A stretch of 64,000 nt of DNA from Propionibacteriales bacterium (GTDB lineage Bacteria; Actinomycetota; Actinomycetes; Propionibacteriales; Nocardioidaceae), in the NCBI GenBank assembly GCA_026392415.1, contig JAPLCC010000047.1:1-64000 (forward strand). Reading direction: 5' to 3'. The translations under genes and the position numbers were made by a program. Positions 1-64,000 of the stretch are shown piece by piece; within the stretch, counting starts at the first letter, position 1, and each line of letters starts with the position of its first letter. The notes under the pieces are model-generated. The model had not been told where the DNA came from, did not search any database, and saw only the letters and a program-made list of their open reading frames with translations.

Positions 1-341
1 TGCAGGCATCGACCCTCCTGCTCGCCGGGGCGGCAGTCGACGTGTTGCCCGGCGCGCGTGGTCTGGTCGGAGGTGACCTGGTCTGCGGCGAGCTGCATCG
101 CCCTGTCGGCATCGTCCTGATCGCGCTCGGGTTGGCCTCACTGCTCGCCAGCGCACTGGTGGTGCTGGGGCATGGCTTTGCGCTGACCGGCCTGCTCACC
201 GCGGGCGCGATCGGCACGTTCGTGCTCGCCTCCAGTGCCTCGTGGGCAGTGTTCGTCGTACCCGTCGCGATGGCATCGGCGATTCTGCTCGCTCTGATGA
301 CGCCTGCAATCGACCATCTCTTTCCGGCTCGGAACCAGTGA
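1..341 (+). CDS. Membrane protein of unknown function, 5' truncated by window edge
   Basis: The frame is open from base 3 to the TGA at 339-341, so the true start lies left of the window; the first possible internal start is GTG at 42. The visible 112 residues contain about three hydrophobic segments (a VGIVLIALGLASLLASALVVL stretch, a second around ALTGLLTAGAIGTFVLA and a third near the C-terminus), so it is probably an integral membrane protein. Its stop overlaps the ATG of the next gene (TGATG), which implies translational coupling. It lies just upstream of an Mce operon, but I recognise no family and assign no function. Confidence 0.6.
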   Translation, partial: QASTLLLAGAAVDVLPGARGLVGGDLVCGELHRPVGIVLIALGLASLLASALVVLGHGFALTGLLTAGAIGTFVLASSASWAVFVVPVAMASAILLALMTPAIDHLFPARNQ

Positions 342-754
342 TGGTCGACGGACGGCAGGTGCCTGCCACCTCGCCCCGGACGGGCGGGCCGGACCTCGTC
401 CTGGTCGTCGGCGGCGCCTCGCGTGGCTTCACGGTGCTGCTCCTCGGCGGCGTCGTCCAGCCGTGGGTGGGCGTGTTGTGGCAGCCCCTCGGCTACGTCT
501 GGCTCCTGGTCGTCGCGGTGGTTGCCTTCGCATGGGCCGCTTGGCCGCGCTCGGTTTCCGGAACCCTGCCTCCTGTGCGGCGGCTCGATCGGGTCGTCGG
601 CGGCATGGCCGCAGCCCTCGGCGCCTATGCGCTGGTCCTGCCCCTGGTGCTCGCGGTGTCGGGAACCGTGCCGTGGCTGCAGGTTGCACTGACCAGCGTC
701 ACCGCGGCCGTCGTCGGCTCCGTGGTCGCCGCTGTCGCACCCCTCGCCGACTGA
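341..754 (+). CDS. Small membrane protein of unknown function
   Basis: A 137-residue product starting at the ATG at 341, which shares its A with the stop codon of the preceding gene. A longer in-frame start at 242 would lie inside the upstream gene and add an arginine-rich stretch typical of a shadow frame, so it was rejected. About four hydrophobic segments are visible, including VLLLGGVVQPWVGVLW, VWLLVVAVVAFAWAAW and the C-terminal VTAAVVGSVVAAVAPL. The gene is coupled to its neighbour and precedes the Mce operon by about 155 bases. No family was recognised; a membrane accessory to lipid uptake is only a guess from position. Confidence 0.65.
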   Translation: MVDGRQVPATSPRTGGPDLVLVVGGASRGFTVLLLGGVVQPWVGVLWQPLGYVWLLVVAVVAFAWAAWPRSVSGTLPPVRRLDRVVGGMAAALGAYALVLPLVLAVSGTVPWLQVALTSVTAAVVGSVVAAVAPLAD

Positions 755-777
755 CGGCTCCCGGGGCCGTGCCCGAT

Positions 778-798
778 GGGGGGTGAAATCCACCCCCC
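778..798 (+). terminator. GC-rich hairpin between the small membrane gene and the Mce operon
   Basis: GGGGGGTG (778-785) and CACCCCCC (791-798) form a perfect 8-bp stem around a 5-base loop, 24 bases after the preceding stop codon. No T-run follows, so it is not a classical intrinsic terminator, though such T-less hairpins may act as terminators in high-GC actinobacteria. It could separate the two membrane genes from the Mce operon. Confidence 0.4.
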
Positions 799-849
799 AC
801 TGTGGATGCCCCTCGGGTGCCTGCCGCGTGACGATCAACGGGCTGGTTG

Positions 850-861
850 TGACCGCGGTCA
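850..861. promoter_or_regulatory. Perfect palindrome TGACCGCGGTCA upstream of the Mce operon
   Basis: A 12-base perfect palindrome lies 48 bases before the ATG of the first YrbE permease. A TTGTGA element at 847-852 overlaps it and could serve as a -35 box, but no convincing -10 follows at the right distance. Perfect symmetry and position suggest a repressor operator for the Mce operon; no regulator gene is adjacent, so the binding protein is unknown. Confidence 0.4.
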
Positions 862-909
862 TAGCGGCACATCAGATCGAAGTCCCACCGACCAGGCAGG
901 AGGCGAGCC

Positions 910-1770
910 ATGAGCTCCGGTACCAAGTTGCCAGCGGCCGTCGCAGCCGCTGAACCCGAGGCCGCCCCGTCACGTGGAGTCGCCCAGACCCTCCGCTCCG
1001 TCCAGGGGCCGCTCCAGCAGGTCGGCGAGATGGGCCAGTTGCTCGGCCGGGTCGTCGCCTCCGCCGTTCGGCAACCGCGCGGCTACTGGGGCGACGTGCG
1101 TGACCAGATGTACGACACGCTGCGTCTCTGCTGGATCCCCATGATGTTCTCCTGCTTCTGCTTCGGGTTCGGTGCACCTGGCCTCCAGGCCGGCAACCTC
1201 TACATCCTCTTCGGGATCCCGGAGCGGCTCGGCTCCTTCTTCGTGATGGCGAGCGTGCGTGAGTTCGCGCCGTGGATCAACGCGATGGTGGTGGCCGGTG
1301 TGATGGGAACAGCGATCACCGCCGACCTGGGTGCCCGTCGCATCAGGGAAGAGCTCGACGCCATGGAGGTGCTGGGCCTCGACCCGGTTCGGGTGCTGAT
1401 CCTGCCGCGGGTGATCGCGGTGACGATCATGACGGGTCTGATGGACCTGATCGCGTTGGCGTTCGGTGTGCTCGGCGGCTACGTCGCCGCGCTGCAACTG
1501 GGCTCGTCGAGCTCGGCCTTCACCGCGAACTTCTTCGCCAACGCCACCACGACCGACATCTGGGCGAGCGTGCTCAAGACGACGCTCTTCGGCCTGATCA
1601 TCTCGGTCGTCTGCTGCTACAAGGGCTTCACCGCCAGTGGTGGGCCGGCCGGCGTGGGCCGCGCGGTCAACCAGGCGGTCGTGATCGCGTTCGCCGCGAT
1701 CTGGTCCTTCAACTTCGTGTTCACGACCATCCTGCTCGGGCTCGCGCCCGAGATCCAGGTCTACCGGTAG
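910..1770 (+). CDS. MlaE/YrbE-family ABC permease, first of the Mce pair
   Basis: A 286-residue permease of the MlaE (YrbE) family, the membrane-embedded subunit that works with a Mkl-type ATPase and Mce proteins to import lipids or sterols. A strong AGGAGG box at 899-904 fixes the ATG start. After a roughly 70-residue soluble N-terminus come hydrophobic segments around residues 78-95 and several later ones. The conserved family stretch between helices is clear (ADLGARRIREELDAMEVLGL, about residues 138-157), followed by PRVIAVTIMTG. It is the first transporter gene of the operon and is followed after 11 bases by the second YrbE. YrbE1A-like by gene order. Confidence 0.93.
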   Translation: MSSGTKLPAAVAAAEPEAAPSRGVAQTLRSVQGPLQQVGEMGQLLGRVVASAVRQPRGYWGDVRDQMYDTLRLCWIPMMFSCFCFGFGAPGLQAGNLYILFGIPERLGSFFVMASVREFAPWINAMVVAGVMGTAITADLGARRIREELDAMEVLGLDPVRVLILPRVIAVTIMTGLMDLIALAFGVLGGYVAALQLGSSSSAFTANFFANATTTDIWASVLKTTLFGLIISVVCCYKGFTASGGPAGVGRAVNQAVVIAFAAIWSFNFVFTTILLGLAPEIQVYR

Positions 1771-1781
1771 AGGGGCCTGAA

Positions 1782-2675
1782 ATGACGCTTGCACCCGAAC
1801 GCCCCGACCCGTCCCGGGGCCCCGAGGGTCGCGCCGCCGAGGTGGCCGACTCGCTGCGGATGGCACAGGGCGGCACCCGCGTGAAGAAGTCGATGGGCGC
1901 TTCGCTGCAGACCGGCTTCGCCGAAGCCGGTGAGATCGTCCGGTTCTCCGGGAGCGTGATCCGCAGCTTCCGTGACGTCCGCCTGTACAGCACCGAGGTG
2001 CTGCACCAGGCCGGCGTCCTCATCCTCACCAGTGGGCTGATCATCTGGGCCATGCAGGGCGTGATGGGCACGGTCTGCGGTCTGGAGGCGAGCTACACCC
2101 TCAAGCAGATCGGTGCACCGCTCTACTCCGGCATCTTCAACGCGTTCTGCAGCCTGCGCGAGATGTCGCCGTACATGTGGGGCTACATCTTCGCCGCCAA
2201 GGTCGGGTGCGGCCTGGTCGCCGAGCTCGGGTCGATGCGGATCTCGGACGAGATCGACGCCCTCGAGGTGATGGGCGTGAAGTCCAGGGCCTATCTCGTC
2301 GGCACCCGGATCCTGGCTGCCTGGATCGCCATTCCGTTCCTCTACACGGTCGGGCTCGCCGTCATGTACGTGACGATGTACCTCGTCACGGTGGTCCAGC
2401 TCGGCGGCGTCTCCCCGGGTGGCTACCTCTACATCTTCTGGCTCTACCAGAACCCACTGGACTTCCTGTACTCCCAGATCAAGGTCATGAGCTACGGCAC
2501 GACGATCGTGTTCGTCGGCTGCTACTACGGGTTCAACGCCAGCGGCGGATCTGTCGGAGTCGGCCGGGCCACAGCCAAGTCGATGATGGTGAACATGGTC
2601 CTCATCCACGTGCTGGGGGTCCTCACGACACAGCTCTTCTGGGGGCTCAGCCCCAATGCGCCGATCGCGAATTAG
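1782..2675 (+). CDS. MlaE/YrbE-family ABC permease, second of the Mce pair
   Basis: A 297-residue permease starting at ATG 1782; the frame is open further upstream but that part overlaps the first permease. It has the same family signature (AELGSMRISDEIDALEVMGV) and the C-terminal NASGGSVGVGRATAKSMMVN stretch shared with its partner, plus five or six membrane segments after a soluble N-terminal 70 residues. Permeases of this family act as dimers, and paired YrbE proteins in Mce systems probably form a heterodimer. YrbE1B-like by position. A 72-base gap separates it from the ATPase gene. Confidence 0.92.
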   Translation: MTLAPERPDPSRGPEGRAAEVADSLRMAQGGTRVKKSMGASLQTGFAEAGEIVRFSGSVIRSFRDVRLYSTEVLHQAGVLILTSGLIIWAMQGVMGTVCGLEASYTLKQIGAPLYSGIFNAFCSLREMSPYMWGYIFAAKVGCGLVAELGSMRISDEIDALEVMGVKSRAYLVGTRILAAWIAIPFLYTVGLAVMYVTMYLVTVVQLGGVSPGGYLYIFWLYQNPLDFLYSQIKVMSYGTTIVFVGCYYGFNASGGSVGVGRATAKSMMVNMVLIHVLGVLTTQLFWGLSPNAPIAN

Positions 2676-2747
2676 CCGCAGGGCAGGGCGATTCATGCCC
2701 TTGCCTTCGCCGGCCCGTCCGACCTGTCCTTCCACCAGGAGCCTTCG

Positions 2748-3602
2748 ATGACTGCTTCCACCGTGACCCTCCAAGGCACGACGCCCGACGCCGCCAGCTC
2801 GTCCGCCTCTGCCCTCGGCACCGACGGAACGCTCTCCGCCGACGGCACTCCCCACACGATGGAGGTGCGCAACGTCCACAAGACGTTCGGCTCCTTCAAG
2901 GTGCTGCAGGGCCTCGACCTCAACTTCCAGGACAACGCGATCACCACCGTCCTCGGTCCCTCGGGCACGGGCAAGTCGGTGCTCATCAAGCACCTCGTCG
3001 GCCTGCTGGAGCCTGACGAGGGCGACGTCGTGATCTTCGGAAACAACCTGTGGGGCATGACTGAGCACGAGCGCTACGAGATCCGCAAGAAGATGGGCGT
3101 CCTGTTCCAGGACGGCGCGCTCTTCGGATCGATGAACGTCTTCGACAACACCGCGTTTCCCCTGCGCAAGCACACCGACAAGAGCGAGGACGAGATCCGC
3201 GAGATCGTCCTCGCGCGGCTGACCGAGGTCGGCCTGGACCGCTCACTGCACAAGTACCCGAGCGAGGTCTCGGGCGGGATGCGCAAGCGCGCCGGATTCG
3301 CCCGCGCCATGGTGATGGAGCCGAAGATCGTCTTCTTCGACGAGCCGGACTCCGGGCTGGACCCGGTCCGCACCAGCCTGCTCAACGACGTCATCCTCGA
3401 CATGCATGCGCAGCACGGTGGCACCTACCTCCTGGTCACCCACGACATCCGTACGGCGCGCAAGGTGTCGGACTACGTCGGCCTGATCTGGAAGGGCAAG
3501 ACCGTCCACTACGGCCCGGCAGAGGAAGCGTTCGAGCACGACGACCCGTTCGTGCGCCAGTTCCTCAGCGGTGACTCCGCCGGACCTCTCGGGATGGACT
3601 GA
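2748..3602 (+). CDS. mceG: Mce-system ABC transporter ATPase (Mkl/MceG type)
   Basis: A 284-residue ATP-binding subunit that powers the YrbE permeases. All ABC motifs are present: Walker A GPSGTGKS (70-77), Q-loop Q121, signature SGGMRK (175-180), Walker B with DE at 198-199 and the switch histidine H232. The best family match is the MlaF/Mkl group (FQDGALFGSMNV, EPDSGLDPV). An N-terminal extension of about 38 residues, rich in Ser/Thr/Ala, precedes the ABC domain; the start is supported by AGGAGC five bases upstream. It lies between the permease pair and the mce genes, whereas mycobacterial mceG is unlinked to its mce operons. Confidence 0.93.
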   Translation: MTASTVTLQGTTPDAASSSASALGTDGTLSADGTPHTMEVRNVHKTFGSFKVLQGLDLNFQDNAITTVLGPSGTGKSVLIKHLVGLLEPDEGDVVIFGNNLWGMTEHERYEIRKKMGVLFQDGALFGSMNVFDNTAFPLRKHTDKSEDEIREIVLARLTEVGLDRSLHKYPSEVSGGMRKRAGFARAMVMEPKIVFFDEPDSGLDPVRTSLLNDVILDMHAQHGGTYLLVTHDIRTARKVSDYVGLIWKGKTVHYGPAEEAFEHDDPFVRQFLSGDSAGPLGMD

Positions 3603-3604
3603 TC

Positions 3605-4849
3605 GTGGCTGAACCTTCTCGCTCGACCCGCCTGCTCCGTACGGCCGTTCCGCTCGCGGTGGTCGCTGTCGCGAGCCTCGCGGCCGTGGGCCGCGACGGC
3701 TACGAGGTGCAGGTGACCCTCGAATCGGCGACCAGTGTCGTCGCCGGCTCGCCCGTCCAGGTCAACGGCTTCGACGCAGGCAAGGTGGAGAAGATCGACG
3801 TCGTCGATGGTGCAGCCCGGCTCACTCTCTCGCTCGACGAGGACATCGCGCCCCTGCACGACGGCGCCGTCGTGATGGTCGGGTGGAAGGCAACACTCAG
3901 CGAGCGACTGGTCGAAGTGACCGACGGTCCGGAGAAGAACGCCGAGATCCCGGACGGTGGCCGGCTGGCGGGAACCATGCCGGCGCCGACCGAGATCGAC
4001 GACATCCTCAACAGCCTCGATGCCCCGACCCGCGAGAAGCTCCAGTCGCTGCTAGGCAACACCAGCGAGGTCCTCGGCGGAAAGGAGGACGAGTTCGGCG
4101 CGACCCTGCGCACCGGCGGGCCCGCACTGCGTGAGCTGGGCCAGTTGCTGAAGGCACTCGGCACCGACGGTCCGGCGATCCGGCACCTCGCCACTCGCCT
4201 CGACGACCTGCTCGCGATCGTCGCCGAGCGTGACACCGAGGTCCAGGCTGTCGTCTCGTCCCTCAGCGGCCTGACCGAACGGGTCGCCAACGAGCGCCAG
4301 CAGTTGCGCGGCACCCTCAAGGCGCTTCCTCCCACGTTGGAGCAGGCCACCAAGACCCTCGGCGACGTCCCCGATGCCGTGGACGACGTCGAGCCCCTGC
4401 TCGCGGATCTCGAGCCGGCGACCGCCAAGCTCGGTCCTGTCTCCCGAGATCTCGCCCCGCTGCTCGAGGACCTGCGGCCCTTCGCTGCGGATCTTCGTCC
4501 GACGCTCGGCAGCCTCGACTCCCTGCTGGAGGTCACGCCCGGACTGCTCGACACCGTCGACTCGGTGTCGCCCCAGGCCACGTCGATCCTGGCTGACCTC
4601 AAGAGCCCCGTCGCGTTCCTCCGGCCCTACACCCCCGAGATCGGCGGGTTCTTCAGCACCTGGGCGTCGGCGTTCGCGAACTACGACACCAACAGCAACT
4701 TCGCCCGGATCCACGCACAGGCCGGCACCACCTCGTTCAACGAGAACCCCGGCGTCGTACCGCCGGGAGTGACCAACGACCCCTTCCCGGAGCCCGGCGA
4801 GATCGTCGGTCAGGCCTGGACCGATGCCAACGGGAGTGAGCTGGAATGA
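3605..4849 (+). CDS. Mce family lipid-transfer protein, first of six (MceA position)
   Basis: A 414-residue cell-envelope protein beginning with GTG two bases after the ATPase stop. One N-terminal membrane anchor (about residues 10-26) is followed by the MCE/MlaD domain (about 33-125: YEVQVTLESATSVVAGSPVQ, later SERLVEVTDGP) and a long helical region with repeated leucines and motifs such as ATRLDDLLAIV and LRPTLGSLDSLL that builds the coiled shaft of Mce hexamers. The C-terminus is Pro/Gly rich. It shares a 4-base overlap with the next mce gene. The six different Mce proteins of such operons form a hetero-hexameric tunnel; the letter is assigned only by order. Confidence 0.9.
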   Translation: MAEPSRSTRLLRTAVPLAVVAVASLAAVGRDGYEVQVTLESATSVVAGSPVQVNGFDAGKVEKIDVVDGAARLTLSLDEDIAPLHDGAVVMVGWKATLSERLVEVTDGPEKNAEIPDGGRLAGTMPAPTEIDDILNSLDAPTREKLQSLLGNTSEVLGGKEDEFGATLRTGGPALRELGQLLKALGTDGPAIRHLATRLDDLLAIVAERDTEVQAVVSSLSGLTERVANERQQLRGTLKALPPTLEQATKTLGDVPDAVDDVEPLLADLEPATAKLGPVSRDLAPLLEDLRPFAADLRPTLGSLDSLLEVTPGLLDTVDSVSPQATSILADLKSPVAFLRPYTPEIGGFFSTWASAFANYDTNSNFARIHAQAGTTSFNENPGVVPPGVTNDPFPEPGEIVGQAWTDANGSELE

Positions 4850-6273
4850 GCAGCGCCCAACCCACGAGTCATGCCCTTCGACAGGTTGCCAGCCGCGCCC
4901 GGGTCACTGTGGTCGTCGTCGTCCTGCTGATCCTCAGCGCGCTGGTCGGCGGCAGCATGATGGCCTCGGGTCCGGACAGCCGGTTGATGCTGCGGGCGAC
5001 GTTCGCCGATGCGAGCCCCCTGCTGGAAGGCAACGACGTGCGCCTCTGCGGCGTCAAGGTCGGCACCATCGCCGCGATGCGGGTGGTCGAAGGCGGCGCC
5101 GAGGTCACGGTGGAACTGGACAAGGCGGCGCTTCCGGTCCACCAGGACGCGAAGCTCACGATTCGCCCCGTGTCGCTCCTCGGGGAGCGGTACGTCGAAC
5201 TCGACCGCGGCAGTGCCGATGCACCTGTCCTGGCGGACGGCGCCCGGCTCGGCCCCGACCAGACCGGCTCGAGCGTGGACCTCGACCAGGTCCTCAACAC
5301 GCTGGACGAGCCCACGGCCGAAGGTCTCGCGACCCTGGTCGGCACCCTCGGCCAGGGCATGGACGGAAACGGCGACGACCTCGAGCGCGCGCTGGCTGCG
5401 CTCGCTCCTGCCCTGCAGGACACCAGCGGTGTCACCGAGACGCTGAAGGAGCAGAACGCCACGCTCGGTTCGCTCGTGGAGTCGCTCTCGAAGGTCGCCT
5501 CAGGTGTCGGCACCGCCAACGGCAAGGAATTGGACCGGCTGATCGCCGCTTCGACGACGATCCTGGACCGGACCCGCGTCAACGAGTCCGCCTTCCGCGC
5601 GATGCTCGGTCAGCTGCCGTCGACGATGCGCGCGGCGATCACGACCCTGCGGCAGGTCGAGGGAACGGCGAACGCGGCGACGCCCACCCTGAAGGCACTG
5701 CGGCCGACCACGGCCGACCTGAAGGAGATCAGCGGCGAGTTGCTCGACTTCGCCAACGCCGCCGATCCTGCGCTGGCCGCGGCCAATCCGGTGCTGAAGA
5801 AGGCGGACGCGTTGATCGAGAACGCCCGACCCGTGGCGAAACTGCTGCGCCAGCAGTCGCCCGCCATCCTCAGCGACGCGAAGTCCCTGGACCCGCTGAC
5901 GCGCGACCTCGTCGGAGACTTCAGGGCCGTCATGGAGTTCGTGCGCGGCTGGGCCCTGGCCACCAACGGCAAGGACGGCCTGGCCCACTACTTCCGGGCT
6001 GGCCTGGTGCTCACGGACTACTCCGTGACCGGGCTGCTGCCCGGAGGTCTTCCGACCGGCGCCACGAGCGGAACCCCCGCGAAGTCCGGCAAGCAACCGC
6101 GGGCCGGCAGCGCCGGTTCAGGGACAGGCGCGCTCGTGCCGGACCTCCTCGACAGCGTGGGAGGCCTGCTCAGCGGCCTCCTCTCGCCCCGGACCGACCG
6201 GACCGGCGGGGTCACCGGACTCACCCCCACCCAGGAGCGCAACGCGCTCGGCCTGCTCCTCGGAGGTTCGTGA
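4846..6273 (+). CDS. Mce family lipid-transfer protein, second of six (MceB position)
   Basis: A 475-residue Mce protein overlapping the previous gene by four bases (ATGA). An N-terminal membrane helix (VTVVVVVLLILSALVGGSMM) is followed by an MCE domain (about residues 45-145, with ASPLLEGNDVRLCGVKVG and SLLGERYVELDRG) and a long alpha-helical region. The last roughly 100 residues are Gly/Ser/Pro rich and look disordered. A cysteine in the MCE domain (LCGVK) is not in a lipobox context. The gene is translationally coupled within the mce run and presumably contributes one chain to the lipid-conducting hexamer. Confidence 0.9.
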   Translation: MSSAQPTSHALRQVASRARVTVVVVVLLILSALVGGSMMASGPDSRLMLRATFADASPLLEGNDVRLCGVKVGTIAAMRVVEGGAEVTVELDKAALPVHQDAKLTIRPVSLLGERYVELDRGSADAPVLADGARLGPDQTGSSVDLDQVLNTLDEPTAEGLATLVGTLGQGMDGNGDDLERALAALAPALQDTSGVTETLKEQNATLGSLVESLSKVASGVGTANGKELDRLIAASTTILDRTRVNESAFRAMLGQLPSTMRAAITTLRQVEGTANAATPTLKALRPTTADLKEISGELLDFANAADPALAAANPVLKKADALIENARPVAKLLRQQSPAILSDAKSLDPLTRDLVGDFRAVMEFVRGWALATNGKDGLAHYFRAGLVLTDYSVTGLLPGGLPTGATSGTPAKSGKQPRAGSAGSGTGALVPDLLDSVGGLLSGLLSPRTDRTGGVTGLTPTQERNALGLLLGGS

Positions 6274-6274
6274 A

Positions 6275-7561
6275 ATGTCTGCAGTCGCCCGCAAGGAACG
6301 CAAACGTGTCGGGTCCGTCCGGGTCGGCACGGCGACGCTGGTCGGCGCCGCTGCGTTCTCCGCGTTCGCCCTGACCGCCCAGAACGGAATGCCCGACTAC
6401 GTCCCCGGCGTCTCGCGGACGTCGGTCGAGGTGGAGTTCGTCGACGCCGGCGCACTGCGCGCTGGGGACGACGTACGGATCGCTGGCGTCCGCGCCGGAT
6501 TCGTGAACTCGATCGACCTCGTCGACGGCGTCCCGGTCGCCAGTCTCGAACTCGACAACGGCCGCACCGTCCATGGCGACGCCAGCGCCACCATCGGCGC
6601 CCGCTCCGCTCTCGGACAGAAGTACGTCGAGCTCGACCCGGGCACGCCGGATGCCGGCGAGCTGGACGGCCCGATCCGGGCCGATCGGACCAGCGGCTCG
6701 GTGGAGCTGGATGCCGTGCTGGACACCCTGGACGCGAAGACCCGCAAGGCGACCGGTGTGGCTCTGCGCGAGATCGGTGGTGGCATGGCGGGTCGCGGCA
6801 CCGACCTGAACGACGGCCTCTCCACCCTGGACCAGAACCTCGAGGATCTGGGTGTCCTCTCCCGCTCGCTCGACTCTGCTCAGGGCGCGGACCTCACCCG
6901 GCTGCTCCGCACGACCGAGGTGCTCGCCACAGCGCTCGACGGACAGCAGTCGGAGCTGGCGGGTCTGACCCGAGACACCGGCATCACTCTCGATGCGTTG
7001 GCCGTGGACGGAGGGGATCCGCTCGACCAGGCGATCCGACAGTCGCCCGAGACGCTCGAGGCCGTCCGGGGTGCGCTCGAATCCCTCGACGGACCACTGG
7101 CCGACACCCGCACGGCGGTGCAGGCGCTGAGGCCGGGAGTGGAGGCGCTCGGCCTCGCGCTCCCGGACACGCGTGCACTCCTTCGTGATGCGGTGAAGCC
7201 GTTGAAGAAGGTGCCCGGCGTCTCCGACGACGCCGATGCGGCGGTCGACGACCTGACTCCGCTCCTGAAGGACGCGCGCCCCGTCGTACGGGATCTGGGC
7301 ACCGCTTTCACGCGGGCCGAGGCGCCGCTGGCAACGCTGGCGCCGTACTCCCTGGAAGTGCTGCTCTTCTTCCAGAACGCGTCGAGCGCCCTCAGCCAGG
7401 GCGACGCTGCGGGCAACTGGTTGCGGTTCTACCCGGTGGTGAACCCGGAGAACGTCATCGGCAACCTCCCGATCCAGAACCCGTTCCTCAAGCGCCAGCC
7501 CTACCCCGCGCCCGGTGAGGCACCGGCTCACCGGACCAACAACGTGAAGGTGACGCCATGA
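6275..7561 (+). CDS. Mce family lipid-transfer protein, third of six (MceC position)
   Basis: A 428-residue Mce protein whose ATG lies one base after the previous stop; a GGAGG box overlaps the end of the previous gene. A short N-terminal membrane helix (TLVGAAAFSAFALT) precedes the MCE domain, with VEFVDAGALRAGDDVRIAGV and ALGQKYVELDPG as conserved pieces. A heptad-rich helical region follows. The C-terminal part has the APLATLAPYSLEVLLFFQNA stretch, which is shared in variant form by several Mce proteins of this operon. It overlaps the next gene by four bases. Confidence 0.9.
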   Translation: MSAVARKERKRVGSVRVGTATLVGAAAFSAFALTAQNGMPDYVPGVSRTSVEVEFVDAGALRAGDDVRIAGVRAGFVNSIDLVDGVPVASLELDNGRTVHGDASATIGARSALGQKYVELDPGTPDAGELDGPIRADRTSGSVELDAVLDTLDAKTRKATGVALREIGGGMAGRGTDLNDGLSTLDQNLEDLGVLSRSLDSAQGADLTRLLRTTEVLATALDGQQSELAGLTRDTGITLDALAVDGGDPLDQAIRQSPETLEAVRGALESLDGPLADTRTAVQALRPGVEALGLALPDTRALLRDAVKPLKKVPGVSDDADAAVDDLTPLLKDARPVVRDLGTAFTRAEAPLATLAPYSLEVLLFFQNASSALSQGDAAGNWLRFYPVVNPENVIGNLPIQNPFLKRQPYPAPGEAPAHRTNNVKVTP

Positions 7562-8964
7562 GTACGCGCCGGAAGCCCTCGGTGCCACTGCACCTGTCGT
7601 CGGCGCGGATCGGCGTGGTCATCCTCGTGGTGACGCTGCTGGTGTCGGTCGCGCTGTTCAACAAGGACCGGATCAACTCGATGCTGCTGGGCGGTGACAA
7701 GGTCGAGGTCCACTTCGACCGTGCCTACAAGCTGCGTGCCCACGTCAGCCAGGTGAAGGTCGCCTTCGTGGTGGTCGGCAAGGTCGTCGCGGTCCGATCC
7801 GAAGGCGACGACGCGGTCGTCGAGCTCAAGGTCGAGAGCGACGTGCTCGAGTCCCTGGGCAGTGAACCGTCCGCAACGATCCGACCGACCACGCTTCTCG
7901 GCGGCTCCTACTTCGTCGACCTGCAGCCGGGCGGTGACCCGGGCGCGTTCACGGCCGGTTCGATTCCCGTCGAGCGAACGGCGGTGCCGGTCGAGCTCGA
8001 CAAGGTGGCGCGCGCCCTGCAGCCGAACGCCCGAGCCGGGCTCCAGGGCACCGTCAGAAACCTCGACGAGGCGCTCGACGAAGAAGGCGAGCGCGCCCTG
8101 CGTGACCTGGTCGACGCCGCTCCCGCTGCCCTCGACCCCGCCGCGGAGGTCCTGGACGCAGCCCAGGGCCTGCATCCGAACCGGGACCTCACCGACCTGA
8201 CCTCCGGGATGGAGAACCTCGGCCGCGTGCTGAGCCGCAAGGACGGTCAGCTCGACCAGATCCTGACTGACCTCCAATCCGCGTCCGGGGTCCTGGACAA
8301 CCGGTCATCCGACGTCGCCACTGCGGTCGACACGCTTCCGGATGCACTCGACTCGACCCGAACCGGCCTCGCCGACCTGTCCGGAAGCCTCGACACCCTG
8401 CGGGACGTCTCGGCCGACACCCGCCCTCTCGTGCGCCAGCTCGACAAGACCCTCGGCGTCGCTGGTCCCGTCGTGAAGGACGCCCGCCCTCTCGTCGCAG
8501 ACCTCCGCAGCCTGATGAGTGACGCCCGACCTGTCGTCAACGCACTCGTTCCGACGTCGGAGAGCGCGGACGCCGTGCTCACCGATCTCGAGGGCAAGGT
8601 CCTCGACCGCGTGGACAAGGACGTCATGCCCTGGCTGCACGCGAAGTACGTCGGGAAGGGGCCCTATCAGCGCACCTCCGGCGCGAAGCCGACCTATCAG
8701 GAGCTTGCCTACATGTTCGCCACTCTGGACCGCGCTTCCGGGCAGGTCGACAAGAACGGCCACGCCGTGGGTTTCCAGCCCGGCATCGGGTCCGGCTCCG
8801 TCGGCGGCATCCCGATCTCGCTCGAGCAGATGTTCAAGATCCTCACCGAGGCCTTCTACCTGCCGCAGCCGGTCGACACGCTCCCGCCCGTCAGCGGCGG
8901 TGGCGGCACGCCGTCGAACACGCTCGACAACCTCCTGTCCGGACTTCTCGGAGGTGGTCGGTGA
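7558..8964 (+). CDS. Mce family lipid-transfer protein, fourth of six (MceD position)
   Basis: A 468-residue Mce protein, four-base overlap with both neighbours. The N-terminal helix (IGVVILVVTLLVSVALF) anchors it; the MCE domain runs from about residue 45 to 135 (VEVHFDRAYKLRAHVSQVKV, LLGGSYFVDLQPGG). It diverges somewhat from its siblings in the first strands of the domain. The helical shaft region contains several DARPLVADLRSL-like repeats. The C-terminal tail is Gly/Pro/Ser rich (PPVSGGGGTPSN). Role inferred as one subunit of the Mce hexamer linking the inner membrane to the outer envelope. Confidence 0.9.
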   Translation: MSTRRKPSVPLHLSSARIGVVILVVTLLVSVALFNKDRINSMLLGGDKVEVHFDRAYKLRAHVSQVKVAFVVVGKVVAVRSEGDDAVVELKVESDVLESLGSEPSATIRPTTLLGGSYFVDLQPGGDPGAFTAGSIPVERTAVPVELDKVARALQPNARAGLQGTVRNLDEALDEEGERALRDLVDAAPAALDPAAEVLDAAQGLHPNRDLTDLTSGMENLGRVLSRKDGQLDQILTDLQSASGVLDNRSSDVATAVDTLPDALDSTRTGLADLSGSLDTLRDVSADTRPLVRQLDKTLGVAGPVVKDARPLVADLRSLMSDARPVVNALVPTSESADAVLTDLEGKVLDRVDKDVMPWLHAKYVGKGPYQRTSGAKPTYQELAYMFATLDRASGQVDKNGHAVGFQPGIGSGSVGGIPISLEQMFKILTEAFYLPQPVDTLPPVSGGGGTPSNTLDNLLSGLLGGGR

Positions 8965-10208
8965 TGAACGTCCGTCGTCGTCTCAGGAAGAACTGGGAGC
9001 GGGTCCGCACCGAACCCGGCCTCAAGAAGAACGTCACCGTGCTGGCGTTGTTGTTGGTCCTCGCGACTGCTGCCGGTTCGTGGGTGCTCGGCAACCAGCG
9101 ATTCACGGCGCCCTGGGCCGACCGCTTCGAGTTCGCGGCCGAGTTCGAGGCCGTGCCCGGAGTGGCGCCCGGCAACGGACAGGAGGTCCGGATGCACGGC
9201 GTGATCGTCGGACAGATCACCGACGCCCACGTCAACGACGAGGGCCGCGCCGAACTGACCATGTCACTCGACCCCGGGTACGACGTCTACGACAACGCCA
9301 AGCTGGTGCTCCGTCCCAAGAGCCCCCTGAACGAGATGTACGTCGAGGTCGACCCCGGCGGCGCGCCCGGGACGAAGCTCGCTTCCGGCGAAACCCTTCC
9401 CGTCACCAACACCGCCCGTCCGGTCCAGGTCGACGAGGTACTGGGGCACCTCGACGACCAGGCACGCTCTGCGCTGACCACGCTGCTCGCCGAGGCCGAT
9501 GTCGCACTGGTCTCCGCCGACGAGACTCTCCCCGCAGGCCTCGACCAGACCCGGGAGGTCGCTGGTGATCTCCGCCCCGTTCTCCTGGAGCTGGAGAGGC
9601 GGCGCGGCCAACTCGCGACGCTGGTGACGGCGCTCAGCGACATCTCCGATGCTGTTGCATCCGACGACGAGCGACTCACGACGCTGGCCGACGGTTTGAG
9701 CAGCACGGTCCGCACGATCGCGGGACAGTCCGACGACCTCGACGCCACCCTCGCCCAGCTGCCTGGCCTGGCCACGAGGCTCGCATCCTCGACCAAGGCA
9801 GTCAGTGACCTGACCGAGCAGCTCGACCCGACCCTGCGCGACATCCATGACGCCACGGGCACCCTGCCGAAGGCGCTCAAGCGGATCGACAGCACGGTCA
9901 ACCGGTTGAGCACGACGGTCAGGGTCGCGCGGCCGACGATCGCTCACGCCCGTCCGCTGGTGGCGGACCTGCGGCCGGTCGTCGCCGACCTGCGTCAGGC
10001 CCTCCCGGTCGCTGCCCGTTCGACGGCGCGCCTGGATCCCGCGACGGCGATGCTCACGAGGTACCTGCCGGACCTGGGTGCGTTCATCGTGAACACGCAC
10101 TCCCTCACCAGCCTGCGCGACGCGAACGGCGGCATCCTGCGCGGCCTGCTGACGGTCAACAGCACCTCCTTGCCCACGGACGCTCTCGCCGGCCTCGCCG
10201 GCAACTGA
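8961..10208 (+). CDS. Mce family lipid-transfer protein, fifth of six (MceE position)
   Basis: A 415-residue Mce protein with a basic N-terminus (MMNVRRRLRKNWERVR) and a membrane helix near residues 28-46, then an MCE domain with FEAVPGVAPGNGQEVRMHGV and PLNEMYVEVDPGG. In mycobacteria the protein at this position is usually a lipoprotein; here no lipobox cysteine follows the hydrophobic segment, so this one is anchored by its helix only. The helical region carries repeated LVADLRPVVADLR units. The stop codon sits inside an 11-bp tandem repeat (10202-10234). Confidence 0.9.
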   Translation: MMNVRRRLRKNWERVRTEPGLKKNVTVLALLLVLATAAGSWVLGNQRFTAPWADRFEFAAEFEAVPGVAPGNGQEVRMHGVIVGQITDAHVNDEGRAELTMSLDPGYDVYDNAKLVLRPKSPLNEMYVEVDPGGAPGTKLASGETLPVTNTARPVQVDEVLGHLDDQARSALTTLLAEADVALVSADETLPAGLDQTREVAGDLRPVLLELERRRGQLATLVTALSDISDAVASDDERLTTLADGLSSTVRTIAGQSDDLDATLAQLPGLATRLASSTKAVSDLTEQLDPTLRDIHDATGTLPKALKRIDSTVNRLSTTVRVARPTIAHARPLVADLRPVVADLRQALPVAARSTARLDPATAMLTRYLPDLGAFIVNTHSLTSLRDANGGILRGLLTVNSTSLPTDALAGLAGN

Positions 10209-10234
10209 CGGCCAACTGACGGCCAACTGACGGG
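10202..10234 (+). repeat. Three tandem copies of CAACTGACGGC at the end of the fifth mce gene
   Basis: Three head-to-tail 11-base units (10202-10212, 10213-10223, 10224-10234); only the last base of the third differs. Each unit contains TGA, and the first provides the stop codon of the upstream gene. The repeat fills most of the 41-base gap to the next mce gene, the only mce-mce junction in the run without overlap or near-contact. Confidence 0.85.
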
Positions 10235-10249
10235 ACGACGGGAACAGAC

Positions 10250-11560
10250 ATGAGTGACACGGACGCAATCGGGCTCCAGCCGCGGAGCAGGATGATCATC
10301 GTGGTGGCCTTCACCGGCTTCTGCGCGTTGATCTTCAGCTTTCTCTGGACCAACTCGGGCGGCAAGGTCCCGGTCTTCGCTGGAACCGGCTACACGATCC
10401 AGGTCGACGTCCCGCGGGTGGGCAACCTCGTCTACTTCTCGGACGTGATGGTCGCTGGCGTCAAGGTCGGCAAGGTCGCCGAGGTGACGGAGCAGGGTGA
10501 CCACGCCCGCATCGTGATGGAGCTCAACGACTCCATCGCACCGCTCCACGAAGGTGCGACGGTGCAGATCGGGGCCAAGTCCCTGGTCGAGGAGTCGTTC
10601 GTCGAGGTGACCGACGGCAAGGGCGCCGAGCTGGCTTCCGGTTCCCGGCTCGCAGCAGGCGCAGGCCGCGCCCCGGTCCAGCTCGACGACGTCCTCAAGA
10701 CGCTGGACGCGCCGACACGGAAGTCGTTGCGAGCCGTGCTGCGCTCGATGGAGGGCGTCGCAGACGGCAACGAGAAGGCTGTCGCCGACGCGATCCGCGG
10801 ACTCGGTGACATGGGCCGCCAGGGCACCACGGTGCTCGATGCCCTCGCTGCGCAGGGCAAGGACATCCAGGGCCTGACCCGCAACGCCGCCCGGGTCCTC
10901 ACAGCCCTGTCGGAGCGCCGTACCCAGCTCTCCTCGCTGGTCCAGGACGCCAACTCGCTCGTGTCGGCAACGGCCGGGCAGGCTGACGACATCCGTGCGG
11001 TGATGCGTGCGCTGCCGCCGCTGATGACCACTGCCCGTGAGAGCAGCGACGACCTGACCCGTCTCAGCGCTGCGCTGGCCCCGGTCGCCCGCAACCTGTC
11101 GGCAGCAGCGCCGCACCTGACGGCCGCACTGCGCCAGCTGCCGGCGACCTCTCGCGACCTGCGCGCCACCCTGCCGGCGCTCGACCGGGTCCTCGACGGT
11201 GCGCCCGACACCCTCGAACGGGTTCCGGCGTTCGCCGACAACGTCGAGGGGCTGCTGCCCCCGGCGGAGTCCGTGCTGGCCGATCTCAACCCGATGCTGG
11301 GCTACCTGGCGCCGTACGACCGCGACCTGGCGGCGTGGTTCACCAACTTCGCCCAGACCGTGGGCCTGGGTGACGTGAACGGCAAGGCGTTCCGGGTGAT
11401 GCCGGTCTTCAACGAACAGTCCTTCAAGGGCTATCCCTTCTCGACCAATCTCGGTCCGCTCGACAAGTACAACCCGATGCCCGGCCCCGGCTCGGCCGGC
11501 TCTCCCGGTCCCTACGGCGACACGTCGTACCCGCGCATCAAACGGGACGCAGGGGACTGA
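10250..11560 (+). CDS. Mce family lipid-transfer protein, sixth of six (MceF position)
   Basis: A 436-residue Mce protein starting at ATG 10250, 41 bases after the previous stop. The membrane helix (MIIVVAFTGFCALIFSFLW) is followed by the MCE domain (about residues 42-140: IQVDVPRVGNLVYFSDVMVA, SLVEESFVEVTDG). The helical region includes LRQLPATSRDLRATLPALDR. The C-terminal APYDRDLAAWFTNFAQTVGL stretch resembles that of the first Mce protein. It closes the six-gene mce run and is followed after three bases by the MMPL gene. Confidence 0.9.
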   Translation: MSDTDAIGLQPRSRMIIVVAFTGFCALIFSFLWTNSGGKVPVFAGTGYTIQVDVPRVGNLVYFSDVMVAGVKVGKVAEVTEQGDHARIVMELNDSIAPLHEGATVQIGAKSLVEESFVEVTDGKGAELASGSRLAAGAGRAPVQLDDVLKTLDAPTRKSLRAVLRSMEGVADGNEKAVADAIRGLGDMGRQGTTVLDALAAQGKDIQGLTRNAARVLTALSERRTQLSSLVQDANSLVSATAGQADDIRAVMRALPPLMTTARESSDDLTRLSAALAPVARNLSAAAPHLTAALRQLPATSRDLRATLPALDRVLDGAPDTLERVPAFADNVEGLLPPAESVLADLNPMLGYLAPYDRDLAAWFTNFAQTVGLGDVNGKAFRVMPVFNEQSFKGYPFSTNLGPLDKYNPMPGPGSAGSPGPYGDTSYPRIKRDAGD

Positions 11561-11563
11561 GCC

Positions 11564-13903
11564 ATGACCGACGAGCGGGGCGCAGGCGGCGTGGGGGCGC
11601 GCACGGCCACGACCCGGGCGCGCGCTGCCCTCGCGGTGTTCGCGCTCATCGGGTTCGGGGCGGTGATTGTCCTGGGCCTCGCTCGTCTCGAGATCCGCAC
11701 CAGCCTGGATTCGTTCCTGCCGGCCGATGATCCCCAACTGGAGCAGTACCAGGCGTTGGGGGAGGACTTCGGGGCCGAGCCGATCGTGATCCTGGTGGAG
11801 ACAGGGGAGCGGACGGACCCCGTGCTGAAGACCGACCGGATGCCTGACCTGGTGCGGCTCGAAGGCGAGCTCGCCGCGCTGCCCGGGGTCACGAGCGTCT
11901 ACGGGCCGGGCACCACCCTCAACCAGATCGCCGGCCGGGCGAAGGATCTGCTCTCCGAGCTCGTCGGACGCCGGGACGCGGAGATCGCCCTCGCCGAATC
12001 CACAGCACGCGACCGCGGTGCTCCCGCTGCTCAGGTCCGGCGCGCGGGCGACGACGCCCGCGTGCGCTTCGACGCCCGCTACGGACCACTGCTGGTCTCG
12101 GGCATGGACGGCGGCCTGCCCACCCTGGGCAACCAGCGGTTCATCGATGCGGTCGTCTACGCCGCCGACGGCGGTTCCCGCGCCCAGTGGCAGTTCGTCG
12201 TGCCGCGGCCCCAGTCGGTCGCCATCCTCGTCCGGCCCGCCGCCGACCTCGACGCAGGTGGTCTGGCCCGCCTGGTCGACAAGGTGAACGCGACCGTCGA
12301 CGGTCGACGGCCGGCGGGGACCACCACCACCGTCACCGGGACGGCAGTGATCGTCGCCGCACTGTCCGACCGGGCGATGGCCGACGCCCCACTTCTCGGC
12401 GTGCTGGCCGTGGCCGGCCTGACCTTCTGCTTCGCCGCCGCCGTGTGGATCCGGCGGCGCCTCCGGCTCCTGCCGATCGCGCTGACCCTCGTCAGCCTCG
12501 CCGTCTCGCTGTCGGTCTTCGGCTGGGCCGGGAGACCCGTGACGCTGGGCATGGTGGCGTTCGGGTCCGTGTTGCTGGGCCTGGGGTCGTACTACCCGAC
12601 GTACGCGCTGACCGGTGCGTCGCGCAGGACTGTCGCGGTGGTGGGCACCGCTTCGGCGGCCAGCCTCGCGACGCTCGCCCTCTCGCCGATGCCGCTGGTG
12701 CGCGACATCGGGCTGTTGCTCGGAGTCGGCGTCACCGTCTGTCTGGCATTGACCCTCGCGACCAGCGCGCTCCTCAAGGGCACCTCGAACGCAATGTCGG
12801 CGGCTGGTGCAGTCGGGGATGCGAACCGCGGCGGGCTGAACACCACCACCCTGCGGGTGTTTGCCCTTCTCGGCATCGTCCTGGCCGCCTGGGGCTGGCA
12901 GGTGCTGCCTGACATCCCGGTCGCTGCCGAGGTCGAGCACTTCGCCGGCGGTCTGTCCGCGCTCGACGACGCCCGGCACGCGGAGGACGTGCTCGGCAGC
13001 TCGGGCGAGATCGACGTGGTCCTCAGCGGTGTCGACACCCTCACCCCGGAGGCCCTCGCCTGGATGAATCGTGCTGAGGACGTCATTGCCCGCGGCCACG
13101 GTGACGTGATGCAAGCGGTCCTGTCGCCGGCCACCTTCCTCGACTTCCTCGGCGCCGAGCCGACCCAGGACCAGGTCGAAGCCGCAGTCCGACTGCTCCC
13201 CGAATACCTCGCCGGCTCCGTGATCGCGCCCGACCGGTCGCAGGCCCTGATGACCTACGGGGTACGCCTCGACGACGTCAGCGGACTCGCGAACCTTCGC
13301 ACCGAGTTGATCAAGGAGCTGCCCGTGCCGCCCGCCGGCTACGAGGTTCAGCTCGTCGGCCTGCCCCTGGTGCTCGTCCAGGGTCAGGAGGTGCTCAGTC
13401 AGGACAGGTACGACGCCAGCCTGATCGGGATCGCCGTGGCCGCCGCGGTGCTCCTGCTCGGCCTCCGACGCCGTGCCGACGCCTTGCGCGCTGTGCTCGC
13501 TGCGCTGGTCGCCACCGGCTGGGGCTTCCTTCTCCTGGACCTGAGCGGACGCGGTTTCGACCCGGTCACGATCGCGCTCGGCACGCTGACCGTCGCGGTC
13601 GGGGCCGAGTTCACCGTCGTGCTCGCCGAGGCTGCCCGCCGGGCGAGCCGGACCCTGACCCGCACCGTGGCGCTGATGGCGGCTGCGTCCGCTGTCGGCT
13701 ACCTCGTGCTCCTCGGGTCGGGACTCGCCGCAGTTCGTACCTTCGGCGCCGAGCTCGCGCTCGGGGTCGGCTTCGCGTTCGCCGCGGCCAGCCTGGTTGT
13801 TGCCGCGACGACCCGTCCTGTTCGACCGTCCGTGCCAGAGGCCGATCCGGTTGAGGAACCAGCGGTCGAAGCACCCCGGAAATTGGAGGCTGTCCATGCC
13901 TGA
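11564..13903 (+). CDS. MMPL/RND-superfamily membrane transporter linked to the Mce operon
   Basis: A 779-residue protein of the MMPL/RND exporter superfamily. It shows the family layout: one helix near residues 24-43, a periplasmic domain of about 230 residues, a first block of membrane helices (about 270-420, with GVLAVAGLTFCFAAAVWI), a second periplasmic domain and a second helix block (about 620-750). Such proteins move lipids using the proton gradient. It follows the last mce gene by three bases and overlaps the next gene, so it probably acts with the Mce importer, for example by handling the lipid on the envelope side. The direction of transport cannot be read from sequence. Confidence 0.85.
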   Translation: MTDERGAGGVGARTATTRARAALAVFALIGFGAVIVLGLARLEIRTSLDSFLPADDPQLEQYQALGEDFGAEPIVILVETGERTDPVLKTDRMPDLVRLEGELAALPGVTSVYGPGTTLNQIAGRAKDLLSELVGRRDAEIALAESTARDRGAPAAQVRRAGDDARVRFDARYGPLLVSGMDGGLPTLGNQRFIDAVVYAADGGSRAQWQFVVPRPQSVAILVRPAADLDAGGLARLVDKVNATVDGRRPAGTTTTVTGTAVIVAALSDRAMADAPLLGVLAVAGLTFCFAAAVWIRRRLRLLPIALTLVSLAVSLSVFGWAGRPVTLGMVAFGSVLLGLGSYYPTYALTGASRRTVAVVGTASAASLATLALSPMPLVRDIGLLLGVGVTVCLALTLATSALLKGTSNAMSAAGAVGDANRGGLNTTTLRVFALLGIVLAAWGWQVLPDIPVAAEVEHFAGGLSALDDARHAEDVLGSSGEIDVVLSGVDTLTPEALAWMNRAEDVIARGHGDVMQAVLSPATFLDFLGAEPTQDQVEAAVRLLPEYLAGSVIAPDRSQALMTYGVRLDDVSGLANLRTELIKELPVPPAGYEVQLVGLPLVLVQGQEVLSQDRYDASLIGIAVAAAVLLLGLRRRADALRAVLAALVATGWGFLLLDLSGRGFDPVTIALGTLTVAVGAEFTVVLAEAARRASRTLTRTVALMAAASAVGYLVLLGSGLAAVRTFGAELALGVGFAFAAASLVVAATTRPVRPSVPEADPVEEPAVEAPRKLEAVHA

Positions 13904-15041
13904 CACGCTCGAGGTCCAACGCACCGAGGACGACGCCGCGAACGTCGGAGGCGGTAACGGTGTCGCAGCCCGGATCGGCGCCGCACGCCGTGCCCACCCG
14001 CGCATCGCGCTCGCCGTCGTCGTCGCTCTGCTCGCCGCCGCGCTCGGTGGCGGCTTCTGGTGGACCCACCGCGGACTCCCCGGCGACGTCGCCGTGCGCG
14101 TCGGCGAGACGGACGTGACACGCACGCAGCTGCGCGCCCGGATGGCGACCGTGGAGGCGCTCTACGGCGTCACCGTGCCCGATGTCGGCAGCGAGAAGGA
14201 CGCCTTCTGGCGTGACGCAGCCCATTCGGTCGCCGTCGGTCTGGTGCTCTCAGCGGCGGCCCGCGACGAGGACATCGCCATCAGCACCAAGGACGTCGAC
14301 CAGTCCCTGAGCCAGGTGATCACATCGTTCTTCGGAGGCGGGGCCGAAGGTGAGGCCGCCTTCTCCCAGGCGCTGGCCAACGCAGGAACGTCGGAGGCTG
14401 CCGTCCGCGACGAGTTGCGTCGCCAGCTGGAGATCAACGCCCTCTTCGCGAAGGTGACCAGTGACGTCGTCAGCCCCGACGACGCTGCCGTTGCAGCGGC
14501 TTACGACGACCGCCGTTGTGCCCTGCGGCTGCCCGAGAAGCGCCGCATCCGCAACATCGTGGTGGCCTCGAAGGCCGATGCGCAGGACGTCCTCCGCCGG
14601 TTGCTGCGTGGTGACGCGTTCGCCTCCGTCGTGGCGGCGGTGAGCATCGATGCAAGCACGCAGGACACCGGTGGCGACATCGGACTGGTGGCAGCGAACG
14701 ACCTCGAGGCGGCCTACGCCGAGTCGGCGTTCGCCGTCGGGAAGGGCAAGGTCTTCGGCCCCGTCCAGGGCGAGTACGGCTGGAATGTCGGCCGGGTGGA
14801 CGCGATCCAGCAGGGCCGGGTCCCGACGCAGGAGGAGGCGCGAGACGGACTGCGCCAGACCCTGTTCTCCGAAGCACAGAGCAAGGTGTGGCGATCCTGG
14901 CTCACCGACCAGATCAAGGCCGCCGACGTCCAGTACGCCGACGACCACACGCCGAAGGACCCGCTGGCCCTGCCCGCGGACGGGTCCGGTGGCCAGGCTG
15001 CGGGAGCGTCCGACGGTCCCGGCACCTCGGAGAGCTGCTGA
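13896..15041 (+). CDS. Membrane-anchored PpiC/SurA-type peptidyl-prolyl isomerase
   Basis: A 381-residue foldase-like protein. The ATG at 13896 is preceded by GGAGG and overlaps the MMPL gene by eight bases. A single membrane helix near residues 37-55 anchors it outside the membrane. A SurA-like N-terminal helical region (about 65-190) precedes a parvulin domain (about 205-310) recognisable from IRNIVVASKADAQDVLRRLL, GDAFASVVAAVSID, TGGDIGLV and the GYGWN-like EYGWNVGRV end. The tail is Gly/Ala/Asp rich. In this position it may help fold or assemble the long Mce proteins, which is an inference from linkage. Confidence 0.8.
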   Translation: MPDTLEVQRTEDDAANVGGGNGVAARIGAARRAHPRIALAVVVALLAAALGGGFWWTHRGLPGDVAVRVGETDVTRTQLRARMATVEALYGVTVPDVGSEKDAFWRDAAHSVAVGLVLSAAARDEDIAISTKDVDQSLSQVITSFFGGGAEGEAAFSQALANAGTSEAAVRDELRRQLEINALFAKVTSDVVSPDDAAVAAAYDDRRCALRLPEKRRIRNIVVASKADAQDVLRRLLRGDAFASVVAAVSIDASTQDTGGDIGLVAANDLEAAYAESAFAVGKGKVFGPVQGEYGWNVGRVDAIQQGRVPTQEEARDGLRQTLFSEAQSKVWRSWLTDQIKAADVQYADDHTPKDPLALPADGSGGQAAGASDGPGTSESC

Positions 15042-15044
15042 CCC

Positions 15045-15299
15045 ATGGGTCTCGTCGTCGCCGCTGCCCTGCAACTCGTCCTCGGGATGGGGCTCTTCCG
15101 GCTCGGGCGCTGGGGGCGGCTGTCAGCCGACGCGATCGTCCCTGCGCGGATGGATGCCGAGGAGCACCGTGCACGCGCCGACAGCCTCGCTCGTGGCGCG
15201 CTCTTCTGCCAGGCGATCGGGTCGTTGCTGGTGCTGTTCGCCATCGGCACGGCTGTCGCGGCGATGGCGGGTGCGGGCCCGACGCTGCGGCCGCAGTAG
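15045..15299 (+). CDS. Small two-helix membrane protein
   Basis: An 84-residue product starting three bases after the foldase gene. It has two predicted membrane segments (MGLVVAAALQLVLGMGLF and the segment around QAIGSLLVLFAIGTAVAAMA) separated by a charged stretch containing DAEEHRARADSLARG. It seems to be the last gene of the Mce operon. No family was recognised. The charged loop between two helices would fit an accessory protein that contacts a partner, but nothing more can be said. Confidence 0.65.
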   Translation: MGLVVAAALQLVLGMGLFRLGRWGRLSADAIVPARMDAEEHRARADSLARGALFCQAIGSLLVLFAIGTAVAAMAGAGPTLRPQ

Positions 15300-15400
15300 G
15301 CGCTCGATCCGGAAGGGGCAGGAGTTCACCCCCGCAGGGAGATGTCGGGTGACGTGACGGTCGACACAGTTGAGCCATCCACTGTCAGCAAGGAGTACCG

Positions 15401-16945
15401 ATGTATCCCGGAGCCTTTTCCCAGGCCACGCCCGACAAGCTCGCGCTGGTCATGGCCGACACCGGCGAGCGGCGCACGTACGCCGAGCTCGAGGAGAACT
15501 CGGTCCGGCTGGCCCGTGTCCTGCACGACCGCGGCCTGCGCGCCGGGGACCACATCGCGTTCCTCGCGACCAATGCTCCGCAGGTCTTCGAGATCTACTG
15601 GGCGGCCCTGCGATCGGGCCTCTACGTCACGGGAGTCAACAATCACCTGTCGGCCGACGAGGCGGCGTACATCGTCGACGACTGCGGCGCCCAGGCGCTC
15701 GTCGTGAGCGCCGACCTCGCGGACCTCGCCCAAGGTGTCGCTGCCCAGGCGTCCGGGGTCCGCCACCGGTTCGTCTTCGGTGGTGACCTCCCCGGCTTCG
15801 AGTCGTACGACGTCGCGTTGACCGAGTCCTCGCCGGTGCCTCTCGACGACCAGCCCCGCGGCGCCGACATGCTCTACTCCTCCGGCACGACCGGTCGGCC
15901 GAAGGGCGTCAAGCCGGCGCTGCCCCCGCGCCAGGTCACCGAACCGGGCGACATGTTCGTCGCCGTCTTCGCGCCGATGTACGGCTTCGACAGCGACACC
16001 GTCTACTACTCGCCGGCGCCGACCTATCACGCGGCGCCGTTGCGCTTCGGTGGCATCGTGCACGCGACCGGCGGCACCGTGGTGATGTCGAAGAAGTTCG
16101 ATGCGGAGACCGCGCTTCGCCTGATCGAGGAGCACTCGATCACGCATGCGCAGTTCGTGCCGACGATGTTCGTCCGGATGCTCAAGCTGCCCGACGCCGT
16201 GCGTGCGAAGTACGCCCACGACTCCCTGCGCGCCGTCATCCACGCGGCAGCGCCGTGTCCGGTCGAGGTCAAGCAGAAGATGATCGACTGGTGGGGCCCG
16301 CTCCTCCATGAGTACTACGCCTCGACGGAGGCCAACGGCATCACGCTGATCAACTCCGATCAGTGGCTGCTGAAGCCCGGCTCGGTCGGAAAGGCCGGCC
16401 TCGGCATCATCCACGTCTGCGACGAGGAGGGGACCGAGCTCCCCACCGGTGCAGACGGCACCGTCTACTTCGAACGGGACACCGCGCCGTTCGAGTACCA
16501 CAACGACCCGGAGAAGAGCCGGGAGGCCAGGCACCCGGCCCACGAGAACTGGACCACCACTGGCGACGTCGGACACCTTGACGAGGACGGATACCTGTTC
16601 CTCACCGACCGCAAGGCGTTCATGATCATCTCCGGCGGGGTGAACATCTATCCGCAGGAGGTCGAGAACGTCCTCGCCCTGCACCCGTCGGTCCAGGACG
16701 TGGCCGTCATCGGTGTGCCGGACGACGAGATGGGCCAGGCGGTCAAGGCCGTGGTCGAGCTCCCGCCCGGCACCTCGCCGTCCGACGAGCTGGCCGCGGA
16801 GATCATCGGCTTCGTCCGCGAGCGGATCGCCACCTACAAGGCCCCGCGGTCGGTCGATTTCGTCGACTCGCTGCCCCGCACCGACACCGGGAAGTTGCTC
16901 AAGAAGCAGCTCGCCACGGCGTACGCCGCGGTCCCGGTCCCCTGA
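15401..16945 (+). CDS. Fatty-acyl/steroid-acyl CoA synthetase (FadD type)
   Basis: A 514-residue AMP-forming acyl-CoA ligase. The phosphate-binding motif YSSGTTGRPKGV is at 159-170, the adenine motif YYASTEANG follows about residue 306, and the TGDVGHLDEDGYLFLTDRK hinge region and the catalytic lysine in DTGKLLKK (about 498) are intact. It would convert a carboxylic acid to its CoA thioester through an acyl-adenylate. AAGGAG seven bases upstream supports the start. It heads a run of lipid-catabolic genes and is followed by an SCP2 protein, suggesting a bulky lipid or steroid-like substrate; the exact acid is unknown. Confidence 0.88.
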   Translation: MYPGAFSQATPDKLALVMADTGERRTYAELEENSVRLARVLHDRGLRAGDHIAFLATNAPQVFEIYWAALRSGLYVTGVNNHLSADEAAYIVDDCGAQALVVSADLADLAQGVAAQASGVRHRFVFGGDLPGFESYDVALTESSPVPLDDQPRGADMLYSSGTTGRPKGVKPALPPRQVTEPGDMFVAVFAPMYGFDSDTVYYSPAPTYHAAPLRFGGIVHATGGTVVMSKKFDAETALRLIEEHSITHAQFVPTMFVRMLKLPDAVRAKYAHDSLRAVIHAAAPCPVEVKQKMIDWWGPLLHEYYASTEANGITLINSDQWLLKPGSVGKAGLGIIHVCDEEGTELPTGADGTVYFERDTAPFEYHNDPEKSREARHPAHENWTTTGDVGHLDEDGYLFLTDRKAFMIISGGVNIYPQEVENVLALHPSVQDVAVIGVPDDEMGQAVKAVVELPPGTSPSDELAAEIIGFVRERIATYKAPRSVDFVDSLPRTDTGKLLKKQLATAYAAVPVP

Positions 16946-17042
16946 CACCGGTGGCGACCGAGCCCCTCCCTCAACTTCGGTCGCCACCGGAACCAACCCT
17001 GCGTTCTCACCCACCCAACGAGCACCAACCAAGGAGCACACC

Positions 17043-17447
17043 ATGGCTTACTTCAGCGACGCGGCCGAGGTCGACCAGTACATCGGCGGCGTCTTCCGCG
17101 CGGCCAACGAGCACCCGGAGTCGGGCCCCAAGATGCGGGCTGCCGACATGGTTCTGAAGGTCTACTACACCGACCCGGCCTGTGAGATGAACGTGCACAT
17201 GCGGCCCGACGGGATGACCACGTCGCTCGGTCCGATCGAGGAGAAGCCGGACGTCACGATGATGATGAAGTCCGACACCGGCGACAAGTTCTGGCGTGGC
17301 GACTACAACCTCGCGGTCGGTCTCGCCAAGGGCGAGGTCAAGGCCAAGGGCCCGGTCAACAAGATCCTCAAGCTCGTCCCGCTGACGAAGCCCCTCGTCC
17401 CGATGTACCGCGAGCTCGTCGCCGAGAAGGACGCGGCGAAGGCATGA
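17043..17447 (+). CDS. SCP2 sterol-binding domain protein
   Basis: A 134-residue stand-alone SCP2 domain starting at ATG 17043, with AAGGAG ten bases upstream; the frame extends further back but only through the synthetase gene. Typical features are the alternating strands around VLKVYYTDPACEMNVHM and the hydrophobic C-terminal helices (KGPVNKILKLVPLTKPLVPM). SCP2 proteins bind sterols or acyl-CoAs in a hydrophobic tunnel and present them to enzymes. Its stop overlaps the start of the alcohol dehydrogenase by four bases (ATGA), so it probably serves the same pathway as a substrate carrier. Confidence 0.85.
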   Translation: MAYFSDAAEVDQYIGGVFRAANEHPESGPKMRAADMVLKVYYTDPACEMNVHMRPDGMTTSLGPIEEKPDVTMMMKSDTGDKFWRGDYNLAVGLAKGEVKAKGPVNKILKLVPLTKPLVPMYRELVAEKDAAKA

Positions 17448-18493
17448 GCACGATGAAGGCAGCGGTCCTCAAGGGCCCCCACAGCGTCGTACTCGAGGAC
17501 ATCGCTCGTCCGCACGTGGTCGACCCGACCGACGTCGTCCTCCGGGTGGAGCGGACCGCCATCTGCGGCACCGACCTCCACCCCTACGAGAGCCGGCTCG
17601 AGCTGGAGGACGACGTCGTCCTGGGCCATGAGTTCCTCGGCACCATCGTCGAGGCAGGGTCCGCCGTGACCCGGTTCAGCGAGGGGGATCGCGTCGTCGC
17701 CTCCTGCGTCGTGAGCTGCGGCGCCTGCTACTGGTGCCGCAGGAACAACCCCGGCCGATGTGCCGGAGTCCGCATCTTCGGGATGGGCATCACCTTCGGC
17801 GACCTCGTCGGAGGCCAGGCCGAATATGTCCTGGTCCCCAACGCAGACTTCACCCTCAAGGCCATTCCCGACGGGGCCGACGACGACGACATGCTCTTCG
17901 TCGGCGACATCATCACCACCGGCTACGAAGCCGTACGCCGCAGCTTCAAGCCGGGTGACAGCGTGGCGATCGTCGGCGCCGGCCCGGTGGGGCTGTGCGC
18001 AGCGATGTCGGCCAACGTCCTGGGTGCCTCGCAGGTGTTCGTCATCGACCGCGTCCCCGCCCGTCTCAAGGAGGCCGAGCAGTACGGCGCGATCCCGATC
18101 AACTTCGACGAGGTCGACCCGCAGGACGCGATCTACGACCTCACCGACTGGCGCGGAGCCGACCTCGTCGTCGACGCCGTGGGTCATGAGTCGGCCCTGA
18201 TCTCCTCGACCCGGGTGGTGGCCGCCGGCGGCACGATCTCGATCCCCGGCGCCTATGTCGAGGAGTCCATCGCCCTGCCGTTCGGAGAGCTCTGGGTCAA
18301 GGGCATCACCATCGAGGGCGGTGTCGCCAACATCATCAACTACATGGACGAGGTCACCGCGCTGATCGTGGCGGGGAAGCTCAAGCCCTCCACCCTGATC
18401 TCCCACCGGATGGGGCTGTCCGAGGTCTCCGAGGCCTATCAGATGTTCCACGAGCGCGAGGCGACCAAGATCGTCCTCGACCCGACGAAGTGA
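17444..18493 (+). CDS. Zinc-dependent medium-chain alcohol dehydrogenase
   Basis: A 349-residue MDR-family dehydrogenase oxidising an alcohol with NAD(P)+. Catalytic zinc ligands are visible at C41 (ICGTD) and H62-E63 (GHEF); the structural zinc site is C92, C95, C98 and C106. The nucleotide-binding turn is VGAGPVGL near residue 175. Four-base overlaps join it to the SCP2 gene before and the aldehyde dehydrogenase after it, so the pair likely takes an alcohol to a carboxylic acid that the upstream CoA ligase could activate. The substrate is not evident. Confidence 0.88.
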   Translation: MSTMKAAVLKGPHSVVLEDIARPHVVDPTDVVLRVERTAICGTDLHPYESRLELEDDVVLGHEFLGTIVEAGSAVTRFSEGDRVVASCVVSCGACYWCRRNNPGRCAGVRIFGMGITFGDLVGGQAEYVLVPNADFTLKAIPDGADDDDMLFVGDIITTGYEAVRRSFKPGDSVAIVGAGPVGLCAAMSANVLGASQVFVIDRVPARLKEAEQYGAIPINFDEVDPQDAIYDLTDWRGADLVVDAVGHESALISSTRVVAAGGTISIPGAYVEESIALPFGELWVKGITIEGGVANIINYMDEVTALIVAGKLKPSTLISHRMGLSEVSEAYQMFHEREATKIVLDPTK

Positions 18494-20013
18494 GTGTCGC
18501 GATGACGGTGCAGCACCACCCCATGATCATCGGCGGCCACGAGGTCGACACCGGTGAACGTCTGGAGATCATCGATCCGTCGACGGGCGAGGTCACCGCG
18601 ACCGTTGCTCGCGGCGACGAGTCGCACATCGATCTCGCCGTCGAGTCCGGCCGCAAGGCCTTCGACGCGGGTGACTGGTCCCGTGCGGCGCCCGCCGAGC
18701 GCTCGGCCGTCCTGCACGAGCTGGCACGCCTGCTCGGCGAGAACATCGAGGAGATGGTCGAGCTCGAGATCCAGGCCAACGGCGCAACCGTGCGCCAGGC
18801 AACCGGATTCCATGTCGGGCTCGCAGCTCCACACCTCGAGTACTTCGCCAACCTCGCCGCCACCTACGAGTTCGAGACGCCGACGAAGATCGCGGCCTTC
18901 CCGACCGTCGGCCAGTCCACGGTGCGTCGTGAGCCGATCGGTGTCGTCGGAGCGGTGGCGCCGTGGAACTTCCCGCTGCTGCTGGGCCTGTGGAAGATGG
19001 CGCCCGCTCTGGCAGCGGGCAACAGCGTCGTCATCAAGCCGGACGAGAAGACGCCGCTGTCCACGCTGCTGTTCGCACGGCTCGCGCTCGAGGCGGGACT
19101 GCCTGCCGGCGTACTCAATGTCGTTCCCGGGATCGGTCACGTGGCCGGCGCCCGCCTCGCCGCACACCCGGGTGTCGGCAAGATCGGCTTCACCGGCTCG
19201 ACCGCCGTCGGCAAGGAGATCATGAAGGCCTCCGCCGAGACGCTCAAGGGAGTGACCCTGGAGCTCGGCGGCAAGTCGCCCGCGATCGTCCTCGACGACG
19301 CCGACCTGGACACCACGGCCGATGGCCTGTTGTGGGGCTGCATGCTCTACTCCGGCCAGATCTGCATGTCGATGACCCGCGCGCTCGTGCCCGAGTCCCG
19401 CAAGGACGAGTTCGTCGAGCGCCTCGTCGAACGCGCCTCGACCATCAGGTTCGGCGGCACTCGTGACTGGGAGACCGACATGGGTCCGCTGATCTCGCAA
19501 CGCCAGAAGGATCGCGTGCTCGGTTACATCGAGAGCGGCAAGCAGGAGGGCGCGACCCTGGCCCTCGGCGGAGGCGTTCCCGACGGCGCCGATCTCGGCG
19601 GCGGCTACTACGTCGAGCCGACGATCTTCACCGACGTGACGCCCGACATGAAGATCGCCCGCGAGGAGATCTTCGGTCCGGTGCTGTCGGTGCTGACCTA
19701 TCGCTCGGAGGCGGAGGCACTCGAGATCGCGAACGACAGCGACTACGGACTCGCCTCCTCGATCTGGTCGTCGGACAACAGCCGCGCGCTCGAGATGGCG
19801 GGACAGGTCCAGGCCGGGACGGTGTGGATCAACGACGCCCACAAGATCAACGTCGAGGTGCCCTTCGGCGGCTACAAGCAGAGCGGCGTCGGACGCGAAC
19901 TCGGTCCGCATGCGCTCGACCACTACACCGAGGTCAAGGACGTGTACCTCGACCTCTCCAACGACAAGGCTGCCCGTCCCTGGGACGTGCTGCTCAGCCA
20001 CGCAGACGACTGA
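18490..20013 (+). CDS. NAD(P)+-dependent aldehyde dehydrogenase
   Basis: A 507-residue aldehyde dehydrogenase. With the GTG start at 18490 (overlapping the previous stop), the general base is E258 in LELGGKSP and the catalytic cysteine C292 in GQICMS; PWNFPLLL (158-165) and GFTGSTAVGK (233-242) form the cofactor site. An alternative ATG at 18502 would shorten it by four residues. It would convert the aldehyde from the neighbouring alcohol dehydrogenase to an acid. It is followed after 17 bases by the P450 gene, consistent with a hydroxylase-alcohol-aldehyde-acid series. Confidence 0.9.
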   Translation: MSVAMTVQHHPMIIGGHEVDTGERLEIIDPSTGEVTATVARGDESHIDLAVESGRKAFDAGDWSRAAPAERSAVLHELARLLGENIEEMVELEIQANGATVRQATGFHVGLAAPHLEYFANLAATYEFETPTKIAAFPTVGQSTVRREPIGVVGAVAPWNFPLLLGLWKMAPALAAGNSVVIKPDEKTPLSTLLFARLALEAGLPAGVLNVVPGIGHVAGARLAAHPGVGKIGFTGSTAVGKEIMKASAETLKGVTLELGGKSPAIVLDDADLDTTADGLLWGCMLYSGQICMSMTRALVPESRKDEFVERLVERASTIRFGGTRDWETDMGPLISQRQKDRVLGYIESGKQEGATLALGGGVPDGADLGGGYYVEPTIFTDVTPDMKIAREEIFGPVLSVLTYRSEAEALEIANDSDYGLASSIWSSDNSRALEMAGQVQAGTVWINDAHKINVEVPFGGYKQSGVGRELGPHALDHYTEVKDVYLDLSNDKAARPWDVLLSHADD

Positions 20014-20030
20014 GTGAAGAGGACCTGACC

Positions 20031-21398
20031 ATGAGCATCGACAACGAGTTCGACATCGACTTCGACGAACTCTTCGCTGACGAGGAGGAGGAGAACTTTC
20101 TCCCCGCTACCGGCGAGCAGAAGCCGGAGTTCAGCGCGATCGACATCTCGACCAAGGCGTTCTGGGCCAGGACCTCGGAGGAGCGGGACGAGTCGTTCGC
20201 GGCGTTGCGCCGGACCGACCCGGTCTCCTGGCAGCGTCCCGTCGAGGACGCCGTCACGCCCGACCCCGACGACCCGGGCTACTGGGCCCTGGTCAAGCAC
20301 GAGCACATCACCCAGGTGTCCAAGGACAGCGAGACGTTCATCTCGGGACAGGGTGTCCTCTTCGACATGCTGCCCCGGTTGTTCCTCCAGATGACGCAGA
20401 GCTTCCTCGCGATGGACGACCCGCGGCACAACAAGCTGCGCAAGCTGGTGAGCGCGGCCTTCACGCCGAAGCAGATCAAGAAGATCGACGAGGACATCCG
20501 TCGCGCCGCCCGGGAGATCGTCGACGAGCTCGTCGCCGACGGTCCGGGCGAGGTCGAGCTGGTCGAGAAGGTCGCGGAGAAGCTACCGAACCGGATGTTC
20601 TGCGACCTCTTCGGCGTGCCCGAGGAGTTGCGCGAGCAGACCGCGACGTCCGCCGGCGACATCATCGCGTGGGCCGACCTCGAGCGGCTCGGCGACAGGT
20701 CGCCCGACGAGGTCCAGGTCGAGGCCGCGGCCATCCTGCACGACATCGCCGAGCAGCTCATCGAGGTCCGCAAGAACGCCGCCGAGCCGTCCGAGGACCT
20801 GTTCACCAACCTGATGAATGCCGAGGTCGACGGCGAACACCTCAACGAGTTCGAGATCGGCGCGTTCTTCGTGCTGATGGCGGTGGCCGGCACCGACACC
20901 ACCAAGCACACCACCTCGTTCGCGCTCAAGGCGCTGGCCGAGAACCCTGACCAGCTGGCCTACCTGCGCGAGGACTACGACGGCCGGATCCCCGACGCGA
21001 TCGAGGAGTTCATCCGCTTCGCCTCGCCGGTGATGACTTTCCGTCGTACGTGCGTCAAGGAGACCGAGCTCGCCGGGAAGAAGATCATCCCGGGCGACAA
21101 GGTCGTGCTCTTCTACCCGTCCGGGTCGTTCGACGAGGACGTGTTCGAGGAGCCGCACAAGTTCAATCTGGCCCGCAATCCCAACCCCCACCTGGGATTC
21201 GGCGGCGGCGGCGTCCACTTCTGCCTCGGCAACCAGCTGGCCAAGCAGATGTTGCGCGCGATCTTCCAGGAGCTCGTGTTCCGGCTCGAGTCGTGGGAGA
21301 CCGGCGAGCCGGAGCTGCTCGGAACGAACTTCATGCGAGGCGTGAAGCGGATGCAGCTGCGTTTCGTCCCGGCGCCGGTGCCGGCCACCGTCGGCTGA
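20031..21398 (+). CDS. Cytochrome P450 monooxygenase
   Basis: A 455-residue soluble class I P450. The oxygen-activation motif AGTDTT is at 286-291, the ExxR motif at E326-R329, and the haem loop FGGGGVHFCLG at 390-400 with the thiolate ligand C398. The N-terminus is unusually acidic: about the first 25 residues contain 13 Asp/Glu, before the P450 fold starts near residue 36. The chosen ATG lies nine bases after a GAGGA box. Ferredoxin and ferredoxin reductase genes follow directly and would supply electrons. The fold resembles actinobacterial CYPs acting on steroids, terpenes or fatty acids; substrate unassigned. Confidence 0.92.
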   Translation: MSIDNEFDIDFDELFADEEEENFLPATGEQKPEFSAIDISTKAFWARTSEERDESFAALRRTDPVSWQRPVEDAVTPDPDDPGYWALVKHEHITQVSKDSETFISGQGVLFDMLPRLFLQMTQSFLAMDDPRHNKLRKLVSAAFTPKQIKKIDEDIRRAAREIVDELVADGPGEVELVEKVAEKLPNRMFCDLFGVPEELREQTATSAGDIIAWADLERLGDRSPDEVQVEAAAILHDIAEQLIEVRKNAAEPSEDLFTNLMNAEVDGEHLNEFEIGAFFVLMAVAGTDTTKHTTSFALKALAENPDQLAYLREDYDGRIPDAIEEFIRFASPVMTFRRTCVKETELAGKKIIPGDKVVLFYPSGSFDEDVFEEPHKFNLARNPNPHLGFGGGGVHFCLGNQLAKQMLRAIFQELVFRLESWETGEPELLGTNFMRGVKRMQLRFVPAPVPATVG

Positions 21399-21433
21399 CC
21401 ACCCACGTTCCCCACCCTGACAGGAGGCGTGTC

Positions 21434-21628
21434 ATGCGACTCGCTATCGACTACGACAAGTGCACGGGCCTCGGCCTGTGCGAGGCCGAGGCGCCCGAGG
21501 TGTTCGAGGTCCAGGACGACGGCACCCTGTTGTGCCTGGACGAGAACCCGTCCGAGGAGTTGCGGGCCGAGGTGGAGGCGGCGTGCGCGTCGTGTCCCAC
21601 CGAAGCACTGCGGATCCTCGAGGACTGA
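21434..21628 (+). CDS. 3Fe-4S ferredoxin
   Basis: A 64-residue ferredoxin starting at ATG 21434 behind an AGGAGG box. Three cluster cysteines are present: C10 and C16 in KCTGLGLC and the one in the C-terminal SCPTEAL; the missing fourth ligand is typical of the 3Fe-4S ferredoxins that partner actinobacterial P450s. Another cysteine lies just before it (ACASC). It sits between the P450 and the ferredoxin reductase, so it is the electron shuttle of this three-gene set. Confidence 0.9.
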   Translation: MRLAIDYDKCTGLGLCEAEAPEVFEVQDDGTLLCLDENPSEELRAEVEAACASCPTEALRILED

Positions 21629-21630
21629 CC

Positions 21631-22881
21631 GTGCCCACAAGCACCGGGGAATTCAGCGACTTCGTCGTCGTCGGCGCTTCGCTCGCGGGACTCCGCACCG
21701 TCGAGGCGGCCCGACGCAAGGGATACGCCGGCCGGATCACCTTGATCGGGTCGGAGTCCCACCTGCCGTATGACCGTCCGCCTCTGTCCAAGGCGTTCCT
21801 CGACGCGGACCACGAGCCCGTTGCGCCGCGGTTCCGCACGGCGGAGCACCTGCGTGACGAGCTGGGAGTCGACCTGCGGTTGGGAGCGCCGGCCACAGCG
21901 ATCGACGCGGCGTCCGGGACGGTCGCGGTCGGGGACGGCGAGGTCCGCTACGACCGCCTGGTCATCGCAACGGGTGCGGCTGCGCGCACCCTGCCGGGCA
22001 CGGAAGGCATCGCGGGCGTGCACGGCCTGCGCACGCTCGACGACGCCATGGCCATCCGGACGGCTCTCGACGCAGGCGCCCGGACGGTGGTCATCGGAGC
22101 CGGCTTCATCGGCTCCGAAGTCGCCTCGGGCGCCCGCAAGCGCGGTCTGCCGGTGACGATCGTCGAGAGCCTCGACGTGCCGCTGACCCGATCGGTCGGG
22201 CTCGAAGCCGGTCAGGTCTGCGCCGAGCTGCACCACGCGAACGGCGCCGACCTGCGGTGTGGAACGGGTGTCGACGGAATCGTCTCCGAGCACGGCAGGG
22301 CTGTCGGCGTACGTCTGGACGACGGGACGACGATCCCGGCCGACCTCGTGGTCGTCGGCATCGGCGTCATCCCCGGCACGGGTTGGCTGGAGGGGTCTGG
22401 GGTGGCCCTCCACGAGCGCGACCGGGGAATCGTGTGCGACGCGACGTTGGCGACCACCGTCGCGGGCGTGTACGCCGCCGGCGACGTCGTGCACTGGCCC
22501 AACCCGCTCTTCGACGACCAGATGATGCGGCTCGAGCACTGGACCAATGCTGCGGAGCACGGTGCCGCTGCAGCCGCCCACGCGATCGATCCCGCGTCTG
22601 CGAAGCCGGTGTCGTCGGTGCCCTACTTCTGGTCGGACTGGTACGGACACCGCATCCAGTTCGTCGGTGTCCCGCAGGCGGACGAGGTCGAGGTCGTCGA
22701 GCGCGAGCCGTACCTGGCGCTGTACCGCCGAGGTGGTCGCGTCGTCGGTGCGCTGACGATCGATCGCCCGACCCAGATCATGAAGCTGCGCAAGCTGATC
22801 GCCCAACGCGCGTCCTATGAGGATGCACGTGCTTTCGCCACCAACCTGCCTGCTGTCCGTGCGCCCCAACCGGTGCGGTGA
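21631..22881 (+). CDS. FAD-dependent ferredoxin reductase
   Basis: A 416-residue NAD(P)H:ferredoxin reductase of the putidaredoxin-reductase type. The FAD-binding turn is VVGASLAGL near the N-terminus and the pyridine-nucleotide fold starts at VVIGAGFIGSEVASG (about residues 151-165). VYAAGDVVHWPNPLF and the reductase C-terminal domain complete the family layout. GTG at 21631, two bases after the ferredoxin stop, was chosen because upstream codons overlap the ferredoxin. It passes electrons from NAD(P)H to the 3Fe-4S ferredoxin and then to the P450. Confidence 0.9.
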   Translation: MPTSTGEFSDFVVVGASLAGLRTVEAARRKGYAGRITLIGSESHLPYDRPPLSKAFLDADHEPVAPRFRTAEHLRDELGVDLRLGAPATAIDAASGTVAVGDGEVRYDRLVIATGAAARTLPGTEGIAGVHGLRTLDDAMAIRTALDAGARTVVIGAGFIGSEVASGARKRGLPVTIVESLDVPLTRSVGLEAGQVCAELHHANGADLRCGTGVDGIVSEHGRAVGVRLDDGTTIPADLVVVGIGVIPGTGWLEGSGVALHERDRGIVCDATLATTVAGVYAAGDVVHWPNPLFDDQMMRLEHWTNAAEHGAAAAAHAIDPASAKPVSSVPYFWSDWYGHRIQFVGVPQADEVEVVEREPYLALYRRGGRVVGALTIDRPTQIMKLRKLIAQRASYEDARAFATNLPAVRAPQPVR

Positions 22882-22887
22882 CGGAGA

Positions 22888-23739
22888 GTGACGGACGGGG
22901 AGGACCGCGACGGGCGTGCTGCGAGGGAGCAGCACGCCCTCGCCGGTCGCACCGTCGTGCTGTCCGGTGGGGTCCAGGGCGTCGGTGGTGCCCTGGCCGT
23001 CGGGTTGGGGCGGGCGGGCGCGAACGTGGTCCTGCTGACGCGACCGGCACGCGGTGCCGTCACTCCTGACCTGCTGCGGGTGGTCGACGAGGTCGACGCG
23101 TCGGGCGGTCGGAGCATGGTGGTGGCCGCCGACGTCCGCGACGAGCTCGCCGTGGCCAGGGCCGTGGCGGAGGCGGCGGCGCGGTTCGGTGGCATCGACG
23201 TCTGCATCAACAACGCCAGCGCGCTGTCCCTGGCGGGCACCGAGGCAGTGCCGGTGAGCTCCTTCGACCTGATGCTGCAGGTCAACGTGCGCGGGGCGTT
23301 CGTGCTCACCCGCGTGTGCCTGCCCTACCTCCGCAGCTCCGACAACGCCCACATCCTGACGATCTCGCCGCCGATCAACATGGCGCCGCGGTGGCTGGGT
23401 GACCATCCGCCATACACGCTGAGCAAGTACGGCATGACGATCCTCGCGCTGGGCTGGGCCGCCGAGTTCGCGGGCGTCCCGATCGCCTCGAACTGCCTCT
23501 GGCCCGAGCGAGCCATCAGCACGGGCAGCGCCGTGAGCATTCTCGGCGAGGACGCCGAACGCTGGTCGCGCCGCCCGGAGGTGATGGCCGACGCCGCGGT
23601 GTCGGTCCTGTCGTCACCGGCGCACGAAATGAGCGGGCAGTGCCTGCTCGACGCCGACGTGCTGCTGGGCAGCGGCCTGACCGATCTCCAGGGCTACGGT
23701 GGCGAGAACTCGCAGACTGACCTCTTCGTCGGCGGATGA
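22888..23739 (+). CDS. Short-chain dehydrogenase/reductase (HSDL2-like)
   Basis: A 283-residue SDR. The cofactor loop is LSGGVQGVGGAL (a variant of TGxxxGxG), DVRD marks the adenine pocket, NNAS is conserved, and the catalytic pair is Tyr and Lys in YTLSKYG. The NMAPRWLGDHPPYTLSKYGM context resembles the hydroxysteroid-dehydrogenase-like-2 group. It would oxidise or reduce a hydroxyl/keto group. The gene starts with GTG six bases after the ferredoxin reductase stop and ends the rightward P450 gene run, facing the tail of the TetR gene. Confidence 0.8.
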   Translation: MTDGEDRDGRAAREQHALAGRTVVLSGGVQGVGGALAVGLGRAGANVVLLTRPARGAVTPDLLRVVDEVDASGGRSMVVAADVRDELAVARAVAEAAARFGGIDVCINNASALSLAGTEAVPVSSFDLMLQVNVRGAFVLTRVCLPYLRSSDNAHILTISPPINMAPRWLGDHPPYTLSKYGMTILALGWAAEFAGVPIASNCLWPERAISTGSAVSILGEDAERWSRRPEVMADAAVSVLSSPAHEMSGQCLLDADVLLGSGLTDLQGYGGENSQTDLFVGG

Positions 23740-23747
23740 CAGAGCGC

Positions 23748-24389
23748 TCAGTCCAGCAGGACCGAGCGCGCCAGCTGCTTGAGGCGGGCGATGTGGCGCC
23801 GGGTCGGCTCCTCCCGCGGGTCGAACGCCGTGGTCAGTGCCATCCCGCGCAGGCTGGTGAAGAGGATCTCGCGCAGGTCCTCGTACGCCGGGTGCGCGCT
23901 GAGCTCGGGGCCGAAGAAGGCGTCGAGGCCGGGTCGGATCACCCGGGCGAGGTCGCGTTCGCCGGGGAGCAGGGCGGCCCGGAGGTCGTCGTTGTGGCGT
24001 GCCGCGATCCACAGTTCGGTGGCCGCCCAGAAGTAGCCCTGGGTGAACGTCAGCGCCATTGCCTCGATGGCGGCGTCGATGCGTTCGCCGGCGTCGGCCG
24101 GCCACGTCTGGTCGGCTGCCATCTCGCCGACGCGGGCGTTCGCCAGGTGGTGGGCTGCCGCGGTCAGCAGCGCGTCGCGCGACGGGAAGTGGTGCAGCAG
24201 GCGACCGCGCGTCACGCCGGCCTGCTCCTGGATCCGCAGGGTGGTCGCGCCGCCGTACCCGTCCTCGAGGAGGACGACGACGGCCGCGTCGAGGATCCGG
24301 CGCTGGACGTCGACGGTGCGGCTCTGGAGGGCGCGTTTCGCCGGGATCCGCTCGTCGGTGGGGCGGTCAGGGGACGACGTACCGGGCAT
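23748..24389 (-). CDS. TetR-family transcriptional regulator facing the thiolase operon
   Basis: A 213-residue TetR-type regulator. The N-terminal DNA-binding domain (about residues 25-75) has the helix-turn-helix TLRIQEQAGVTRGRLLHHFP, followed by an all-helical ligand-binding domain. It is transcribed away from the thiolase gene; the 119-base gap holds a perfect 24-base palindromic site overlapping the predicted thiolase promoter. The likely reading is a repressor of the thiolase operon, and perhaps of itself, released by a CoA thioester or other pathway intermediate. The ligand is unknown. Confidence 0.88.
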   Translation of the reverse strand: MPGTSSPDRPTDERIPAKRALQSRTVDVQRRILDAAVVVLLEDGYGGATTLRIQEQAGVTRGRLLHHFPSRDALLTAAAHHLANARVGEMAADQTWPADAGERIDAAIEAMALTFTQGYFWAATELWIAARHNDDLRAALLPGERDLARVIRPGLDAFFGPELSAHPAYEDLREILFTSLRGMALTTAFDPREEPTRRHIARLKQLARSVLLD

Positions 24390-24423
24390 CGGGTCCTCGT
24401 CCTTCTCGTGGATGACCTCATGG

Positions 24424-24452
24424 GTGACAGGGCGGCGGCGACAGGCTACAGT
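24424..24452 (+). promoter_or_regulatory. Predicted promoter of the thiolase operon
   Basis: GTGACA (24424-24429), a 17-base spacer and TACAGT (24447-24452) match the housekeeping sigma pattern with optimal spacing. The expected start of transcription, about 24459, falls inside the inverted repeat at 24457-24480. Confidence 0.6.
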
Positions 24453-24456
24453 GCAC

Positions 24457-24480
24457 TAACCAGTCAGGACTGACTGGTTA
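24457..24480. promoter_or_regulatory. TetR-type operator: perfect 11-bp inverted repeat
   Basis: TAACCAGTCAG (24457-24467) and CTGACTGGTTA (24470-24480) are exact reverse complements around a 2-base GA centre. The site lies between the divergent tetR and thiolase genes and covers the predicted transcription start, the usual position for TetR repression. Confidence 0.8.
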
Positions 24481-24508
24481 ACAGAAACCTACATCCTGGA
24501 GGTGCGCG

Positions 24509-25702
24509 GTGCCCACTCCCGTCATCGTCGACGTCGTCCGTCTCGCGTCCGGCAAGGGCAAGATGGGTGGCGCCCTGTCCGGCACGCACCCGACCTCGCT
24601 GCTGGTCCACGTCCTGAAGTCGATCGTCGAGCGCAACGGCCTCGACCCGGCGCTGGTGGACGACGTGATCACCGGTTGCGTCATGCAGGGCGGCGAGCAG
24701 GCGCTCAACATCGGCCGCACCGCGGTCCTGGGCGCAGGCTTCCCCGAGTCCGTCCCTGCGACGACGATCGACCGAGCCTGTGGCTCCAGCCAGCAGGCGG
24801 TCCACTTCGCCGCCCAGGGTGTGGCTGCGGGTGCCTACGACATCGTCATCGCCACGGGCGTCGAGTCGATGAGCCGGGTTCCGATGGGCAGCACCACGCA
24901 GGGCAAGGACACCTTCGGCCCCGAGCTGCATGCGCGCTACCCCGAGGGCCTGGTCAACCAGGGCGTGTCGGCCGAGCTGGTGACGCGCGACTGGAAGTTC
25001 GACCGCGCGACGCTCGACGAGTACGCCGCGGAGTCGCACCGTCGGGCCGCCGAGGCGATCGCGTCGGGCTTCTTCGACAAGGAGATCGTCCCGATCACCG
25101 TGACCGACGTCGAGGGCAACGCCGTCCTGCACACAGTCGACGAGACCGTGCGCGCCAGCACCACCGCCGAGGGCCTCGGTGGTCTCAACCCGGCCTTCCG
25201 GACCGATGAGTACGCCGCCCGTTTCCCCGACGTCGAGTGGTCGATCCACCCCGGCAACTCCTCGCCGTTCACCGACGGCGCCTCGGCTGCGCTGATCATG
25301 AGCGAGGAGATGGCCGGCAAGCTCGGCCTCACCCCGCGCGCCCGCTTCGTGTCGTACGCCGTCGTCGGCTCCGACCCGCTGATGATGCTCACCGGGCCCA
25401 TCCCGGCCACCCAGAAGGCACTCGCCAAGGCCGGTCTGGGCATCGACGACATCGACGCCTACGAGGTCAACGAGGCCTTCGCGCCGGTCCCGCTCGCCTG
25501 GGCGCACGACCTCGGCGCGGACCCCGCGAAGCTCAACCCCCGCGGCGGCGCGATCGCGCTCGGCCATGCGCTCGGCTCCTCGGGCACACGCCTGCTCGCC
25601 ACCCTCGTCAACCACCTCGAAGCCACCGGCGGCCGCTACGGCATCCAGACCATGTGCGAGGCACAGGGCATGGCCAACGCCACCATCATCGAACGAATCT
25701 GA
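24509..25702 (+). CDS. Thiolase family acyl-CoA acyltransferase
   Basis: A 397-residue thiolase, starting with GTG behind GGAGG (24498-24502). The acyl-accepting cysteine is C91 (DRACGSS), with the catalytic histidine H353 in [10 protein letters not shown] and the second cysteine C383 in [19 protein letters not shown] is also typical. It would cleave a 3-ketoacyl-CoA in the last step of a beta-oxidation cycle. It heads the TetR-controlled operon with an SDR and an acyl-CoA dehydrogenase. A copy of the dispersed 39-bp palindromic repeat begins two bases after its stop. Confidence 0.92.
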
Positions 25703-25703
25703 G

Positions 25704-25742
25704 GGTCTCGAGACGGTTGCTGCGCAACCTCCTCGACCAACG
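25704..25742 (+). repeat. Dispersed 39-bp palindromic repeat, copy A
   Basis: A 39-base element starting GGTCTCGAGACGG, with a GGTTGC/GCAACC hairpin in the centre and ending CTCGACCAACG. It sits two bases after the thiolase stop and ends 12 bases before the next start codon. The copy at 50596-50634 is its exact reverse complement (39 of 39 bases), and the copy at 55699-55737 differs at one base. Confidence 0.92.
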
Positions 25743-25754
25743 AAAGAGAGAACC

Positions 25755-26519
25755 ATGCAGATCAACAACACCGTCGCCCTCGTCACCGGCGGCGCCTCCG
25801 GCCTGGGTCGCGCGACCGTCGAAGCTCTCCTGGAGAAGGGCGGCAAGGCCGTCATCCTCGACCTGCCCGGTGGGCCGGGTGAGGTCGCTGCGAAGGAGCT
25901 CGGCGACGCCGTGGTCTTCGTGCCCGGCGACGTGCGCAGCGAGGACGACGTGCTGGCCGCGATCGCGGCTGCATCGGAGCTCGGTGAGCTGCGCGTCGTC
26001 GTGAACTGTGCCGGCACGGGCGACGCGATCAAGACCGTCGGGAAGGGCAACACCCCCTACCCGTACGACAAGTTCCAGCGGATCATCGAGATCAACCTGA
26101 TCGGCAGCTTCAACGTCATCCGCCTCGCCGCCGCACACATCGCCGGCCTGGACCTGCAGGGCGAGGAGCGTGGCGTCATCATCAACACCGCCTCCGTGGC
26201 GGCCTTCGACGGCCAGATCGGCCAGGCGGCGTACGCCGCGTCGAAGGGGGGCGTGGTCGGCATGACCCTGCCGATCGCCCGTGACCTGTCGACCATCGGC
26301 ATCCGGGTCGTCACCATCGCGCCCGGCCTGTTCGACACCCCGCTGCTCGCTTCGCTGCCCGAGGACGCCCGCAAGAGCCTCGGCCAGCAGGTCCCGCACC
26401 CCTCGCGTCTCGGCGACCCGAAGGAGTACGGCGCCCTGGCTGCCCACGTGGTCGAGAACCCGATGCTCAACGGCGAGACCATCCGTCTCGACGGCGCCAT
26501 CCGGATGGCCCCTCGATGA
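25755..26519 (+). CDS. SDR, 3-hydroxyacyl-CoA dehydrogenase type II (HSD10-like)
   Basis: A 254-residue short-chain dehydrogenase. TGGASGLG (11-18) binds the cofactor; the active site is S147, Y160 and K164. The layout, including the insertion with [19 protein letters not shown] and the C-terminal [20 protein letters not shown], matches the HSD10/type II 3-hydroxyacyl-CoA dehydrogenase group that oxidises 3-hydroxyacyl-CoA or steroid alcohols with NAD+. ATG 25755 follows GAGAGA; earlier in-frame codons run through the repeat and the thiolase gene. It overlaps the acyl-CoA dehydrogenase by four bases. Confidence 0.88.
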
Positions 26520-27712
26520 GCAAGCCTGCTTCGCTCAACGCGCGCGGAGGCTTCTACACCGAGGACCACGAGGCCTACCGGGCCTCGGTGCGCGAGTTCA
26601 TCCGTCGCGAGGTCGAGCCCTTCCACCTCGCGTGGGAGGAGGAACGTCTCGTCCCGCGCACGGCATGGAAGGCCGCTGGTGCCAACGGCATCATCGGTCT
26701 CGCCGTTCCCGAGGAGTTCGGCGGCGGCGGCGAGCCCGACTTCCGCTACCCCATGGTGGTGGCCGAGGAGCTCGCGGCGATCGGCGCGACGTCGTACAGC
26801 CTGGGGCTCCGGCTGCAGGACGACATCGTGCTGCCCTACCTGCTCGACCTGTGCACCGACCAGCAGAAGCAGCGCTGGCTCCCGGGTGCGGTGTCGGGCG
26901 AGAAGGTGCTCGCCATCGCGATGACCGAGCCGGGCGCGGGCAGTGACCTGCAGGGCATCCGGGCCAACGCCGTGCGTGATGGCGACAGCTGGGTGCTCAA
27001 CGGGCAGAAGACGTTCATCACCAACGGCATCAACGCCGACCTGGTGATCGTCTTCGCGAAGACCGACCCCGACGCCGGCTCGCGTGGTTACAGCCTCTTC
27101 GTCGTCGAACGCGACGACCCGGGCTTCTCGCGTGGCCGCAAGCTCGACAAGGTCGGCCTCGCCGGTCAGGACACGGCAGAGCTGGTCTTCGAGGACGTCC
27201 GTGTCTCTGCTGACAACGTCCTGGGGGAGATCGGCGAGGGCCTGATCTACCTGATGCAGCGCCTGCCCAAGGAGCGGCTGTCCCTCGCGGCTCAGGCGCT
27301 CGCAGGCGCCGAGGCCGCGCTGGCCTGGACCGAGGACTACGTCTTCGAGCGCGAGGCGTTCGGCAAGCGCATCGGTGACCTGCAGGCCACCCGGTTCGAG
27401 CTGGCCGAGATCGAGACGGAGGTCGAGATGACCCGTGCCTACATCCAGAACGCCGCCCTGGCGCTCAACGAGCACACGCTCACCACCGCCGAGGCATCGA
27501 AGGCGAAGCTCTGGGCGACGGAGATGCAGGTCCGCGTGACCTCGCGCTGCCTGCAGCTGTTCGGGGGCTACGGCTACATGAACGAGTACCCCATCGGCCG
27601 GGCCTACCGCGACTGCCGCGTGCAGACGATCTACGGCGGCACCAGCCAGATCATGAAGGAAATCATCGGTCGCGACATCGCCGGCCGCTACGCGAAGGAG
27701 ACCGGCCGATGA
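26516..27712 (+). CDS. Acyl-CoA dehydrogenase (long-chain/LCAD-like)
   Basis: A 398-residue flavin-dependent acyl-CoA dehydrogenase for the first step of beta-oxidation. [13 protein letters not shown] and the C-terminal [18 protein letters not shown] stretch are family hallmarks. The usual IYEGTSE glutamate is replaced by IYGGTSQ; as in LCAD and isovaleryl-CoA dehydrogenases the base is probably the glutamate of the [11 protein letters not shown] helix (about residue 264). The gene overlaps both neighbours by four bases, so with the thiolase and HSD10-like enzyme it forms most of one beta-oxidation cycle; no enoyl-CoA hydratase is present here. Confidence 0.9.
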
Positions 27713-28560
27713 AGCTGGGCATGATCATTGACTACGCCGGTGGCTTCGACGAGAGCGTCGAGCTCATCCAGGCCTACGAGCAGGTCGGTCTGGAGATGGT
27801 GGCGATCCCGGAGGCCTACTCCTTCGACGCGGTCAGCCAGCTGGGTTTCGTCGCTGCGAAGACCGAGAAGGTCGAGTTGATGTCGGCCATCCTGCAGGTC
27901 TACTCCCGGACCCCCGCCCTGACTGCGATGACCGCGGCCGGCCTCGACTTCGTGTCGGGCGGGCGGTTCACGTTGGGCCTCGGTGCCAGCGGTCCCCAGG
28001 TGGTGGAGGGCTTCCACGGCATCAAGTACGACGCCCCGCTGGGGCGCACCCGCGAGGCGGTCGAGATCTGCCGCAAGGTCTGGCGTCGCGAGCCGCTCGA
28101 CCATGACGGCACGTACTACCGGATGCCGTTGACCAAGGAGCACGGCGGCTCTGGCCTGGGCAAGCCGCTCAAGCTCATCAACCACCCGCTGCGGCCCGAC
28201 ATCCCGGTCTCGATCGCCGCGCTGGGCCTGAAGAACGTCGAGCTGGTCGCGGAGATCTCCCAGGGGTGGCAGCCGCTGTTCTTCCACCCGCTCAAGGCGC
28301 AGCAGGCATGGGGCGAGTCCCTGGCTGCCGGGTTCGCGAAGCGCGACGCTTCGCTCGGTGAGCTCGACATCCAGCTCCAGGTGAGCTTCCATGTCGGCGA
28401 GCCGTCTCCCGACGTCATCGCGACGGTGCGCAACCAGTTGGCGCTCTACATCGGCGGCATGGGTGCGCGGGACAAGAACTTCTACAACCAGCTCGCCTGC
28501 CGCTACGGCTACGAGAGCGAGGCCAAGGACATCCAGGACCTCTACCTGTCGGGCAACTGA
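27709..28560 (+). CDS. LLM-class F420-dependent oxidoreductase, C-terminally truncated
   Basis: A 283-residue luciferase-like flavin/F420 oxidoreductase with typical pieces: [53 protein letters not shown] and [15 protein letters not shown]. Family members are usually about 330-350 residues. This frame stops right after [12 protein letters not shown], where relatives continue with a further 50-70 residues. The missing end appears in another frame immediately downstream (28560-28709). The next gene encodes an NADPH:F420 reductase, supporting F420 as cofactor. Whether the shortened enzyme works is unclear. Confidence 0.8.
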
Positions 28561-28709
28561 TGGGTGACGAGGACTCGTTGCGGCGCCAGCTGGCCGAGTT
28601 CAAGGACGCCGGTGTGCGGACCCTGCTGGTCAACCCGATGGCCGCCACGCCGGCCGACCGGGTCGAGCACGTCGGACGGCTCGCCGGTCTGCTCGCCGAG
28701 ACCCCATGA
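28560..28709 (+). pseudogene. Detached C-terminal fragment of the F420-dependent oxidoreductase
   Basis: A 49-codon frame whose ATG overlaps the stop of the preceding gene (TGATG). Its product reads GDEDSLRRQLAEFKDAGV, then TLLVNPMAATPADRVEHV, which resembles the last helix-strand-helix of LLM-class oxidoreductases. It is in a different frame from the main part and the roughly 20-30 residues that normally link the two are absent, so a deletion with a frame change is the simplest explanation. Coupled translation of a split enzyme is possible but less likely. Confidence 0.6.
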
Positions 28710-28719
28710 GGAGACGCAG

Positions 28720-29385
28720 ATGTCATTGATCACCGCGGACACGGTTCTCGCCGTTCTCGGTGGCACCGGCCCGCAGGGCCGGGGTCTCGCCCGGCGCCTG
28801 GCCGCTGGTGGTGCAAAGGTCGTGCTCGGCAGCCGGGACGCCGCTCGAGCGGAGATGGTGGCCAAGGAGATGCGCGAGGACGGTGTCCGGGTGGTCGGCA
28901 TCGACAACCGCGCCGCAGCAGCGGCCGCTGACATCGTGATCGTCGCGGTGCCGTGGGACGGTCACGCCGCGCTGCTGACCGAACTGCGTCCGGTGTTGGC
29001 GGGCAAGATCGTCATCGACTGCGTCAATCCGCTGGGCTTCGACAAGCGGGGCCCCTACGCGCTCCAGGTCCTCGAGGGATCTGCTGCCGAGCAGGCCAAG
29101 GCGCTGCTGCCCGACAGTCGGGTGATCGGTGCGTTCCACCACCTGAGCGCCGTCCTGCTCGAGGACCCGACGGTCGAGAGCCTGGACACCGACGTGCTCG
29201 TCCTCGGCGACGACGACGAAGCAGTCGACGCCGTCATCGCGCTCTCCGCGCTGATCCCGGGCGTTCGGGGCGTCTTCGGTGGTCGTCTGCGCAACGCCCA
29301 CCAGGTCGAGGCCTTGACCGCGAACCTGATCGCCATGAACAAGCGCTACAAGGCGCATGCCGGGGTCCGCATCACCGACGTGTGA
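28720..29385 (+). CDS. npdG: NADPH:coenzyme F420 oxidoreductase
   Basis: A 221-residue reductase that transfers hydride between NADPH and F420. The N-terminal Rossmann turn is VLGGTGPQGRGLARRL with GSRD after the second strand as the NADPH phosphate site, and the conserved NPLGFDKRGPYAL and AFHHLSAVLLEDP segments match Fno/NpdG proteins of about 220 residues. ATG 28720 is preceded by GAGGAG; the longer open frame upstream overlaps the LLM fragment. It would regenerate reduced F420 for the neighbouring luciferase-like enzyme. Confidence 0.88.
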   Translation: MSLITADTVLAVLGGTGPQGRGLARRLAAGGAKVVLGSRDAARAEMVAKEMREDGVRVVGIDNRAAAAAADIVIVAVPWDGHAALLTELRPVLAGKIVIDCVNPLGFDKRGPYALQVLEGSAAEQAKALLPDSRVIGAFHHLSAVLLEDPTVESLDTDVLVLGDDDEAVDAVIALSALIPGVRGVFGGRLRNAHQVEALTANLIAMNKRYKAHAGVRITDV

Positions 29386-29423
29386 GCCGGGCACCTCGCC
29401 TGGCCCCGCGATCAGGAACCTGC

Positions 29424-30077
29424 TCAGCCGATCAGGTCCCTGTCGCCGATGGTTGTGCCGGTCGTTGCCGCGTAGGACCGGTCGATGGCGATGAGCACGC
29501 GATCCAGCGCGGTCGTGAGCTCCTTCGCCGTCGAGCCCTGCATCGGGCCGTCGATGCTGAGGATCGAGAAGCCGTGCACGGCGGACCAGCACGTGACCTC
29601 GGCGTCGATTCGGGCGGCCGGCGTGAGGAAGCCGACCTCGACCAGGTCGTCGAGCACTTCGCCGAGGAGTGCGAGCGGGTCGCGACCGGGGAGGGTGATC
29701 GTCGCCGAGACGGCCGGGAGGGAAGCGCACGCCAGGCGGAAGAGGCCGGGCTCGGTGAGGGCGAAGTCGACGTAGCCGCGGCCTGTGGCGGCAAGGCGAC
29801 GACGGGCGCGCAGAACAGGGTCGCGCGTGCGCACCGTCGCCAGCCGCGCCTGCATGGAGTCGACGATGCTGCCCATGACCCGTCCTGCGACTTCGGCGAC
29901 CAGGGCGTCCCGGTCGGCGAAGTGTCGGTAGGCGGCGTTGTGGGAGACGTGGACCCGTCGGGCCAGGTCGCGCAGAGCGAGTCCGTCCGGCCCGTTCTCG
30001 CGCACTGAGGCGACCGCCGCCTCGATGAGGGCCTCCCGCAGGTCGCCGTGGTGGTACGGCGCGGTGGGAGGGCTCAC
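29424..30077 (-). CDS. TetR-family regulator of the adjacent MFS transporter
   Basis: A 217-residue TetR-type regulator with GTG start at 30077, so that the protein opens with SPPTAPYHHGDLREALI, the usual start of this subgroup. An ATG at 30116 would add 13 residues but would lie inside the palindromic operator region. The helix-turn-helix is LRDLARRVHVSHNAAYRHF. It is divergent from the MFS gene with an 86-base gap containing TTGACA/TGTCAA palindromes, the classic layout of a repressor of a drug or metabolite efflux pump. Confidence 0.85.
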   Translation of the reverse strand: MSPPTAPYHHGDLREALIEAAVASVRENGPDGLALRDLARRVHVSHNAAYRHFADRDALVAEVAGRVMGSIVDSMQARLATVRTRDPVLRARRRLAATGRGYVDFALTEPGLFRLACASLPAVSATITLPGRDPLALLGEVLDDLVEVGFLTPAARIDAEVTCWSAVHGFSILSIDGPMQGSTAKELTTALDRVLIAIDRSYAATTGTTIGDRDLIG

Positions 30078-30100
30078 AGGACGATCTTCGTCGCTGCATC

Positions 30101-30144
30101 TTGACAGTGTCAACATCGGGACGGCATGGTCAATGTTGACAACA
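30101..30144. promoter_or_regulatory. Palindromic operator cluster between tetR and the MFS gene
   Basis: TTGACAGTGTCAA (30101-30113) is a perfect palindrome around G. TGTCAACAT (30108-30116) and ATGTTGACA (30133-30141) are exact inverted copies 16 bases apart, and TGTTGACAACA (30134-30144) is a second perfect palindrome. The repeated TTGAC/GTCAA half-site suggests two operator sites for the divergent TetR protein, and TTGACA may also serve as a -35 box. Confidence 0.65.
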
Positions 30145-30163
30145 GCAACTTGAGGAGCTCCCT

Positions 30164-31708
30164 GTGCCGCGCAAGTCCCTGATTCTCTTCTCGGTGTGCT
30201 TGGCGACGCTCACCATCAACATGAGCGCGATGATCGTCAACATCGCCCTGCCGACGTTGGCGGTCGAGCTCGACGCCTCGACGAAGGACCTGCTCTGGAT
30301 CGTCGACGGCTACAACCTGGCGTTCGCAGCACTCGTCCTGGCCATGGGCAGCCTGTCGGACCGGTTCGGCCGTCGGCCCGCCCTGATCATCGGCCTCGTC
30401 GGCTTCGCCGCGAGCAACGGCGCGGCGGCGCTCATGGAGAGCAGCGGCGCGCTCATTGCGACCCGGTTCGTGATGGGCGCGTTCGCCGCGCTCATCTTCC
30501 CGACGACCTTGTCGATCATCGCGAACACCTTCACCGAGCGGCGCGAGCGCGCAGCCGCCCTCGGCGTGTGGGGAGCCTCCGTCGGCGTGGGGGTCGCGCT
30601 GGGCCCGGTCGTCGGCGGCTTCCTGGTGACGCACTTCAGCTGGCACAGCGTCTTCTGGGCCCTGGTGCCGGTCAGCCTCGCGGCAGCGGCCCTCGCCTTC
30701 GCGTTCGTGCCCGAGTCCCGCGACCCTTCCGTGCCGCGCATCGACCGCCCCGGCTTCGTGATCTCGGTGGCAGCGGTGGGAAGCCTGACCTGGACGATCA
30801 TCGAGGCGCCCGAGCACGGCTGGAGCAGCGGCCTGATCCTCACCGGCTTCGGTGTCGCGGCCGCCCTCATTGTCGTGTTCGTGCTCGTCGAGCGTGCCGT
30901 CGCCGATCCGATGATCGACGTGACCCTGTTCCTGGACCGGCGGTTCAGTGCGGCTTGCGGCTCGGTCACCATCGCGTTCTTCGCGCTGTTCGGCTTCGTC
31001 TTCCTGATCACGCAGTTCTTCCAGTTCGTGCGCGACTACTCCGCCCTCGACACCGGCCTGCGGTTCCTCCCGGTGGCCGGGTCGATCGCCGTCGCCTCCC
31101 TCGTCAGCGGCCGGCTGGCTCCGCTGATCGGGACCAAACTGGTCGTCGCGTCCGGTCTGGCACTGCTCGGATCCGCGTTCCTGTGGATCTCGGCCCTGAC
31201 GGCCGACGTCTCCTACGGCACGGTCGTCGTGCCGCAGATGATGCTGCTGGGGCTGGGCATCGGCCTGGTCAGCACCGCGGCCACGGAGTCGATCATGCAG
31301 GTCCTGCCGCCCTCGCGCGCCGGGGTCGGTTCGGCCGTCAACGACGCCACGCGTGAGCTCGGTGGCACCCTGGGTGTCGCTGTCGTCGGGTCGCTCTTCG
31401 CCTCCGCGTACGCCGACGGGCTCCGGCCCGCGATCGAGGGTCGCGTGGACCCCACCAACGCCGAGCGGGCCCTGGAGTCGGTCGGCTACGCCGACGCGGT
31501 CGCGGCGCGGGTGCCGGGCATCGCGAGCGCCGTCGACGCCGCGTTCCTCGATGGGTTGGCGTTCGGCTGCGTCGTGGTCGGCATCCTCTGCATCGCCGGT
31601 GCTCTCGCGGCTCTCGCGGCGCTGCCGGGGCGCAGCTTCGTGCCGCCGGCCGAAGAGATGCCCGGCGACGTCGTGGACGGAGCCGTGACCGTGCAGGTCG
31701 TCCGCTGA
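30164..31708 (+). CDS. MFS multidrug-type efflux transporter (DHA2, 14 helices)
   Basis: A 514-residue major facilitator protein with about 14 hydrophobic segments. Motif A is GSLSDRFGRRPALIIG near residue 65 and the antiporter motif C is GASVGVGVALGPVVGG near residue 145, placing it with the DHA2 drug:H+ antiporters. GTG 30164 follows GAGGAG at 30152-30157. It is controlled in all likelihood by the divergent TetR gene. The cargo may be a toxic metabolite or antibiotic; nothing in the sequence specifies it. Confidence 0.9.
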   Translation: MPRKSLILFSVCLATLTINMSAMIVNIALPTLAVELDASTKDLLWIVDGYNLAFAALVLAMGSLSDRFGRRPALIIGLVGFAASNGAAALMESSGALIATRFVMGAFAALIFPTTLSIIANTFTERRERAAALGVWGASVGVGVALGPVVGGFLVTHFSWHSVFWALVPVSLAAAALAFAFVPESRDPSVPRIDRPGFVISVAAVGSLTWTIIEAPEHGWSSGLILTGFGVAAALIVVFVLVERAVADPMIDVTLFLDRRFSAACGSVTIAFFALFGFVFLITQFFQFVRDYSALDTGLRFLPVAGSIAVASLVSGRLAPLIGTKLVVASGLALLGSAFLWISALTADVSYGTVVVPQMMLLGLGIGLVSTAATESIMQVLPPSRAGVGSAVNDATRELGGTLGVAVVGSLFASAYADGLRPAIEGRVDPTNAERALESVGYADAVAARVPGIASAVDAAFLDGLAFGCVVVGILCIAGALAALAALPGRSFVPPAEEMPGDVVDGAVTVQVVR

Positions 31709-31715
31709 GCCTGAG

Positions 31716-31721
31716 TAGTCT
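31716..31721 (+). promoter_or_regulatory. Leaderless-type -10 box (TAGTCT) for the PucR gene
   Basis: TAGTCT at 31716-31721 is followed by exactly six bases and then the ATG at 31728. In actinobacteria a TANNNT box at this distance places the transcription start on the first base of the start codon, giving a leaderless mRNA. No ribosome-binding site precedes the ATG. Confidence 0.55.
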
Positions 31722-31727
31722 CGCGGC

Positions 31728-33002
31728 ATGGTCACGGGCGTGAGCGTGGGTGGGTCGGGAGGCCTTCCCGAGGCAGTGATGGTCGAGCTGCAACGCACTG
31801 CGGCCCAGCTGCTCGGCAGCGTCTCGGCGTACGCCGACGACATGCTCGACTACATCCTCGAGCGGATTCCCGAGGCCAGTGCTGATGACGACCTTCGCGG
31901 ACTGACCCTCGGATCGTGCTCCTCGAACCTCGAAGCGGCGCTGTCGATGGTCCGCCACGGGATCGACGTGAGTGCCGCAACGGCGCCGGTCACTGCCCTC
32001 GAGCACGCGCGGGCCATGGCGTCGCGCGGCTACAGCGTGGACGTGATGCTGCGCTTCTACCGGGTCGGTCATGCCTACTTCAATGAGCGCATCGTGGCCG
32101 GGATCGTCGACGTGGTCGCCGATCCTGCCCTCGCCCTTGCGGTCGTCGCCGACCTGCAGCGCTATGCCTTCGCCTACACCGACCGCATTGCCAGCGAGGT
32201 CGCTGCCGAGTACGTCGCCGAGCTCGACCGGATGCAGGACCGTGCCCGCGCTGCGCAGACCGATGCGGTTCGGGCCCTGATCGCGGGCGACGAGGTCGAC
32301 CTCGGGAGCGCGGAGCGCGCGTTGTCCCACCGGCTCACGGGGTGGCAGACCGCCTTCCTCTGCTGGACCGATCGGGACGACTCCGACCTCGGGCGCACGG
32401 CCCTGGTCGTCGGCGCGCATCTCGGCTCGGCCCATCCGCTCCTCGTCCCGGACGGCGTCCGGGAGTTGTGGGGGTGGGTCTCGACCACACGCGCCCCGGA
32501 CGAGGCGCTGGCGGACCTCGCGTCACTGGCCGACCGGGTCCCGGGATCGATCCGGGTCTCCATCGGTACGCCGGCCCAGGGCGCGCGGGGCTTTCGCGCC
32601 TCCCACGTCCAGGCTCAGCGCAGCGCCCGGATCGGCCGGTTGTCCGGTCGGGCAGACCCGGTGACGTCGTACGCCGACGTCGCCCTCGCGGACGCGATGA
32701 CCAGTGACCTCGACCTCGCGCGCGCCTTCGTGGCGACCGAGCTCGGCGCCCTGGCCGTCACCGGACGCCGTGAGGAGGAGGAACGCGAGGTCCTGCTGGC
32801 CGTGCTCGACGCACAGGGTGGGCTGGCGGCTGCTGCCGAAAGCCTCGGGGTGCACCGCAACACCGTGCTGCAGCGCCTGCGACGGGCCGAAGCACGTCTC
32901 GGCAGGCCTGCTTCGGAGCGCGTCGCGGAGCTGCATGCTGCTCTGTGCGTGGTGCAGGTGCTCGGGGCCGTGGTGCTCACCTCGGAGCCTGACCGAGCCT
33001 GA
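31728..33002 (+). CDS. PucR/CdaR-type helix-turn-helix regulator
   Basis: A 424-residue regulator. The C-terminal PucR-type helix-turn-helix is clear (GGLAAAAESLGVHRNTVLQR, about residues 363-383, then LRRAEARLGRP). The N-terminal two thirds contain a RsbR/GGDEF-like helical region with EHARAMASRGYSVDVMLRFY and YRVGHAYFNERI. Such proteins often activate catabolic genes. It lies 19 bases after the MFS gene but seems to have its own leaderless promoter. Its target could be the desaturase fusion immediately downstream; that is inference from position. Confidence 0.82.
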   Translation: MVTGVSVGGSGGLPEAVMVELQRTAAQLLGSVSAYADDMLDYILERIPEASADDDLRGLTLGSCSSNLEAALSMVRHGIDVSAATAPVTALEHARAMASRGYSVDVMLRFYRVGHAYFNERIVAGIVDVVADPALALAVVADLQRYAFAYTDRIASEVAAEYVAELDRMQDRARAAQTDAVRALIAGDEVDLGSAERALSHRLTGWQTAFLCWTDRDDSDLGRTALVVGAHLGSAHPLLVPDGVRELWGWVSTTRAPDEALADLASLADRVPGSIRVSIGTPAQGARGFRASHVQAQRSARIGRLSGRADPVTSYADVALADAMTSDLDLARAFVATELGALAVTGRREEEEREVLLAVLDAQGGLAAAAESLGVHRNTVLQRLRRAEARLGRPASERVAELHAALCVVQVLGAVVLTSEPDRA

Positions 33003-33014
33003 CCGAACCTGACG
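32985..33014 (+). repeat. Three tandem 10-base units at the end of the PucR gene
   Basis: GAGCCTGACC is repeated at 32985-32994 and 32995-33004 and, with two changes, at 33005-33014. Each unit contains TGA; the second supplies the stop codon of the PucR gene at 33000-33002. Confidence 0.8.
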
Positions 33015-33077
33015 ACATGTGCTGCGCGCACACGGGCGTGGGCGACGCACCACTGGTGGGAGGTCGTGCGCCGTTCG

Positions 33078-33083
33078 TAGGTT
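33078..33083 (+). promoter_or_regulatory. Leaderless-type -10 box (TAGGTT) for the desaturase fusion gene
   Basis: TAGGTT at 33078-33083, six bases (GCGGGC), then the ATG at 33090. The spacing matches the leaderless pattern and there is no AGGAGG-like box before the ATG. Confidence 0.55.
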
Positions 33084-33089
33084 GCGGGC

Positions 33090-35090
33090 ATGTCAGCAAC
33101 GACCGAGCAACCCGCAGCGTCCCGTCATGCGCTTCCCGACCCGGGTGAGGCCGTCCCGACGATCTCGTGGCCCGTGGTCGGCATCTTCACGGGCGCCATC
33201 GCGGTCTTCGTGACCTCGACGTGGGCAGCGCTCGAGGGGAGCCTTCCGGTGCCCGTGACGGTCGTGCTCAGCGCGGCCGCAATCTTCGTGCTGTTCACCG
33301 TCGCCCACGACTCGGCGCACTACTCGGTGAGCACACACCGGTGGGTGAACGTGGCGTTCGGTCGGGTCGCGATGCTCTTCGTGTCGCCGCTGATCTCGTT
33401 CAAGTCCTTCGCGTTCATCCACATCGAGCACCATCGCAACACCAATGACGACGGGAACGACCCTGATCACTTCGTGAGTGGCGCTCCGATGTGGCAGCTC
33501 CCCTTCCGCTTTCCCCTCATGGATCTGCCGTACGTCGCCTTCCTGGTCCGCAACGTCAGGCGCCGTCCTCGTGCCGAGGTGGGGGAGACGGTGTTCCTGA
33601 TGAGCGCAAGTGTCGGTTTGATCGTCACCTGTGCGCTGACCGGGCACCTGTGGACGCTCGCGGTCCTGTACCTGATCCCCGAGCGGATTGCGGTGTTCGT
33701 GCTGGCCTGGTGGTTCGACTGGTTGCCGCACCACGACCTCGAGGACACCCAGCAGGAGAACCGTTACCGAGCCACCCGCAACCGGGTCGGATCCGAATGG
33801 TTTCTCACGCCGCTGCTCCTCTCGCAGAACTACCACCTGATCCACCACCTGCACCCCTCGATCCCGTTCCACCGGTACGTCGCGACCTGGCGGCGCAACG
33901 AGGAGGCCTACCTCGAGCGGGACGCTGCGATCGGCACCGTCTTCGGCCAGCAGCTGGACACCGACGAGTACCGCGAGTGGAAGCAGCTGAACGGCAAGCT
34001 GGCCCGGCTCCTCCCGGTGCGGATGCCGAAGCGTTCCTCCGCACGTGCCGCCGTCTTCCACCCGATCCCGGTCGCCAGCGTCGAACGGCTGACCGACGAC
34101 AGTGTGCTGATCAGTTTCGACGTGCCTGCCGACCTTCGCGAGGAGTTCTCCTTCGAGCCCGGTCAACATGTCGCCGTCCGCACCGACCTGGGTGGTGCGG
34201 GGGTACGCCGCAACTACTCCATCTGCACGTCGGCCACCTCCGACACCCTCGCCATTGCCGTCAAGCACATCCCCGGCGGCGCCTTCTCGACCTTCGCCAT
34301 GGAACACCTGCGTGCGGGCGACACCCTCGAGCTGATGACTCCGAGCGGCAGGTTCGGCACGACGCTCGACCCGCTCGCCACCAGGAACTACGTCGCGGTC
34401 GTCGCCGGCAGTGGCATCACTCCTGCCTTGTCGATCCTGCAGACGACGCTCGCCGTCGAGACCGAGAGCCGGTTCACGCTGGTCTACGGCAATCGGGATG
34501 CGGACAGCACGATGTTCCGTGAGCAGCTCGACGACATCGAGGCGCGGTATGTCGACCGGCTCCGGATCATCCACGTGCGCTCCCGCGACCCCCACCACCC
34601 CGAGCACCTCCGCGGCCGCATCGATCGCCCGAAGCTCGAGCAGTTGCTCGACTCCGAGCTGACCACCCCCGTGGACGAGTGGTTCCTCTGCGGACCGGTC
34701 GAGATGGTGACGGACCTGCGCGACCTGCTCCTCGAGCGCGGCAGCGAACCCGAGCACGTCCATGTCGAGTTGTTCCACGGCTACCAGAAGCCGCGGACTG
34801 CCGACGACTTCTCCCCGGCGACGGTCGCCGTCACCCTGCGAGGTCGCCAGCACGAAGTCGCGCTCACAGCCGGCGACACGGTCCTCGAGTCTGCGTTGAA
34901 GGCGGGTCTCGAGGCGCCGTACGCCTGTCTCGGGGGAGCATGCGGCACGTGCAAGGCGAAGGTCTTGTCCGGCTCGGTCGCGATGGAGCAGAACTTCGCC
35001 CTCTCGCCGGCCGACGTGGAAGCCGGCTACGTGCTCACCTGTCAGTCGCACCCCACCACCGACGAGGTGCGCGTCGACTACGACGCCTGA
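33090..35090 (+). CDS. Fatty acid desaturase/hydroxylase fused to ferredoxin reductase and 2Fe-2S ferredoxin
   Basis: A 666-residue three-part fusion. Residues 25-270 are a membrane di-iron desaturase/hydroxylase domain with helices around 27-45, 55-72, 170-190 and 193-208 and histidine boxes HDSAH (73-77), HIEHH (111-115) and HLIHH (249-253). Residues 325-570 form an FAD/NAD(P)H reductase: RNYS (374-377) binds FAD and GSGITP (440-445) the nicotinamide cofactor. Residues 575-666 are a plant-type 2Fe-2S ferredoxin with C613, C618, C621 and C651. The enzyme thus carries its own electron chain from NAD(P)H to the di-iron site. The reductase half resembles PaaE/KshB proteins. The substrate is a lipid or other hydrophobic molecule, unidentified. 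Confidence 0.9.
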   Translation: MSATTEQPAASRHALPDPGEAVPTISWPVVGIFTGAIAVFVTSTWAALEGSLPVPVTVVLSAAAIFVLFTVAHDSAHYSVSTHRWVNVAFGRVAMLFVSPLISFKSFAFIHIEHHRNTNDDGNDPDHFVSGAPMWQLPFRFPLMDLPYVAFLVRNVRRRPRAEVGETVFLMSASVGLIVTCALTGHLWTLAVLYLIPERIAVFVLAWWFDWLPHHDLEDTQQENRYRATRNRVGSEWFLTPLLLSQNYHLIHHLHPSIPFHRYVATWRRNEEAYLERDAAIGTVFGQQLDTDEYREWKQLNGKLARLLPVRMPKRSSARAAVFHPIPVASVERLTDDSVLISFDVPADLREEFSFEPGQHVAVRTDLGGAGVRRNYSICTSATSDTLAIAVKHIPGGAFSTFAMEHLRAGDTLELMTPSGRFGTTLDPLATRNYVAVVAGSGITPALSILQTTLAVETESRFTLVYGNRDADSTMFREQLDDIEARYVDRLRIIHVRSRDPHHPEHLRGRIDRPKLEQLLDSELTTPVDEWFLCGPVEMVTDLRDLLLERGSEPEHVHVELFHGYQKPRTADDFSPATVAVTLRGRQHEVALTAGDTVLESALKAGLEAPYACLGGACGTCKAKVLSGSVAMEQNFALSPADVEAGYVLTCQSHPTTDEVRVDYDA

Positions 35091-35220
35091 CGCCCCCGAG
35101 GTGGGAGTCGCGCGACCTGTGGCGCCTCGAGTCGCACGGGCTCTCCGCAGTCAGGAATCCCGCACCGGATGAAGTGGGCCGGTCCGGGTATCGAGGATGC
35201 AAGAAAGAGGAGGACTTCCG

Positions 35221-35364
35221 ATGATCTTCATCCTGTGGCTCATAGCCGTCGTACTCGTTGTCTACGGAGTGGTCACGACCATTCGCGGCGACGTGTTGGC
35301 CGGCATCGCGATCATCATCCTGGGCCTGCTCGTGGGTCCCGGGGGAGTCAGCCTCTTCACCTGA
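35221..35364 (+). CDS. Small GPGG-motif membrane protein
   Basis: A 47-residue protein with two hydrophobic segments (FILWLIAVVLVVYGVVT and LAGIAIIILGLLV) joined by a short charged turn (TIRGD) and ending GPGGVSLFT. The ATG is preceded by AGGAGGACTTCCG, a strong ribosome site. The GPGG ending is a recurring feature of tiny actinobacterial membrane proteins of unknown function. It is followed by the CsbD-like and DUF6458-like genes, so the three may form a stress-related set. Confidence 0.7.
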   Translation: MIFILWLIAVVLVVYGVVTTIRGDVLAGIAIIILGLLVGPGGVSLFT

Positions 35365-35409
35365 GACAGGGCCGTCCGGCCAGAAACCGAACACAAGCAG
35401 GAGGCACCC

Positions 35410-35601
35410 ATGGGACTCGACGACAAGATCGGGAACAAGGCCGAAGACCTGAAGGGTCGTGCCAAGGAGGCTGCCGGTGCAGCCACCGACAACGACGACC
35501 TCAAGGCCGAGGGCAAGGCCGACCAGACCAAGGCCGGCATCAAGGACAAGGTCGAGGACGTCAAGGACAAGGTCAAGGACAAGATCGACAAGGTCCTCTG
35601 A
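35410..35601 (+). CDS. CsbD-family stress-response protein
   Basis: A 63-residue highly charged protein of the CsbD type: MGLDDKIGNKAEDLKGRAKE at the start, then repeated KDKV/KAEGKADQ units, almost entirely helical and rich in Lys, Asp and Ala. AGGAGG lies nine bases upstream. CsbD proteins are abundant under general stress; a molecular activity is not established. The lysine-rich tail (EDVKDKVKDKIDKVL) may form a coiled coil. Confidence 0.85.
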   Translation: MGLDDKIGNKAEDLKGRAKEAAGAATDNDDLKAEGKADQTKAGIKDKVEDVKDKVKDKIDKVL

Positions 35602-35607
35602 CCACCT

Positions 35608-35633
35608 GCATCAACTGAACCGCATCAACTGAA
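35608..35633 (+). repeat. Direct 12-base duplication GCATCAACTGAA
   Basis: Two exact copies at 35608-35619 and 35622-35633, one unit every 14 bases, in the gap between the CsbD-like and DUF6458-like genes. The second runs into the GAAGGAG ribosome site of the latter. Confidence 0.8.
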
Positions 35634-35644
35634 GGAGATCAGTC

Positions 35645-35848
35645 ATGGGTATCGGACTTGGCATCGTTCTGGTGCTGGCAGGGTTGATTCTGGTCAGCGG
35701 TGTCGTGAACTTCGACATCAACTTCGTCGAGGACATGACCCTGGGCTGGATCCTGCTCGTCGTGGGCGCGCTCGCGCTCGTGCTGTCGCTGGTCATCAAC
35801 CAGCAGCGCACGCGCACCACCCACGTCGAGGAACGACGCGTCCAGTAG
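35645..35848 (+). CDS. DUF6458-like small membrane protein
   Basis: A 67-residue protein with two membrane segments (GIGLGIVLVLAGLILVSGVV and LGWILLVVGALALVLSLVI) and a short cytoplasmic tail (NQQRTRTTHVEERRVQ). The NFDINF...TLGWILLVVGALALV arrangement matches the actinobacterial DUF6458 family. GAAGGAG lies eight bases upstream. It ends four bases before the convergent topoisomerase gene. Function unknown. Confidence 0.8.
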   Translation: MGIGLGIVLVLAGLILVSGVVNFDINFVEDMTLGWILLVVGALALVLSLVINQQRTRTTHVEERRVQ

Positions 35849-35851
35849 GCG

Positions 35852-36820
35852 TCAACCACTCAGCAGTTTGACCACGGCGCGGTCCATGCCATCTTCGGAC
35901 CGCGCCGTCGTCATGCATCGACCAGCGTCGAACAGGTCGATCACCCGGGGATCGACGTACGACGACCGCGCGACGGCGGGTGTGTTCCCGAGCAGTTCCG
36001 AGGCGCGGACGATGGCCTGCCGCACCTGCCGGTCCCGAGCGGTGCGCGATGACGCCCGTTCCAGTGCAGCCAGGTCGGCCGCCACGCTCACCGTCGCCCG
36101 CCACGTGCGGAAGTCCTTCGCCGTGACCTCGAGTCCGACGAGCTCCCGGATCCGCTCGTTCACCTCGCCGGCCTCGATCACCCGCCACCTCCTGCCCTCG
36201 CGGGCGGCCAGGAGACGGGCTCCCGGATCGCGACGGCGCCTCAGCGCGTCCACGACGCGGATCACCGCCGGGTCGCTCACGCCGACCTCGTGGTCGATGC
36301 CGGCCTTGCCGACGAAGGCGAAGGTCCGTTCGTCGCCGCTGCGGCCGACATGGCGGAGCTCGAGGGTGCTCAGGCCGTAGCTGCCGTACTCGTCGGCGTA
36401 CTGGTCCGAACCGAGGCGGAAGCACGCCAGGTCGATGATCCGGACCGCGGCCGCCAGGACGGTCTCCCGTGCCGTGGGCTCACCCTCGAGGTCGGCACGG
36501 AGTCGAGCACGCACGTGGGGAAGCCGACGCCCGAGCTCGATGGCCCTGTCGAACTTCGCGGCGTCCCGCTTCCTGCGCCATTCGGGGTGGTAGAGGTACT
36601 GGCGGCGGCCCGCGTCGTCGGTGCCCACGGCCTGCAGGTGCCCGCGTTCGTCGGGGCAGATCCACACCTCGGTCCAGGCGGGCGGGATCACCAGGGCCCG
36701 CACCCGCTCCTCCTGCTCAGGCGTGAGGGAGGCGCCCGCCTGATCGACGTACTGGAAGCCGCGGCCCCTGCGCCGACGTCGCCATCCCGCGCTCTGGCAG
36801 GAGACGGTGCGCAGTCTCAG
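35852..36820 (-). CDS. DNA topoisomerase IB, apparent CTG start
   Basis: A 322-residue type IB topoisomerase that relaxes supercoils through a 3'-phosphotyrosyl bond. The nucleophile is the tyrosine in SSYVDPRVIDLF near the C-terminus; LVIPPAWTEVWICP, the YLYHPEWR segment and AKDFRTWRAT are conserved. The first ATG/GTG/TTG in frame is GTG 36703, but the conserved N-terminal part of the family (LRTVS, GRGFQYVDQAG, SLTPEQEERVRA) is encoded upstream of it. That part begins exactly at CTG 36818-36820, which overlaps the stop codon of the hemerythrin gene by four bases (CTGA). If only standard starts are allowed the gene spans 35852-36703 (283 residues). Confidence 0.82.
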   Translation of the reverse strand: MRLRTVSCQSAGWRRRRRGRGFQYVDQAGASLTPEQEERVRALVIPPAWTEVWICPDERGHLQAVGTDDAGRRQYLYHPEWRRKRDAAKFDRAIELGRRLPHVRARLRADLEGEPTARETVLAAAVRIIDLACFRLGSDQYADEYGSYGLSTLELRHVGRSGDERTFAFVGKAGIDHEVGVSDPAVIRVVDALRRRRDPGARLLAAREGRRWRVIEAGEVNERIRELVGLEVTAKDFRTWRATVSVAADLAALERASSRTARDRQVRQAIVRASELLGNTPAVARSSYVDPRVIDLFDAGRCMTTARSEDGMDRAVVKLLSG

Positions 36821-37371
36821 AGCTCGGCCTCGTCCTCGAGCGACTTCTTGAGCTCGTCCTTGCTCATCGCCGAGGCGCCGGTCAGCTCGATGTTGGCTGC
36901 CTGCTGCTCGAGGTCGGCCTTGGTGATGTCGCCGGGCTGGTCGCCGAGGCCTTCCTCCCGGGTCGCGAGGAAGGCCTTGCCGAGCTCCGCGCGACGGGCC
37001 TCGTCGATCCGCTTGCGGATCTCCGGCAGCAGGGTCTCCTCCTCCTCCCCGACGTGGTGCTTCACCGCGTCGATGAGTTCCTTCAGCGCGGTGGCGAAGT
37101 CAGCGGAGTCGGGATCGGTCTCCGCAACCCGGAGCGCGAGCTGATCAGCCTCCAGGTGCTCCTTCTGGCTGTGCTCGACGTCCTCACCGGCCCCCGCCTC
37201 GCGCGCGGCCGGGTAGACCTCGGACTCCTCGGCCCGGCTGTGGGCCGTGAGCAGTGTGGTCATCACCGGCACCAGCGTCACGCGCTGCCCCGGGTCGTTG
37301 AGAAGGGTGTCGAACAACCGCTCCAGCTCGCGGTGGTCCTTGAGGATCAGGTCAACAACGTCATCGGTCAT
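36817..37371 (-). CDS. Hemerythrin HHE-domain protein
   Basis: A 184-residue protein starting MTDDVVDLILKDHRELERLF. The HHE metal-binding pattern is visible: DHRELE near the N-terminus, HSRAEESEVYP, HSQKEHLEADQL and HHVGEEEETLLPEI. Such domains bind a di-iron centre and sense or carry O2 or NO. The last 50 residues (after KAFLATREEG) are charged and helical and lie outside the HHE bundle. Its stop overlaps the apparent start of topoisomerase IB, so the two are probably co-transcribed; it is divergent from the MMPL gene. Confidence 0.85.
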   Translation of the reverse strand: MTDDVVDLILKDHRELERLFDTLLNDPGQRVTLVPVMTTLLTAHSRAEESEVYPAAREAGAGEDVEHSQKEHLEADQLALRVAETDPDSADFATALKELIDAVKHHVGEEEETLLPEIRKRIDEARRAELGKAFLATREEGLGDQPGDITKADLEQQAANIELTGASAMSKDELKKSLEDEAEL

Positions 37372-37417
37372 GTCTGACAGGTGCCCAGAAACAGCGCATG
37401 CAGACGGTCCCAAGCAC

Positions 37418-37423
37418 TAGCGT
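37418..37423 (+). promoter_or_regulatory. Leaderless-type -10 box (TAGCGT) for the MMPL gene
   Basis: TAGCGT at 37418-37423, six bases (GCGAAC), then the GTG start at 37430. The spacing equals that of three other genes in the window, and no ribosome site precedes the GTG. Confidence 0.55.
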
Positions 37424-37429
37424 GCGAAC

Positions 37430-39571
37430 GTGTTCGAGCGCATCGCCCGCCTCACCTGGCGGCACCCGAAGAAGATCCTGCTGGCAGCGTTCGGGTTCGT
37501 CCTCGTCGCCGGGTTCTTCGGCCACGACGTCGAGCACCACCTCAAGGCGGCCGGGTTCACGGACCCGTCCTCCGAGAGCGAACAGGCCGGCGACGTACTG
37601 TCCGATGCCCTCGGACACTCGGCGCAGCCCGGGCTGGTGGTCCTGCTCCGCAACCCCGGCGGTGGCCAGATCGACGTCGACTCCCCGGAGGTCGTCGCCG
37701 AGGTCGATCGCCTCGCGGACGCCCTCCGGGAATCGGCGTACGTCGGGAACGTGGTCAACCCGCTCGACGATCCCGCAGCGAGCCCCGGACTGATCCCGAC
37801 CGATCGCGAGTCGCTCGTGCTGACCGCGCAGCTGACGACCAACGACCTCGAGGACAAGGGGGGTCTGGCCGACGAGTCGGTCCGCAGGAACGTCACCTCC
37901 GACCTGCTCGACGTCGGGTACGGCGGCTACGCCCCGAGCTTCAACGAGGTCAACGACCAGACCCGCAAGGACCTCGTCAACGCCGAGCTGATCGCGTTCC
38001 CGCTCCTCGGGATCCTGCTGCTCGTCGTGTTCCGCAGCGTGGTCGCGGCGCTGGTGCCGCTGCTGCTGGGCGCCCTGTCGATCATCGGCACCCTGTTCGC
38101 TCTGCGGATCATGGCCAGCCTCGTCGACACGTCCCTCTTCGCCCTCAACATCGCGACCGCCCTGAGTCTCGGCCTGGCCGTCGACTACGCCCTGTTGATG
38201 GTGTCGCGCCATCGCGAGGAGGCCGGTGAGCACGGCTACACCGAGGAGGCCCATCGCCGTACGGTCGCCTCGGCGGGGCGCACGGCCGTGTTCTCGGGCC
38301 TCACCGTGGCCGGTGCGATGGCCGCGCTGGTGGTGATGCCGCAGCGCTTCCTCTACTCCGTCGGCGTCGCCGGTGCGGTGGTCGGTGTCCTCTCGGCCGC
38401 GATGGCACTGGTCGTCGTACCGGCCCTGCTGGCCGTCCTCGGCCCGCGGATCAACGCGCTGTCGATCCGCCGCGGCCCGGCCGTCTCCGACACGTCGACG
38501 CGGTGGCTGCGCGTTGCGCGGGCGGTGATGAAGCGGCCGGTCCTCGTTGCGCTGGCGACGACGGTGGTCCTCGTCGCGCTCGCTGCTCCGCTGCTCGGCA
38601 CCCATCTGACCGGGCCGAGCGCGCAAGCCGTGCCACCCGGACAGCAGTCGTACGCCGTGAACGCCTACCTGGAGGACCACTACGACCGTGCGGTCACCGA
38701 GGGGCTCTCGCTCACGGTCGATGGCGCGGCCAGTGATGCGGAGCTCGAAGCCCTGCGGCAGGAGATCGCCGGTGTCGACCACGTGGAGGACCGGGTCCCG
38801 CCGTTCCAGCGCGTCTCGGACACTGTCGCCTACACGATCGCGGCCTTCGACGGACCAGCACTCTCCGACACCTCCCAGGCTGCGCTTGCCGACGTGCGTG
38901 ACCTCGATGCCCCCTCCGGCACACGGTTGCTGACCGCAGGCAACACCGCGGGCTTCGTCGACGAGAAGGAGAGCCTGGTCGCCAATGCGCCGCTGGCGAT
39001 CGGCCTGGTCATCCTGTTCACCGTCGCGCTGCTGTTCCTGCTGACCGGGTCGGTGCTGCTTCCGCTGAAGACCTTGCTCATGAACGCGATGACGCTCGCC
39101 GCATCCCTCGGGATCCTGGTGATCGTCTTCGAGCACAAGTTCCTCGTCGGTCTGCTCGACTACCCGGGGCCGTACTCGGTCGAGGTCACGAGCCTGGTCT
39201 TCCTGTTCGCTGTCGCCTTCGCGCTCGCCACCGACTACGCCGTGCTGGTGATGGCGCGGATCAAGGAGCTGCGCGACGGCGGGATGTCCAACGAGGACGC
39301 GGTCGCCCACGGGGTCGCCCGCACCGGCCGGATCATCAGCGCTGCGGCGCTGATGATCGCGGTGGTGTTCGCGGCCTTCGCGGTCAGTCCGGTCTTCTTC
39401 ATGAAGCAGATCGCGGTCGGCATGGCGCTCGGTGTGATCATCGACGCCACCATCGTCCGTGCCCTGCTGGTCCCGTCGTTGATGCGACTGCTCGGCGAGG
39501 CGAACTGGTGGGCACCTGCCCCGCTGCGCCGACTCCATGCACGTTTTGGTCTCAGTGAGTCCGGTCGGTGA
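37430..39571 (+). CDS. MMPL/RND-family lipid or drug transporter
   Basis: A 713-residue MMPL protein with two repeats: helix near residues 15-32, an extracytoplasmic domain to about 180, helices about 180-345 (ATALSLGLAVDYALLMVSRH carries the proton-relay aspartate and tyrosine of the family), a further helix near 375-390, a second extracytoplasmic domain and helices about 520-690 with the matching VAFALATDYAVLVMARIKEL. Such proteins export lipids or drugs using the proton gradient. It starts at GTG and is unrelated in position to the Mce-linked MMPL gene. Substrate unknown. Confidence 0.9.
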   Translation: MFERIARLTWRHPKKILLAAFGFVLVAGFFGHDVEHHLKAAGFTDPSSESEQAGDVLSDALGHSAQPGLVVLLRNPGGGQIDVDSPEVVAEVDRLADALRESAYVGNVVNPLDDPAASPGLIPTDRESLVLTAQLTTNDLEDKGGLADESVRRNVTSDLLDVGYGGYAPSFNEVNDQTRKDLVNAELIAFPLLGILLLVVFRSVVAALVPLLLGALSIIGTLFALRIMASLVDTSLFALNIATALSLGLAVDYALLMVSRHREEAGEHGYTEEAHRRTVASAGRTAVFSGLTVAGAMAALVVMPQRFLYSVGVAGAVVGVLSAAMALVVVPALLAVLGPRINALSIRRGPAVSDTSTRWLRVARAVMKRPVLVALATTVVLVALAAPLLGTHLTGPSAQAVPPGQQSYAVNAYLEDHYDRAVTEGLSLTVDGAASDAELEALRQEIAGVDHVEDRVPPFQRVSDTVAYTIAAFDGPALSDTSQAALADVRDLDAPSGTRLLTAGNTAGFVDEKESLVANAPLAIGLVILFTVALLFLLTGSVLLPLKTLLMNAMTLAASLGILVIVFEHKFLVGLLDYPGPYSVEVTSLVFLFAVAFALATDYAVLVMARIKELRDGGMSNEDAVAHGVARTGRIISAAALMIAVVFAAFAVSPVFFMKQIAVGMALGVIIDATIVRALLVPSLMRLLGEANWWAPAPLRRLHARFGLSESGR

Positions 39572-39621
39572 CTTTCCAGCCGATGTGACATGGGCCACAC
39601 GGATCTTCTTCCGTGGACCGC

Positions 39622-39650
39622 TTGCGCGCAGCTAGCGGTTTACCTACTGT
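39622..39650 (+). promoter_or_regulatory. Predicted promoter of the alpha/beta hydrolase gene
   Basis: TTGCGC (39622-39627), 17-base spacer, TACTGT (39645-39650). The expected transcription start near 39657 lies directly before a perfect 15-base palindrome. Confidence 0.55.
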
Positions 39651-39658
39651 CAGTATGC

Positions 39659-39673
39659 GCAACTACTAGTTGC
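39659..39673. promoter_or_regulatory. Perfect palindrome GCAACTACTAGTTGC, probable operator
   Basis: Seven-base arms GCAACTA and TAGTTGC are exact reverse complements around C. The site starts about two bases after the predicted transcription start of the hydrolase gene, a position where a bound repressor would block initiation. No regulator gene is adjacent. Confidence 0.65.
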
Positions 39674-39716
39674 ACCTAACTGCACGCCAGCGTCGGCGTG
39701 CGAAAGCGAGGTCGTG

Positions 39717-40529
39717 ATGCTTGCCTACGAACGCTTCGGTTCGGGAGAGCCACTCGTCCTGGTCCACGGGATCGGACACCGTCGGCAGACCTGGTACCCG
39801 CTGATCGATCGGCTCGCCGAGCACCGCGAAGTGATCCTCCTCGACCTGCCCGGTCACGGGGAGTCACCGGCGCTGGTGACCGACGGGCGCCCGGTGCAGG
39901 ACGTGCTCCGCGACGCGCTCACGGACCTCTTCGACGAGCTCGACATCCACCGGCCGCACATCGCCGGGAACTCGCTCGGCGGCCGGATCGCGCTCGAGGC
40001 CGCGGCCGACGACCTGGTCAGCAGCGCCACCACGCTCGCGCCGGCAGGCTTCTGGACCGGTGCGATCGAGTTCGCCTACATCCGCGCCGTGTTCACCGTC
40101 CTGACCGGCGCTGCGACCCTCGCCCAGCCGATCGCCCCCGCAGTGATGCGTACGGCGGCCGGGCGTGCGGCAGCGATGGGTCTGTTGATGACCAAGGGTG
40201 GCCGCCTGGACCCGGAGCACGCGCTCGGCGACCTGCGCGGCCTGGTCGCGGCCAGGCCCGCACTGCGGACCATCATCGAGGGCGGAACCGCCTTCGACCG
40301 TCCGATCGACCCGTCGATCCCCGTCACGGTGGCCTGGGGAACGCGCGACCTGGTGCTGTTGCCCTACCAGGCGAAGCGGGCCCGCGCGGCCCTGCCGGAC
40401 GCCACCCACGTCCTGCTGCCCAAGTGCGGACACGTGCCGATGGTCGACGACATCGACCTCGTGGTCGACGTCCTGCTCAAGGGCTCGGCGCACCCGCGCC
40501 AGGGGCTGTCGACGTACGACGTCGCCTGA
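39717..40529 (+). CDS. Alpha/beta-fold hydrolase
   Basis: A 270-residue hydrolase. VLVHGIGHRRQTW carries the oxyanion-hole HG, the nucleophile elbow is GNSLGG (serine near residue 92), and the catalytic histidine lies in KCGHVPMVDD close to the C-terminus. The DLPGHGES strand is also typical. ATG 39717 directly follows a GTG in frame; GCGAGG lies upstream. Relatives include esterases, lactonases and C-C hydrolases, so the reaction is uncertain. It is preceded by its own promoter and palindrome. Confidence 0.85.
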   Translation: MLAYERFGSGEPLVLVHGIGHRRQTWYPLIDRLAEHREVILLDLPGHGESPALVTDGRPVQDVLRDALTDLFDELDIHRPHIAGNSLGGRIALEAAADDLVSSATTLAPAGFWTGAIEFAYIRAVFTVLTGAATLAQPIAPAVMRTAAGRAAAMGLLMTKGGRLDPEHALGDLRGLVAARPALRTIIEGGTAFDRPIDPSIPVTVAWGTRDLVLLPYQAKRARAALPDATHVLLPKCGHVPMVDDIDLVVDVLLKGSAHPRQGLSTYDVA

Positions 40530-40579
40530 CGACACCACCGGTGCACGCGACCCAGCCGTACGGCGGCGTCGTCGAGCAC

Positions 40580-40585
40580 TAAGTT
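40580..40585 (+). promoter_or_regulatory. Leaderless-type -10 box (TAAGTT) for the hotdog-fold gene
   Basis: TAAGTT at 40580-40585, six bases (GGCCCG), then the GTG start at 40592. No ribosome site is visible between the box and the start. Confidence 0.55.
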
Positions 40586-40591
40586 GGCCCG

Positions 40592-41032
40592 GTGAACATC
40601 ACCGAGGAGATCACCGCCGGGCTCCAGGGCCTGATCCCGATCGTCGCAGCCATGCAGGTCGAGGTCATCGAGGCCGAGCCGAACTCGGCAGCCGCGCGGC
40701 TGCCGGCTGCACCCAACGTGAACCACTTCGGGACGTCGTACGCCGGATCGCTGTTCACGGTGGCCGAGGTCCTCGGCGGCGTCTTCGCGCGGACCTCGCT
40801 CGCCGCGGAGGGCGGCGTGCCCCTGGTCAAGCGGGTGGAGATCGACTTCCTGCGCCCGGCCATGACCGACGTGGTCTCGCGGACCACGCTCAGCGACGGG
40901 GAGATCGCCCGCGTGCTGGCGGAGTACGCCGAGCGCGGCAAGTCCGACTTCGAGCTGCTGGCCGAGGTCACCGACGAGGCCGGCACGGTCGTCGCGCGCA
41001 CCCGCGGGCTCTACCAGTTGCGTCGGTTCTGA
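40592..41032 (+). CDS. Hotdog-fold thioesterase-like protein (DUF4442/PaaI type)
   Basis: A 146-residue single-domain hotdog protein starting at GTG. PNVNHFGTSYAGSLFTVAEV forms the typical central helix region and VKRVEIDFLRPAM the following strand. Relatives hydrolyse acyl-CoA thioesters, but catalytic residues vary and cannot be confirmed here. It lies between the hydrolase and the sensor kinase and seems to have its own leaderless promoter. A housekeeping role in removing dead-end CoA thioesters would fit the lipid-catabolic surroundings. Confidence 0.75.
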   Translation: MNITEEITAGLQGLIPIVAAMQVEVIEAEPNSAAARLPAAPNVNHFGTSYAGSLFTVAEVLGGVFARTSLAAEGGVPLVKRVEIDFLRPAMTDVVSRTTLSDGEIARVLAEYAERGKSDFELLAEVTDEAGTVVARTRGLYQLRRF

Positions 41033-41141
41033 CTCATGTCCACGATTTCGATGCCGATGGGGACCGTGTCTACGCCCGACAAAGTAAAGAAACAGGACTA
41101 GCCTGAGGGAGTCAGCGATCGCTGTGGGAGGGATCGACGCG

Positions 41142-42713
41142 ATGGACCTCGAATTGCCGCCTGAAGCGCGCGCTCTTCTCGACGCCGTGGTTGCCATCGG
41201 CTCGGACCGCGACCTGCGGGGTGTGCTCACCCGCATCGTCATCGCGTCGTGCGAACTCACCGACGCGAAGTACGGCGTGCTCGGCATCGTCGACGACGAA
41301 GGTGCCTTCACCGAGCTCGTCCCGAACCCTGCGGTGGAGTCGGAGTTCGCACACATCGACGTGATGCCGACGGGCGACAGCCTGCTCGGTCTGGTGCCCC
41401 GCGAACGGCGCGCGATCCGGATCGACGACGTCACCTCGCACCCGGCAGCGACCGGGACCTACCCCGACCGGCACCCGAAGATCAACAGCTTCCTCGGTGC
41501 GCCGGTGCTCGTCGGCGACCAGGCATTCGGCCACCTCTACCTCGGCAACAAGCGCGGTGGCGCGCCCTTCACGGCCCGCGACCAGGCGCTGGTCGAGGCG
41601 CTGGCCCGCGCCGCCGGCGTCATGATCGACAACGCCCGCGCCTACGAACAGGTCGAGTGGCGACGCCGGTGGATGGCCGGGACCCGCGAGGTCGGCAGCG
41701 ACCTGTCCGGTCGCGCCCGCGTCCAGGAGGCCCTGGACGAGCTCGTCACCTCGCTGCGTGAGCTGTGCGGTGCGCGCGTGGTCACCTACGTCCGTCGCAT
41801 CGACGACCTGATCGAGATCCGCCACGTCGCCGGGGACGAGGACCTGGTGCCGGCGATCGTCGAGCGACTCAATGCCGAGATCCGCGAGGTCATCGACACC
41901 CGGATGCCGATCCGGATCCCGGAGTCGCCCGGCAAGGCGACCCTGATCGTTCCCGTGCACACCCGCCTGGCCGGCAGCGATGGCGCCATCATCGTCGAGC
42001 AGGCCCACGAGACACCGTCGTTGAGCGGCGTGATGATCGACCTGGTGGGCGTCACCGCGGTCCAGCTCGGGTTGATCCTCGACCGCGACCAGGCGTTGCG
42101 TGATCGTGCGCAACTGCTCGTCGCCAAGGATCGCGACCGGATCGCGCGCGACCTCCACGACCTCGTCATCCAGCGGCTGTTCGCGACCGGCATGCAGCTC
42201 CAGGGCGCGCGCCAGCTCGACCCCGCCGAGCTCCGTGGCCGCGTGGACGGGGCGATCAGCGACCTCGACATCGCCATCAAGGAGCTCCGCGCCGCGATCT
42301 TCGAGCTCGCCGCAGGACCGGTGAAGCCCCTGCTCGAGGAGGTCCGCTCCCTGCTCAAGGAGTACGCCGTGGTGCTGGGCTTCCAGCCGGTGCTGCGGAT
42401 CACCGGCCCGGTCGACCGGGCCCTCTCGCCCGAGGCGAGCGCCCATGCGCTCACCACGCTCCGTGAAGCCCTGTCCAACATCGCCCGGCACGCCGACGCG
42501 GCCTCGGTCGTCGTTGAGATGTCCGCGAGCTCGGCGTGGTTCCGGCTGCGCGTGGCCGACGACGGCGTCGGCTTCGACGAGTACACCGTGAAGCCGGGCC
42601 ACGGCTCGGCCAACCTCGCCGCACGGGCAGCCGACCTCGGCGGTCACCTCACGGTGTCCACCGCACCGGGTCAGGGAACCACGTTGCAGTGGGTCATTCC
42701 GGCTGCGGGCTGA
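41142..42713 (+). CDS. GAF-domain sensor histidine kinase (DevS/NreB-like), orphan
   Basis: A 523-residue cytosolic kinase. Two GAF domains (about 12-165 and 185-315) precede a HisKA_3 dimerisation helix with the phospho-acceptor H339 (RDLHDLVIQRLFATG) and a HATPase domain (N-box EALSNIARHADA, G1 DDGVGFDEY, G2 HGSANLAARA). The first GAF has HPKINSFLGAPVLVGDQAFG, which aligns with the haem-binding GAF of mycobacterial DevS/DosT; H111 sits where their haem-ligand histidine lies. ATG 41142 has GGAGGG ten bases upstream; a GTG at 41124 would add six residues. No response regulator is next to it. Its last 20 bases overlap the convergent gene. Confidence 0.87.
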   Translation: MDLELPPEARALLDAVVAIGSDRDLRGVLTRIVIASCELTDAKYGVLGIVDDEGAFTELVPNPAVESEFAHIDVMPTGDSLLGLVPRERRAIRIDDVTSHPAATGTYPDRHPKINSFLGAPVLVGDQAFGHLYLGNKRGGAPFTARDQALVEALARAAGVMIDNARAYEQVEWRRRWMAGTREVGSDLSGRARVQEALDELVTSLRELCGARVVTYVRRIDDLIEIRHVAGDEDLVPAIVERLNAEIREVIDTRMPIRIPESPGKATLIVPVHTRLAGSDGAIIVEQAHETPSLSGVMIDLVGVTAVQLGLILDRDQALRDRAQLLVAKDRDRIARDLHDLVIQRLFATGMQLQGARQLDPAELRGRVDGAISDLDIAIKELRAAIFELAAGPVKPLLEEVRSLLKEYAVVLGFQPVLRITGPVDRALSPEASAHALTTLREALSNIARHADAASVVVEMSASSAWFRLRVADDGVGFDEYTVKPGHGSANLAARAADLGGHLTVSTAPGQGTTLQWVIPAAG

Positions 42714-42972
42714 CCGGCTGGCCGTCGGTGGGCACCGGCACGGGCTCCGGTGCGGGTCCGGCCACCATCGGCCACACCGCACGCACCAGCGTGCTCACCG
42801 CGGTGCAGGCGAGCGCGACCAGCAGGAAGCGGGTCAGCGCCTGATCGATGGTGAGCAACCCCTGGCTGGCGCGGTACGCCGCGGGGGAGGCCACGAGCGC
42901 GGCGACGAACAGCACGCGCAGGTCGATCAGGGCCGGGGTCTCCGGTGCAGGACGGCTGCGGCGGCGGGCCAT
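42694..42972 (-). CDS. Small two-helix membrane protein coupled to flhA
   Basis: A 92-residue protein whose ATG overlaps the flhA stop (TGATG), making it the last gene of the flagellar cluster. A basic start (MARRRSRPAPE) is followed by hydrophobic segments (LRVLFVAALVASPAAY and RFLLVALACTAVSTLVRAVW) and a proline-rich tail (PAPEPVPVPTDGQP). Its end overlaps the convergent kinase gene by 20 bases. No family was recognised; coupling to flhA suggests a role at the flagellar export gate or simply co-transcription. Confidence 0.7.
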   Translation of the reverse strand: MARRRSRPAPETPALIDLRVLFVAALVASPAAYRASQGLLTIDQALTRFLLVALACTAVSTLVRAVWPMVAGPAPEPVPVPTDGQPVSPQPE

Positions 42973-45050
42973 CAGGCACCGGCCGGGCTGAGGACGGGGT
43001 GGGCGCCGGTGACGCCGGTCGCGCTGACGACGCCGACGGAGCGGACCTGGCGGGCCGCGCCCAGCTCGGAATAGGCCAGCACGGGGAGCCGGTCCACCGC
43101 CGGAGCCACCAGCCGTCGTACGGCGGCGCGGAGCTGGGGCGCGCAGACCAGGACCGGCCGGGTGCCGGTGTTCTCGGCGTTCTGGGCCGTCTGCACCAGA
43201 CCGAGCAGGACGGTCTGCGCCACGTCGGGATGCAGCACGATGATCGCGCCCTGCTCGGTGGGGCGCAGTCCTTCGAGCATCTGCTGCTCGAGCACCGGGT
43301 CGAAGCTGATCGCGTGCAGCACGCCATCGGCGACGTACGACGAGGCGAGTGCGGGCTCGAGGGCGGCGCGAGCCGCTTCGACCAGGCCGTCGAGATCCTT
43401 CGACGCGGACGCCCGGATGGACAGTGCCTCGAAGATCCGGACCAGGTCGCGGATCGGGATCCGCTCGTCGAGCAGCGCCCGCAGCACGCGCTGGACCTCG
43501 CCCAACGGCAGCTGCACCGGCGTGAGCTCCTCGATGACCACGGGGTGCGAACGCTTGACGATGTCGGTGAGCAGCCGGACGTCCTCGCGCCCGAGCAGCC
43601 GACTCGCGTGCTGGTGGACGACCTCGGAGAGGTGCGTGGTGACCACGGAGGCACGGTCGACCACGGTCGCGCCGCCGATCTCGGCCTGGTGCCGCAGCTC
43701 GGCCGGGATCCACTTGGCCTCGAGCCCGAAGACGGGCTCCTGGGTCGGCGTACCGGGGAGCGACCCGAGGAAGTCGCCGATGGCCAGCACCGTGCCGCGG
43801 GGTGCCTCGCCGCGGGCCACCTCGGCGCCGTACAACGTGATGGCGTACGTGTTGGGCGGCAGCTCGAGGTTGTCGCGGGTGCGCACGGGCGGGATCACGA
43901 TGCCGAGCTCCCCGGCGACCTTGCGGCGCAGCGCCTTGACGCGGTCGAGCAGGTCGCCGCCGGCGCGGGCGTCGACCAGGTCGATCAGGTCCGCGGAGAG
44001 CTCGAGGCCGAGGGGGTCGACGCGGATCTCTGCGGCGAGGGCCTCGGGGGAGTCCGGTGCCTCGACGAGCTCGCCGTTCGTCGTACTTCCGGCGGCTACC
44101 TCGGCGCCAGCCGCGTCCTCGTCGATCCGGCTGGCAGCGAGGAGGAACAGACCGCCGGCGAGCAGGAACGGCAGCTTCGGCAGGCCGGGGATCAGGCACA
44201 GGCCCAGGGCACCGAATCCCGCCACCCGCAACGGCATCTTGCGGGCGAAGACCTGGCCGACGATGTCCGAACCCATGTCGGAGTCGGCGACCGATCGGGT
44301 GACGATGAGGCCGGTGGCGACTGACAGCAGCAGGGCCGGGACCTGGGAGACCAGTCCGTCACCGATCGAGAGCAGGGAGTAGGTCTGGATCGCCTCGCTG
44401 AACGGCATGCCGTTCTGGGCGACGCCGATCGTGAAGCCGCCGAGCAGGTTGACCAGGGTGATGATGATGGCGGCGATCGCGTCGCCCTTCACGAACTTCG
44501 AGGCACCGTCCATCGCACCGTGGAAGTCGGCCTCGGCGTGCACCTCGGCCCGCCGACGGCGCGCCTCGTCCTCGTCGATGAGGCCGGAGTTCAGGTCGGC
44601 GTCGATCGCCATCTGCTTGCCGGGCATCGCGTCGAGCGCGAACCGGGCCCCGACCTCGGCGACGCGTCCGGCGCCGTTGGTGATGACGAGGAACTGGATG
44701 ACGAGAAGGATCGAGAAGACGATGAGGCCGACGATCAGCGAGCCGCCGACGACGAAGTGGCCGAACGTGTCGATCACCTTGCCGGCGTAGCCGTCGACGA
44801 GTACGAGACGGGTGGCGCTGACGTTGAGCGCGAGCCGGAAGAGCGTCATCACCAGGATCACCGACGGGAACGCGGCGAACTCCAGCGGCTTGTGGATGAA
44901 CATCGCGACCATCAGCACGAGCAGTGCGCCGGTGATGTTGAGGGCGATCAGCACGTCGAGGAGCATCGCCGGCAACGGCACCACCAGCATCACGACAATC
45001 ATCACGATGCCGAGGGGCACACCGAGCTTCGTCAGCGACTTCATGTCCAT
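42972..45050 (-). CDS. flhA: Flagellar biosynthesis protein FlhA
   Basis: The largest export-gate subunit, 692 residues, forming the nonameric ring of the flagellar type III secretion system. About eight membrane helices fill residues 1-320, including GVPLGIVMIVVMLVVPLPAM and the conserved loop GAGRVAEVGARFALDAMPGK with DADLNSGLIDEDEA, the family hallmark region. The cytoplasmic domain (330-690) binds export substrates and chaperones. The start MDMKSLTKLG at 45050 fits the family length; a start at 45089 would add 13 residues. It follows flhB with a 117-base gap containing two hairpins. Confidence 0.95.
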   Translation of the reverse strand: MDMKSLTKLGVPLGIVMIVVMLVVPLPAMLLDVLIALNITGALLVLMVAMFIHKPLEFAAFPSVILVMTLFRLALNVSATRLVLVDGYAGKVIDTFGHFVVGGSLIVGLIVFSILLVIQFLVITNGAGRVAEVGARFALDAMPGKQMAIDADLNSGLIDEDEARRRRAEVHAEADFHGAMDGASKFVKGDAIAAIIITLVNLLGGFTIGVAQNGMPFSEAIQTYSLLSIGDGLVSQVPALLLSVATGLIVTRSVADSDMGSDIVGQVFARKMPLRVAGFGALGLCLIPGLPKLPFLLAGGLFLLAASRIDEDAAGAEVAAGSTTNGELVEAPDSPEALAAEIRVDPLGLELSADLIDLVDARAGGDLLDRVKALRRKVAGELGIVIPPVRTRDNLELPPNTYAITLYGAEVARGEAPRGTVLAIGDFLGSLPGTPTQEPVFGLEAKWIPAELRHQAEIGGATVVDRASVVTTHLSEVVHQHASRLLGREDVRLLTDIVKRSHPVVIEELTPVQLPLGEVQRVLRALLDERIPIRDLVRIFEALSIRASASKDLDGLVEAARAALEPALASSYVADGVLHAISFDPVLEQQMLEGLRPTEQGAIIVLHPDVAQTVLLGLVQTAQNAENTGTRPVLVCAPQLRAAVRRLVAPAVDRLPVLAYSELGAARQVRSVGVVSATGVTGAHPVLSPAGA

Positions 45051-45099
45051 GGGGTGGGTCAACCTCTCGAGGGTCGCCGTCCATGGCACTGCAAGGGGA

Positions 45100-45138
45100 G
45101 ACGCCGTCCTGGCGTCGTACTCCCTGATCGGCGGGAGT
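45100..45138 (-). other. Two small hairpins in the flhB-flhA gap
   Basis: GACGCC (45100-45105) pairs with GGCGTC (45111-45116) over a 5-base loop, and ACTCCC (45119-45124) pairs with GGGAGT (45133-45138) over an 8-base loop. They occupy the untranslated gap before flhA and could adjust its expression relative to flhB; no T-run marks either as a terminator. Confidence 0.4.
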
Positions 45139-45167
45139 GGCGCGGGGTTGAGGTTTTCCCGCCGTGA

Positions 45168-46298
45168 TCAGCCGGTGATCGCGCGGCGCCGTCCCGCGTT
45201 GGTGAGCACCTCCGGCACCTCGTCGGTACGCCGGGGGCTGCGGTGCCGCCCGCCGTACTGGCCCGCGTTGCGGCGACTGAGCACGAAGGCCAGCACCTGC
45301 GCGACGGCGGCCCAGAGCTCGCGTGGGATCTCCTGACCGACCTCGCAGTGGCGGTAGATCGCCCGCGCCAGGGTGACGTCCTGGACGAGGGGGATGCGTT
45401 CCTCGGCGGCCCGTTCGCGGATCTTCGCTGCGATCGAGCCGGCACCCCGGGCGACCACCCGCGGTGCACCCCGCGCGGGGTCGTAGCGCAGGGCGACCGC
45501 GACGTGGGTGGGGTTCACCAGCAGCACGTCGGCCGTGGCGACGTCCGCCATCATCCGGTTGCGCGCGGCCGCCAGCTGCCGGCTGCGGATGGCGCTCTTG
45601 ATCATCGGATCGCCCTCGGCCTGCTTGTGCTCCTGCTTGATGTCGCTGTGGCTCATCCGGACCTGCTTGCCGATCCGGCGGCGCATCATGGCGTAGTCGG
45701 CGCCGGCCATGACCAGGCCGGCGACCGCGACGCTGATGATCAGGTGCGACACCTCGTCGGCGAGCAACGCCAGCACCGTCTCGACCGGGAGCACGTCGCC
45801 GACCAGCGGCATCATCGAGCGGACGGCGCCGTACGCGAGGAAGGCGACGACGCTGCTCTTCGCCAGCACCTTCACGCCCTCCCAGAAGGCGTGGGGACCG
45901 AACGCCCGCTTCGCGCCCTTGAACGGGTCGAGCTTCTTGGGATCCGGCTTGACCAGCTTGGGGGAGAGGTAGAAGCCGCCCTGGGCGAGGGCCGCGACCA
46001 CGCCGACGACCAGCACCATCGAGCCGAGGATCACCAGTGTCACCAGGACGTGCTGGGCCGCGTCGGTCAGCATGTCCAGCGCGAGCGGGATCGACGGCTG
46101 CGACGTGGCGCGCAGGTGCGTGGCCATCATCGAGCGGATCGCGTTGAGCTCGTTGTCGAGCAGCGGACCCATCGCCAGGGCGACGACCAGCAGGGCCGCC
46201 CAGCCGCCGAACTCGGGGGTCCGGGGGACCTGGCCGTCCTTCTTCGCCTGTTTCTTGCGCTTGGGAGTGGGTTTCTCGGTCTTCTCCTCGCTGCTCAT
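45168..46298 (-). CDS. flhB: Flagellar biosynthesis protein FlhB
   Basis: A 376-residue export-switch protein. The N-terminus (EEKTEKPTPKRKKQAKKDGQ) is the classical FlhB start, four membrane helices follow, and the autocleavage site NPTH is present in LLVNPTHVAVALRYD, so the Asn-Pro cleavage that changes export from hook to filament substrates should occur. The C-terminal 30 residues after LSRRNAGQ form an extra charged tail. It lies between fliR and flhA on the minus strand. Confidence 0.95.
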   Translation of the reverse strand: MSSEEKTEKPTPKRKKQAKKDGQVPRTPEFGGWAALLVVALAMGPLLDNELNAIRSMMATHLRATSQPSIPLALDMLTDAAQHVLVTLVILGSMVLVVGVVAALAQGGFYLSPKLVKPDPKKLDPFKGAKRAFGPHAFWEGVKVLAKSSVVAFLAYGAVRSMMPLVGDVLPVETVLALLADEVSHLIISVAVAGLVMAGADYAMMRRRIGKQVRMSHSDIKQEHKQAEGDPMIKSAIRSRQLAAARNRMMADVATADVLLVNPTHVAVALRYDPARGAPRVVARGAGSIAAKIRERAAEERIPLVQDVTLARAIYRHCEVGQEIPRELWAAVAQVLAFVLSRRNAGQYGGRHRSPRRTDEVPEVLTNAGRRRAITG

Positions 46299-46310
46299 CC
46301 GGGGTCCCCG

Positions 46311-46351
46311 CGACGTTGTTCGGGGGAGCGAAGCGGAGGAGAAGAACGTCG
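46311..46351 (-). other. Hairpin in the fliR-flhB gap
   Basis: CGACGTTGTTC (46311-46321) and GAAGAACGTCG (46341-46351) pair at 10 of 11 positions around a 19-base loop. The structure lies in the 61-base gap just before the flhB start codon and could tune flhB translation or mRNA stability. Confidence 0.45.
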
Positions 46352-46359
46352 TGGGGTGG

Positions 46360-47127
46360 TCATGTTGCCCCCGCCATCGAGGCCATCGCCTCGTTCGCCA
46401 TCTCGACCAGGTGGTCGACGGCGCCGGGCAGCATCGGGAAGGACAGCCCGAGCAGCAGCAGGGTCAGTCCGACCTTGGCCGGGAACATCACGTTGAGGGC
46501 GTTGAGCTGCGGGGCGACCTTGGTGAGCAGGGCGAGCGCGAGGTCGGCGACGAACAGCACCGCGATCATCGGCAGCGCCATCTGCACCGCGACGGTGAAG
46601 AACATCGAGAAGGCGGTGACGAGCACGGCGTCCCAGTTGGACACGTCGGGCATGCCCGTCAGCGGCAGGTACTTGAAGGTGCTGAGCAACCCGCCGATCA
46701 CCAGCAGGTGTCCGCCGGACACCATCAGCAGGATCGTGGCGAGCATCTGGTGGAACCGCCCGAAGACGGTGTTCATGTTCATGCCGAGCGGGTCCCATGC
46801 CGAGGCCAGCGCGAAGCCACCGAACAGGTCGATCAGGGCGCCGGCCGCGCCGATCGCCGAGAAGAGCAGCATCGTCACGTAGCCCATGGCCAGCCCGATC
46901 AGGGCCTGCGAGGTCGTGGCGAGGAGCAGTCCGGGCGTCGTACTCGGAAGGTCCTGGGTGGCCAGCGTCGGCGCCATCGACAGGGACAGGCCCAGAGCGA
47001 GGATCACCTTGGCCATCGACGGGATCCCGCGCGTGGAGAACGGGGGTACGACGATGAGCCACGTCGCCACCCGCACCGAGGCGAGCAGCAGCGCGGTCAG
47101 CTGGGCACCGTCCACGGACAGGATCAC
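46360..47127 (-). CDS. fliR: Flagellar biosynthesis protein FliR
   Basis: A 255-residue export-gate component with six hydrophobic segments, starting at GTG. The N-terminal stretch VRVATWLIVVPPFSTRGIPS is typical of FliR, and the middle segment (LIGLAMGYVTMLLFSAIGAA) and C-terminal LLLLGLSFPMLPGAVDHLVE agree. With FliP and FliQ it forms the helical core through which flagellar proteins leave the cell. It lies 27 bases after fliQ. Confidence 0.93.
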   Translation of the reverse strand: MILSVDGAQLTALLLASVRVATWLIVVPPFSTRGIPSMAKVILALGLSLSMAPTLATQDLPSTTPGLLLATTSQALIGLAMGYVTMLLFSAIGAAGALIDLFGGFALASAWDPLGMNMNTVFGRFHQMLATILLMVSGGHLLVIGGLLSTFKYLPLTGMPDVSNWDAVLVTAFSMFFTVAVQMALPMIAVLFVADLALALLTKVAPQLNALNVMFPAKVGLTLLLLGLSFPMLPGAVDHLVEMANEAMASMAGAT

Positions 47128-47154
47128 GACGGATTCACCTGGGTCACCGGGTCG

Positions 47155-47424
47155 CTAGACGAGCAGGCTCGGGAGGATGTCGAAGAGCTCCTGCGTGAAG
47201 GAGATCAGGGTGTGCAGCATCCAGTTGCCGCAGAACAGCAGGGCCAGGCCCACGCCGACCAGCTTCGGCACGAAGGAGAGGGTGAACTCCTGGATCTGCG
47301 TCATCGACTGGAACAGCGAGATCACGAAGCCGATCACCAGCGAGGTCGCGAGGATCGGCGCCGACAGCTTGAGCGCCACCAGCATCGTCTTGAGGGCGAT
47401 CTCGATGATCGCGGTGTCCGTCAT
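47155..47424 (-). CDS. fliQ: Flagellar biosynthesis protein FliQ
   Basis: An 89-residue two-helix export-gate protein of exactly the family length. The first helix segment reads MLVALKLSAPILATSLVIGF and the loop FQSMTQIQEFTLSFVPKLVG is the FliQ signature. ATG 47424 was preferred over an upstream in-frame start that would add 20 Arg/Gly-rich residues overlapping the previous gap. Four copies assemble with FliP and FliR. Confidence 0.94.
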   Translation of the reverse strand: MTDTAIIEIALKTMLVALKLSAPILATSLVIGFVISLFQSMTQIQEFTLSFVPKLVGVGLALLFCGNWMLHTLISFTQELFDILPSLLV

Positions 47425-47435
47425 GGCGTGCCCAC

Positions 47436-48227
47436 CTAACCCGTCCCGTAGGAGGCGACGAGGGACTTGATGACCAGGGCCCACCCGTCGACCATCACGA
47501 ACAGCAGAAGCTTGAACGGCAGCGACACCATCACCGGCGGCATCATCATCATGCCGAGACTCATCAGCGCCCCGCTGACGACGATGTCGATCACCAGGAA
47601 CGGGATGAAGATGATGAACCCGATGATGAAGGCGTCCTTGAGCTCGGACAGCACGAACGCCGGGATCAGCGTGGCCGTGGAGACGTCTTCACGGTTCTCG
47701 GGCAGATCGCGGTCGGCGACCGAGGTCAGGAGCATCAGCTCCTCGTCGCCCGTGTTGTCGAGCATGAACGCGCGCAGCGGCTCCATTCCGTCGTGGAACG
47801 CCTCCGAGGTCTTCTTGTCCCCGTCGAGGTAGGGCTGCACGCCGTCGTCGTTGATCTGCCCCAGCACCGGCGCCATGATGAACAGGCTCAGGAAGAGCGC
47901 GAGGCCGGCGAGCACCTGGTTGTTCGGCGTCTGCTGGAGGCCGAGCGCGTTGCGGGTCAGGCCCAGCACCACGAGGATCTTCGTGAAGCTGGTGCAGGTG
48001 AGCATGATCGCCGGCAGGAGGCTGACGAGGGTCAGCGCCAGGAACACCACCAGGCTGTTGCTCGGCTTGTCGGTCATGCCGGTGAGATCGATCTGCACCG
48101 AACCGCCATTGCCCGGGCCGCCCGGCCCGTCAGGGCCGACGGGCTCGGCCATCGCCGCCGCCGGGACAAGGAGGACCAGGCCGATCGTCCCGACGAACAG
48201 GATGACCAGCCGACGCAGGGCCGTCAT
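47436..48227 (-). CDS. fliP: Flagellar biosynthesis protein FliP
   Basis: A 263-residue gate protein with a cleavable-type signal sequence (RRLVILFVGTIGLVLLVPAA, then AMAEP). The conserved core is visible in LTLVSLLPAIMLTCTSFTKI, RNALGLQQTPNNQVLAGLAL and the C-terminal PVMVSLPFKLLLFVMVDGW. Five FliP chains make the export-gate ring. It overlaps fliO by four bases. Confidence 0.95.
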   Translation of the reverse strand: MTALRRLVILFVGTIGLVLLVPAAAMAEPVGPDGPGGPGNGGSVQIDLTGMTDKPSNSLVVFLALTLVSLLPAIMLTCTSFTKILVVLGLTRNALGLQQTPNNQVLAGLALFLSLFIMAPVLGQINDDGVQPYLDGDKKTSEAFHDGMEPLRAFMLDNTGDEELMLLTSVADRDLPENREDVSTATLIPAFVLSELKDAFIIGFIIFIPFLVIDIVVSGALMSLGMMMMPPVMVSLPFKLLLFVMVDGWALVIKSLVASYGTG

Positions 48228-48724
48228 GACGCGTGCCGTCGCGGTGGGTCGGGGGCCTCGGCGGAGCCGCCGGTGAACGCGGCGAGGGTCTGCTTCCAGG
48301 TCTGGGGTGACAGCACCGATCCGGCGAGCGGACCATGGCCGGCGGACAACTTCGCCGGAGCCTTCGCCGGAGCCTTCTCCGGAGCCTCGGCAGAGACGTC
48401 GACCATCCGGCGGTGTCGGGCGGGCTCGGGCTCCACCTCGGCCGCGAGGTCGAGACCGATCTCGTCCGGCTCCACCTCGGCGAGCAGCGTGACCTGCTGC
48501 TCCGTGGTGCCGATGACCAGCACCCGGGTGCCGATCGAGACCACGGCGACGCCCATGCCGCGGCCCAGCGCCTGGCGGTGCACGACCTGGATCGCTGCGC
48601 CACTGGGCGCCTTGAACCGGCGGTTGACCATGCGGGCGATGAGCAGCATCAGCCCGACGACGACGGCGAGCGAGCCGACCAGCCGAACGGCCAGCTCCCC
48701 GATGCTCGCGTCTGCGCCGGACAT
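48224..48724 (-). CDS. fliO: Flagellar biosynthesis protein FliO
   Basis: A 166-residue protein with one N-terminal helix (LVGSLAVVVGLMLLIARMV) and the FliO domain (IQVVHRQALGRGMGVAVVSI, then LVIGTTEQQVTLL). FliO helps assemble FliP. The C-terminal half is low-complexity and contains three 12-base tandem repeats (48351-48386) encoding a KAPAKAPAK-like stretch. It overlaps fliP by four bases and follows fliN by four. Confidence 0.85.
   Translation of the reverse strand: MSGADASIGELAVRLVGSLAVVVGLMLLIARMVNRRFKAPSGAAIQVVHRQALGRGMGVAVVSIGTRVLVIGTTEQQVTLLAEVEPDEIGLDLAAEVEPEPARHRRMVDVSAEAPEKAPAKAPAKLSAGHGPLAGSVLSPQTWKQTLAAFTGGSAEAPDPPRRHAS
48351..48386 (-). repeat. Three tandem 12-base units inside fliO
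   Basis: TTCGCCGGAGCC (plus strand) occurs at 48351-48362 and 48363-48374 and with one change at 48375-48386. The units are in frame and encode a lysine/alanine/proline repeat in the variable tail of FliO. Confidence 0.85.
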
Positions 48725-48728
48725 GGGA

Positions 48729-49544
48729 TCAGACCGCCGCTGCAGCGTCGACGATCTCGGTGACCCGGAGGCCGAAGTCCTCGTCCACCACGACGACCTC
48801 GCCGCGGGCGACGAGCCGGCCGTTCACGAGCAGGTCGGCGGGGCTCCCGGCCGCGCGGTCGAGCTCGAGCACCGCACCGGGGGTGAGGGCGAGCAGGTCG
48901 CGCACCGTCATCCGGGTGCGCCCCAGCTCGACGGTCACCTCCATGTCCACGCCGTGCAGGAGCTCCAGCCCCCGCGGCGGTACGGCGGGCGTACCGAAGG
49001 CCGGCACGAACGGTGCGTCGAGCGCCGACGGGGTCTCATGGGTCGCGGCGGAGTCGGTCGGCGCGGCAGCGGCGATGTCCTCGGCCGCGAGCGGTTCGCG
49101 GGCACCGGCCAACGTGCTGTCCGGCACCAGCACGGCCGCGGCGATGCCGAGGCCGATCAGCGGCACGGTGCTGAACGTTGCGCCGAGCTCGGTCGCGATG
49201 TCGAAGCCGTCGGCACCGAGGTCGAGGGTCCGGGCGCCCTGGGCGCGGGCGCCCAGGCGCAGCGCTGCTGCGTCGATCGCCGGCTGGACCGCGGCGGCGA
49301 CATCGAGGTCGCCCAGCGGGCTCGACGCGAGCGCGTCGACCAGTTCCTTGCCGATCAGGATCGCGACCGAGCCGGGCACGCCGCCGTCCAGGTCCGCGAT
49401 CGCGCCACCAGCGAAGGCCGCCGCGACGTGCGGTGAGCCGGGCTGCACCGGACCCAGGGTCAGCGGCGTCACGGCCGGCAGTGACTGCGCTGCGGCCTCA
49501 GCCACGGCCAGGGCCAGCTCGGTCGGGTCGAGAGCGGTGGTCAT
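48729..49544 (-). CDS. fliN: Flagellar motor switch protein FliN with long N-terminal domain
   Basis: A 271-residue FliN. The C-terminal 80 residues are the SpoA domain ([54 protein letters not shown]). Ordinary FliN is about 100-140 residues; here an extra 180 residues, including [20 protein letters not shown], resemble the CheC/FliY-like arrangement, though no phosphatase motif was identified. ATG 49544 overlaps the fliM stop by four bases. It is part of the C-ring that sets rotation direction. Confidence 0.9.
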
Positions 49545-50467
49545 GAGTTCTCCTCGGGCGTGGTGACGATGAGGGCAGCCAGGCGCTGGCCGCGAGCACC
49601 GGGGGTGGCGTGAGCGAAGGTGTTGCCGTCCACGGCGACGTCCAGCGGAGCCGAGGCCGGGTGGGTCAGTCGGACCACGGAGCCGGGTGCGAGCGCTGCC
49701 AGGGCCTCCGGATCCATGGCGATCGGTCGGAAGCGCACCGCCACGGAGACCGGGACCCGGCTGAACTGTTCGTGCAACAGGTGCGAGGACTCCGCCCGCT
49801 GCGCGCGTTCGCGGTCGGAGACGGCGCCACTGCCGGCCGCGTTCGCGAGGTGCGGGAGCAGGCCGGAGAAGGGCAGGCAGATCGACATCCGGTGGGCGCG
49901 CTCGCCGATCCGGAGGTCCAGGCCGACCACCACCATCACGTCGGCGGCGCTGGCCGCCTGGGCGAACTGCGGGCTGTACTCGATCCCGGTGACGGTCGGG
50001 TCGAGCACCACGATGCCGTCGAGCGAATAGCGCATCTCGCTGAGCAGCCGCTCGACCAGGCCGCGGATGACGCCGTCCTCGATCTCGGTCAGCGGCCGGT
50101 CGGGCTGGTCGTCGGAGCCGGGGCCGCCGAGCATGTGGTCGACGCACGACATGGTGGCGAAGAGCGGGATCTCCAGCACGCCCGTGCCCGGCATCGGGTC
50201 GGCCGAGAACAGGGTCAGGTACGTCGACGGGCCGAGGCTGTCGACGTACTCCGCGTAGGTGCGCTGGTCGATCCCGGCGAGCGTCACCGAGCACACCGTC
50301 CGCAGCGAGCTGGTGAAGACGGTGGTCGCCTGGCGCGCGAATCCGTCGAAGCCGAGCTGCAACGTGCGCTGGTGCTCGCGCGAGAGCTGGATCGGCCGCC
50401 GGAAGTCGTACGGCGTCGGTTCTGCCGTACGAGCACGACGGCGGGGCCGCTGCGGGGCGAGGGTCAC
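49541..50467 (-). CDS. fliM: Flagellar motor switch protein FliM
   Basis: A 308-residue switch protein from GTG 50467. [20 protein letters not shown] is the typical FliM start of the middle domain, with [19 protein letters not shown] and MLGGPG following, and a SpoA domain at the end ([39 protein letters not shown]). A GTG at 50515 would add 16 residues, but those codons (TGT, GAT, GGG, CCA) are unlike the GC-ending codons of the gene, so the shorter form is preferred. The CheY-binding EIDALL-type peptide normally at the N-terminus was not seen. Confidence 0.9.
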
Positions 50468-50580
50468 GAATGGCCCATCGTCGGCGCGACAGGTGACCTG
50501 AGGGGTCGCGAGCACGCCATGCGGTCACGGCTGCATGACCCGATGTGACTACCCAGGGTCCCGGGGACGGTCCCAAGCCG

Positions 50581-50634
50581 CTGGTCGAGGAGCGGCGTTG
50601 GTCGAGGAGGTTGCGCAGCAACCGTCTCGAGACC
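50581..50634 (-). repeat. Dispersed palindromic repeat, copy B plus a partial copy
   Basis: Bases 50596-50634 are the exact reverse complement of copy A at 25704-25742. The element begins directly after the fliL stop codon on the minus strand. It is followed by a second partial unit (50581-50595) repeating TGGTCGAGGAG and able to form a small CCGCT/AGCGG hairpin. The pair fills part of the fliL-fliM gap, the largest gap in this half of the cluster. Confidence 0.92.
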
Positions 50635-51068
50635 TACTGCGTCACGTACTCGGTGAAGAGCACCTCCATGACGTCGCCGTGGAACCGTTCGTGCAGGAGC
50701 TCCTCCAGATCGTGGCGCAGCTCCTCGCGCGCCTCGGGCTTGTTGACCTCGCCGACCGGGCGGCCACTGAAGACCGTGATCGCGGAGTCCAGGGCCGGGC
50801 TGCCGTCCACCTCGTGTGCACCCTCGACGAGCTGGAGGGCCAGGCCGAGTCGCAGGTAGTGGCCGCCGGCCAGGTTGACCTGGATCGGCTCGAGGCGCAC
50901 CACCTCGCCGGGCTTGGCCTCGACCTCGCCCTTCGGCTTCAGCGCGAACTGCCATGCGCCGCCTGCGGCGAGGCCGACGACAGCGAGGATGATCCCGATC
51001 ATCTTGACCTTGCCGGACTTGGCCTCCGGTTCCGCGGCGGGCGGCTTGGTGGCGACAGCGGTACTCAT
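50634..51068 (-). CDS. fliL: Flagellar basal body-associated protein FliL
   Basis: A 144-residue single-pass protein: short cytoplasmic part, helix (VKMIGIILAVVGLAAGGAWQ), then the periplasmic FliL domain with HYLRLGLALQLVEGAHEVDG and REELRHDLEELLHERFHGDV. It stabilises stator complexes around the motor. ATG 51068 overlaps motB by four bases. Its stop codon abuts copy B of the dispersed palindromic repeat. Confidence 0.9.
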   Translation of the reverse strand: MSTAVATKPPAAEPEAKSGKVKMIGIILAVVGLAAGGAWQFALKPKGEVEAKPGEVVRLEPIQVNLAGGHYLRLGLALQLVEGAHEVDGSPALDSAITVFSGRPVGEVNKPEAREELRHDLEELLHERFHGDVMEVLFTEYVTQ

Positions 51069-52057
51069 GGTGACCTCTCCTCGGTGCCGGGTCGGCCTGC
51101 GGCCGTCGGGTGGTCGGTGGTGACGGGGCCGACGCGGCCCGACGCCCTGGGTAGTTCGTCGAGGCCGGCCTGGCGGCGTACCTCGTCGTAGGCATCGCCC
51201 ATCAGGGCGCGGGTCTCGGCCGGCTCCTGGCTGAGGACGACGATGTCGACGCGCTTGTTGATCTTGTTCGCGTCGGTGCTGGCCGGGTCGATCAGCGGCT
51301 TGGTGTGCCCGAACCCGGTGGCCCGCAGCCGCGGCGCGCGGATGCCGTGGACCTCCTCCAGGCGCCGCAGGACATGCGCCGCGCGGGCCAGCGAGAGCTC
51401 CCAGTCGGTCGGGAAGAACTTCGGCTTCACCTTCTCCTGCGTGGTGTGGCCGTCGAGCTCGATCGGTTCGGTCAGGGTCTGCAGCACGGGTGCCAGGACG
51501 TCCACGACGCGGCGGCCACGGTCGGTCAGCTCGGCGATGTTCGCCCGGAAGACGACGTGCTGGGACACCAGGCTCACCACGAGTCCGCGTTCGTCGATCG
51601 TGGCCCGGACGTCGTCGCGCAGGCCTTCCTTGCGCAGAGCCTTGTCGATGCGCTCCCACACCTTCAGCAACCGGTCCACCTCGGCAGTGGCGTCGCCGTA
51701 CTGGCGTTCGCGGCGCAGGCGTTCGGTCTCGGCGACGATCTTGCCGACGAGCTCGCGCTGGTCCTTCGGCACCTGGGCCAGCAGCACCTGTTGGGTCGTC
51801 TCGCCCGGGTCGTCGACACCCTTGGCGTTGTTGACGGGGTCGGCGCCGTTGAGGATGGACGACTCGCGTCCGAAGCCCTCGGCCAGGCCGTTCTTGAGTT
51901 CGGCGTACTTCACCTCGTCGACCTGGCTCATGGCATAGAGAACGATGAACAGGGCCATCAGGACGGTGATCATGTCGGCGTACGACACGAGCCAGCGTTC
52001 GTGGTTCTCGTGCTCCTCCTCCAGCCCCTTGCGCGGCTTCTTCGCCTTCGCGGACAT
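51065..52057 (-). CDS. motB: Flagellar motor stator protein MotB
   Basis: A 330-residue stator subunit. The proton-binding aspartate is D28 in SYADMITVLMALFIVLYA, and the OmpA-like peptidoglycan-binding domain lies near residues 170-290 (IELDGHTTQEKVKPKF, LSLARAAHVLRRLEE, RVDIVVLSQEP). NHERWLVSYADM at the start is typical. It overlaps fliL and follows motA by one base, so the stator pair is made together. Confidence 0.93.
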   Translation of the reverse strand: MSAKAKKPRKGLEEEHENHERWLVSYADMITVLMALFIVLYAMSQVDEVKYAELKNGLAEGFGRESSILNGADPVNNAKGVDDPGETTQQVLLAQVPKDQRELVGKIVAETERLRRERQYGDATAEVDRLLKVWERIDKALRKEGLRDDVRATIDERGLVVSLVSQHVVFRANIAELTDRGRRVVDVLAPVLQTLTEPIELDGHTTQEKVKPKFFPTDWELSLARAAHVLRRLEEVHGIRAPRLRATGFGHTKPLIDPASTDANKINKRVDIVVLSQEPAETRALMGDAYDEVRRQAGLDELPRASGRVGPVTTDHPTAAGRPGTEERSP

Positions 52058-52058
52058 C

Positions 52059-52829
52059 TCAGGCTGCCTCGTCGATCTGGTCGTGGGCAGGCAGGAGCGA
52101 GCGGAGCCGCTGCGCCACGACCCGCGGGTTGGCGCCGGCCTGGATGGCGGACACGCCCTCGATCACGATCTCCATGCGGATGCACTCGAGCTCGCTGAGC
52201 CGCTTGAGGCGAGCGGCGATCGGCAGCCAGAGGACGTTGGCGGACAGCACGCCCCACAGGGTGGCGAGGAATGCGGCGGCGATCATGTGACCGAGCTCGT
52301 CGGGCTTCGAGAGGTTCTCCAGCACGTGGACCAGGCTCATCACCGTGCCGACGATGCCGATCGTCGGCGCGTAGCCACCGGCGTCGGTGAAGAATTTCGC
52401 CGAGTGCTTGTCTGCTGACCGCTTCGCGTGCAGCTCTGACTCCATGATCTCGCGCAGTTCTTCGGGATCGATCCCGTCGACCGCGAGGGTGACGCCCTTG
52501 ACCAGGAACGGGTCGTCGATGTCCTCGAGCCGACCCTCCAGGGCCAGCATTCCCTCGCGCCGGGCGGCGTCGGAGAGGTCGACGATGACGGGTACGACGT
52601 CCGATGAGGACGCGACCTTGCCGAGCAACGCCGTCTTGGCCGAGGAGACGGCTTTCTTGGCGTCGGACATGGTGCCGCCCGCCACGGACACGAGGAGCGT
52701 GCCGCCGAAGACCAGCAGGAGGGGCGGCATGAGGAACAGGCTTGCCGGGCTGCCTCCCTCGAGGATGTTGGCCAGCATGATCACACCGAGGGCGCCCCCG
52801 ATCCCGATGCTGCTCGCAAAGTCCTTCAT
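52059..52829 (-). CDS. motA: Flagellar motor stator protein MotA
   Basis: A 256-residue proton-channel subunit with four helices. The family segments are SLFLMPPLLLVFGGTLLVSV, EGMLALEGRLEDIDDPFLVK and GGYAPTIGIVGTVMSLVHVL. ATG 52829 (MKDFASSIGIGGALG) overlaps flbD by four bases; the longer open frame upstream runs through flbD and was rejected. It pairs with MotB to drive rotation. Confidence 0.94.
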   Translation of the reverse strand: MKDFASSIGIGGALGVIMLANILEGGSPASLFLMPPLLLVFGGTLLVSVAGGTMSDAKKAVSSAKTALLGKVASSSDVVPVIVDLSDAARREGMLALEGRLEDIDDPFLVKGVTLAVDGIDPEELREIMESELHAKRSADKHSAKFFTDAGGYAPTIGIVGTVMSLVHVLENLSKPDELGHMIAAAFLATLWGVLSANVLWLPIAARLKRLSELECIRMEIVIEGVSAIQAGANPRVVAQRLRSLLPAHDQIDEAA

Positions 52830-53119
52830 CGGGTCTCTCCGCGGTGTCGGTCGGTGTGGATGACGGCGCTCAGGCGGGTGGGTCGGGGTGCCATCGCGGT
52901 GACGGGCGCGATCACTGCGGCGTCGGGCAGGGCGGAACGCGCGACGATGAGGGCGCGGTAGCGCACGACCGACTCGAGGACGGCGTCGAGCGGTTCCGAC
53001 ACCAGGTACTTGGTGCCGTCGACGAGCGTCACGACCGTGTCGGGCGTGCAGTCGACACGCTCGATCAGGTCGGCGTTGAGCAGGAACACAGTTCCTGACA
53101 GTCGGGTCAACGAGATCAC
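52826..53119 (-). CDS. flbD: FlbD-family flagellar protein
   Basis: A 97-residue protein whose first 65 residues match the small FlbD family found between hook and motor genes: MISLTRLSGTVFLLNADLIE, VVTLVDGTKYLVSEPLDAVL. The remaining 30 residues are a basic, proline-containing tail that most relatives lack. A function in hook-to-motor coupling or regulation has been proposed for the family but is not established. A large hairpin lies upstream in the gap to flgE. Confidence 0.85.
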   Translation of the reverse strand: MISLTRLSGTVFLLNADLIERVDCTPDTVVTLVDGTKYLVSEPLDAVLESVVRYRALIVARSALPDAAVIAPVTAMAPRPTRLSAVIHTDRHRGETR

Positions 53120-53193
53120 CGCGGCACCTCCGTGTGCGTGGATCGATTCCAGGAGCCATCCATGGCTCTCTTCATGGGGTCCATCGGCCGCCC

Positions 53194-53260
53194 GGGGTAG
53201 TCCCTTACGAAAAGCACCGCGACACGCTGATTTGCGGTGCTTTTCGTCAGGGACTACCCC
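53194..53260. other. Long inverted repeat, 27-bp arms, in the flgE-flbD gap
   Basis: The arm at 53194-53220 and the arm at 53234-53260 pair at 26 of 27 positions, with one mismatch after GGGGTAGTCCCT and a 13-base loop at 53221-53233. The arms start GGGGTAGTCCCT and end AGGGACTACCCC. It begins 11 bases downstream of the flgE stop (minus strand) and ends 74 bases before flbD. No T-run follows, so it is not a classical terminator; it could block decay or readthrough, or be a miniature mobile element. Nothing in the loop looks like a gene. Confidence 0.85.
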
Positions 53261-53271
53261 GCGCGCCGACC

Positions 53272-54114
53272 TCAGCGCTTGATGTTGACGAGTTCCTCGA
53301 GGACCTGGTCGCTGGTCGTGATGACACGCGAGCTGGCCTGGAAGCCGCGCTGCGCGAGGATCAGGTTGGTGAACTCGGCCGACAGGTCGACGTTCGACAT
53401 CTCCAGCGCGCCGGCCATGATCTGGCCGCGCTGGCCCTGTCCGGCCGTGCCGAGCTGAACGGCGCCCGAGTTGGCCGACTCGCGGAACGACGTGTCGCCG
53501 ATCCGGTCCAGCCCCATCGGGTTGGCGAAGTCGGCCACGGCCAGCTGCGCGATGTCGCGCTGCACACCGTCGGAGTACACGCCGCGGACCTTGCCGTCGG
53601 CAGCGATCGAGTACGACGTCAGGTCGACGCCCGGAGGCAGCGGGATCGAGTTCAGGTCGATGTCGATCAGGCCACCGGTCGGCAGTCCGGCGACGTCGAG
53701 GGCGTAACCCTGAACGCGGGTGCCGGTCGGCGTGACCAGGGTGCCGGTCTGGTCGAAGGTGAAGGCACCCGCGCGGGTGTACATGTTCTCGGCTCCGTCG
53801 CGGACCACGAAGAAGCCGTCGCCCTGGAGCATCAGGTCGGTCGGCCGACCGGTCATCTGGGCCGAACCCTGACCGAAGTTGGTCGTGGTCGCTGCGAGCT
53901 GCACGCCGAGGCCGATCTGGATCGGGTTGGTGCCACCGCGCTCGGCGTTGCCGCCCGACGCAGCGGTCAGCATCTGGCTCAGCGTGTCGGAGAAGACCGT
54001 GGTGCTGGCCTTGAAGCCGGTGGTGTTGGCGTTGGCGATGTTGTTGCCCGTGATGTCGAGCATCGTCTGGTTGGTGCGGAGTCCGGAGATGCCGGCGAAG
54101 AGCGAGCGAAGCAT
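53272..54114 (-). CDS. flgE: Flagellar hook protein FlgE (short)
   Basis: A 280-residue axial protein. The N-terminal rod/hook motif is LRSLFAGISGLRTNQTMLDITG-like with NNIANANTTGFKAS, and the C-terminal motif is GALEMSNVDLSAEFTNLILA followed by QRGFQASSRVITTSDQ. Both ends form the coiled coil of axial proteins. Position next to flgD identifies it as the hook protein, but the length is closer to FlgG (about 260) than to most FlgE (about 390 or more), so a distal-rod role cannot be excluded. Confidence 0.85.
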   Translation of the reverse strand: MLRSLFAGISGLRTNQTMLDITGNNIANANTTGFKASTTVFSDTLSQMLTAASGGNAERGGTNPIQIGLGVQLAATTTNFGQGSAQMTGRPTDLMLQGDGFFVVRDGAENMYTRAGAFTFDQTGTLVTPTGTRVQGYALDVAGLPTGGLIDIDLNSIPLPPGVDLTSYSIAADGKVRGVYSDGVQRDIAQLAVADFANPMGLDRIGDTSFRESANSGAVQLGTAGQGQRGQIMAGALEMSNVDLSAEFTNLILAQRGFQASSRVITTSDQVLEELVNIKR

Positions 54115-54149
54115 GGTGATTCTCCTTCTCGGTGGTGCGACGGGTCGTG

Positions 54150-54181
54150 GATCGAGCTGTTGATCGAGCTTGTCGAGATCA
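54150..54181 (-). repeat. GATCGAGCT repeat in the flgD-flgE gap
   Basis: GATCGAGCTGTT and GATCGAGCTTGT stand side by side at 54150-54173, followed by CGAGATCA, so the right part (54162-54181) is an imperfect palindrome. The end coincides with the flgD stop codon. The sequence style (TGATCTCGACAAGCTCGATCA) differs from the 39-bp repeat family but has the same location, directly behind a stop codon. Confidence 0.6.
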
Positions 54182-54655
54182 GGCGGGCGTGCCGCTGGGG
54201 CTTCCGGTCGTGCCGCTCGGCGGTGGCGCGGCGATGGTCGGCGCGGTGCCGACACTGATCACGCCGGTGATCGGCACCTGGTGCCCGTCGACGCTGAGCA
54301 TCGGCCCGGTCGACAGATAGGTGGTGCCCTGGACGGTGCCGCTGAGCTCGGCCCCGCTCTCGTCGTACCAACGGACGGTCTGGCCGATCATCGAGCTCGC
54401 GCCGAAGGCGAGCTGGGTGCTCAGGAGCATCGCCGTCTGGTCGGCGACGGCCTGCATCTTCTCCAGCGCCGTGAACTGGGCCGTCTGCGCCATGAACTCG
54501 CTGGAATCGGCCGGGTTGAGCGGATCCTGGTAGCGCATCTGCGCGACCATCAGCTCCAGGAAGACCTTCTGGTCACCGAAGCTGTTGGCCGGGGCGGTGC
54601 TGGTTCCTCCGGACGTGACGCCGTACGTCACGCCTTCGGTTGCGCCGATCGACAT
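54179..54655 (-). CDS. flgD: Flagellar hook-capping protein FlgD
   Basis: A 158-residue hook-cap protein. The conserved N-terminal segment is FGDQKVFLELMVAQMRYQDP followed by LNPADSSEFMAQTAQFTALE, then MIGQTVRWYDESG. It guides polymerisation of hook subunits and is shorter than enterobacterial FlgD because the tudor/FnIII insert is reduced. It follows fliK by nine bases and precedes flgE. Confidence 0.92.
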   Translation of the reverse strand: MSIGATEGVTYGVTSGGTSTAPANSFGDQKVFLELMVAQMRYQDPLNPADSSEFMAQTAQFTALEKMQAVADQTAMLLSTQLAFGASSMIGQTVRWYDESGAELSGTVQGTTYLSTGPMLSVDGHQVPITGVISVGTAPTIAAPPPSGTTGSPSGTPA

Positions 54656-54664
54656 GGTGCCTCC

Positions 54665-55930
54665 TCACAGGTTCCGGTCGAGGCGACCGGGGGTCGGGGT
54701 CGAGAGGGGGACGACGCCCGGGGCTGCCGCGTGTCGTCCTCCCTGCTCGTAGGGGTGGCCGGGCCGGCTGTCGCGGTGCTCGCCGCGGGACTGGCCGGAC
54801 TGGGCGGGCTGGTCCGACTGGCCGAAGTGGTTGCCCTCGCCTGAGGGACCGGACCACGTGGGGCCGGCGTCGGCGCGCGTCGGCGCTGCCGTCGCGGGAA
54901 GGGGCATCGCGCTGGACGGGTCGCGGACCAGCACGCGGGCCTCGGTGGCCCCGGCCCGCTCGAGCATCCGCTGGAGCTCGGGCGCACCCGTGGCCAGGGC
55001 CTGGCGGACGACGGAGTCGCCGGCCTCACCGGACATCCGGACCCGGACGGCACCGTCACGGACGACCAGCGTCACCCGGACCTCACCGAGCTGTGCCGGC
55101 TGCAGCGTCAGCGTGATCCGGTGCGTCCCGTTCCCGCTGCTGACGAGCCGGGTGATCTCCGGGAACACCTGCGTCACGACCGCGCGCTCCACGAGGTGGC
55201 CGGTCTCGGCCCGCGAAGTGGGAGAAATGGGCGCCTGAGGTGGGACGTTCGGGGTCTCGAGTCGCGAGTTGTGTGCTGCGGTGGGCGGTACGGCGGCCTG
55301 GTCTCCCGCAGGCCGCTGCTCGAGGAGGGCATGGGGACGGCCGGTCCCCGGGCCAGGGAGGTCCTGGAGTTCGCGACGACCAGCTGTCGACGGCGACACG
55401 GCGTCGCGGGACGGCTGCTGTGCGCCGTCTTCGAGCTCCGGGCGACCTGTTCCTGCCGGTGACAGCGGGTCTCGGGACGGTTGCTGGGCGAGCTCCCCGA
55501 CCGGGGTGGCCGGCGCCGCAGCGGTCGCGGCGCTGGACGTGGTGGCGGGAAGGGCCGGGGTGGCCGGCACTGCGGGGGCGAGGAGCGCAGGCACGGGCGC
55601 GGGCGCGGGTCGTTGGTCGAGGAGGGCCGTCTCGCGGCCCGTCTCGAGACCCTGGGACGGGATGATCTCCGGGGCGACAGCCGGCGTCTGAAGCAGGGGG
55701 TCTCGAGACGGTTGCTGCGCAACCTCCTCGACCAGCGGCGGATTCGGCGCCATCGCCGGCGCCTCGACCGACGGCGCAGCGGGCGTCGGCGCGGGCATCA
55801 CGGCGAGTGCAGCGGCAAGCGCGTCCATGAACGCGACCTCGCCGTCGGCGCCGGGTTGGGCGTCGGTCGGCGTACCGGCCTCGGCGGGGGTGGGGGCCAC
55901 GGGGGCCGGGAGGAAGGGCGCAATGCTCAT
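54665..55930 (-). CDS. fliK: Flagellar hook-length control protein FliK with repeat-derived N-terminal region
   Basis: A 421-residue FliK. The conserved C-terminal domain (about 265-330) contains RITLTLQPAQLGEVRVTLVV and QALATGAPELQRMLERAG. The first 250 residues are Pro/Ala-rich and contain recurring peptides: AQQPSRD three times (71-77, 148-154, 170-176), GRETALLDQRPA-like units at 98-109 and 197-208, and SRLETP at 222-227. These are translations of the dispersed palindromic repeat and its diverged copies. FliK measures hook length, and this region would be the ruler part. It overlaps the NlpC/SLT gene by one base. Confidence 0.88.
   Translation of the reverse strand: MSIAPFLPAPVAPTPAEAGTPTDAQPGADGEVAFMDALAAALAVMPAPTPAAPSVEAPAMAPNPPLVEEVAQQPSRDPLLQTPAVAPEIIPSQGLETGRETALLDQRPAPAPVPALLAPAVPATPALPATTSSAATAAAPATPVGELAQQPSRDPLSPAGTGRPELEDGAQQPSRDAVSPSTAGRRELQDLPGPGTGRPHALLEQRPAGDQAAVPPTAAHNSRLETPNVPPQAPISPTSRAETGHLVERAVVTQVFPEITRLVSSGNGTHRITLTLQPAQLGEVRVTLVVRDGAVRVRMSGEAGDSVVRQALATGAPELQRMLERAGATEARVLVRDPSSAMPLPATAAPTRADAGPTWSGPSGEGNHFGQSDQPAQSGQSRGEHRDSRPGHPYEQGGRHAAAPGVVPLSTPTPGRLDRNL
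55253..55737 (-). repeat. Cluster of in-frame palindromic repeat copies inside fliK
   Basis: Copy C at 55699-55737 matches copy A at 38 of 39 bases. A variant at 55611-55651 keeps both flanks but has a GGGCCG/CGGCCC hairpin instead of GGTTGC/GCAACC. Diverged copies follow at 55468-55502 (30 of 35 bases as copy A) and about 55404-55436 (24 of 33), with partial ones at about 55314-55349 and 55253-55268. Both orientations occur and none interrupts the fliK reading frame. Confidence 0.85.
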
Positions 55931-56898
55931 CAGTCGTTCACCATCGCCATCACGTTGCGGACGTAGTTCTGGGTCTCGCGGTACGGCGGGATGCCGTCAT
56001 ACCGCGCCACGGCCCCTGGACCCGCGTTGTACGCCGCGAGCGCCAGGTCGGTCTTGCCGAAGCGGTCGAGCAGGGACCGCAGCAGGCGGGCGCCGCCGTC
56101 GATCGCCTGAGCCGGGTCGAACGGGTTCTGCACACCGAGGCCGCGCGCGGTCGCGGGCATCAGCTGCATCAGTCCCTGCGCACCCGCCGGGCTCACCGCC
56201 TTCGGGTTGAATCCCGACTCCTGCTTCGCCACGGCTGCGAGCAGTTCACCGGGCACGCCGGTCCGTGCGGCCGCGGCATTGATGAGACCGGCGTACGGCG
56301 TCGCGTCGGACACCTGCGCGGAAGCACCACTCACTCCCGCGACGGCGCGGCTCGACGCCGTACCCGGCTCACCGATCACCCGGCGGATCACGTCGGGCGT
56401 CGAGGGGACGTCGACGACGCGGATGTCCAGACCCGTGCGCGGGGCCTCGATCATCTTTCCGTCGCCGATGTAGATCGCGATGTGGTCCACGCCGTTGTTG
56501 CGGCTGGAGTTGTCCCACGCGATCAGGTCGCCGGGCTGGGCCTCGGCCATGCTCGCCACGGGTCGCCCCGCCTGAGCCTGCTGGTTGGAGACGCGCGGCA
56601 GGTCGTAGCCGAGGTTGCGGTAGACCACCTGCACGAGACCGGAGCAGTCCATCCCCTTCTCGGGGTCGGTGCCACCCCAGACGTAGGGGAGACCGATGTA
56701 CTTGCGTGCCTCGGCGACGACGTCCTCGCCGGAGACGCCGTTGGCGTCGGGGGTGGTGGCCCGGCCGGTGGGCGTTGCCGACGCGGACTCCGTGGCGAGC
56801 TCGGCGGCAAAACCGGTCGAGGTCGGCCGGGTCGGTGCGAATTGCGCGAGCTGTGCCTGGATCTGGCCGATCCGGGCCGCGACGTTGTCGATGCTCAT
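55930..56898 (-). CDS. NlpC/P60 endopeptidase fused to a lytic transglycosylase
   Basis: A 322-residue peptidoglycan hydrolase with two catalytic domains. The NlpC/P60 domain (about 55-165) has the nucleophile in [10 protein letters not shown] and the histidine in [13 protein letters not shown]; it cuts peptide stems. The SLT domain (about 205-322) has the catalytic glutamate in [20 protein letters not shown] and [19 protein letters not shown]; it cuts glycan strands. Located between fliJ and fliK, it likely opens the wall for the rod, taking the place of FlgJ. No signal peptide is seen, so export through the flagellar apparatus is plausible. Confidence 0.9.
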
Positions 56899-57350
56899 GC
56901 GGCACCTCCGTGGTCGGCGCGCGACCAGCGCTGCGCGGCCAGGTCATCGGCCTCGCGGTCGGCCTTCCGGCGTTCTTCGGTACGACGACGTGCAGCCCGC
57001 TGCTCGAGCAGGTGCTCGACCGCTGCGAGCCGGGCCCGGTCATTGCTCCAGCGTGCGCGGGCTTCGGCGGAGACCACGGCCGCGGTCTCGAGCTCGCGGC
57101 GGGTCTCCTGGATGAGCTCGCCGAGATGGGTGAGTGCGGTCCGGTGGGCGAGCAGTTCGCCCGGCGTCGCGAGGGATGCGGGGGCGGTGCCGGCCAGCTG
57201 GTTCTGGAGCCCGGCGAGCCGGCTGGCGACGGCTGCCTCTTCGGCCAGCACCTGGGTCAGGCCGATCCGGCTGTCGGTCTCGCGGACCGAACGGACCCGC
57301 GCGACGGCGGCCAGGCCCCTGTCCTCGGGGTGGGTGCGACGGCGGCTCAT
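56895..57350 (-). CDS. fliJ: Flagellar export chaperone FliJ
   Basis: A 151-residue, almost entirely helical protein rich in Arg, Glu and Ala, expected to form the antiparallel coiled coil of FliJ that sits in the FliI hexamer and touches FlhA. Sequence conservation in FliJ is low; the call rests on size, coiled-coil character ([17 protein letters not shown] near the end) and its place directly after fliI, with which it overlaps by four bases. Confidence 0.8.
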
Positions 57351-58705
57351 GGCGCCACCAGCTCCCCGAGGCGGGCCCAGGTGGTGGCGGTGGGCGTGAC
57401 GTCGTCCATGTCCTGGCGAAGGAACTCCTCGATCCGGGGCAGTCGCTCCAGCGCCGCATCGGCGTACGGGTCGGCGCCTCCGACGTAGGCGCCGATCTCG
57501 ACGAGCTCCTTGATGCCGCGGTGGGCGGCGAGCATCCGGCGCAGCAGGGCAGCGGCTGCCTGCTGCTCAGGGGTGGTGACCGCGCGGTGGACCCGGGAGA
57601 TCGACTCGAGGACGTCGATGGCGGGGAAGTGCCCGGACGTCGCGAGCTCGCGGGACAGCACCACGTGTCCGTCGAGGATCGATCGGGCGGTGTCGCCGAT
57701 CGGGTCCTGGAGGTCGTCGCCCTCGACGAGGACGGTGTAGAGGCCGGTGATGGAGCCGTTGCTGGCGGTGCCGGCGCGCTCGAGGAGTCGGGGCAGCAGA
57801 CCGAAGACACTGGGCGGGTAGCCACGGGTGGCCGGCGGCTCGCCCGCGGACAGGCCGATCTCGCGCTGTGCCATCGCGACGCGGGTGAGCGAGTCCATCA
57901 TCAGCAGGACGTCGCGGCCGGAGTCGCGGAACCACTCGGCGATGCGGGTGGCGGTGAAGGCCGCGCGCAGGCGTTCGACGGCGGGTGCGTCGGAGGTGGC
58001 CACGACGACGATCGAGCGGGCGAGGCCCTCGGGCCCGAGGTCGGCCTCGATGAACTCCCGCACTTCACGGCCGCGCTCTCCGACGAGGGCGATCACGTTG
58101 ACGGCCGCATCGGTGCCGCGGGCGATCATCGACAGCAGCGACGACTTGCCGACGCCGGAGCCGGCCATGATGCCGAGGCGCTGGCCGCGGCCGACGGGGA
58201 CCAGCGCATCCATGGCCCGTACGCCGAGCCCGAGCGGCTCGGTGATGCGCGGCCGGGACAGGGCGCTCGGGGTGGTGTGCTCGGTGGAGACGAGTTCGAG
58301 TCCGGACACCAGCTCGAGCGGCGGACCGTCGTCCACGGGACGGCCGAGGCCGTCGAGGACCCGGCCGCGCAACGCGTCGCCGACCCGGATCTGCAACGGG
58401 CCGCCGGTGGAGCGCACGTGGTCGCCGACGCGGACTCCGGTGGTCGGGCCGAGTGGCAGGCAGATGGCCGCGCCGTTGCGCAGGGCGACCACTTCGACGA
58501 GGAGTGGGCCGGCCGTTGCTCGCACTTCCAGCATGTCGCCGGCGGCCGCCGTCCCGAGGCCACGGATCTCGAGGTGGAGGCCGACGAGTTCGGTGACGGT
58601 GCCGAGCGCCAGGGGCCGGGCTGCCCGAAGGGCACGGTGACGAAGTACCGACTCGGCCGAACCAAACCCCCACTCGGCGAGACTTTCTACCGACTCGGCG
58701 GTCAT
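57347..58705 (-). CDS. fliI: Flagellar export ATPase FliI
   Basis: A 452-residue ATPase of the F1-beta/type III family. The Walker A motif is AGSGVGKSSL (181-190), Walker B is VLLMMDSLTR (about 270-279), and LVGERGREVREFIE plus PPATRGYPPSVFGLLPRLLE are characteristic. It energises unfolding and export of flagellar proteins. It overlaps fliH and fliJ by four bases on each side. Confidence 0.95.
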   Translation of the reverse strand: MTAESVESLAEWGFGSAESVLRHRALRAARPLALGTVTELVGLHLEIRGLGTAAAGDMLEVRATAGPLLVEVVALRNGAAICLPLGPTTGVRVGDHVRSTGGPLQIRVGDALRGRVLDGLGRPVDDGPPLELVSGLELVSTEHTTPSALSRPRITEPLGLGVRAMDALVPVGRGQRLGIMAGSGVGKSSLLSMIARGTDAAVNVIALVGERGREVREFIEADLGPEGLARSIVVVATSDAPAVERLRAAFTATRIAEWFRDSGRDVLLMMDSLTRVAMAQREIGLSAGEPPATRGYPPSVFGLLPRLLERAGTASNGSITGLYTVLVEGDDLQDPIGDTARSILDGHVVLSRELATSGHFPAIDVLESISRVHRAVTTPEQQAAAALLRRMLAAHRGIKELVEIGAYVGGADPYADAALERLPRIEEFLRQDMDDVTPTATTWARLGELVAP

Positions 58706-59361
58706 GAGAGCACCTCGCGGACGCGGGCCATGGCCTCGTCGATGCGGAGGTCGACGACCGCACCGTCGGTGGACTCGACGAGGGCGTCGGCGGGCTGGAG
58801 CGAGGAGTCACCGATGACCTCGAGGCCGCGGGAGACCAGGTCCTGCGCGGCGGCGGAGTCGGCAACGGAGGGATGCAGGCGGACCCGGCCGACCGGGGCC
58901 GCGGGCAGCACCTGGAGGACGCGGGCCACCACGTCGGGGGGCTCCATCGCGGCGACGCGGATCCCGACGACCTCGGCCGTCAGTGCCCACGCGAGGTCGG
59001 TGGCCTGCTCCTCGACGGCAGTGGTCAGGTCGCCCAGCAGCCCCCTGACCTGCTCGGCGGCCCGGGCCAGTGCCTCCATGGCGGCCCGGTGTTCGCCGGC
59101 CCGCCGGGTCTCGTCGGCAGCCTGACGTGCAACGCGCGCCGACTCCTCGGCAGCTGCCTGCTCGGCGGCAGCGCGGCGTCCGGCGGCCCACCCGACGGCG
59201 TACCCCTGCGCCTGCGCGGCATCGCGGGCCTCGCTCGCGATGCCGTCGAGCAGCGACTCCGTGATGGCGTCGCCGAGCACGCTCTGGCCGCCCAGGCGTG
59301 TCCAGCGGCCGACCCGGAGCTCCGGCAGCTCGGGCCGGACGAGCTCAGACGATGAACTCAT
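58702..59361 (-). CDS. fliH: Flagellar assembly protein FliH
   Basis: A 219-residue regulator of FliI. After the start MSSSSELVRPELPELRVG comes an Ala/Glu/Arg-rich helical stretch (about 50-110, e.g. AAEQAAAEESARVARQAADE) that forms the FliH stalk, and a C-terminal domain with ATDLAWALTAEVVGIRVAAM and LHPSVADSAAAQDL. ATG 59361 gives a 17-base overlap with fliG; longer in-frame codons lie inside fliG. Confidence 0.88.
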   Translation of the reverse strand: MSSSSELVRPELPELRVGRWTRLGGQSVLGDAITESLLDGIASEARDAAQAQGYAVGWAAGRRAAAEQAAAEESARVARQAADETRRAGEHRAAMEALARAAEQVRGLLGDLTTAVEEQATDLAWALTAEVVGIRVAAMEPPDVVARVLQVLPAAPVGRVRLHPSVADSAAAQDLVSRGLEVIGDSSLQPADALVESTDGAVVDLRIDEAMARVREVLS

Positions 59362-60370
59362 CGTCGTTCCCTCGCCGGACCATGATCTGGCCCTGCTCCT
59401 CGAGTTGGCGGATGGTGCGGATGACGCCCTGCTGGGCTTCCTCGACCTGGGCGAGGCGGACGGCGCCGAGCATCTCGACCTCGTCGAGGAGGTTCTCGGC
59501 GGCACGCTCGGACAGGTTGGCGGTGATCTTGCTGCGGACCGATTCGCTGACGCCCTTGAGGGCGAGGGCGAGGTCGGCGGTGTCGACCTGGCGCAGCACC
59601 TGCTGCACCGAACGGTCGTCGAGACCGACGATGTCCTCGAACATGAACATCCGGCTCTTGACCTCGTCGGCCAGGGCGGCGTCCAGGCCTTCGAGGCCCT
59701 CGACGATCTGGCGCTCGGTGGGCCGGTCGGAGCGGTTGATGATGTTGACCAGGGGATCGACGCCGCCGACCCGCGAGACCTCGGCGGGCTGCAGCATCGA
59801 GGAGAGCTTGCGCTCCAGGATGCCTTCGACCGTGCGCACGATCTCGGGGGAGGTGCGGTCCATGACGGCGATCCGGTGAGCGACGACGGCCTGCTGGTGC
59901 GCAGGCAGTCCACTGAGCAGGAGGGACGCCTTGTCGGCTGCCATGTAGGCGAGCACCAGGGCGATCACCTGCGGGTGCTCGTCGGCGATGAACCCCCGCA
60001 GCTGAGCGGGATCCGCACGGTGCAGGAACTGGAACGGCATCTGGACGGCGGCCGCGTGCAGCCGCTCCATGATCTCCTTGGCCCGCTCGGGACCGAGGGA
60101 CTGCTCGAGCAGCTGCTTGGCGAAGTTGAAGCCGCCCTGGGTGATGTGGGCGTGCGCGGTGGCGAGGTCGTGGAACTCGGTGAGCACCGACCCCGTCTCC
60201 GATGCCGACACCGAGTCCAGGCGGGCGATCTCGGCGGAGATGCCCTCGACCTCGGCGTCGCTGAGGTGGGCCATCACCTGGGCGGCGCGGTCCTTGCCCA
60301 TCTGGATGAGCAGGATGGCGGCCTTGCGTACGCCGAGTCCGGTCACGGCACCGGTGGAGACCATGGTCAT
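59345..60370 (-). CDS. fliG: Flagellar motor switch protein FliG
   Basis: A 341-residue C-ring protein that contacts MotA. All three domains are recognisable: GVRKAAILLIQMGKDRAAQV at the N-terminus, EHPQVIALVLAYM in the middle and EVKSRMFMFEDIVGLDDRSV in the torque-generating C-terminal domain. It overlaps fliF by four bases and fliH by 17. Confidence 0.95.
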   Translation of the reverse strand: MTMVSTGAVTGLGVRKAAILLIQMGKDRAAQVMAHLSDAEVEGISAEIARLDSVSASETGSVLTEFHDLATAHAHITQGGFNFAKQLLEQSLGPERAKEIMERLHAAAVQMPFQFLHRADPAQLRGFIADEHPQVIALVLAYMAADKASLLLSGLPAHQQAVVAHRIAVMDRTSPEIVRTVEGILERKLSSMLQPAEVSRVGGVDPLVNIINRSDRPTERQIVEGLEGLDAALADEVKSRMFMFEDIVGLDDRSVQQVLRQVDTADLALALKGVSESVRSKITANLSERAAENLLDEVEMLGAVRLAQVEEAQQGVIRTIRQLEEQGQIMVRRGNDDEFIV

Positions 60371-61956
60371 GACCGCGGCTCCACGAGCCAGCCGCGCAGC
60401 AGCGAGGCAACGTCCTCGGGCTGCTTCTCCACGAGCGCGATCAGGTCCTCACGCAGGGTGTCCTCCTCGGTGGCCTCGGCGACCTCGAGGGCGGCCATCG
60501 CCGGGCTGTCGATCTGCGGCATGCGGGCCGCGGATTCCAGCTTGAGCTGCTCGACGACGTAGGACGTGGCGTCCTCGCGGGCCCGGGACCGGCGCCGTGC
60601 CTGGAACCAGGCGAGCAGCACCATCAACGCGATGCCACCGCCGATCCCGACGTTGCGGAGCAGCTCGTTCTTGGCTGCGGCCGCGTCAGCCTTCTGTGCG
60701 GCGGCGATCTCCTTGGCCGCGGCCTCGTCGGCGCTGCGATCGAACGGAAGGGCGGTGACCTCGATCGTGTCGCCGCGGGCGGCGTTGATGCCGATGGCGC
60801 TGCTGATGATGTCCTTGATGACCTCGGGCTGGATCGCTGCCGCGGCCGTGGCGTCCAGGATCACGCCGGCGTGGAGCTTGTTGACGGCGCCGGGCGCGGT
60901 CACGCGTTCCTCGACGGTCTCGTCGACCGCATTGTCCTTGGTCTCGCTCTTGTTCTCGTAGTTGGAGTCGGCGCCGTCCTCGGCTGCGGACGGGTCCATC
61001 TGGCCGTCGGGACCGACCACCCCTCCGGCGCCGTCGGTGGGGCTGCCCGCACCGTTGTAGGTCTCGCTGGTCGTCGACTCCGACAGCGGCGGCACACCTG
61101 TCGCGGCGCTGAACTTGCGGCTCTTGGTGGTCGACTTGTCGAAGTCGAGGTCCGCCGTCACGGTCGTCGTCGAGTTGCCGACGCCGACCACGCGGTCGAG
61201 AGCGACCTGGATCTTGTCCTGCATCGACTGCTCGAAGGCCTCGACCTCCTTGGCCCGCGCCGAGGCGGCGCCGGAACCGGAGTCGGTGCTGTCGCTGGTG
61301 AGCACCTTGCCGGTCGCGTCGGCGACGGTCACCTTCTTCGGCTCGAGGCCGTCGATGCTGGAGGCGATCAGGTGGACGACGGCCTGGACCTGCTCGTCGT
61401 CGAGGGTCTTGCCGGCGGAGGTGTCGACGAGCACCGAGGCGGTGGCCGGGTCCTGCTCGTCGCTGAAGACCTGCTTCTCGGGCAGTGCCAGGTGGACCAC
61501 TGCGGTGTCGACGCCGTCGATCGCCTCGATGGTCTTGCTGAGCTCACCCTCCATCGCGCGCTTGAAGTTCGTCTGCTCCTGGGACTCCGAGGTGGAGAGG
61601 CTCTGGTCGTCGAGCAGGCTGTAGCCCGCGTCGGAGCTGGACGGCAATCCCTTGCCGGAAAGGGTGATCCGGGTTCCGTAGACGTCAGCTCGGGGCACGG
61701 AGATGGTGCCGCCGCCACCGGAGATCTCGTACGGGATGCCCGATGCGTCGAGCTCCTCGATCACCGCGCTGGCGTCCTCGCCCGACAGGTTGGAGTAGAG
61801 CGGGGAGTAGCTCGGCGCGGACACCCAGCGGAACACCATGAACGCAGCGATCAGCAGGGCCGCCGTACCGACGACGGCAACGACCTTCTGGCCGGCGGTG
61901 AAGGACGCGAAGGCGTTGGTGCCGCGACTGAGGAAGCGGTTCAGTTTCTGTTGCAT
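60367..61956 (-). CDS. fliF: Flagellar MS-ring protein FliF
   Basis: A 529-residue MS-ring subunit. Two membrane helices (VVAVVGTAALLIAAFMVFRW near residue 35 and IGGGIALMVLLAWFQARRR near 455) bracket the periplasmic ring-building domains, with SPLYSNLSGEDASAVIEELD, YEISGGGGTISVP and QTNFKRAMEGELSKTIEAID as conserved blocks. The C-terminal cytoplasmic tail binds FliG. ATG 61956 was chosen; the open frame continues upstream into fliE. An Asp/Gly-rich insert near residue 330 is poorly conserved. Confidence 0.94.
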   Translation of the reverse strand: MQQKLNRFLSRGTNAFASFTAGQKVVAVVGTAALLIAAFMVFRWVSAPSYSPLYSNLSGEDASAVIEELDASGIPYEISGGGGTISVPRADVYGTRITLSGKGLPSSSDAGYSLLDDQSLSTSESQEQTNFKRAMEGELSKTIEAIDGVDTAVVHLALPEKQVFSDEQDPATASVLVDTSAGKTLDDEQVQAVVHLIASSIDGLEPKKVTVADATGKVLTSDSTDSGSGAASARAKEVEAFEQSMQDKIQVALDRVVGVGNSTTTVTADLDFDKSTTKSRKFSAATGVPPLSESTTSETYNGAGSPTDGAGGVVGPDGQMDPSAAEDGADSNYENKSETKDNAVDETVEERVTAPGAVNKLHAGVILDATAAAAIQPEVIKDIISSAIGINAARGDTIEVTALPFDRSADEAAAKEIAAAQKADAAAAKNELLRNVGIGGGIALMVLLAWFQARRRSRAREDATSYVVEQLKLESAARMPQIDSPAMAALEVAEATEEDTLREDLIALVEKQPEDVASLLRGWLVEPRS

Positions 61957-61966
61957 CTCGATGCCC

Positions 61967-62311
61967 TCAGACCTGCATCCGCATGATCTCGTTGAATGCC
62001 TCGACGGCCTTGTTGCGGAGCGCAACCGTCATCTGGCTCGCGACCGACGCCTCGCTGGCGGCGATCGTGTAGTCGTGGATGTTCTCGAGCTTCCCGGTTG
62101 CGGCCTGGACGGCGAGGCTGTCGGCCTTGTCGGTCAGGCCCTCGAGCCGGTCGAGTCCGTCGAGCACCATCGAGCCGAACTCGGTGTCGGGGCCGGTCGG
62201 GCCGTTGACTCCGGACGACGGCGCGACGTTGGCGATGGGCGCTGCGGCGCCGACGTCGCCGATGCCGGGGAGCTGCGGGAAGCTGATCGGAGAGATGCTC
62301 ATCGTGCTCAC
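61967..62311 (-). CDS. fliE: Flagellar hook-basal body protein FliE
   Basis: A 114-residue rod adaptor. The conserved C-terminal half reads [20 protein letters not shown] and ends IMRMQV, as in most FliE proteins. The GTG at 62311 overlaps the flgC stop (GTGA); an ATG three codons later (62302) is an equally possible start. FliE joins the MS ring to the rod and is one of the first exported proteins. Confidence 0.9.
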
Positions 62312-62697
62312 CGGCCGATCTGCAGGGCTGCGGTGTAGGTGTCCTGGGCGGTCTTGGTGACCTGGACCGATGCCTGGTAGCCGCGCTGCGCCATGACGAG
62401 CTCACTCATCTGCGAGGCCATGTCCATGTCGGGCATCCGGACGTAGCCGTCCTCGTCGGCCAGCGGGTGCGTCGGGTTGTGGACCAGCCGGCCCTCGGCG
62501 CTGGACTGGGCGAAGCCCGCGACGTCGACGCCGCCGTCCGCGCGGGGATCCATGACGACGAACTTCGCCTGGAAGGCGTCGTCGTCGGTGCCCTTGACCG
62601 GGTTGGCGTTCGCGATGTTGCCGGCGAGCGCGTCGAGCCAGACCTGGTGCGCGCCGAGCGACGTGTTCGCGATGCGCAGGGTGTCGAAGGCGCCCAT
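62308..62697 (-). CDS. flgC: Flagellar basal-body rod protein FlgC
   Basis: A 129-residue proximal rod protein. [20 protein letters not shown] and [20 protein letters not shown] form the N-terminal motif, and [20 protein letters not shown] with [16 protein letters not shown] the C-terminal one. Its start overlaps the flgB stop by one base and its stop overlaps the fliE start. Confidence 0.94.
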
Positions 62698-63056
62698 CAG
62701 CCGTTACCGCCCGACATGATCGAGAGCCTCGTGTGCCGGTCGCTGATCGCGCGGCCCATGACCTCGTACTCGTACTGGGTCTGGATGGCGGCGATCGACT
62801 CCTTGCGGAGGTCGACGTTGTTGTCGTTGGCGCCCACCGGGGTGTCGGTCGGGGTGACCGTGGCGCCGATGAGGGAGGAACCGTTGCCGGTCTCGATGGC
62901 GCGCGACAGGGCTGACTGGAAGTCGACGGCGCGGGCGCGGAACCCGGGGGTGTCGACGTTCGCGATGTTGTCGGCGATCACCTGCTGCCGCGTCGACAGG
63001 CCGTTGATCGCGGAGTGCAACACGAAGCCGACTGCGTCGGTGGCTGCGAAGGACAC
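62697..63056 (-). CDS. flgB: Flagellar basal-body rod protein FlgB
   Basis: A 119-residue proximal rod protein starting at GTG 63056, six bases after a strong GGAGGAG ribosome site; the frame is open for 28 more codons but without such a signal. The rod motif STRQQVIADNIANVDTPGFR is clear, as is the C-terminal YEYEVMGRAISDRHTRLSIM segment. It appears to be the first gene of the long flagellar operon, preceded by a 177-base leader that contains a small palindrome. Confidence 0.93.
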   Translation of the reverse strand: MSFAATDAVGFVLHSAINGLSTRQQVIADNIANVDTPGFRARAVDFQSALSRAIETGNGSSLIGATVTPTDTPVGANDNNVDLRKESIAAIQTQYEYEVMGRAISDRHTRLSIMSGGNG

Positions 63057-63195
63057 GTGGATCTCCTCCAGAGGCACCTGTCCTGACGAATCAGAAGTGG
63101 GTGCAACGGTCGGTGCCGGTCCTTCGGCGGGGGCGAGCATTCCCTGCTCAGGGGGTTCATCGGTCCACCACCCGATGACCTGAGTTCCGATCGCT

Positions 63196-63208
63196 GGGAC
63201 TTGGTCCC
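63196..63208. promoter_or_regulatory. Small palindrome GGGACTTGGTCCC upstream of flgB
   Basis: GGGAC and GTCCC flank TTG in the gap between the CheC-like gene and flgB. As this gap probably holds the promoter of the flagellar operon, the palindrome may be a regulator site; the GGGAC half also resembles the ends of the long hairpin at 53194-53260. No clear sigma-28-type promoter was found. Confidence 0.35.
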
Positions 63209-63233
63209 GAGTATCCCGACCGTTCGGAGATGG

Positions 63234-63713
63234 TCAGACGAGGACGATGGAAACGGCCCCTGCGCCGTACCCCGCGACGTCGACCGAGAGGTCCTCGCGG
63301 CGGCCCAGCGTCAGCGCACTGATCCGCAGCTGCGGGTCGAGCGGAGGGCCGGCGGGGTGCAGGGCGTGCAGGCGCAGGTGGTCGGCGCCGGTGACGTTGA
63401 ACATCGACGCGGCGATGTTGAGCACCTCGTAGAGGTTCTCGGCGATGACGTCGGTGACCTTGCCGTCGTCGATGGCGGCCTGGGCGCCGCCGGGCGGGAT
63501 CAGCCCGATCGCGGCGCCGGCATGCGCGGAGAAGGCCAGGTCGCACAGGATCAGCGCGCTGATCCGCAGCTGGTCGTCGACGTAGACCGCGATCGAGGCG
63601 GCGGTGTCGGGCGCAGGCGCGAAAGGCGTGGCGGGGGTCAGCGTCACCTCCCGGTCGAGGAGCTCGACGAGGAGGTCCTTGAGCTGCTTGGGCTGGGGCA
63701 GGTGGATGACCAC
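63234..63713 (-). CDS. Possible CheC/CheX-like protein next to a CheY-type regulator
   Basis: A 159-residue soluble protein not recognised with certainty. Two related strands (DDQLRISALILCDLAFSAHA and DPQLRISALTLGRREDLSVD) suggest an internal duplication. Between them, VIAENLYEVLNIAASMFN contains E96-x2-N99, followed by P120, reminiscent of the active-site helix of CheC/CheX/FliY phosphatases, which remove phosphate from CheY. It lies seven bases after a CheY-like gene, which fits. The assignment is inference; the signature is incomplete. Confidence 0.55.
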   Translation of the reverse strand: MVIHLPQPKQLKDLLVELLDREVTLTPATPFAPAPDTAASIAVYVDDQLRISALILCDLAFSAHAGAAIGLIPPGGAQAAIDDGKVTDVIAENLYEVLNIAASMFNVTGADHLRLHALHPAGPPLDPQLRISALTLGRREDLSVDVAGYGAGAVSIVLV

Positions 63714-63720
63714 GGTGACC

Positions 63721-64000
63721 TCAGATCACGGTGCGCAAGGCGTCGTCGAACGCCTCGGGGGTGAACGGCTTGGCGATCAGGAACGCCGCGCCCGCCGAGG
63801 CGGCGCGCTGGCGCATCTCCTCGGAGCCTTCGGAGGTGACGAAGCCGAACGCGACGTTCGACCCCGATGCACGCAGGGCGGAGAGGCAGTCGATGCCGTT
63901 CATCTCGGGCATGTTCCAGTCCGACAGCACCAGGTCGGGCGCCTCGCTCTGCACCATCTCCAGTGCCTGGCGACCGTTCTCGGCCTCGACGATGTCGTGG
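63721..64000 (-). CDS. cheY: CheY-like response regulator, N-terminus outside the window
   Basis: The C-terminal 93 residues of a receiver domain; the start lies beyond the right edge. The phospho-acceptor aspartate is in LVLSDWNMPEMNG, the switch threonine in GFVTSEGS and the conserved lysine in LIAKPFTPEAF. No output domain follows, so it is a single-domain regulator, probably the chemotaxis CheY that binds FliM. The partner gene downstream may encode its phosphatase. Confidence 0.82.
   Translation of the reverse strand, partial: HDIVEAENGRQALEMVQSEAPDLVLSDWNMPEMNGIDCLSALRASGSNVAFGFVTSEGSEEMRQRAASAGAAFLIAKPFTPEAFDDALRTVI

Follow-up and report, generated by a model that had tools for sequence, protein, structure and literature searches.

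In-frame copies of a dispersed palindromic repeat in the FliK ruler and other proteins of a Nocardioides genome

A 39-nt palindromic repeat that is dispersed through a Nocardioides genome is carried in-frame in ten protein contexts, is present or absent at corresponding sites depending on the species, and occurs in several copies within the ruler of the flagellar hook-length control protein FliK, without lengthening of that protein. In related species the same loop can hold a different palindrome family. The fliK gene and two dispersed copies of the repeat lie within the window, by which is meant the whole stretch of 64,000 nucleotides analysed here (Table 1). Very likely this is a REP- or RPE-like palindrome of Nocardioides that is kept in-frame in tolerant linkers, with the FliK ruler acting as its collector.

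According to this explanation, a tagged hairpin repeat would be copied round the genome by some machinery, presumably via transposition or ectopic recombination, with some copies landing in-frame and selection keeping those in loops or linkers that tolerate a foreign, hydrophilic 13-residue peptide. The FliK ruler may be the most tolerant place, being free in sequence while constrained in total length, and would have gathered four or more copies that share a reading frame, including two intact ones, while another palindrome family would have overwritten this part of the ruler in other species. The element peptides probably act only as spacers, and the length of the ruler is probably held by selection. 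In Salmonella, as described in excerpts of PMC6126814, swimming is best at the natural hook length, which gives a reason for FliK length to be held, provided that the same length logic applies in Nocardioides.

The host, a soil bacterium, belongs to a free-living actinobacterial genus with many species, in which several hundred kilobases are comparable per species pair. Loops that carry different palindromes in different species, in FliK, in the NAD-glutamate dehydrogenase (NAD-GDH) and in a DUF2126 protein, allow one to ask whether such palindromes land harmlessly or serve as useful linkers. FliK suits such a question well, since its length can be read out in the hook: in Salmonella, hook length follows that of FliK and changes by 0.2 nm with each residue (PMC6126814, excerpts).

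The repeat and its copies in genes

Element A consists of a 35-nt imperfect hairpin, GGTCGAGGAGGTTGCGCAGCAACCGTCTCGAGACC, joined at just one end by a conserved tag of 4 nt, amounting to 39 nt or 13 codons. Genome-wide, 94 copies occur at ≤3 mismatches, 47 of which are exact, with 49 in forward and 45 in reverse orientation, while the reversed pattern, used as a control, has 0 matches in the genome at the same threshold. A looser pattern, GGTCGAGGAG-N(5-35)-CGTCTCGAGACC, returns 103 matches in the genome, at least two of them nested, and its control again 0. The tag, read in 93 copies, is most often CGTT (52), followed by CGGA (16), CGGT (13) and CGTC (2), and the 35-nt core contains no stop in any of the six frames. 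Compared with shuffled sequences, the DNA folding of A and of a variant, B, gives z -3.0 and z -2.8, respectively, and variant copies alter both sides of the inner stem jointly (GGTTG/CAACC, GGTCG/CGACC and GGCCG/CGGCC). Within the genus, element A is found in 51 of 118 genomes, being most abundant here (94 copies), followed by G055 (76), G033 (75) and G093 (52), where G000 denotes the genome of the window and the other G numbers denote Nocardioides genomes.

Elements A and B also form inverted pairs, for example in fliK, in the DUF2126 gene, on C14, C53 and C57 and twice on C59. A fixed, mobile A-B composite is not supported, as gaps and spacers vary among sites. At three loci (L128, L074 and L079) element A recurs in arrays with a spacing of 47 or 49 nt, in some cases beside inverted B.

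The fliK gene of the window is accompanied by genes for a FliI-type ATPase, FliJ, FlgD and an FlgE-type protein, as identified by Pfam, and its product has the features of a FliK family member. Each repeat copy within it was given a score for its match to the consensus of the genome, and codon shuffles of fliK (300 and 500) provided the null (Table 1). Copies A1, A2 and A3 have a common orientation and codon phase, while B1 and B2 are inverted relative to the A copies and share a codon phase of their own; B1 lies 47 nt beyond A1 along fliK, both being in the ruler half, and its core recurs at other sites in the genome. An earlier note, made from the letters of the window, had reported no fewer than four recognisable copies, together with two partial ones, in both orientations and without a break in the frame. 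The repeats are real and the orientations are as described, with A and inverted B all in one open fliK frame, while the recount gives two intact copies, two decayed, one borderline and one unproven. The recurrent peptides that had been listed are likewise present in that open frame, AQQPSRD three times and ALLDQRP and ALLEQRP once each.

Table 1. Positions in the window of fliK, of the repeat copies in its ruler and of two dispersed copies
Feature	Positions	Strand	Details
fliK, flagellar hook-length control protein	54665-55930	minus	421 aa; Pfam PF02120 Flg_hook, E 2e-11
FliK C-terminal domain, residues 264-337	54920..55141	minus	outside the repeat region; coordinates computed from residue numbers
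A1, intact element A	55699-55737	minus	tag CGCT and exact 35-nt core; 13-residue peptide; consensus score 38/39 against a null maximum of 24
B1, intact variant B, inverted relative to A1	55611-55651	plus	41/41; fliK reading GLETGRETALLDQR
A2, decayed element A	55468-55506	minus	31/39; 13-residue peptide
A3, decayed element A	55402-55440	minus	27/39, null 99% = 24, maximum 24; peptide LEDGAQQPSRDA
B2, strongly decayed B-like copy, borderline	55314-55354	plus	27/41, null 99% = 26, maximum 27; peptide GPGTGRPHALLEQR
Possible element end, RLETP	55253-55265		11/13, equal to null 99%; no better than chance
Dispersed element A with tag	25704-25742	minus	identical over 39 nt to 50596-50634; not scored in-frame
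Dispersed element A with tag	50596-50634	plus	not scored in-frame

When both flanks are scored for codon usage, with 2588 codons as the training set, 12 of the 94 copies of element A come out in-frame within genes; two have too little flank to be judged, and the 80 others are scored as outside one shared frame, a group in which true intergenic copies are mixed with cases of weak codon score. Ten of the 12 candidates are backed by homologous flanks or by Pfam domains that surround or span the site (in fliK by full-length homology), and two were dropped from the count, C19:60822 being the start of an ORF and C59:131773 having a domain downstream only. The ten contexts are CysS, where the element lies between the catalytic and DALR domains, two biotin-dependent carboxylases, NAD-GDH, an indolepyruvate-type oxidoreductase, a penicillin amidase, a DUF222 protein, the DUF2126 protein, fliK and the pncB-pncA junction. 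Six of the ten use the same 11-residue frame (p 0.0024 for the named frame, ~0.015 for a frame chosen afterwards). The earlier note had likened the repeat to Rickettsia palindromic elements (RPEs), and since ten in-frame copies of this dispersed palindrome are supported by domains or homologous flanks the comparison is apt; an absence of its peptides from other proteins, which the note had named as evidence to the contrary, was not found, the element being in-frame in other genes.

At the pncB-pncA junction (L027, G000:C22:176900-176934), an exact element A is located between nicotinate phosphoribosyltransferase and nicotinamidase, with one open frame running through both, which is either an element-made fusion or chance read-through.

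The same loops in relatives and the length of the ruler

In CysS, element A is found in G000 alone, with 20 of 20 orthologues read. In NAD-GDH, also with 20 of 20 read, it lies at the same place in G000 and G093, while a second palindrome family, VVEVRGAPATSLET, is present in G041 and neither family in 17. For the DUF2126 protein, matched in 12 of 18 genomes, the loop was compared in nine, where it contains A and inverted B in G000, an A-type element in G055 and a second-family type in G091; the G093 loop has a different palindrome, and five loops have none. The palindrome of G093 (L104) forms a strong hairpin that has no second copy in a 400-kb sample of its genome, and is therefore a putative repeat at most.

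FliK was matched in 92 of 215 genus genomes, and 39 loci were fetched, of which 33 have a readable C-terminal motif, with the other six excluded. Among these 33 orthologues, element A occurs in G000 only and the second family in five (G034, G082, G080, G145 and G041). Every one of the five scores higher than all 30 shuffles, the match of G034 being no test of its own since the query was derived from it. The copy content of fliK differs between species (1/33 for element A, 5/33 for the second family), and the constancy of repeat-derived segments in all relatives, which the earlier note had named as telling against its view, was not observed. The second family is itself dispersed in carriers, with 31 copies in G034, 23 in G041 and 14 in G082; G080 has it in fliK with just two further copies in the genome, and G145 lies outside that sample. 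Its forward form folds with z -2.96 and its reverse form with z -0.06, the latter no better than shuffles.

On the NAD-GDH tree, G000 and G093 are sisters (86/73) inside a firm clade with G091 (100/99), while G080, G082, G145 and G034 fall together (93/97) and G041 is separate. Because the element carriers fall apart on this tree, the FliK ruler has been colonised at least twice, probably three times. The rulers of G093 and G091 (L033 and L034) contain other short peptide repeats, TTALP, TPELGFV and VTNPNSG, and turnover of the ruler therefore involves several kinds of repeat. From presence and absence between species we infer that the repeat is mobile; no transposition event and no target duplication was seen at the compared sites, where clean empty sites are absent because loops differ even among close relatives.

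The earlier note had also proposed that the inserted segments lengthen the FliK ruler, which is not supported by the lengths compared. FliK totals 421 amino acids here against 417 in G093 and 416 in G091, the two closest element-free orthologues, with 273 residues from the start to the C-domain against 259 and 256; as total lengths are nearly equal with and without elements, the five copies of ~13 residues are therefore almost fully offset. Carriers of the second family are no longer than their clade-mates, measuring 197, 199, 208 and 219 from start to C-domain against 195-218 in seven clade-mates without the family, and G041, also a carrier, measures 242 against 248 in G055, 250 in G099, 230 in G163 and 228 in G033. 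As far as can be read from these sequences, the elements appear to replace ruler sequence in FliK and not to add to it.

A tenable but tentative alternative is that part of a gene is overwritten through ectopic gene conversion, with the ~100 dispersed copies as donors, leaving the length of the gene nearly constant and the copies uniform. The conserved length of FliK agrees with this, as does the linker of the indolepyruvate oxidoreductase, a basic stretch of 24 residues in G093 (88% identical) against 22 residues here including the 11-residue element peptide, and thus no net gain. When the two carboxylases are aligned with solved homologues, these already have residues opposite the element-coded stretch and there is little net gain, which fits replacement better than plain insertion. 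The NAD-GDH copy, moreover, is identical at 38/39 positions between G000 and G093 despite 47 of 113 flanking four-fold sites differing (1 of 11 inside, p 0.024), a conservation that would be accounted for if gene conversion homogenised the copies or if the DNA itself were under constraint. However, most relatives have shorter loops in NAD-GDH and DUF2126, with NAD-GDH 9 residues longer here than in G091, CysS has gained 8 residues relative to G093 and 13 relative to the shortest loops, and insertion followed by trimming yields the same picture as replacement.

Origin of the copies within the FliK ruler

Instead of repeated arrival of the element, one A-B unit could have been duplicated inside fliK and then have decayed, and the spacing of the copies lends itself to such an account, with A1-B1 and A3-B2 both having a 47-nt gap and forming 127-nt units that lie 297 nt (99 codons) apart. 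Yet the two spacers agree at 20 of 47 positions, which is not significant (shuffle p 0.074), and the flanks are no more alike than expected by chance. In addition, A1-B1 is intact but A3-B2 decayed, and other A-B pairs in the genome have different gaps of ~11 to 39 nt. The duplication is the less likely account.

The elements might also be regarded as portable linker cassettes, an idea that is put forward with considerable doubt. Hairpins open in all six frames would overwrite flexible linkers by recombination with little change in length, and the frame that survives would suit the place, for example a basic 11-residue peptide in a basic linker and a different 11-residue peptide at other sites. 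The FliK ruler, with its length held and its letters free, would then record this turnover, as a result of which the same loop would be rewritten by different families across species.

Recruitment of AQQPSRD and ALLxQRP for a job in FliK, such as binding in the export channel, with both peptides under purifying selection, seems improbable. Codon changes within AQQPSRD of A2 and A3 are synonymous in six of six cases against one of six in the preceding VEEV (Fisher p 0.015), a possible sign of selection for the peptide beyond mere tolerance; the numbers are small, though, with ascertainment biased by the finding of copies through similarity, and the peptide occurs in no other FliK among the 33 readable orthologues, the two closest included.

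That the copies merely reflect chance, or the codon usage of a ruler that is GC-rich and of low complexity, is all but excluded. The ruler is rich in Ala and Pro, relatives' rulers contain other kinds of repeat, and both B2 and the fragment at 55253-55265 score close to the null. But A1 and B1 agree exactly with the dispersed consensus, A2 and A3 score higher than all 500 codon shuffles, whose maximum is 24, and such similarity is ruled out for all four, each being above every shuffle.

Relation to known palindromic repeats

The preferred reading, that of a REP- or RPE-like palindrome kept in tolerant linkers, bears comparison with several known systems. In-frame palindromes are best known from Rickettsia. 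The RPEs, as portrayed in excerpts of three papers (PMC10969869, PMC2229807, PMC3733652), resemble the present element in being dispersed palindromes that comprise several families and that lie in-frame in conserved genes of unrelated kinds, some of them for metabolic enzymes. Classic RPEs, in contrast, belong to Rickettsia and measure ~105-150 bp, whereas the present element has another sequence and comes from another phylum, with one ruler carrying several copies and different species carrying different families in the same loops. It behaves like an RPE but is not filed as one, given its host, Nocardioides, and its length of 39 nt.

The CGTC REPs, in the excerpted sections of Di Nocera et al. 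2013 (PMC3733652), are palindromes of 20-40 nt in high copy number with an unpaired tag at one end, comparable to the 35 + 4 nt and 94 copies here, and they too are dispersed, occur as pairs of opposite orientation and include in-frame copies. Their extragenic copies lie between unidirectional or convergent genes, as do those found here, where the copies with both flanks judged comprise 15 unidirectional, 12 convergent and 0 divergent cases (of the 94, 55 are without assignment and 12 in-frame). For these REPs the same sections give no dedicated transposase as known. Their required tag is CGTC (or TGTC, CCTC; PMC3733652), whereas here CGTC is found in 2/93 copies and CGTT predominates. GTAG REPs and REPINs, which go with RAYT, share the short tagged hairpin and its occurrence as singles and inverted pairs, but GTAG is not among the listed tags of the 93 copies, and Y1_Tnp (PF01797, the RAYT-type transposase) has no match in 118 genus genomes including G000, the control having matched in 5 of 14. 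RAYT mobilisation is thereby rejected within the genus as sampled. Because neither the CGTC tag nor the RAYT link held when tested, the element is not filed in the CGTC or GTAG REP families, and Actinobacteria are absent from the phyla listed for GTAG or CGTC repeats in those sections (Di Nocera et al. 2013, PMC3733652). Intragenic MITEs (ERIC, Correia/NEMIS) are also non-autonomous repeats whose open frames are fused to genes, according to excerpts of PMC2229807, but they exceed the present element in length and carry terminal inverted repeats and target duplications. Close relatives here offer no clean empty site.

In-frame REPs and RPEs are already in print (excerpts of PMC3733652, PMC10969869 and PMC2229807), as is an earlier case of different REPs at approximately the same site, in Xanthomonas recB (Di Nocera et al. 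2013, PMC3733652, excerpted). Titles and abstract openings listed from the open-licence literature describe no Nocardioides repeat of this kind, no intragenic palindromes in Actinobacteria and none in FliK, and excerpts of PMC5526307 mention palindromic repeats as CRISPR only. As far as that literature was searched, the host group and the FliK ruler as a collector are new, and so is the occupation of loops by different palindromes across species, bar the one earlier case in recB.

Elsewhere in the window, a strong inverted repeat at 53189-53265, with 32-nt arms that are 94% complementary and 13 nt apart, is located just downstream of the flgE-type gene and is terminator-like. Related 46-nt stretches at 3991, 5277, 6703, 10678 and 13006, spanning 3991-13051, suggest a row of paralogous genes.
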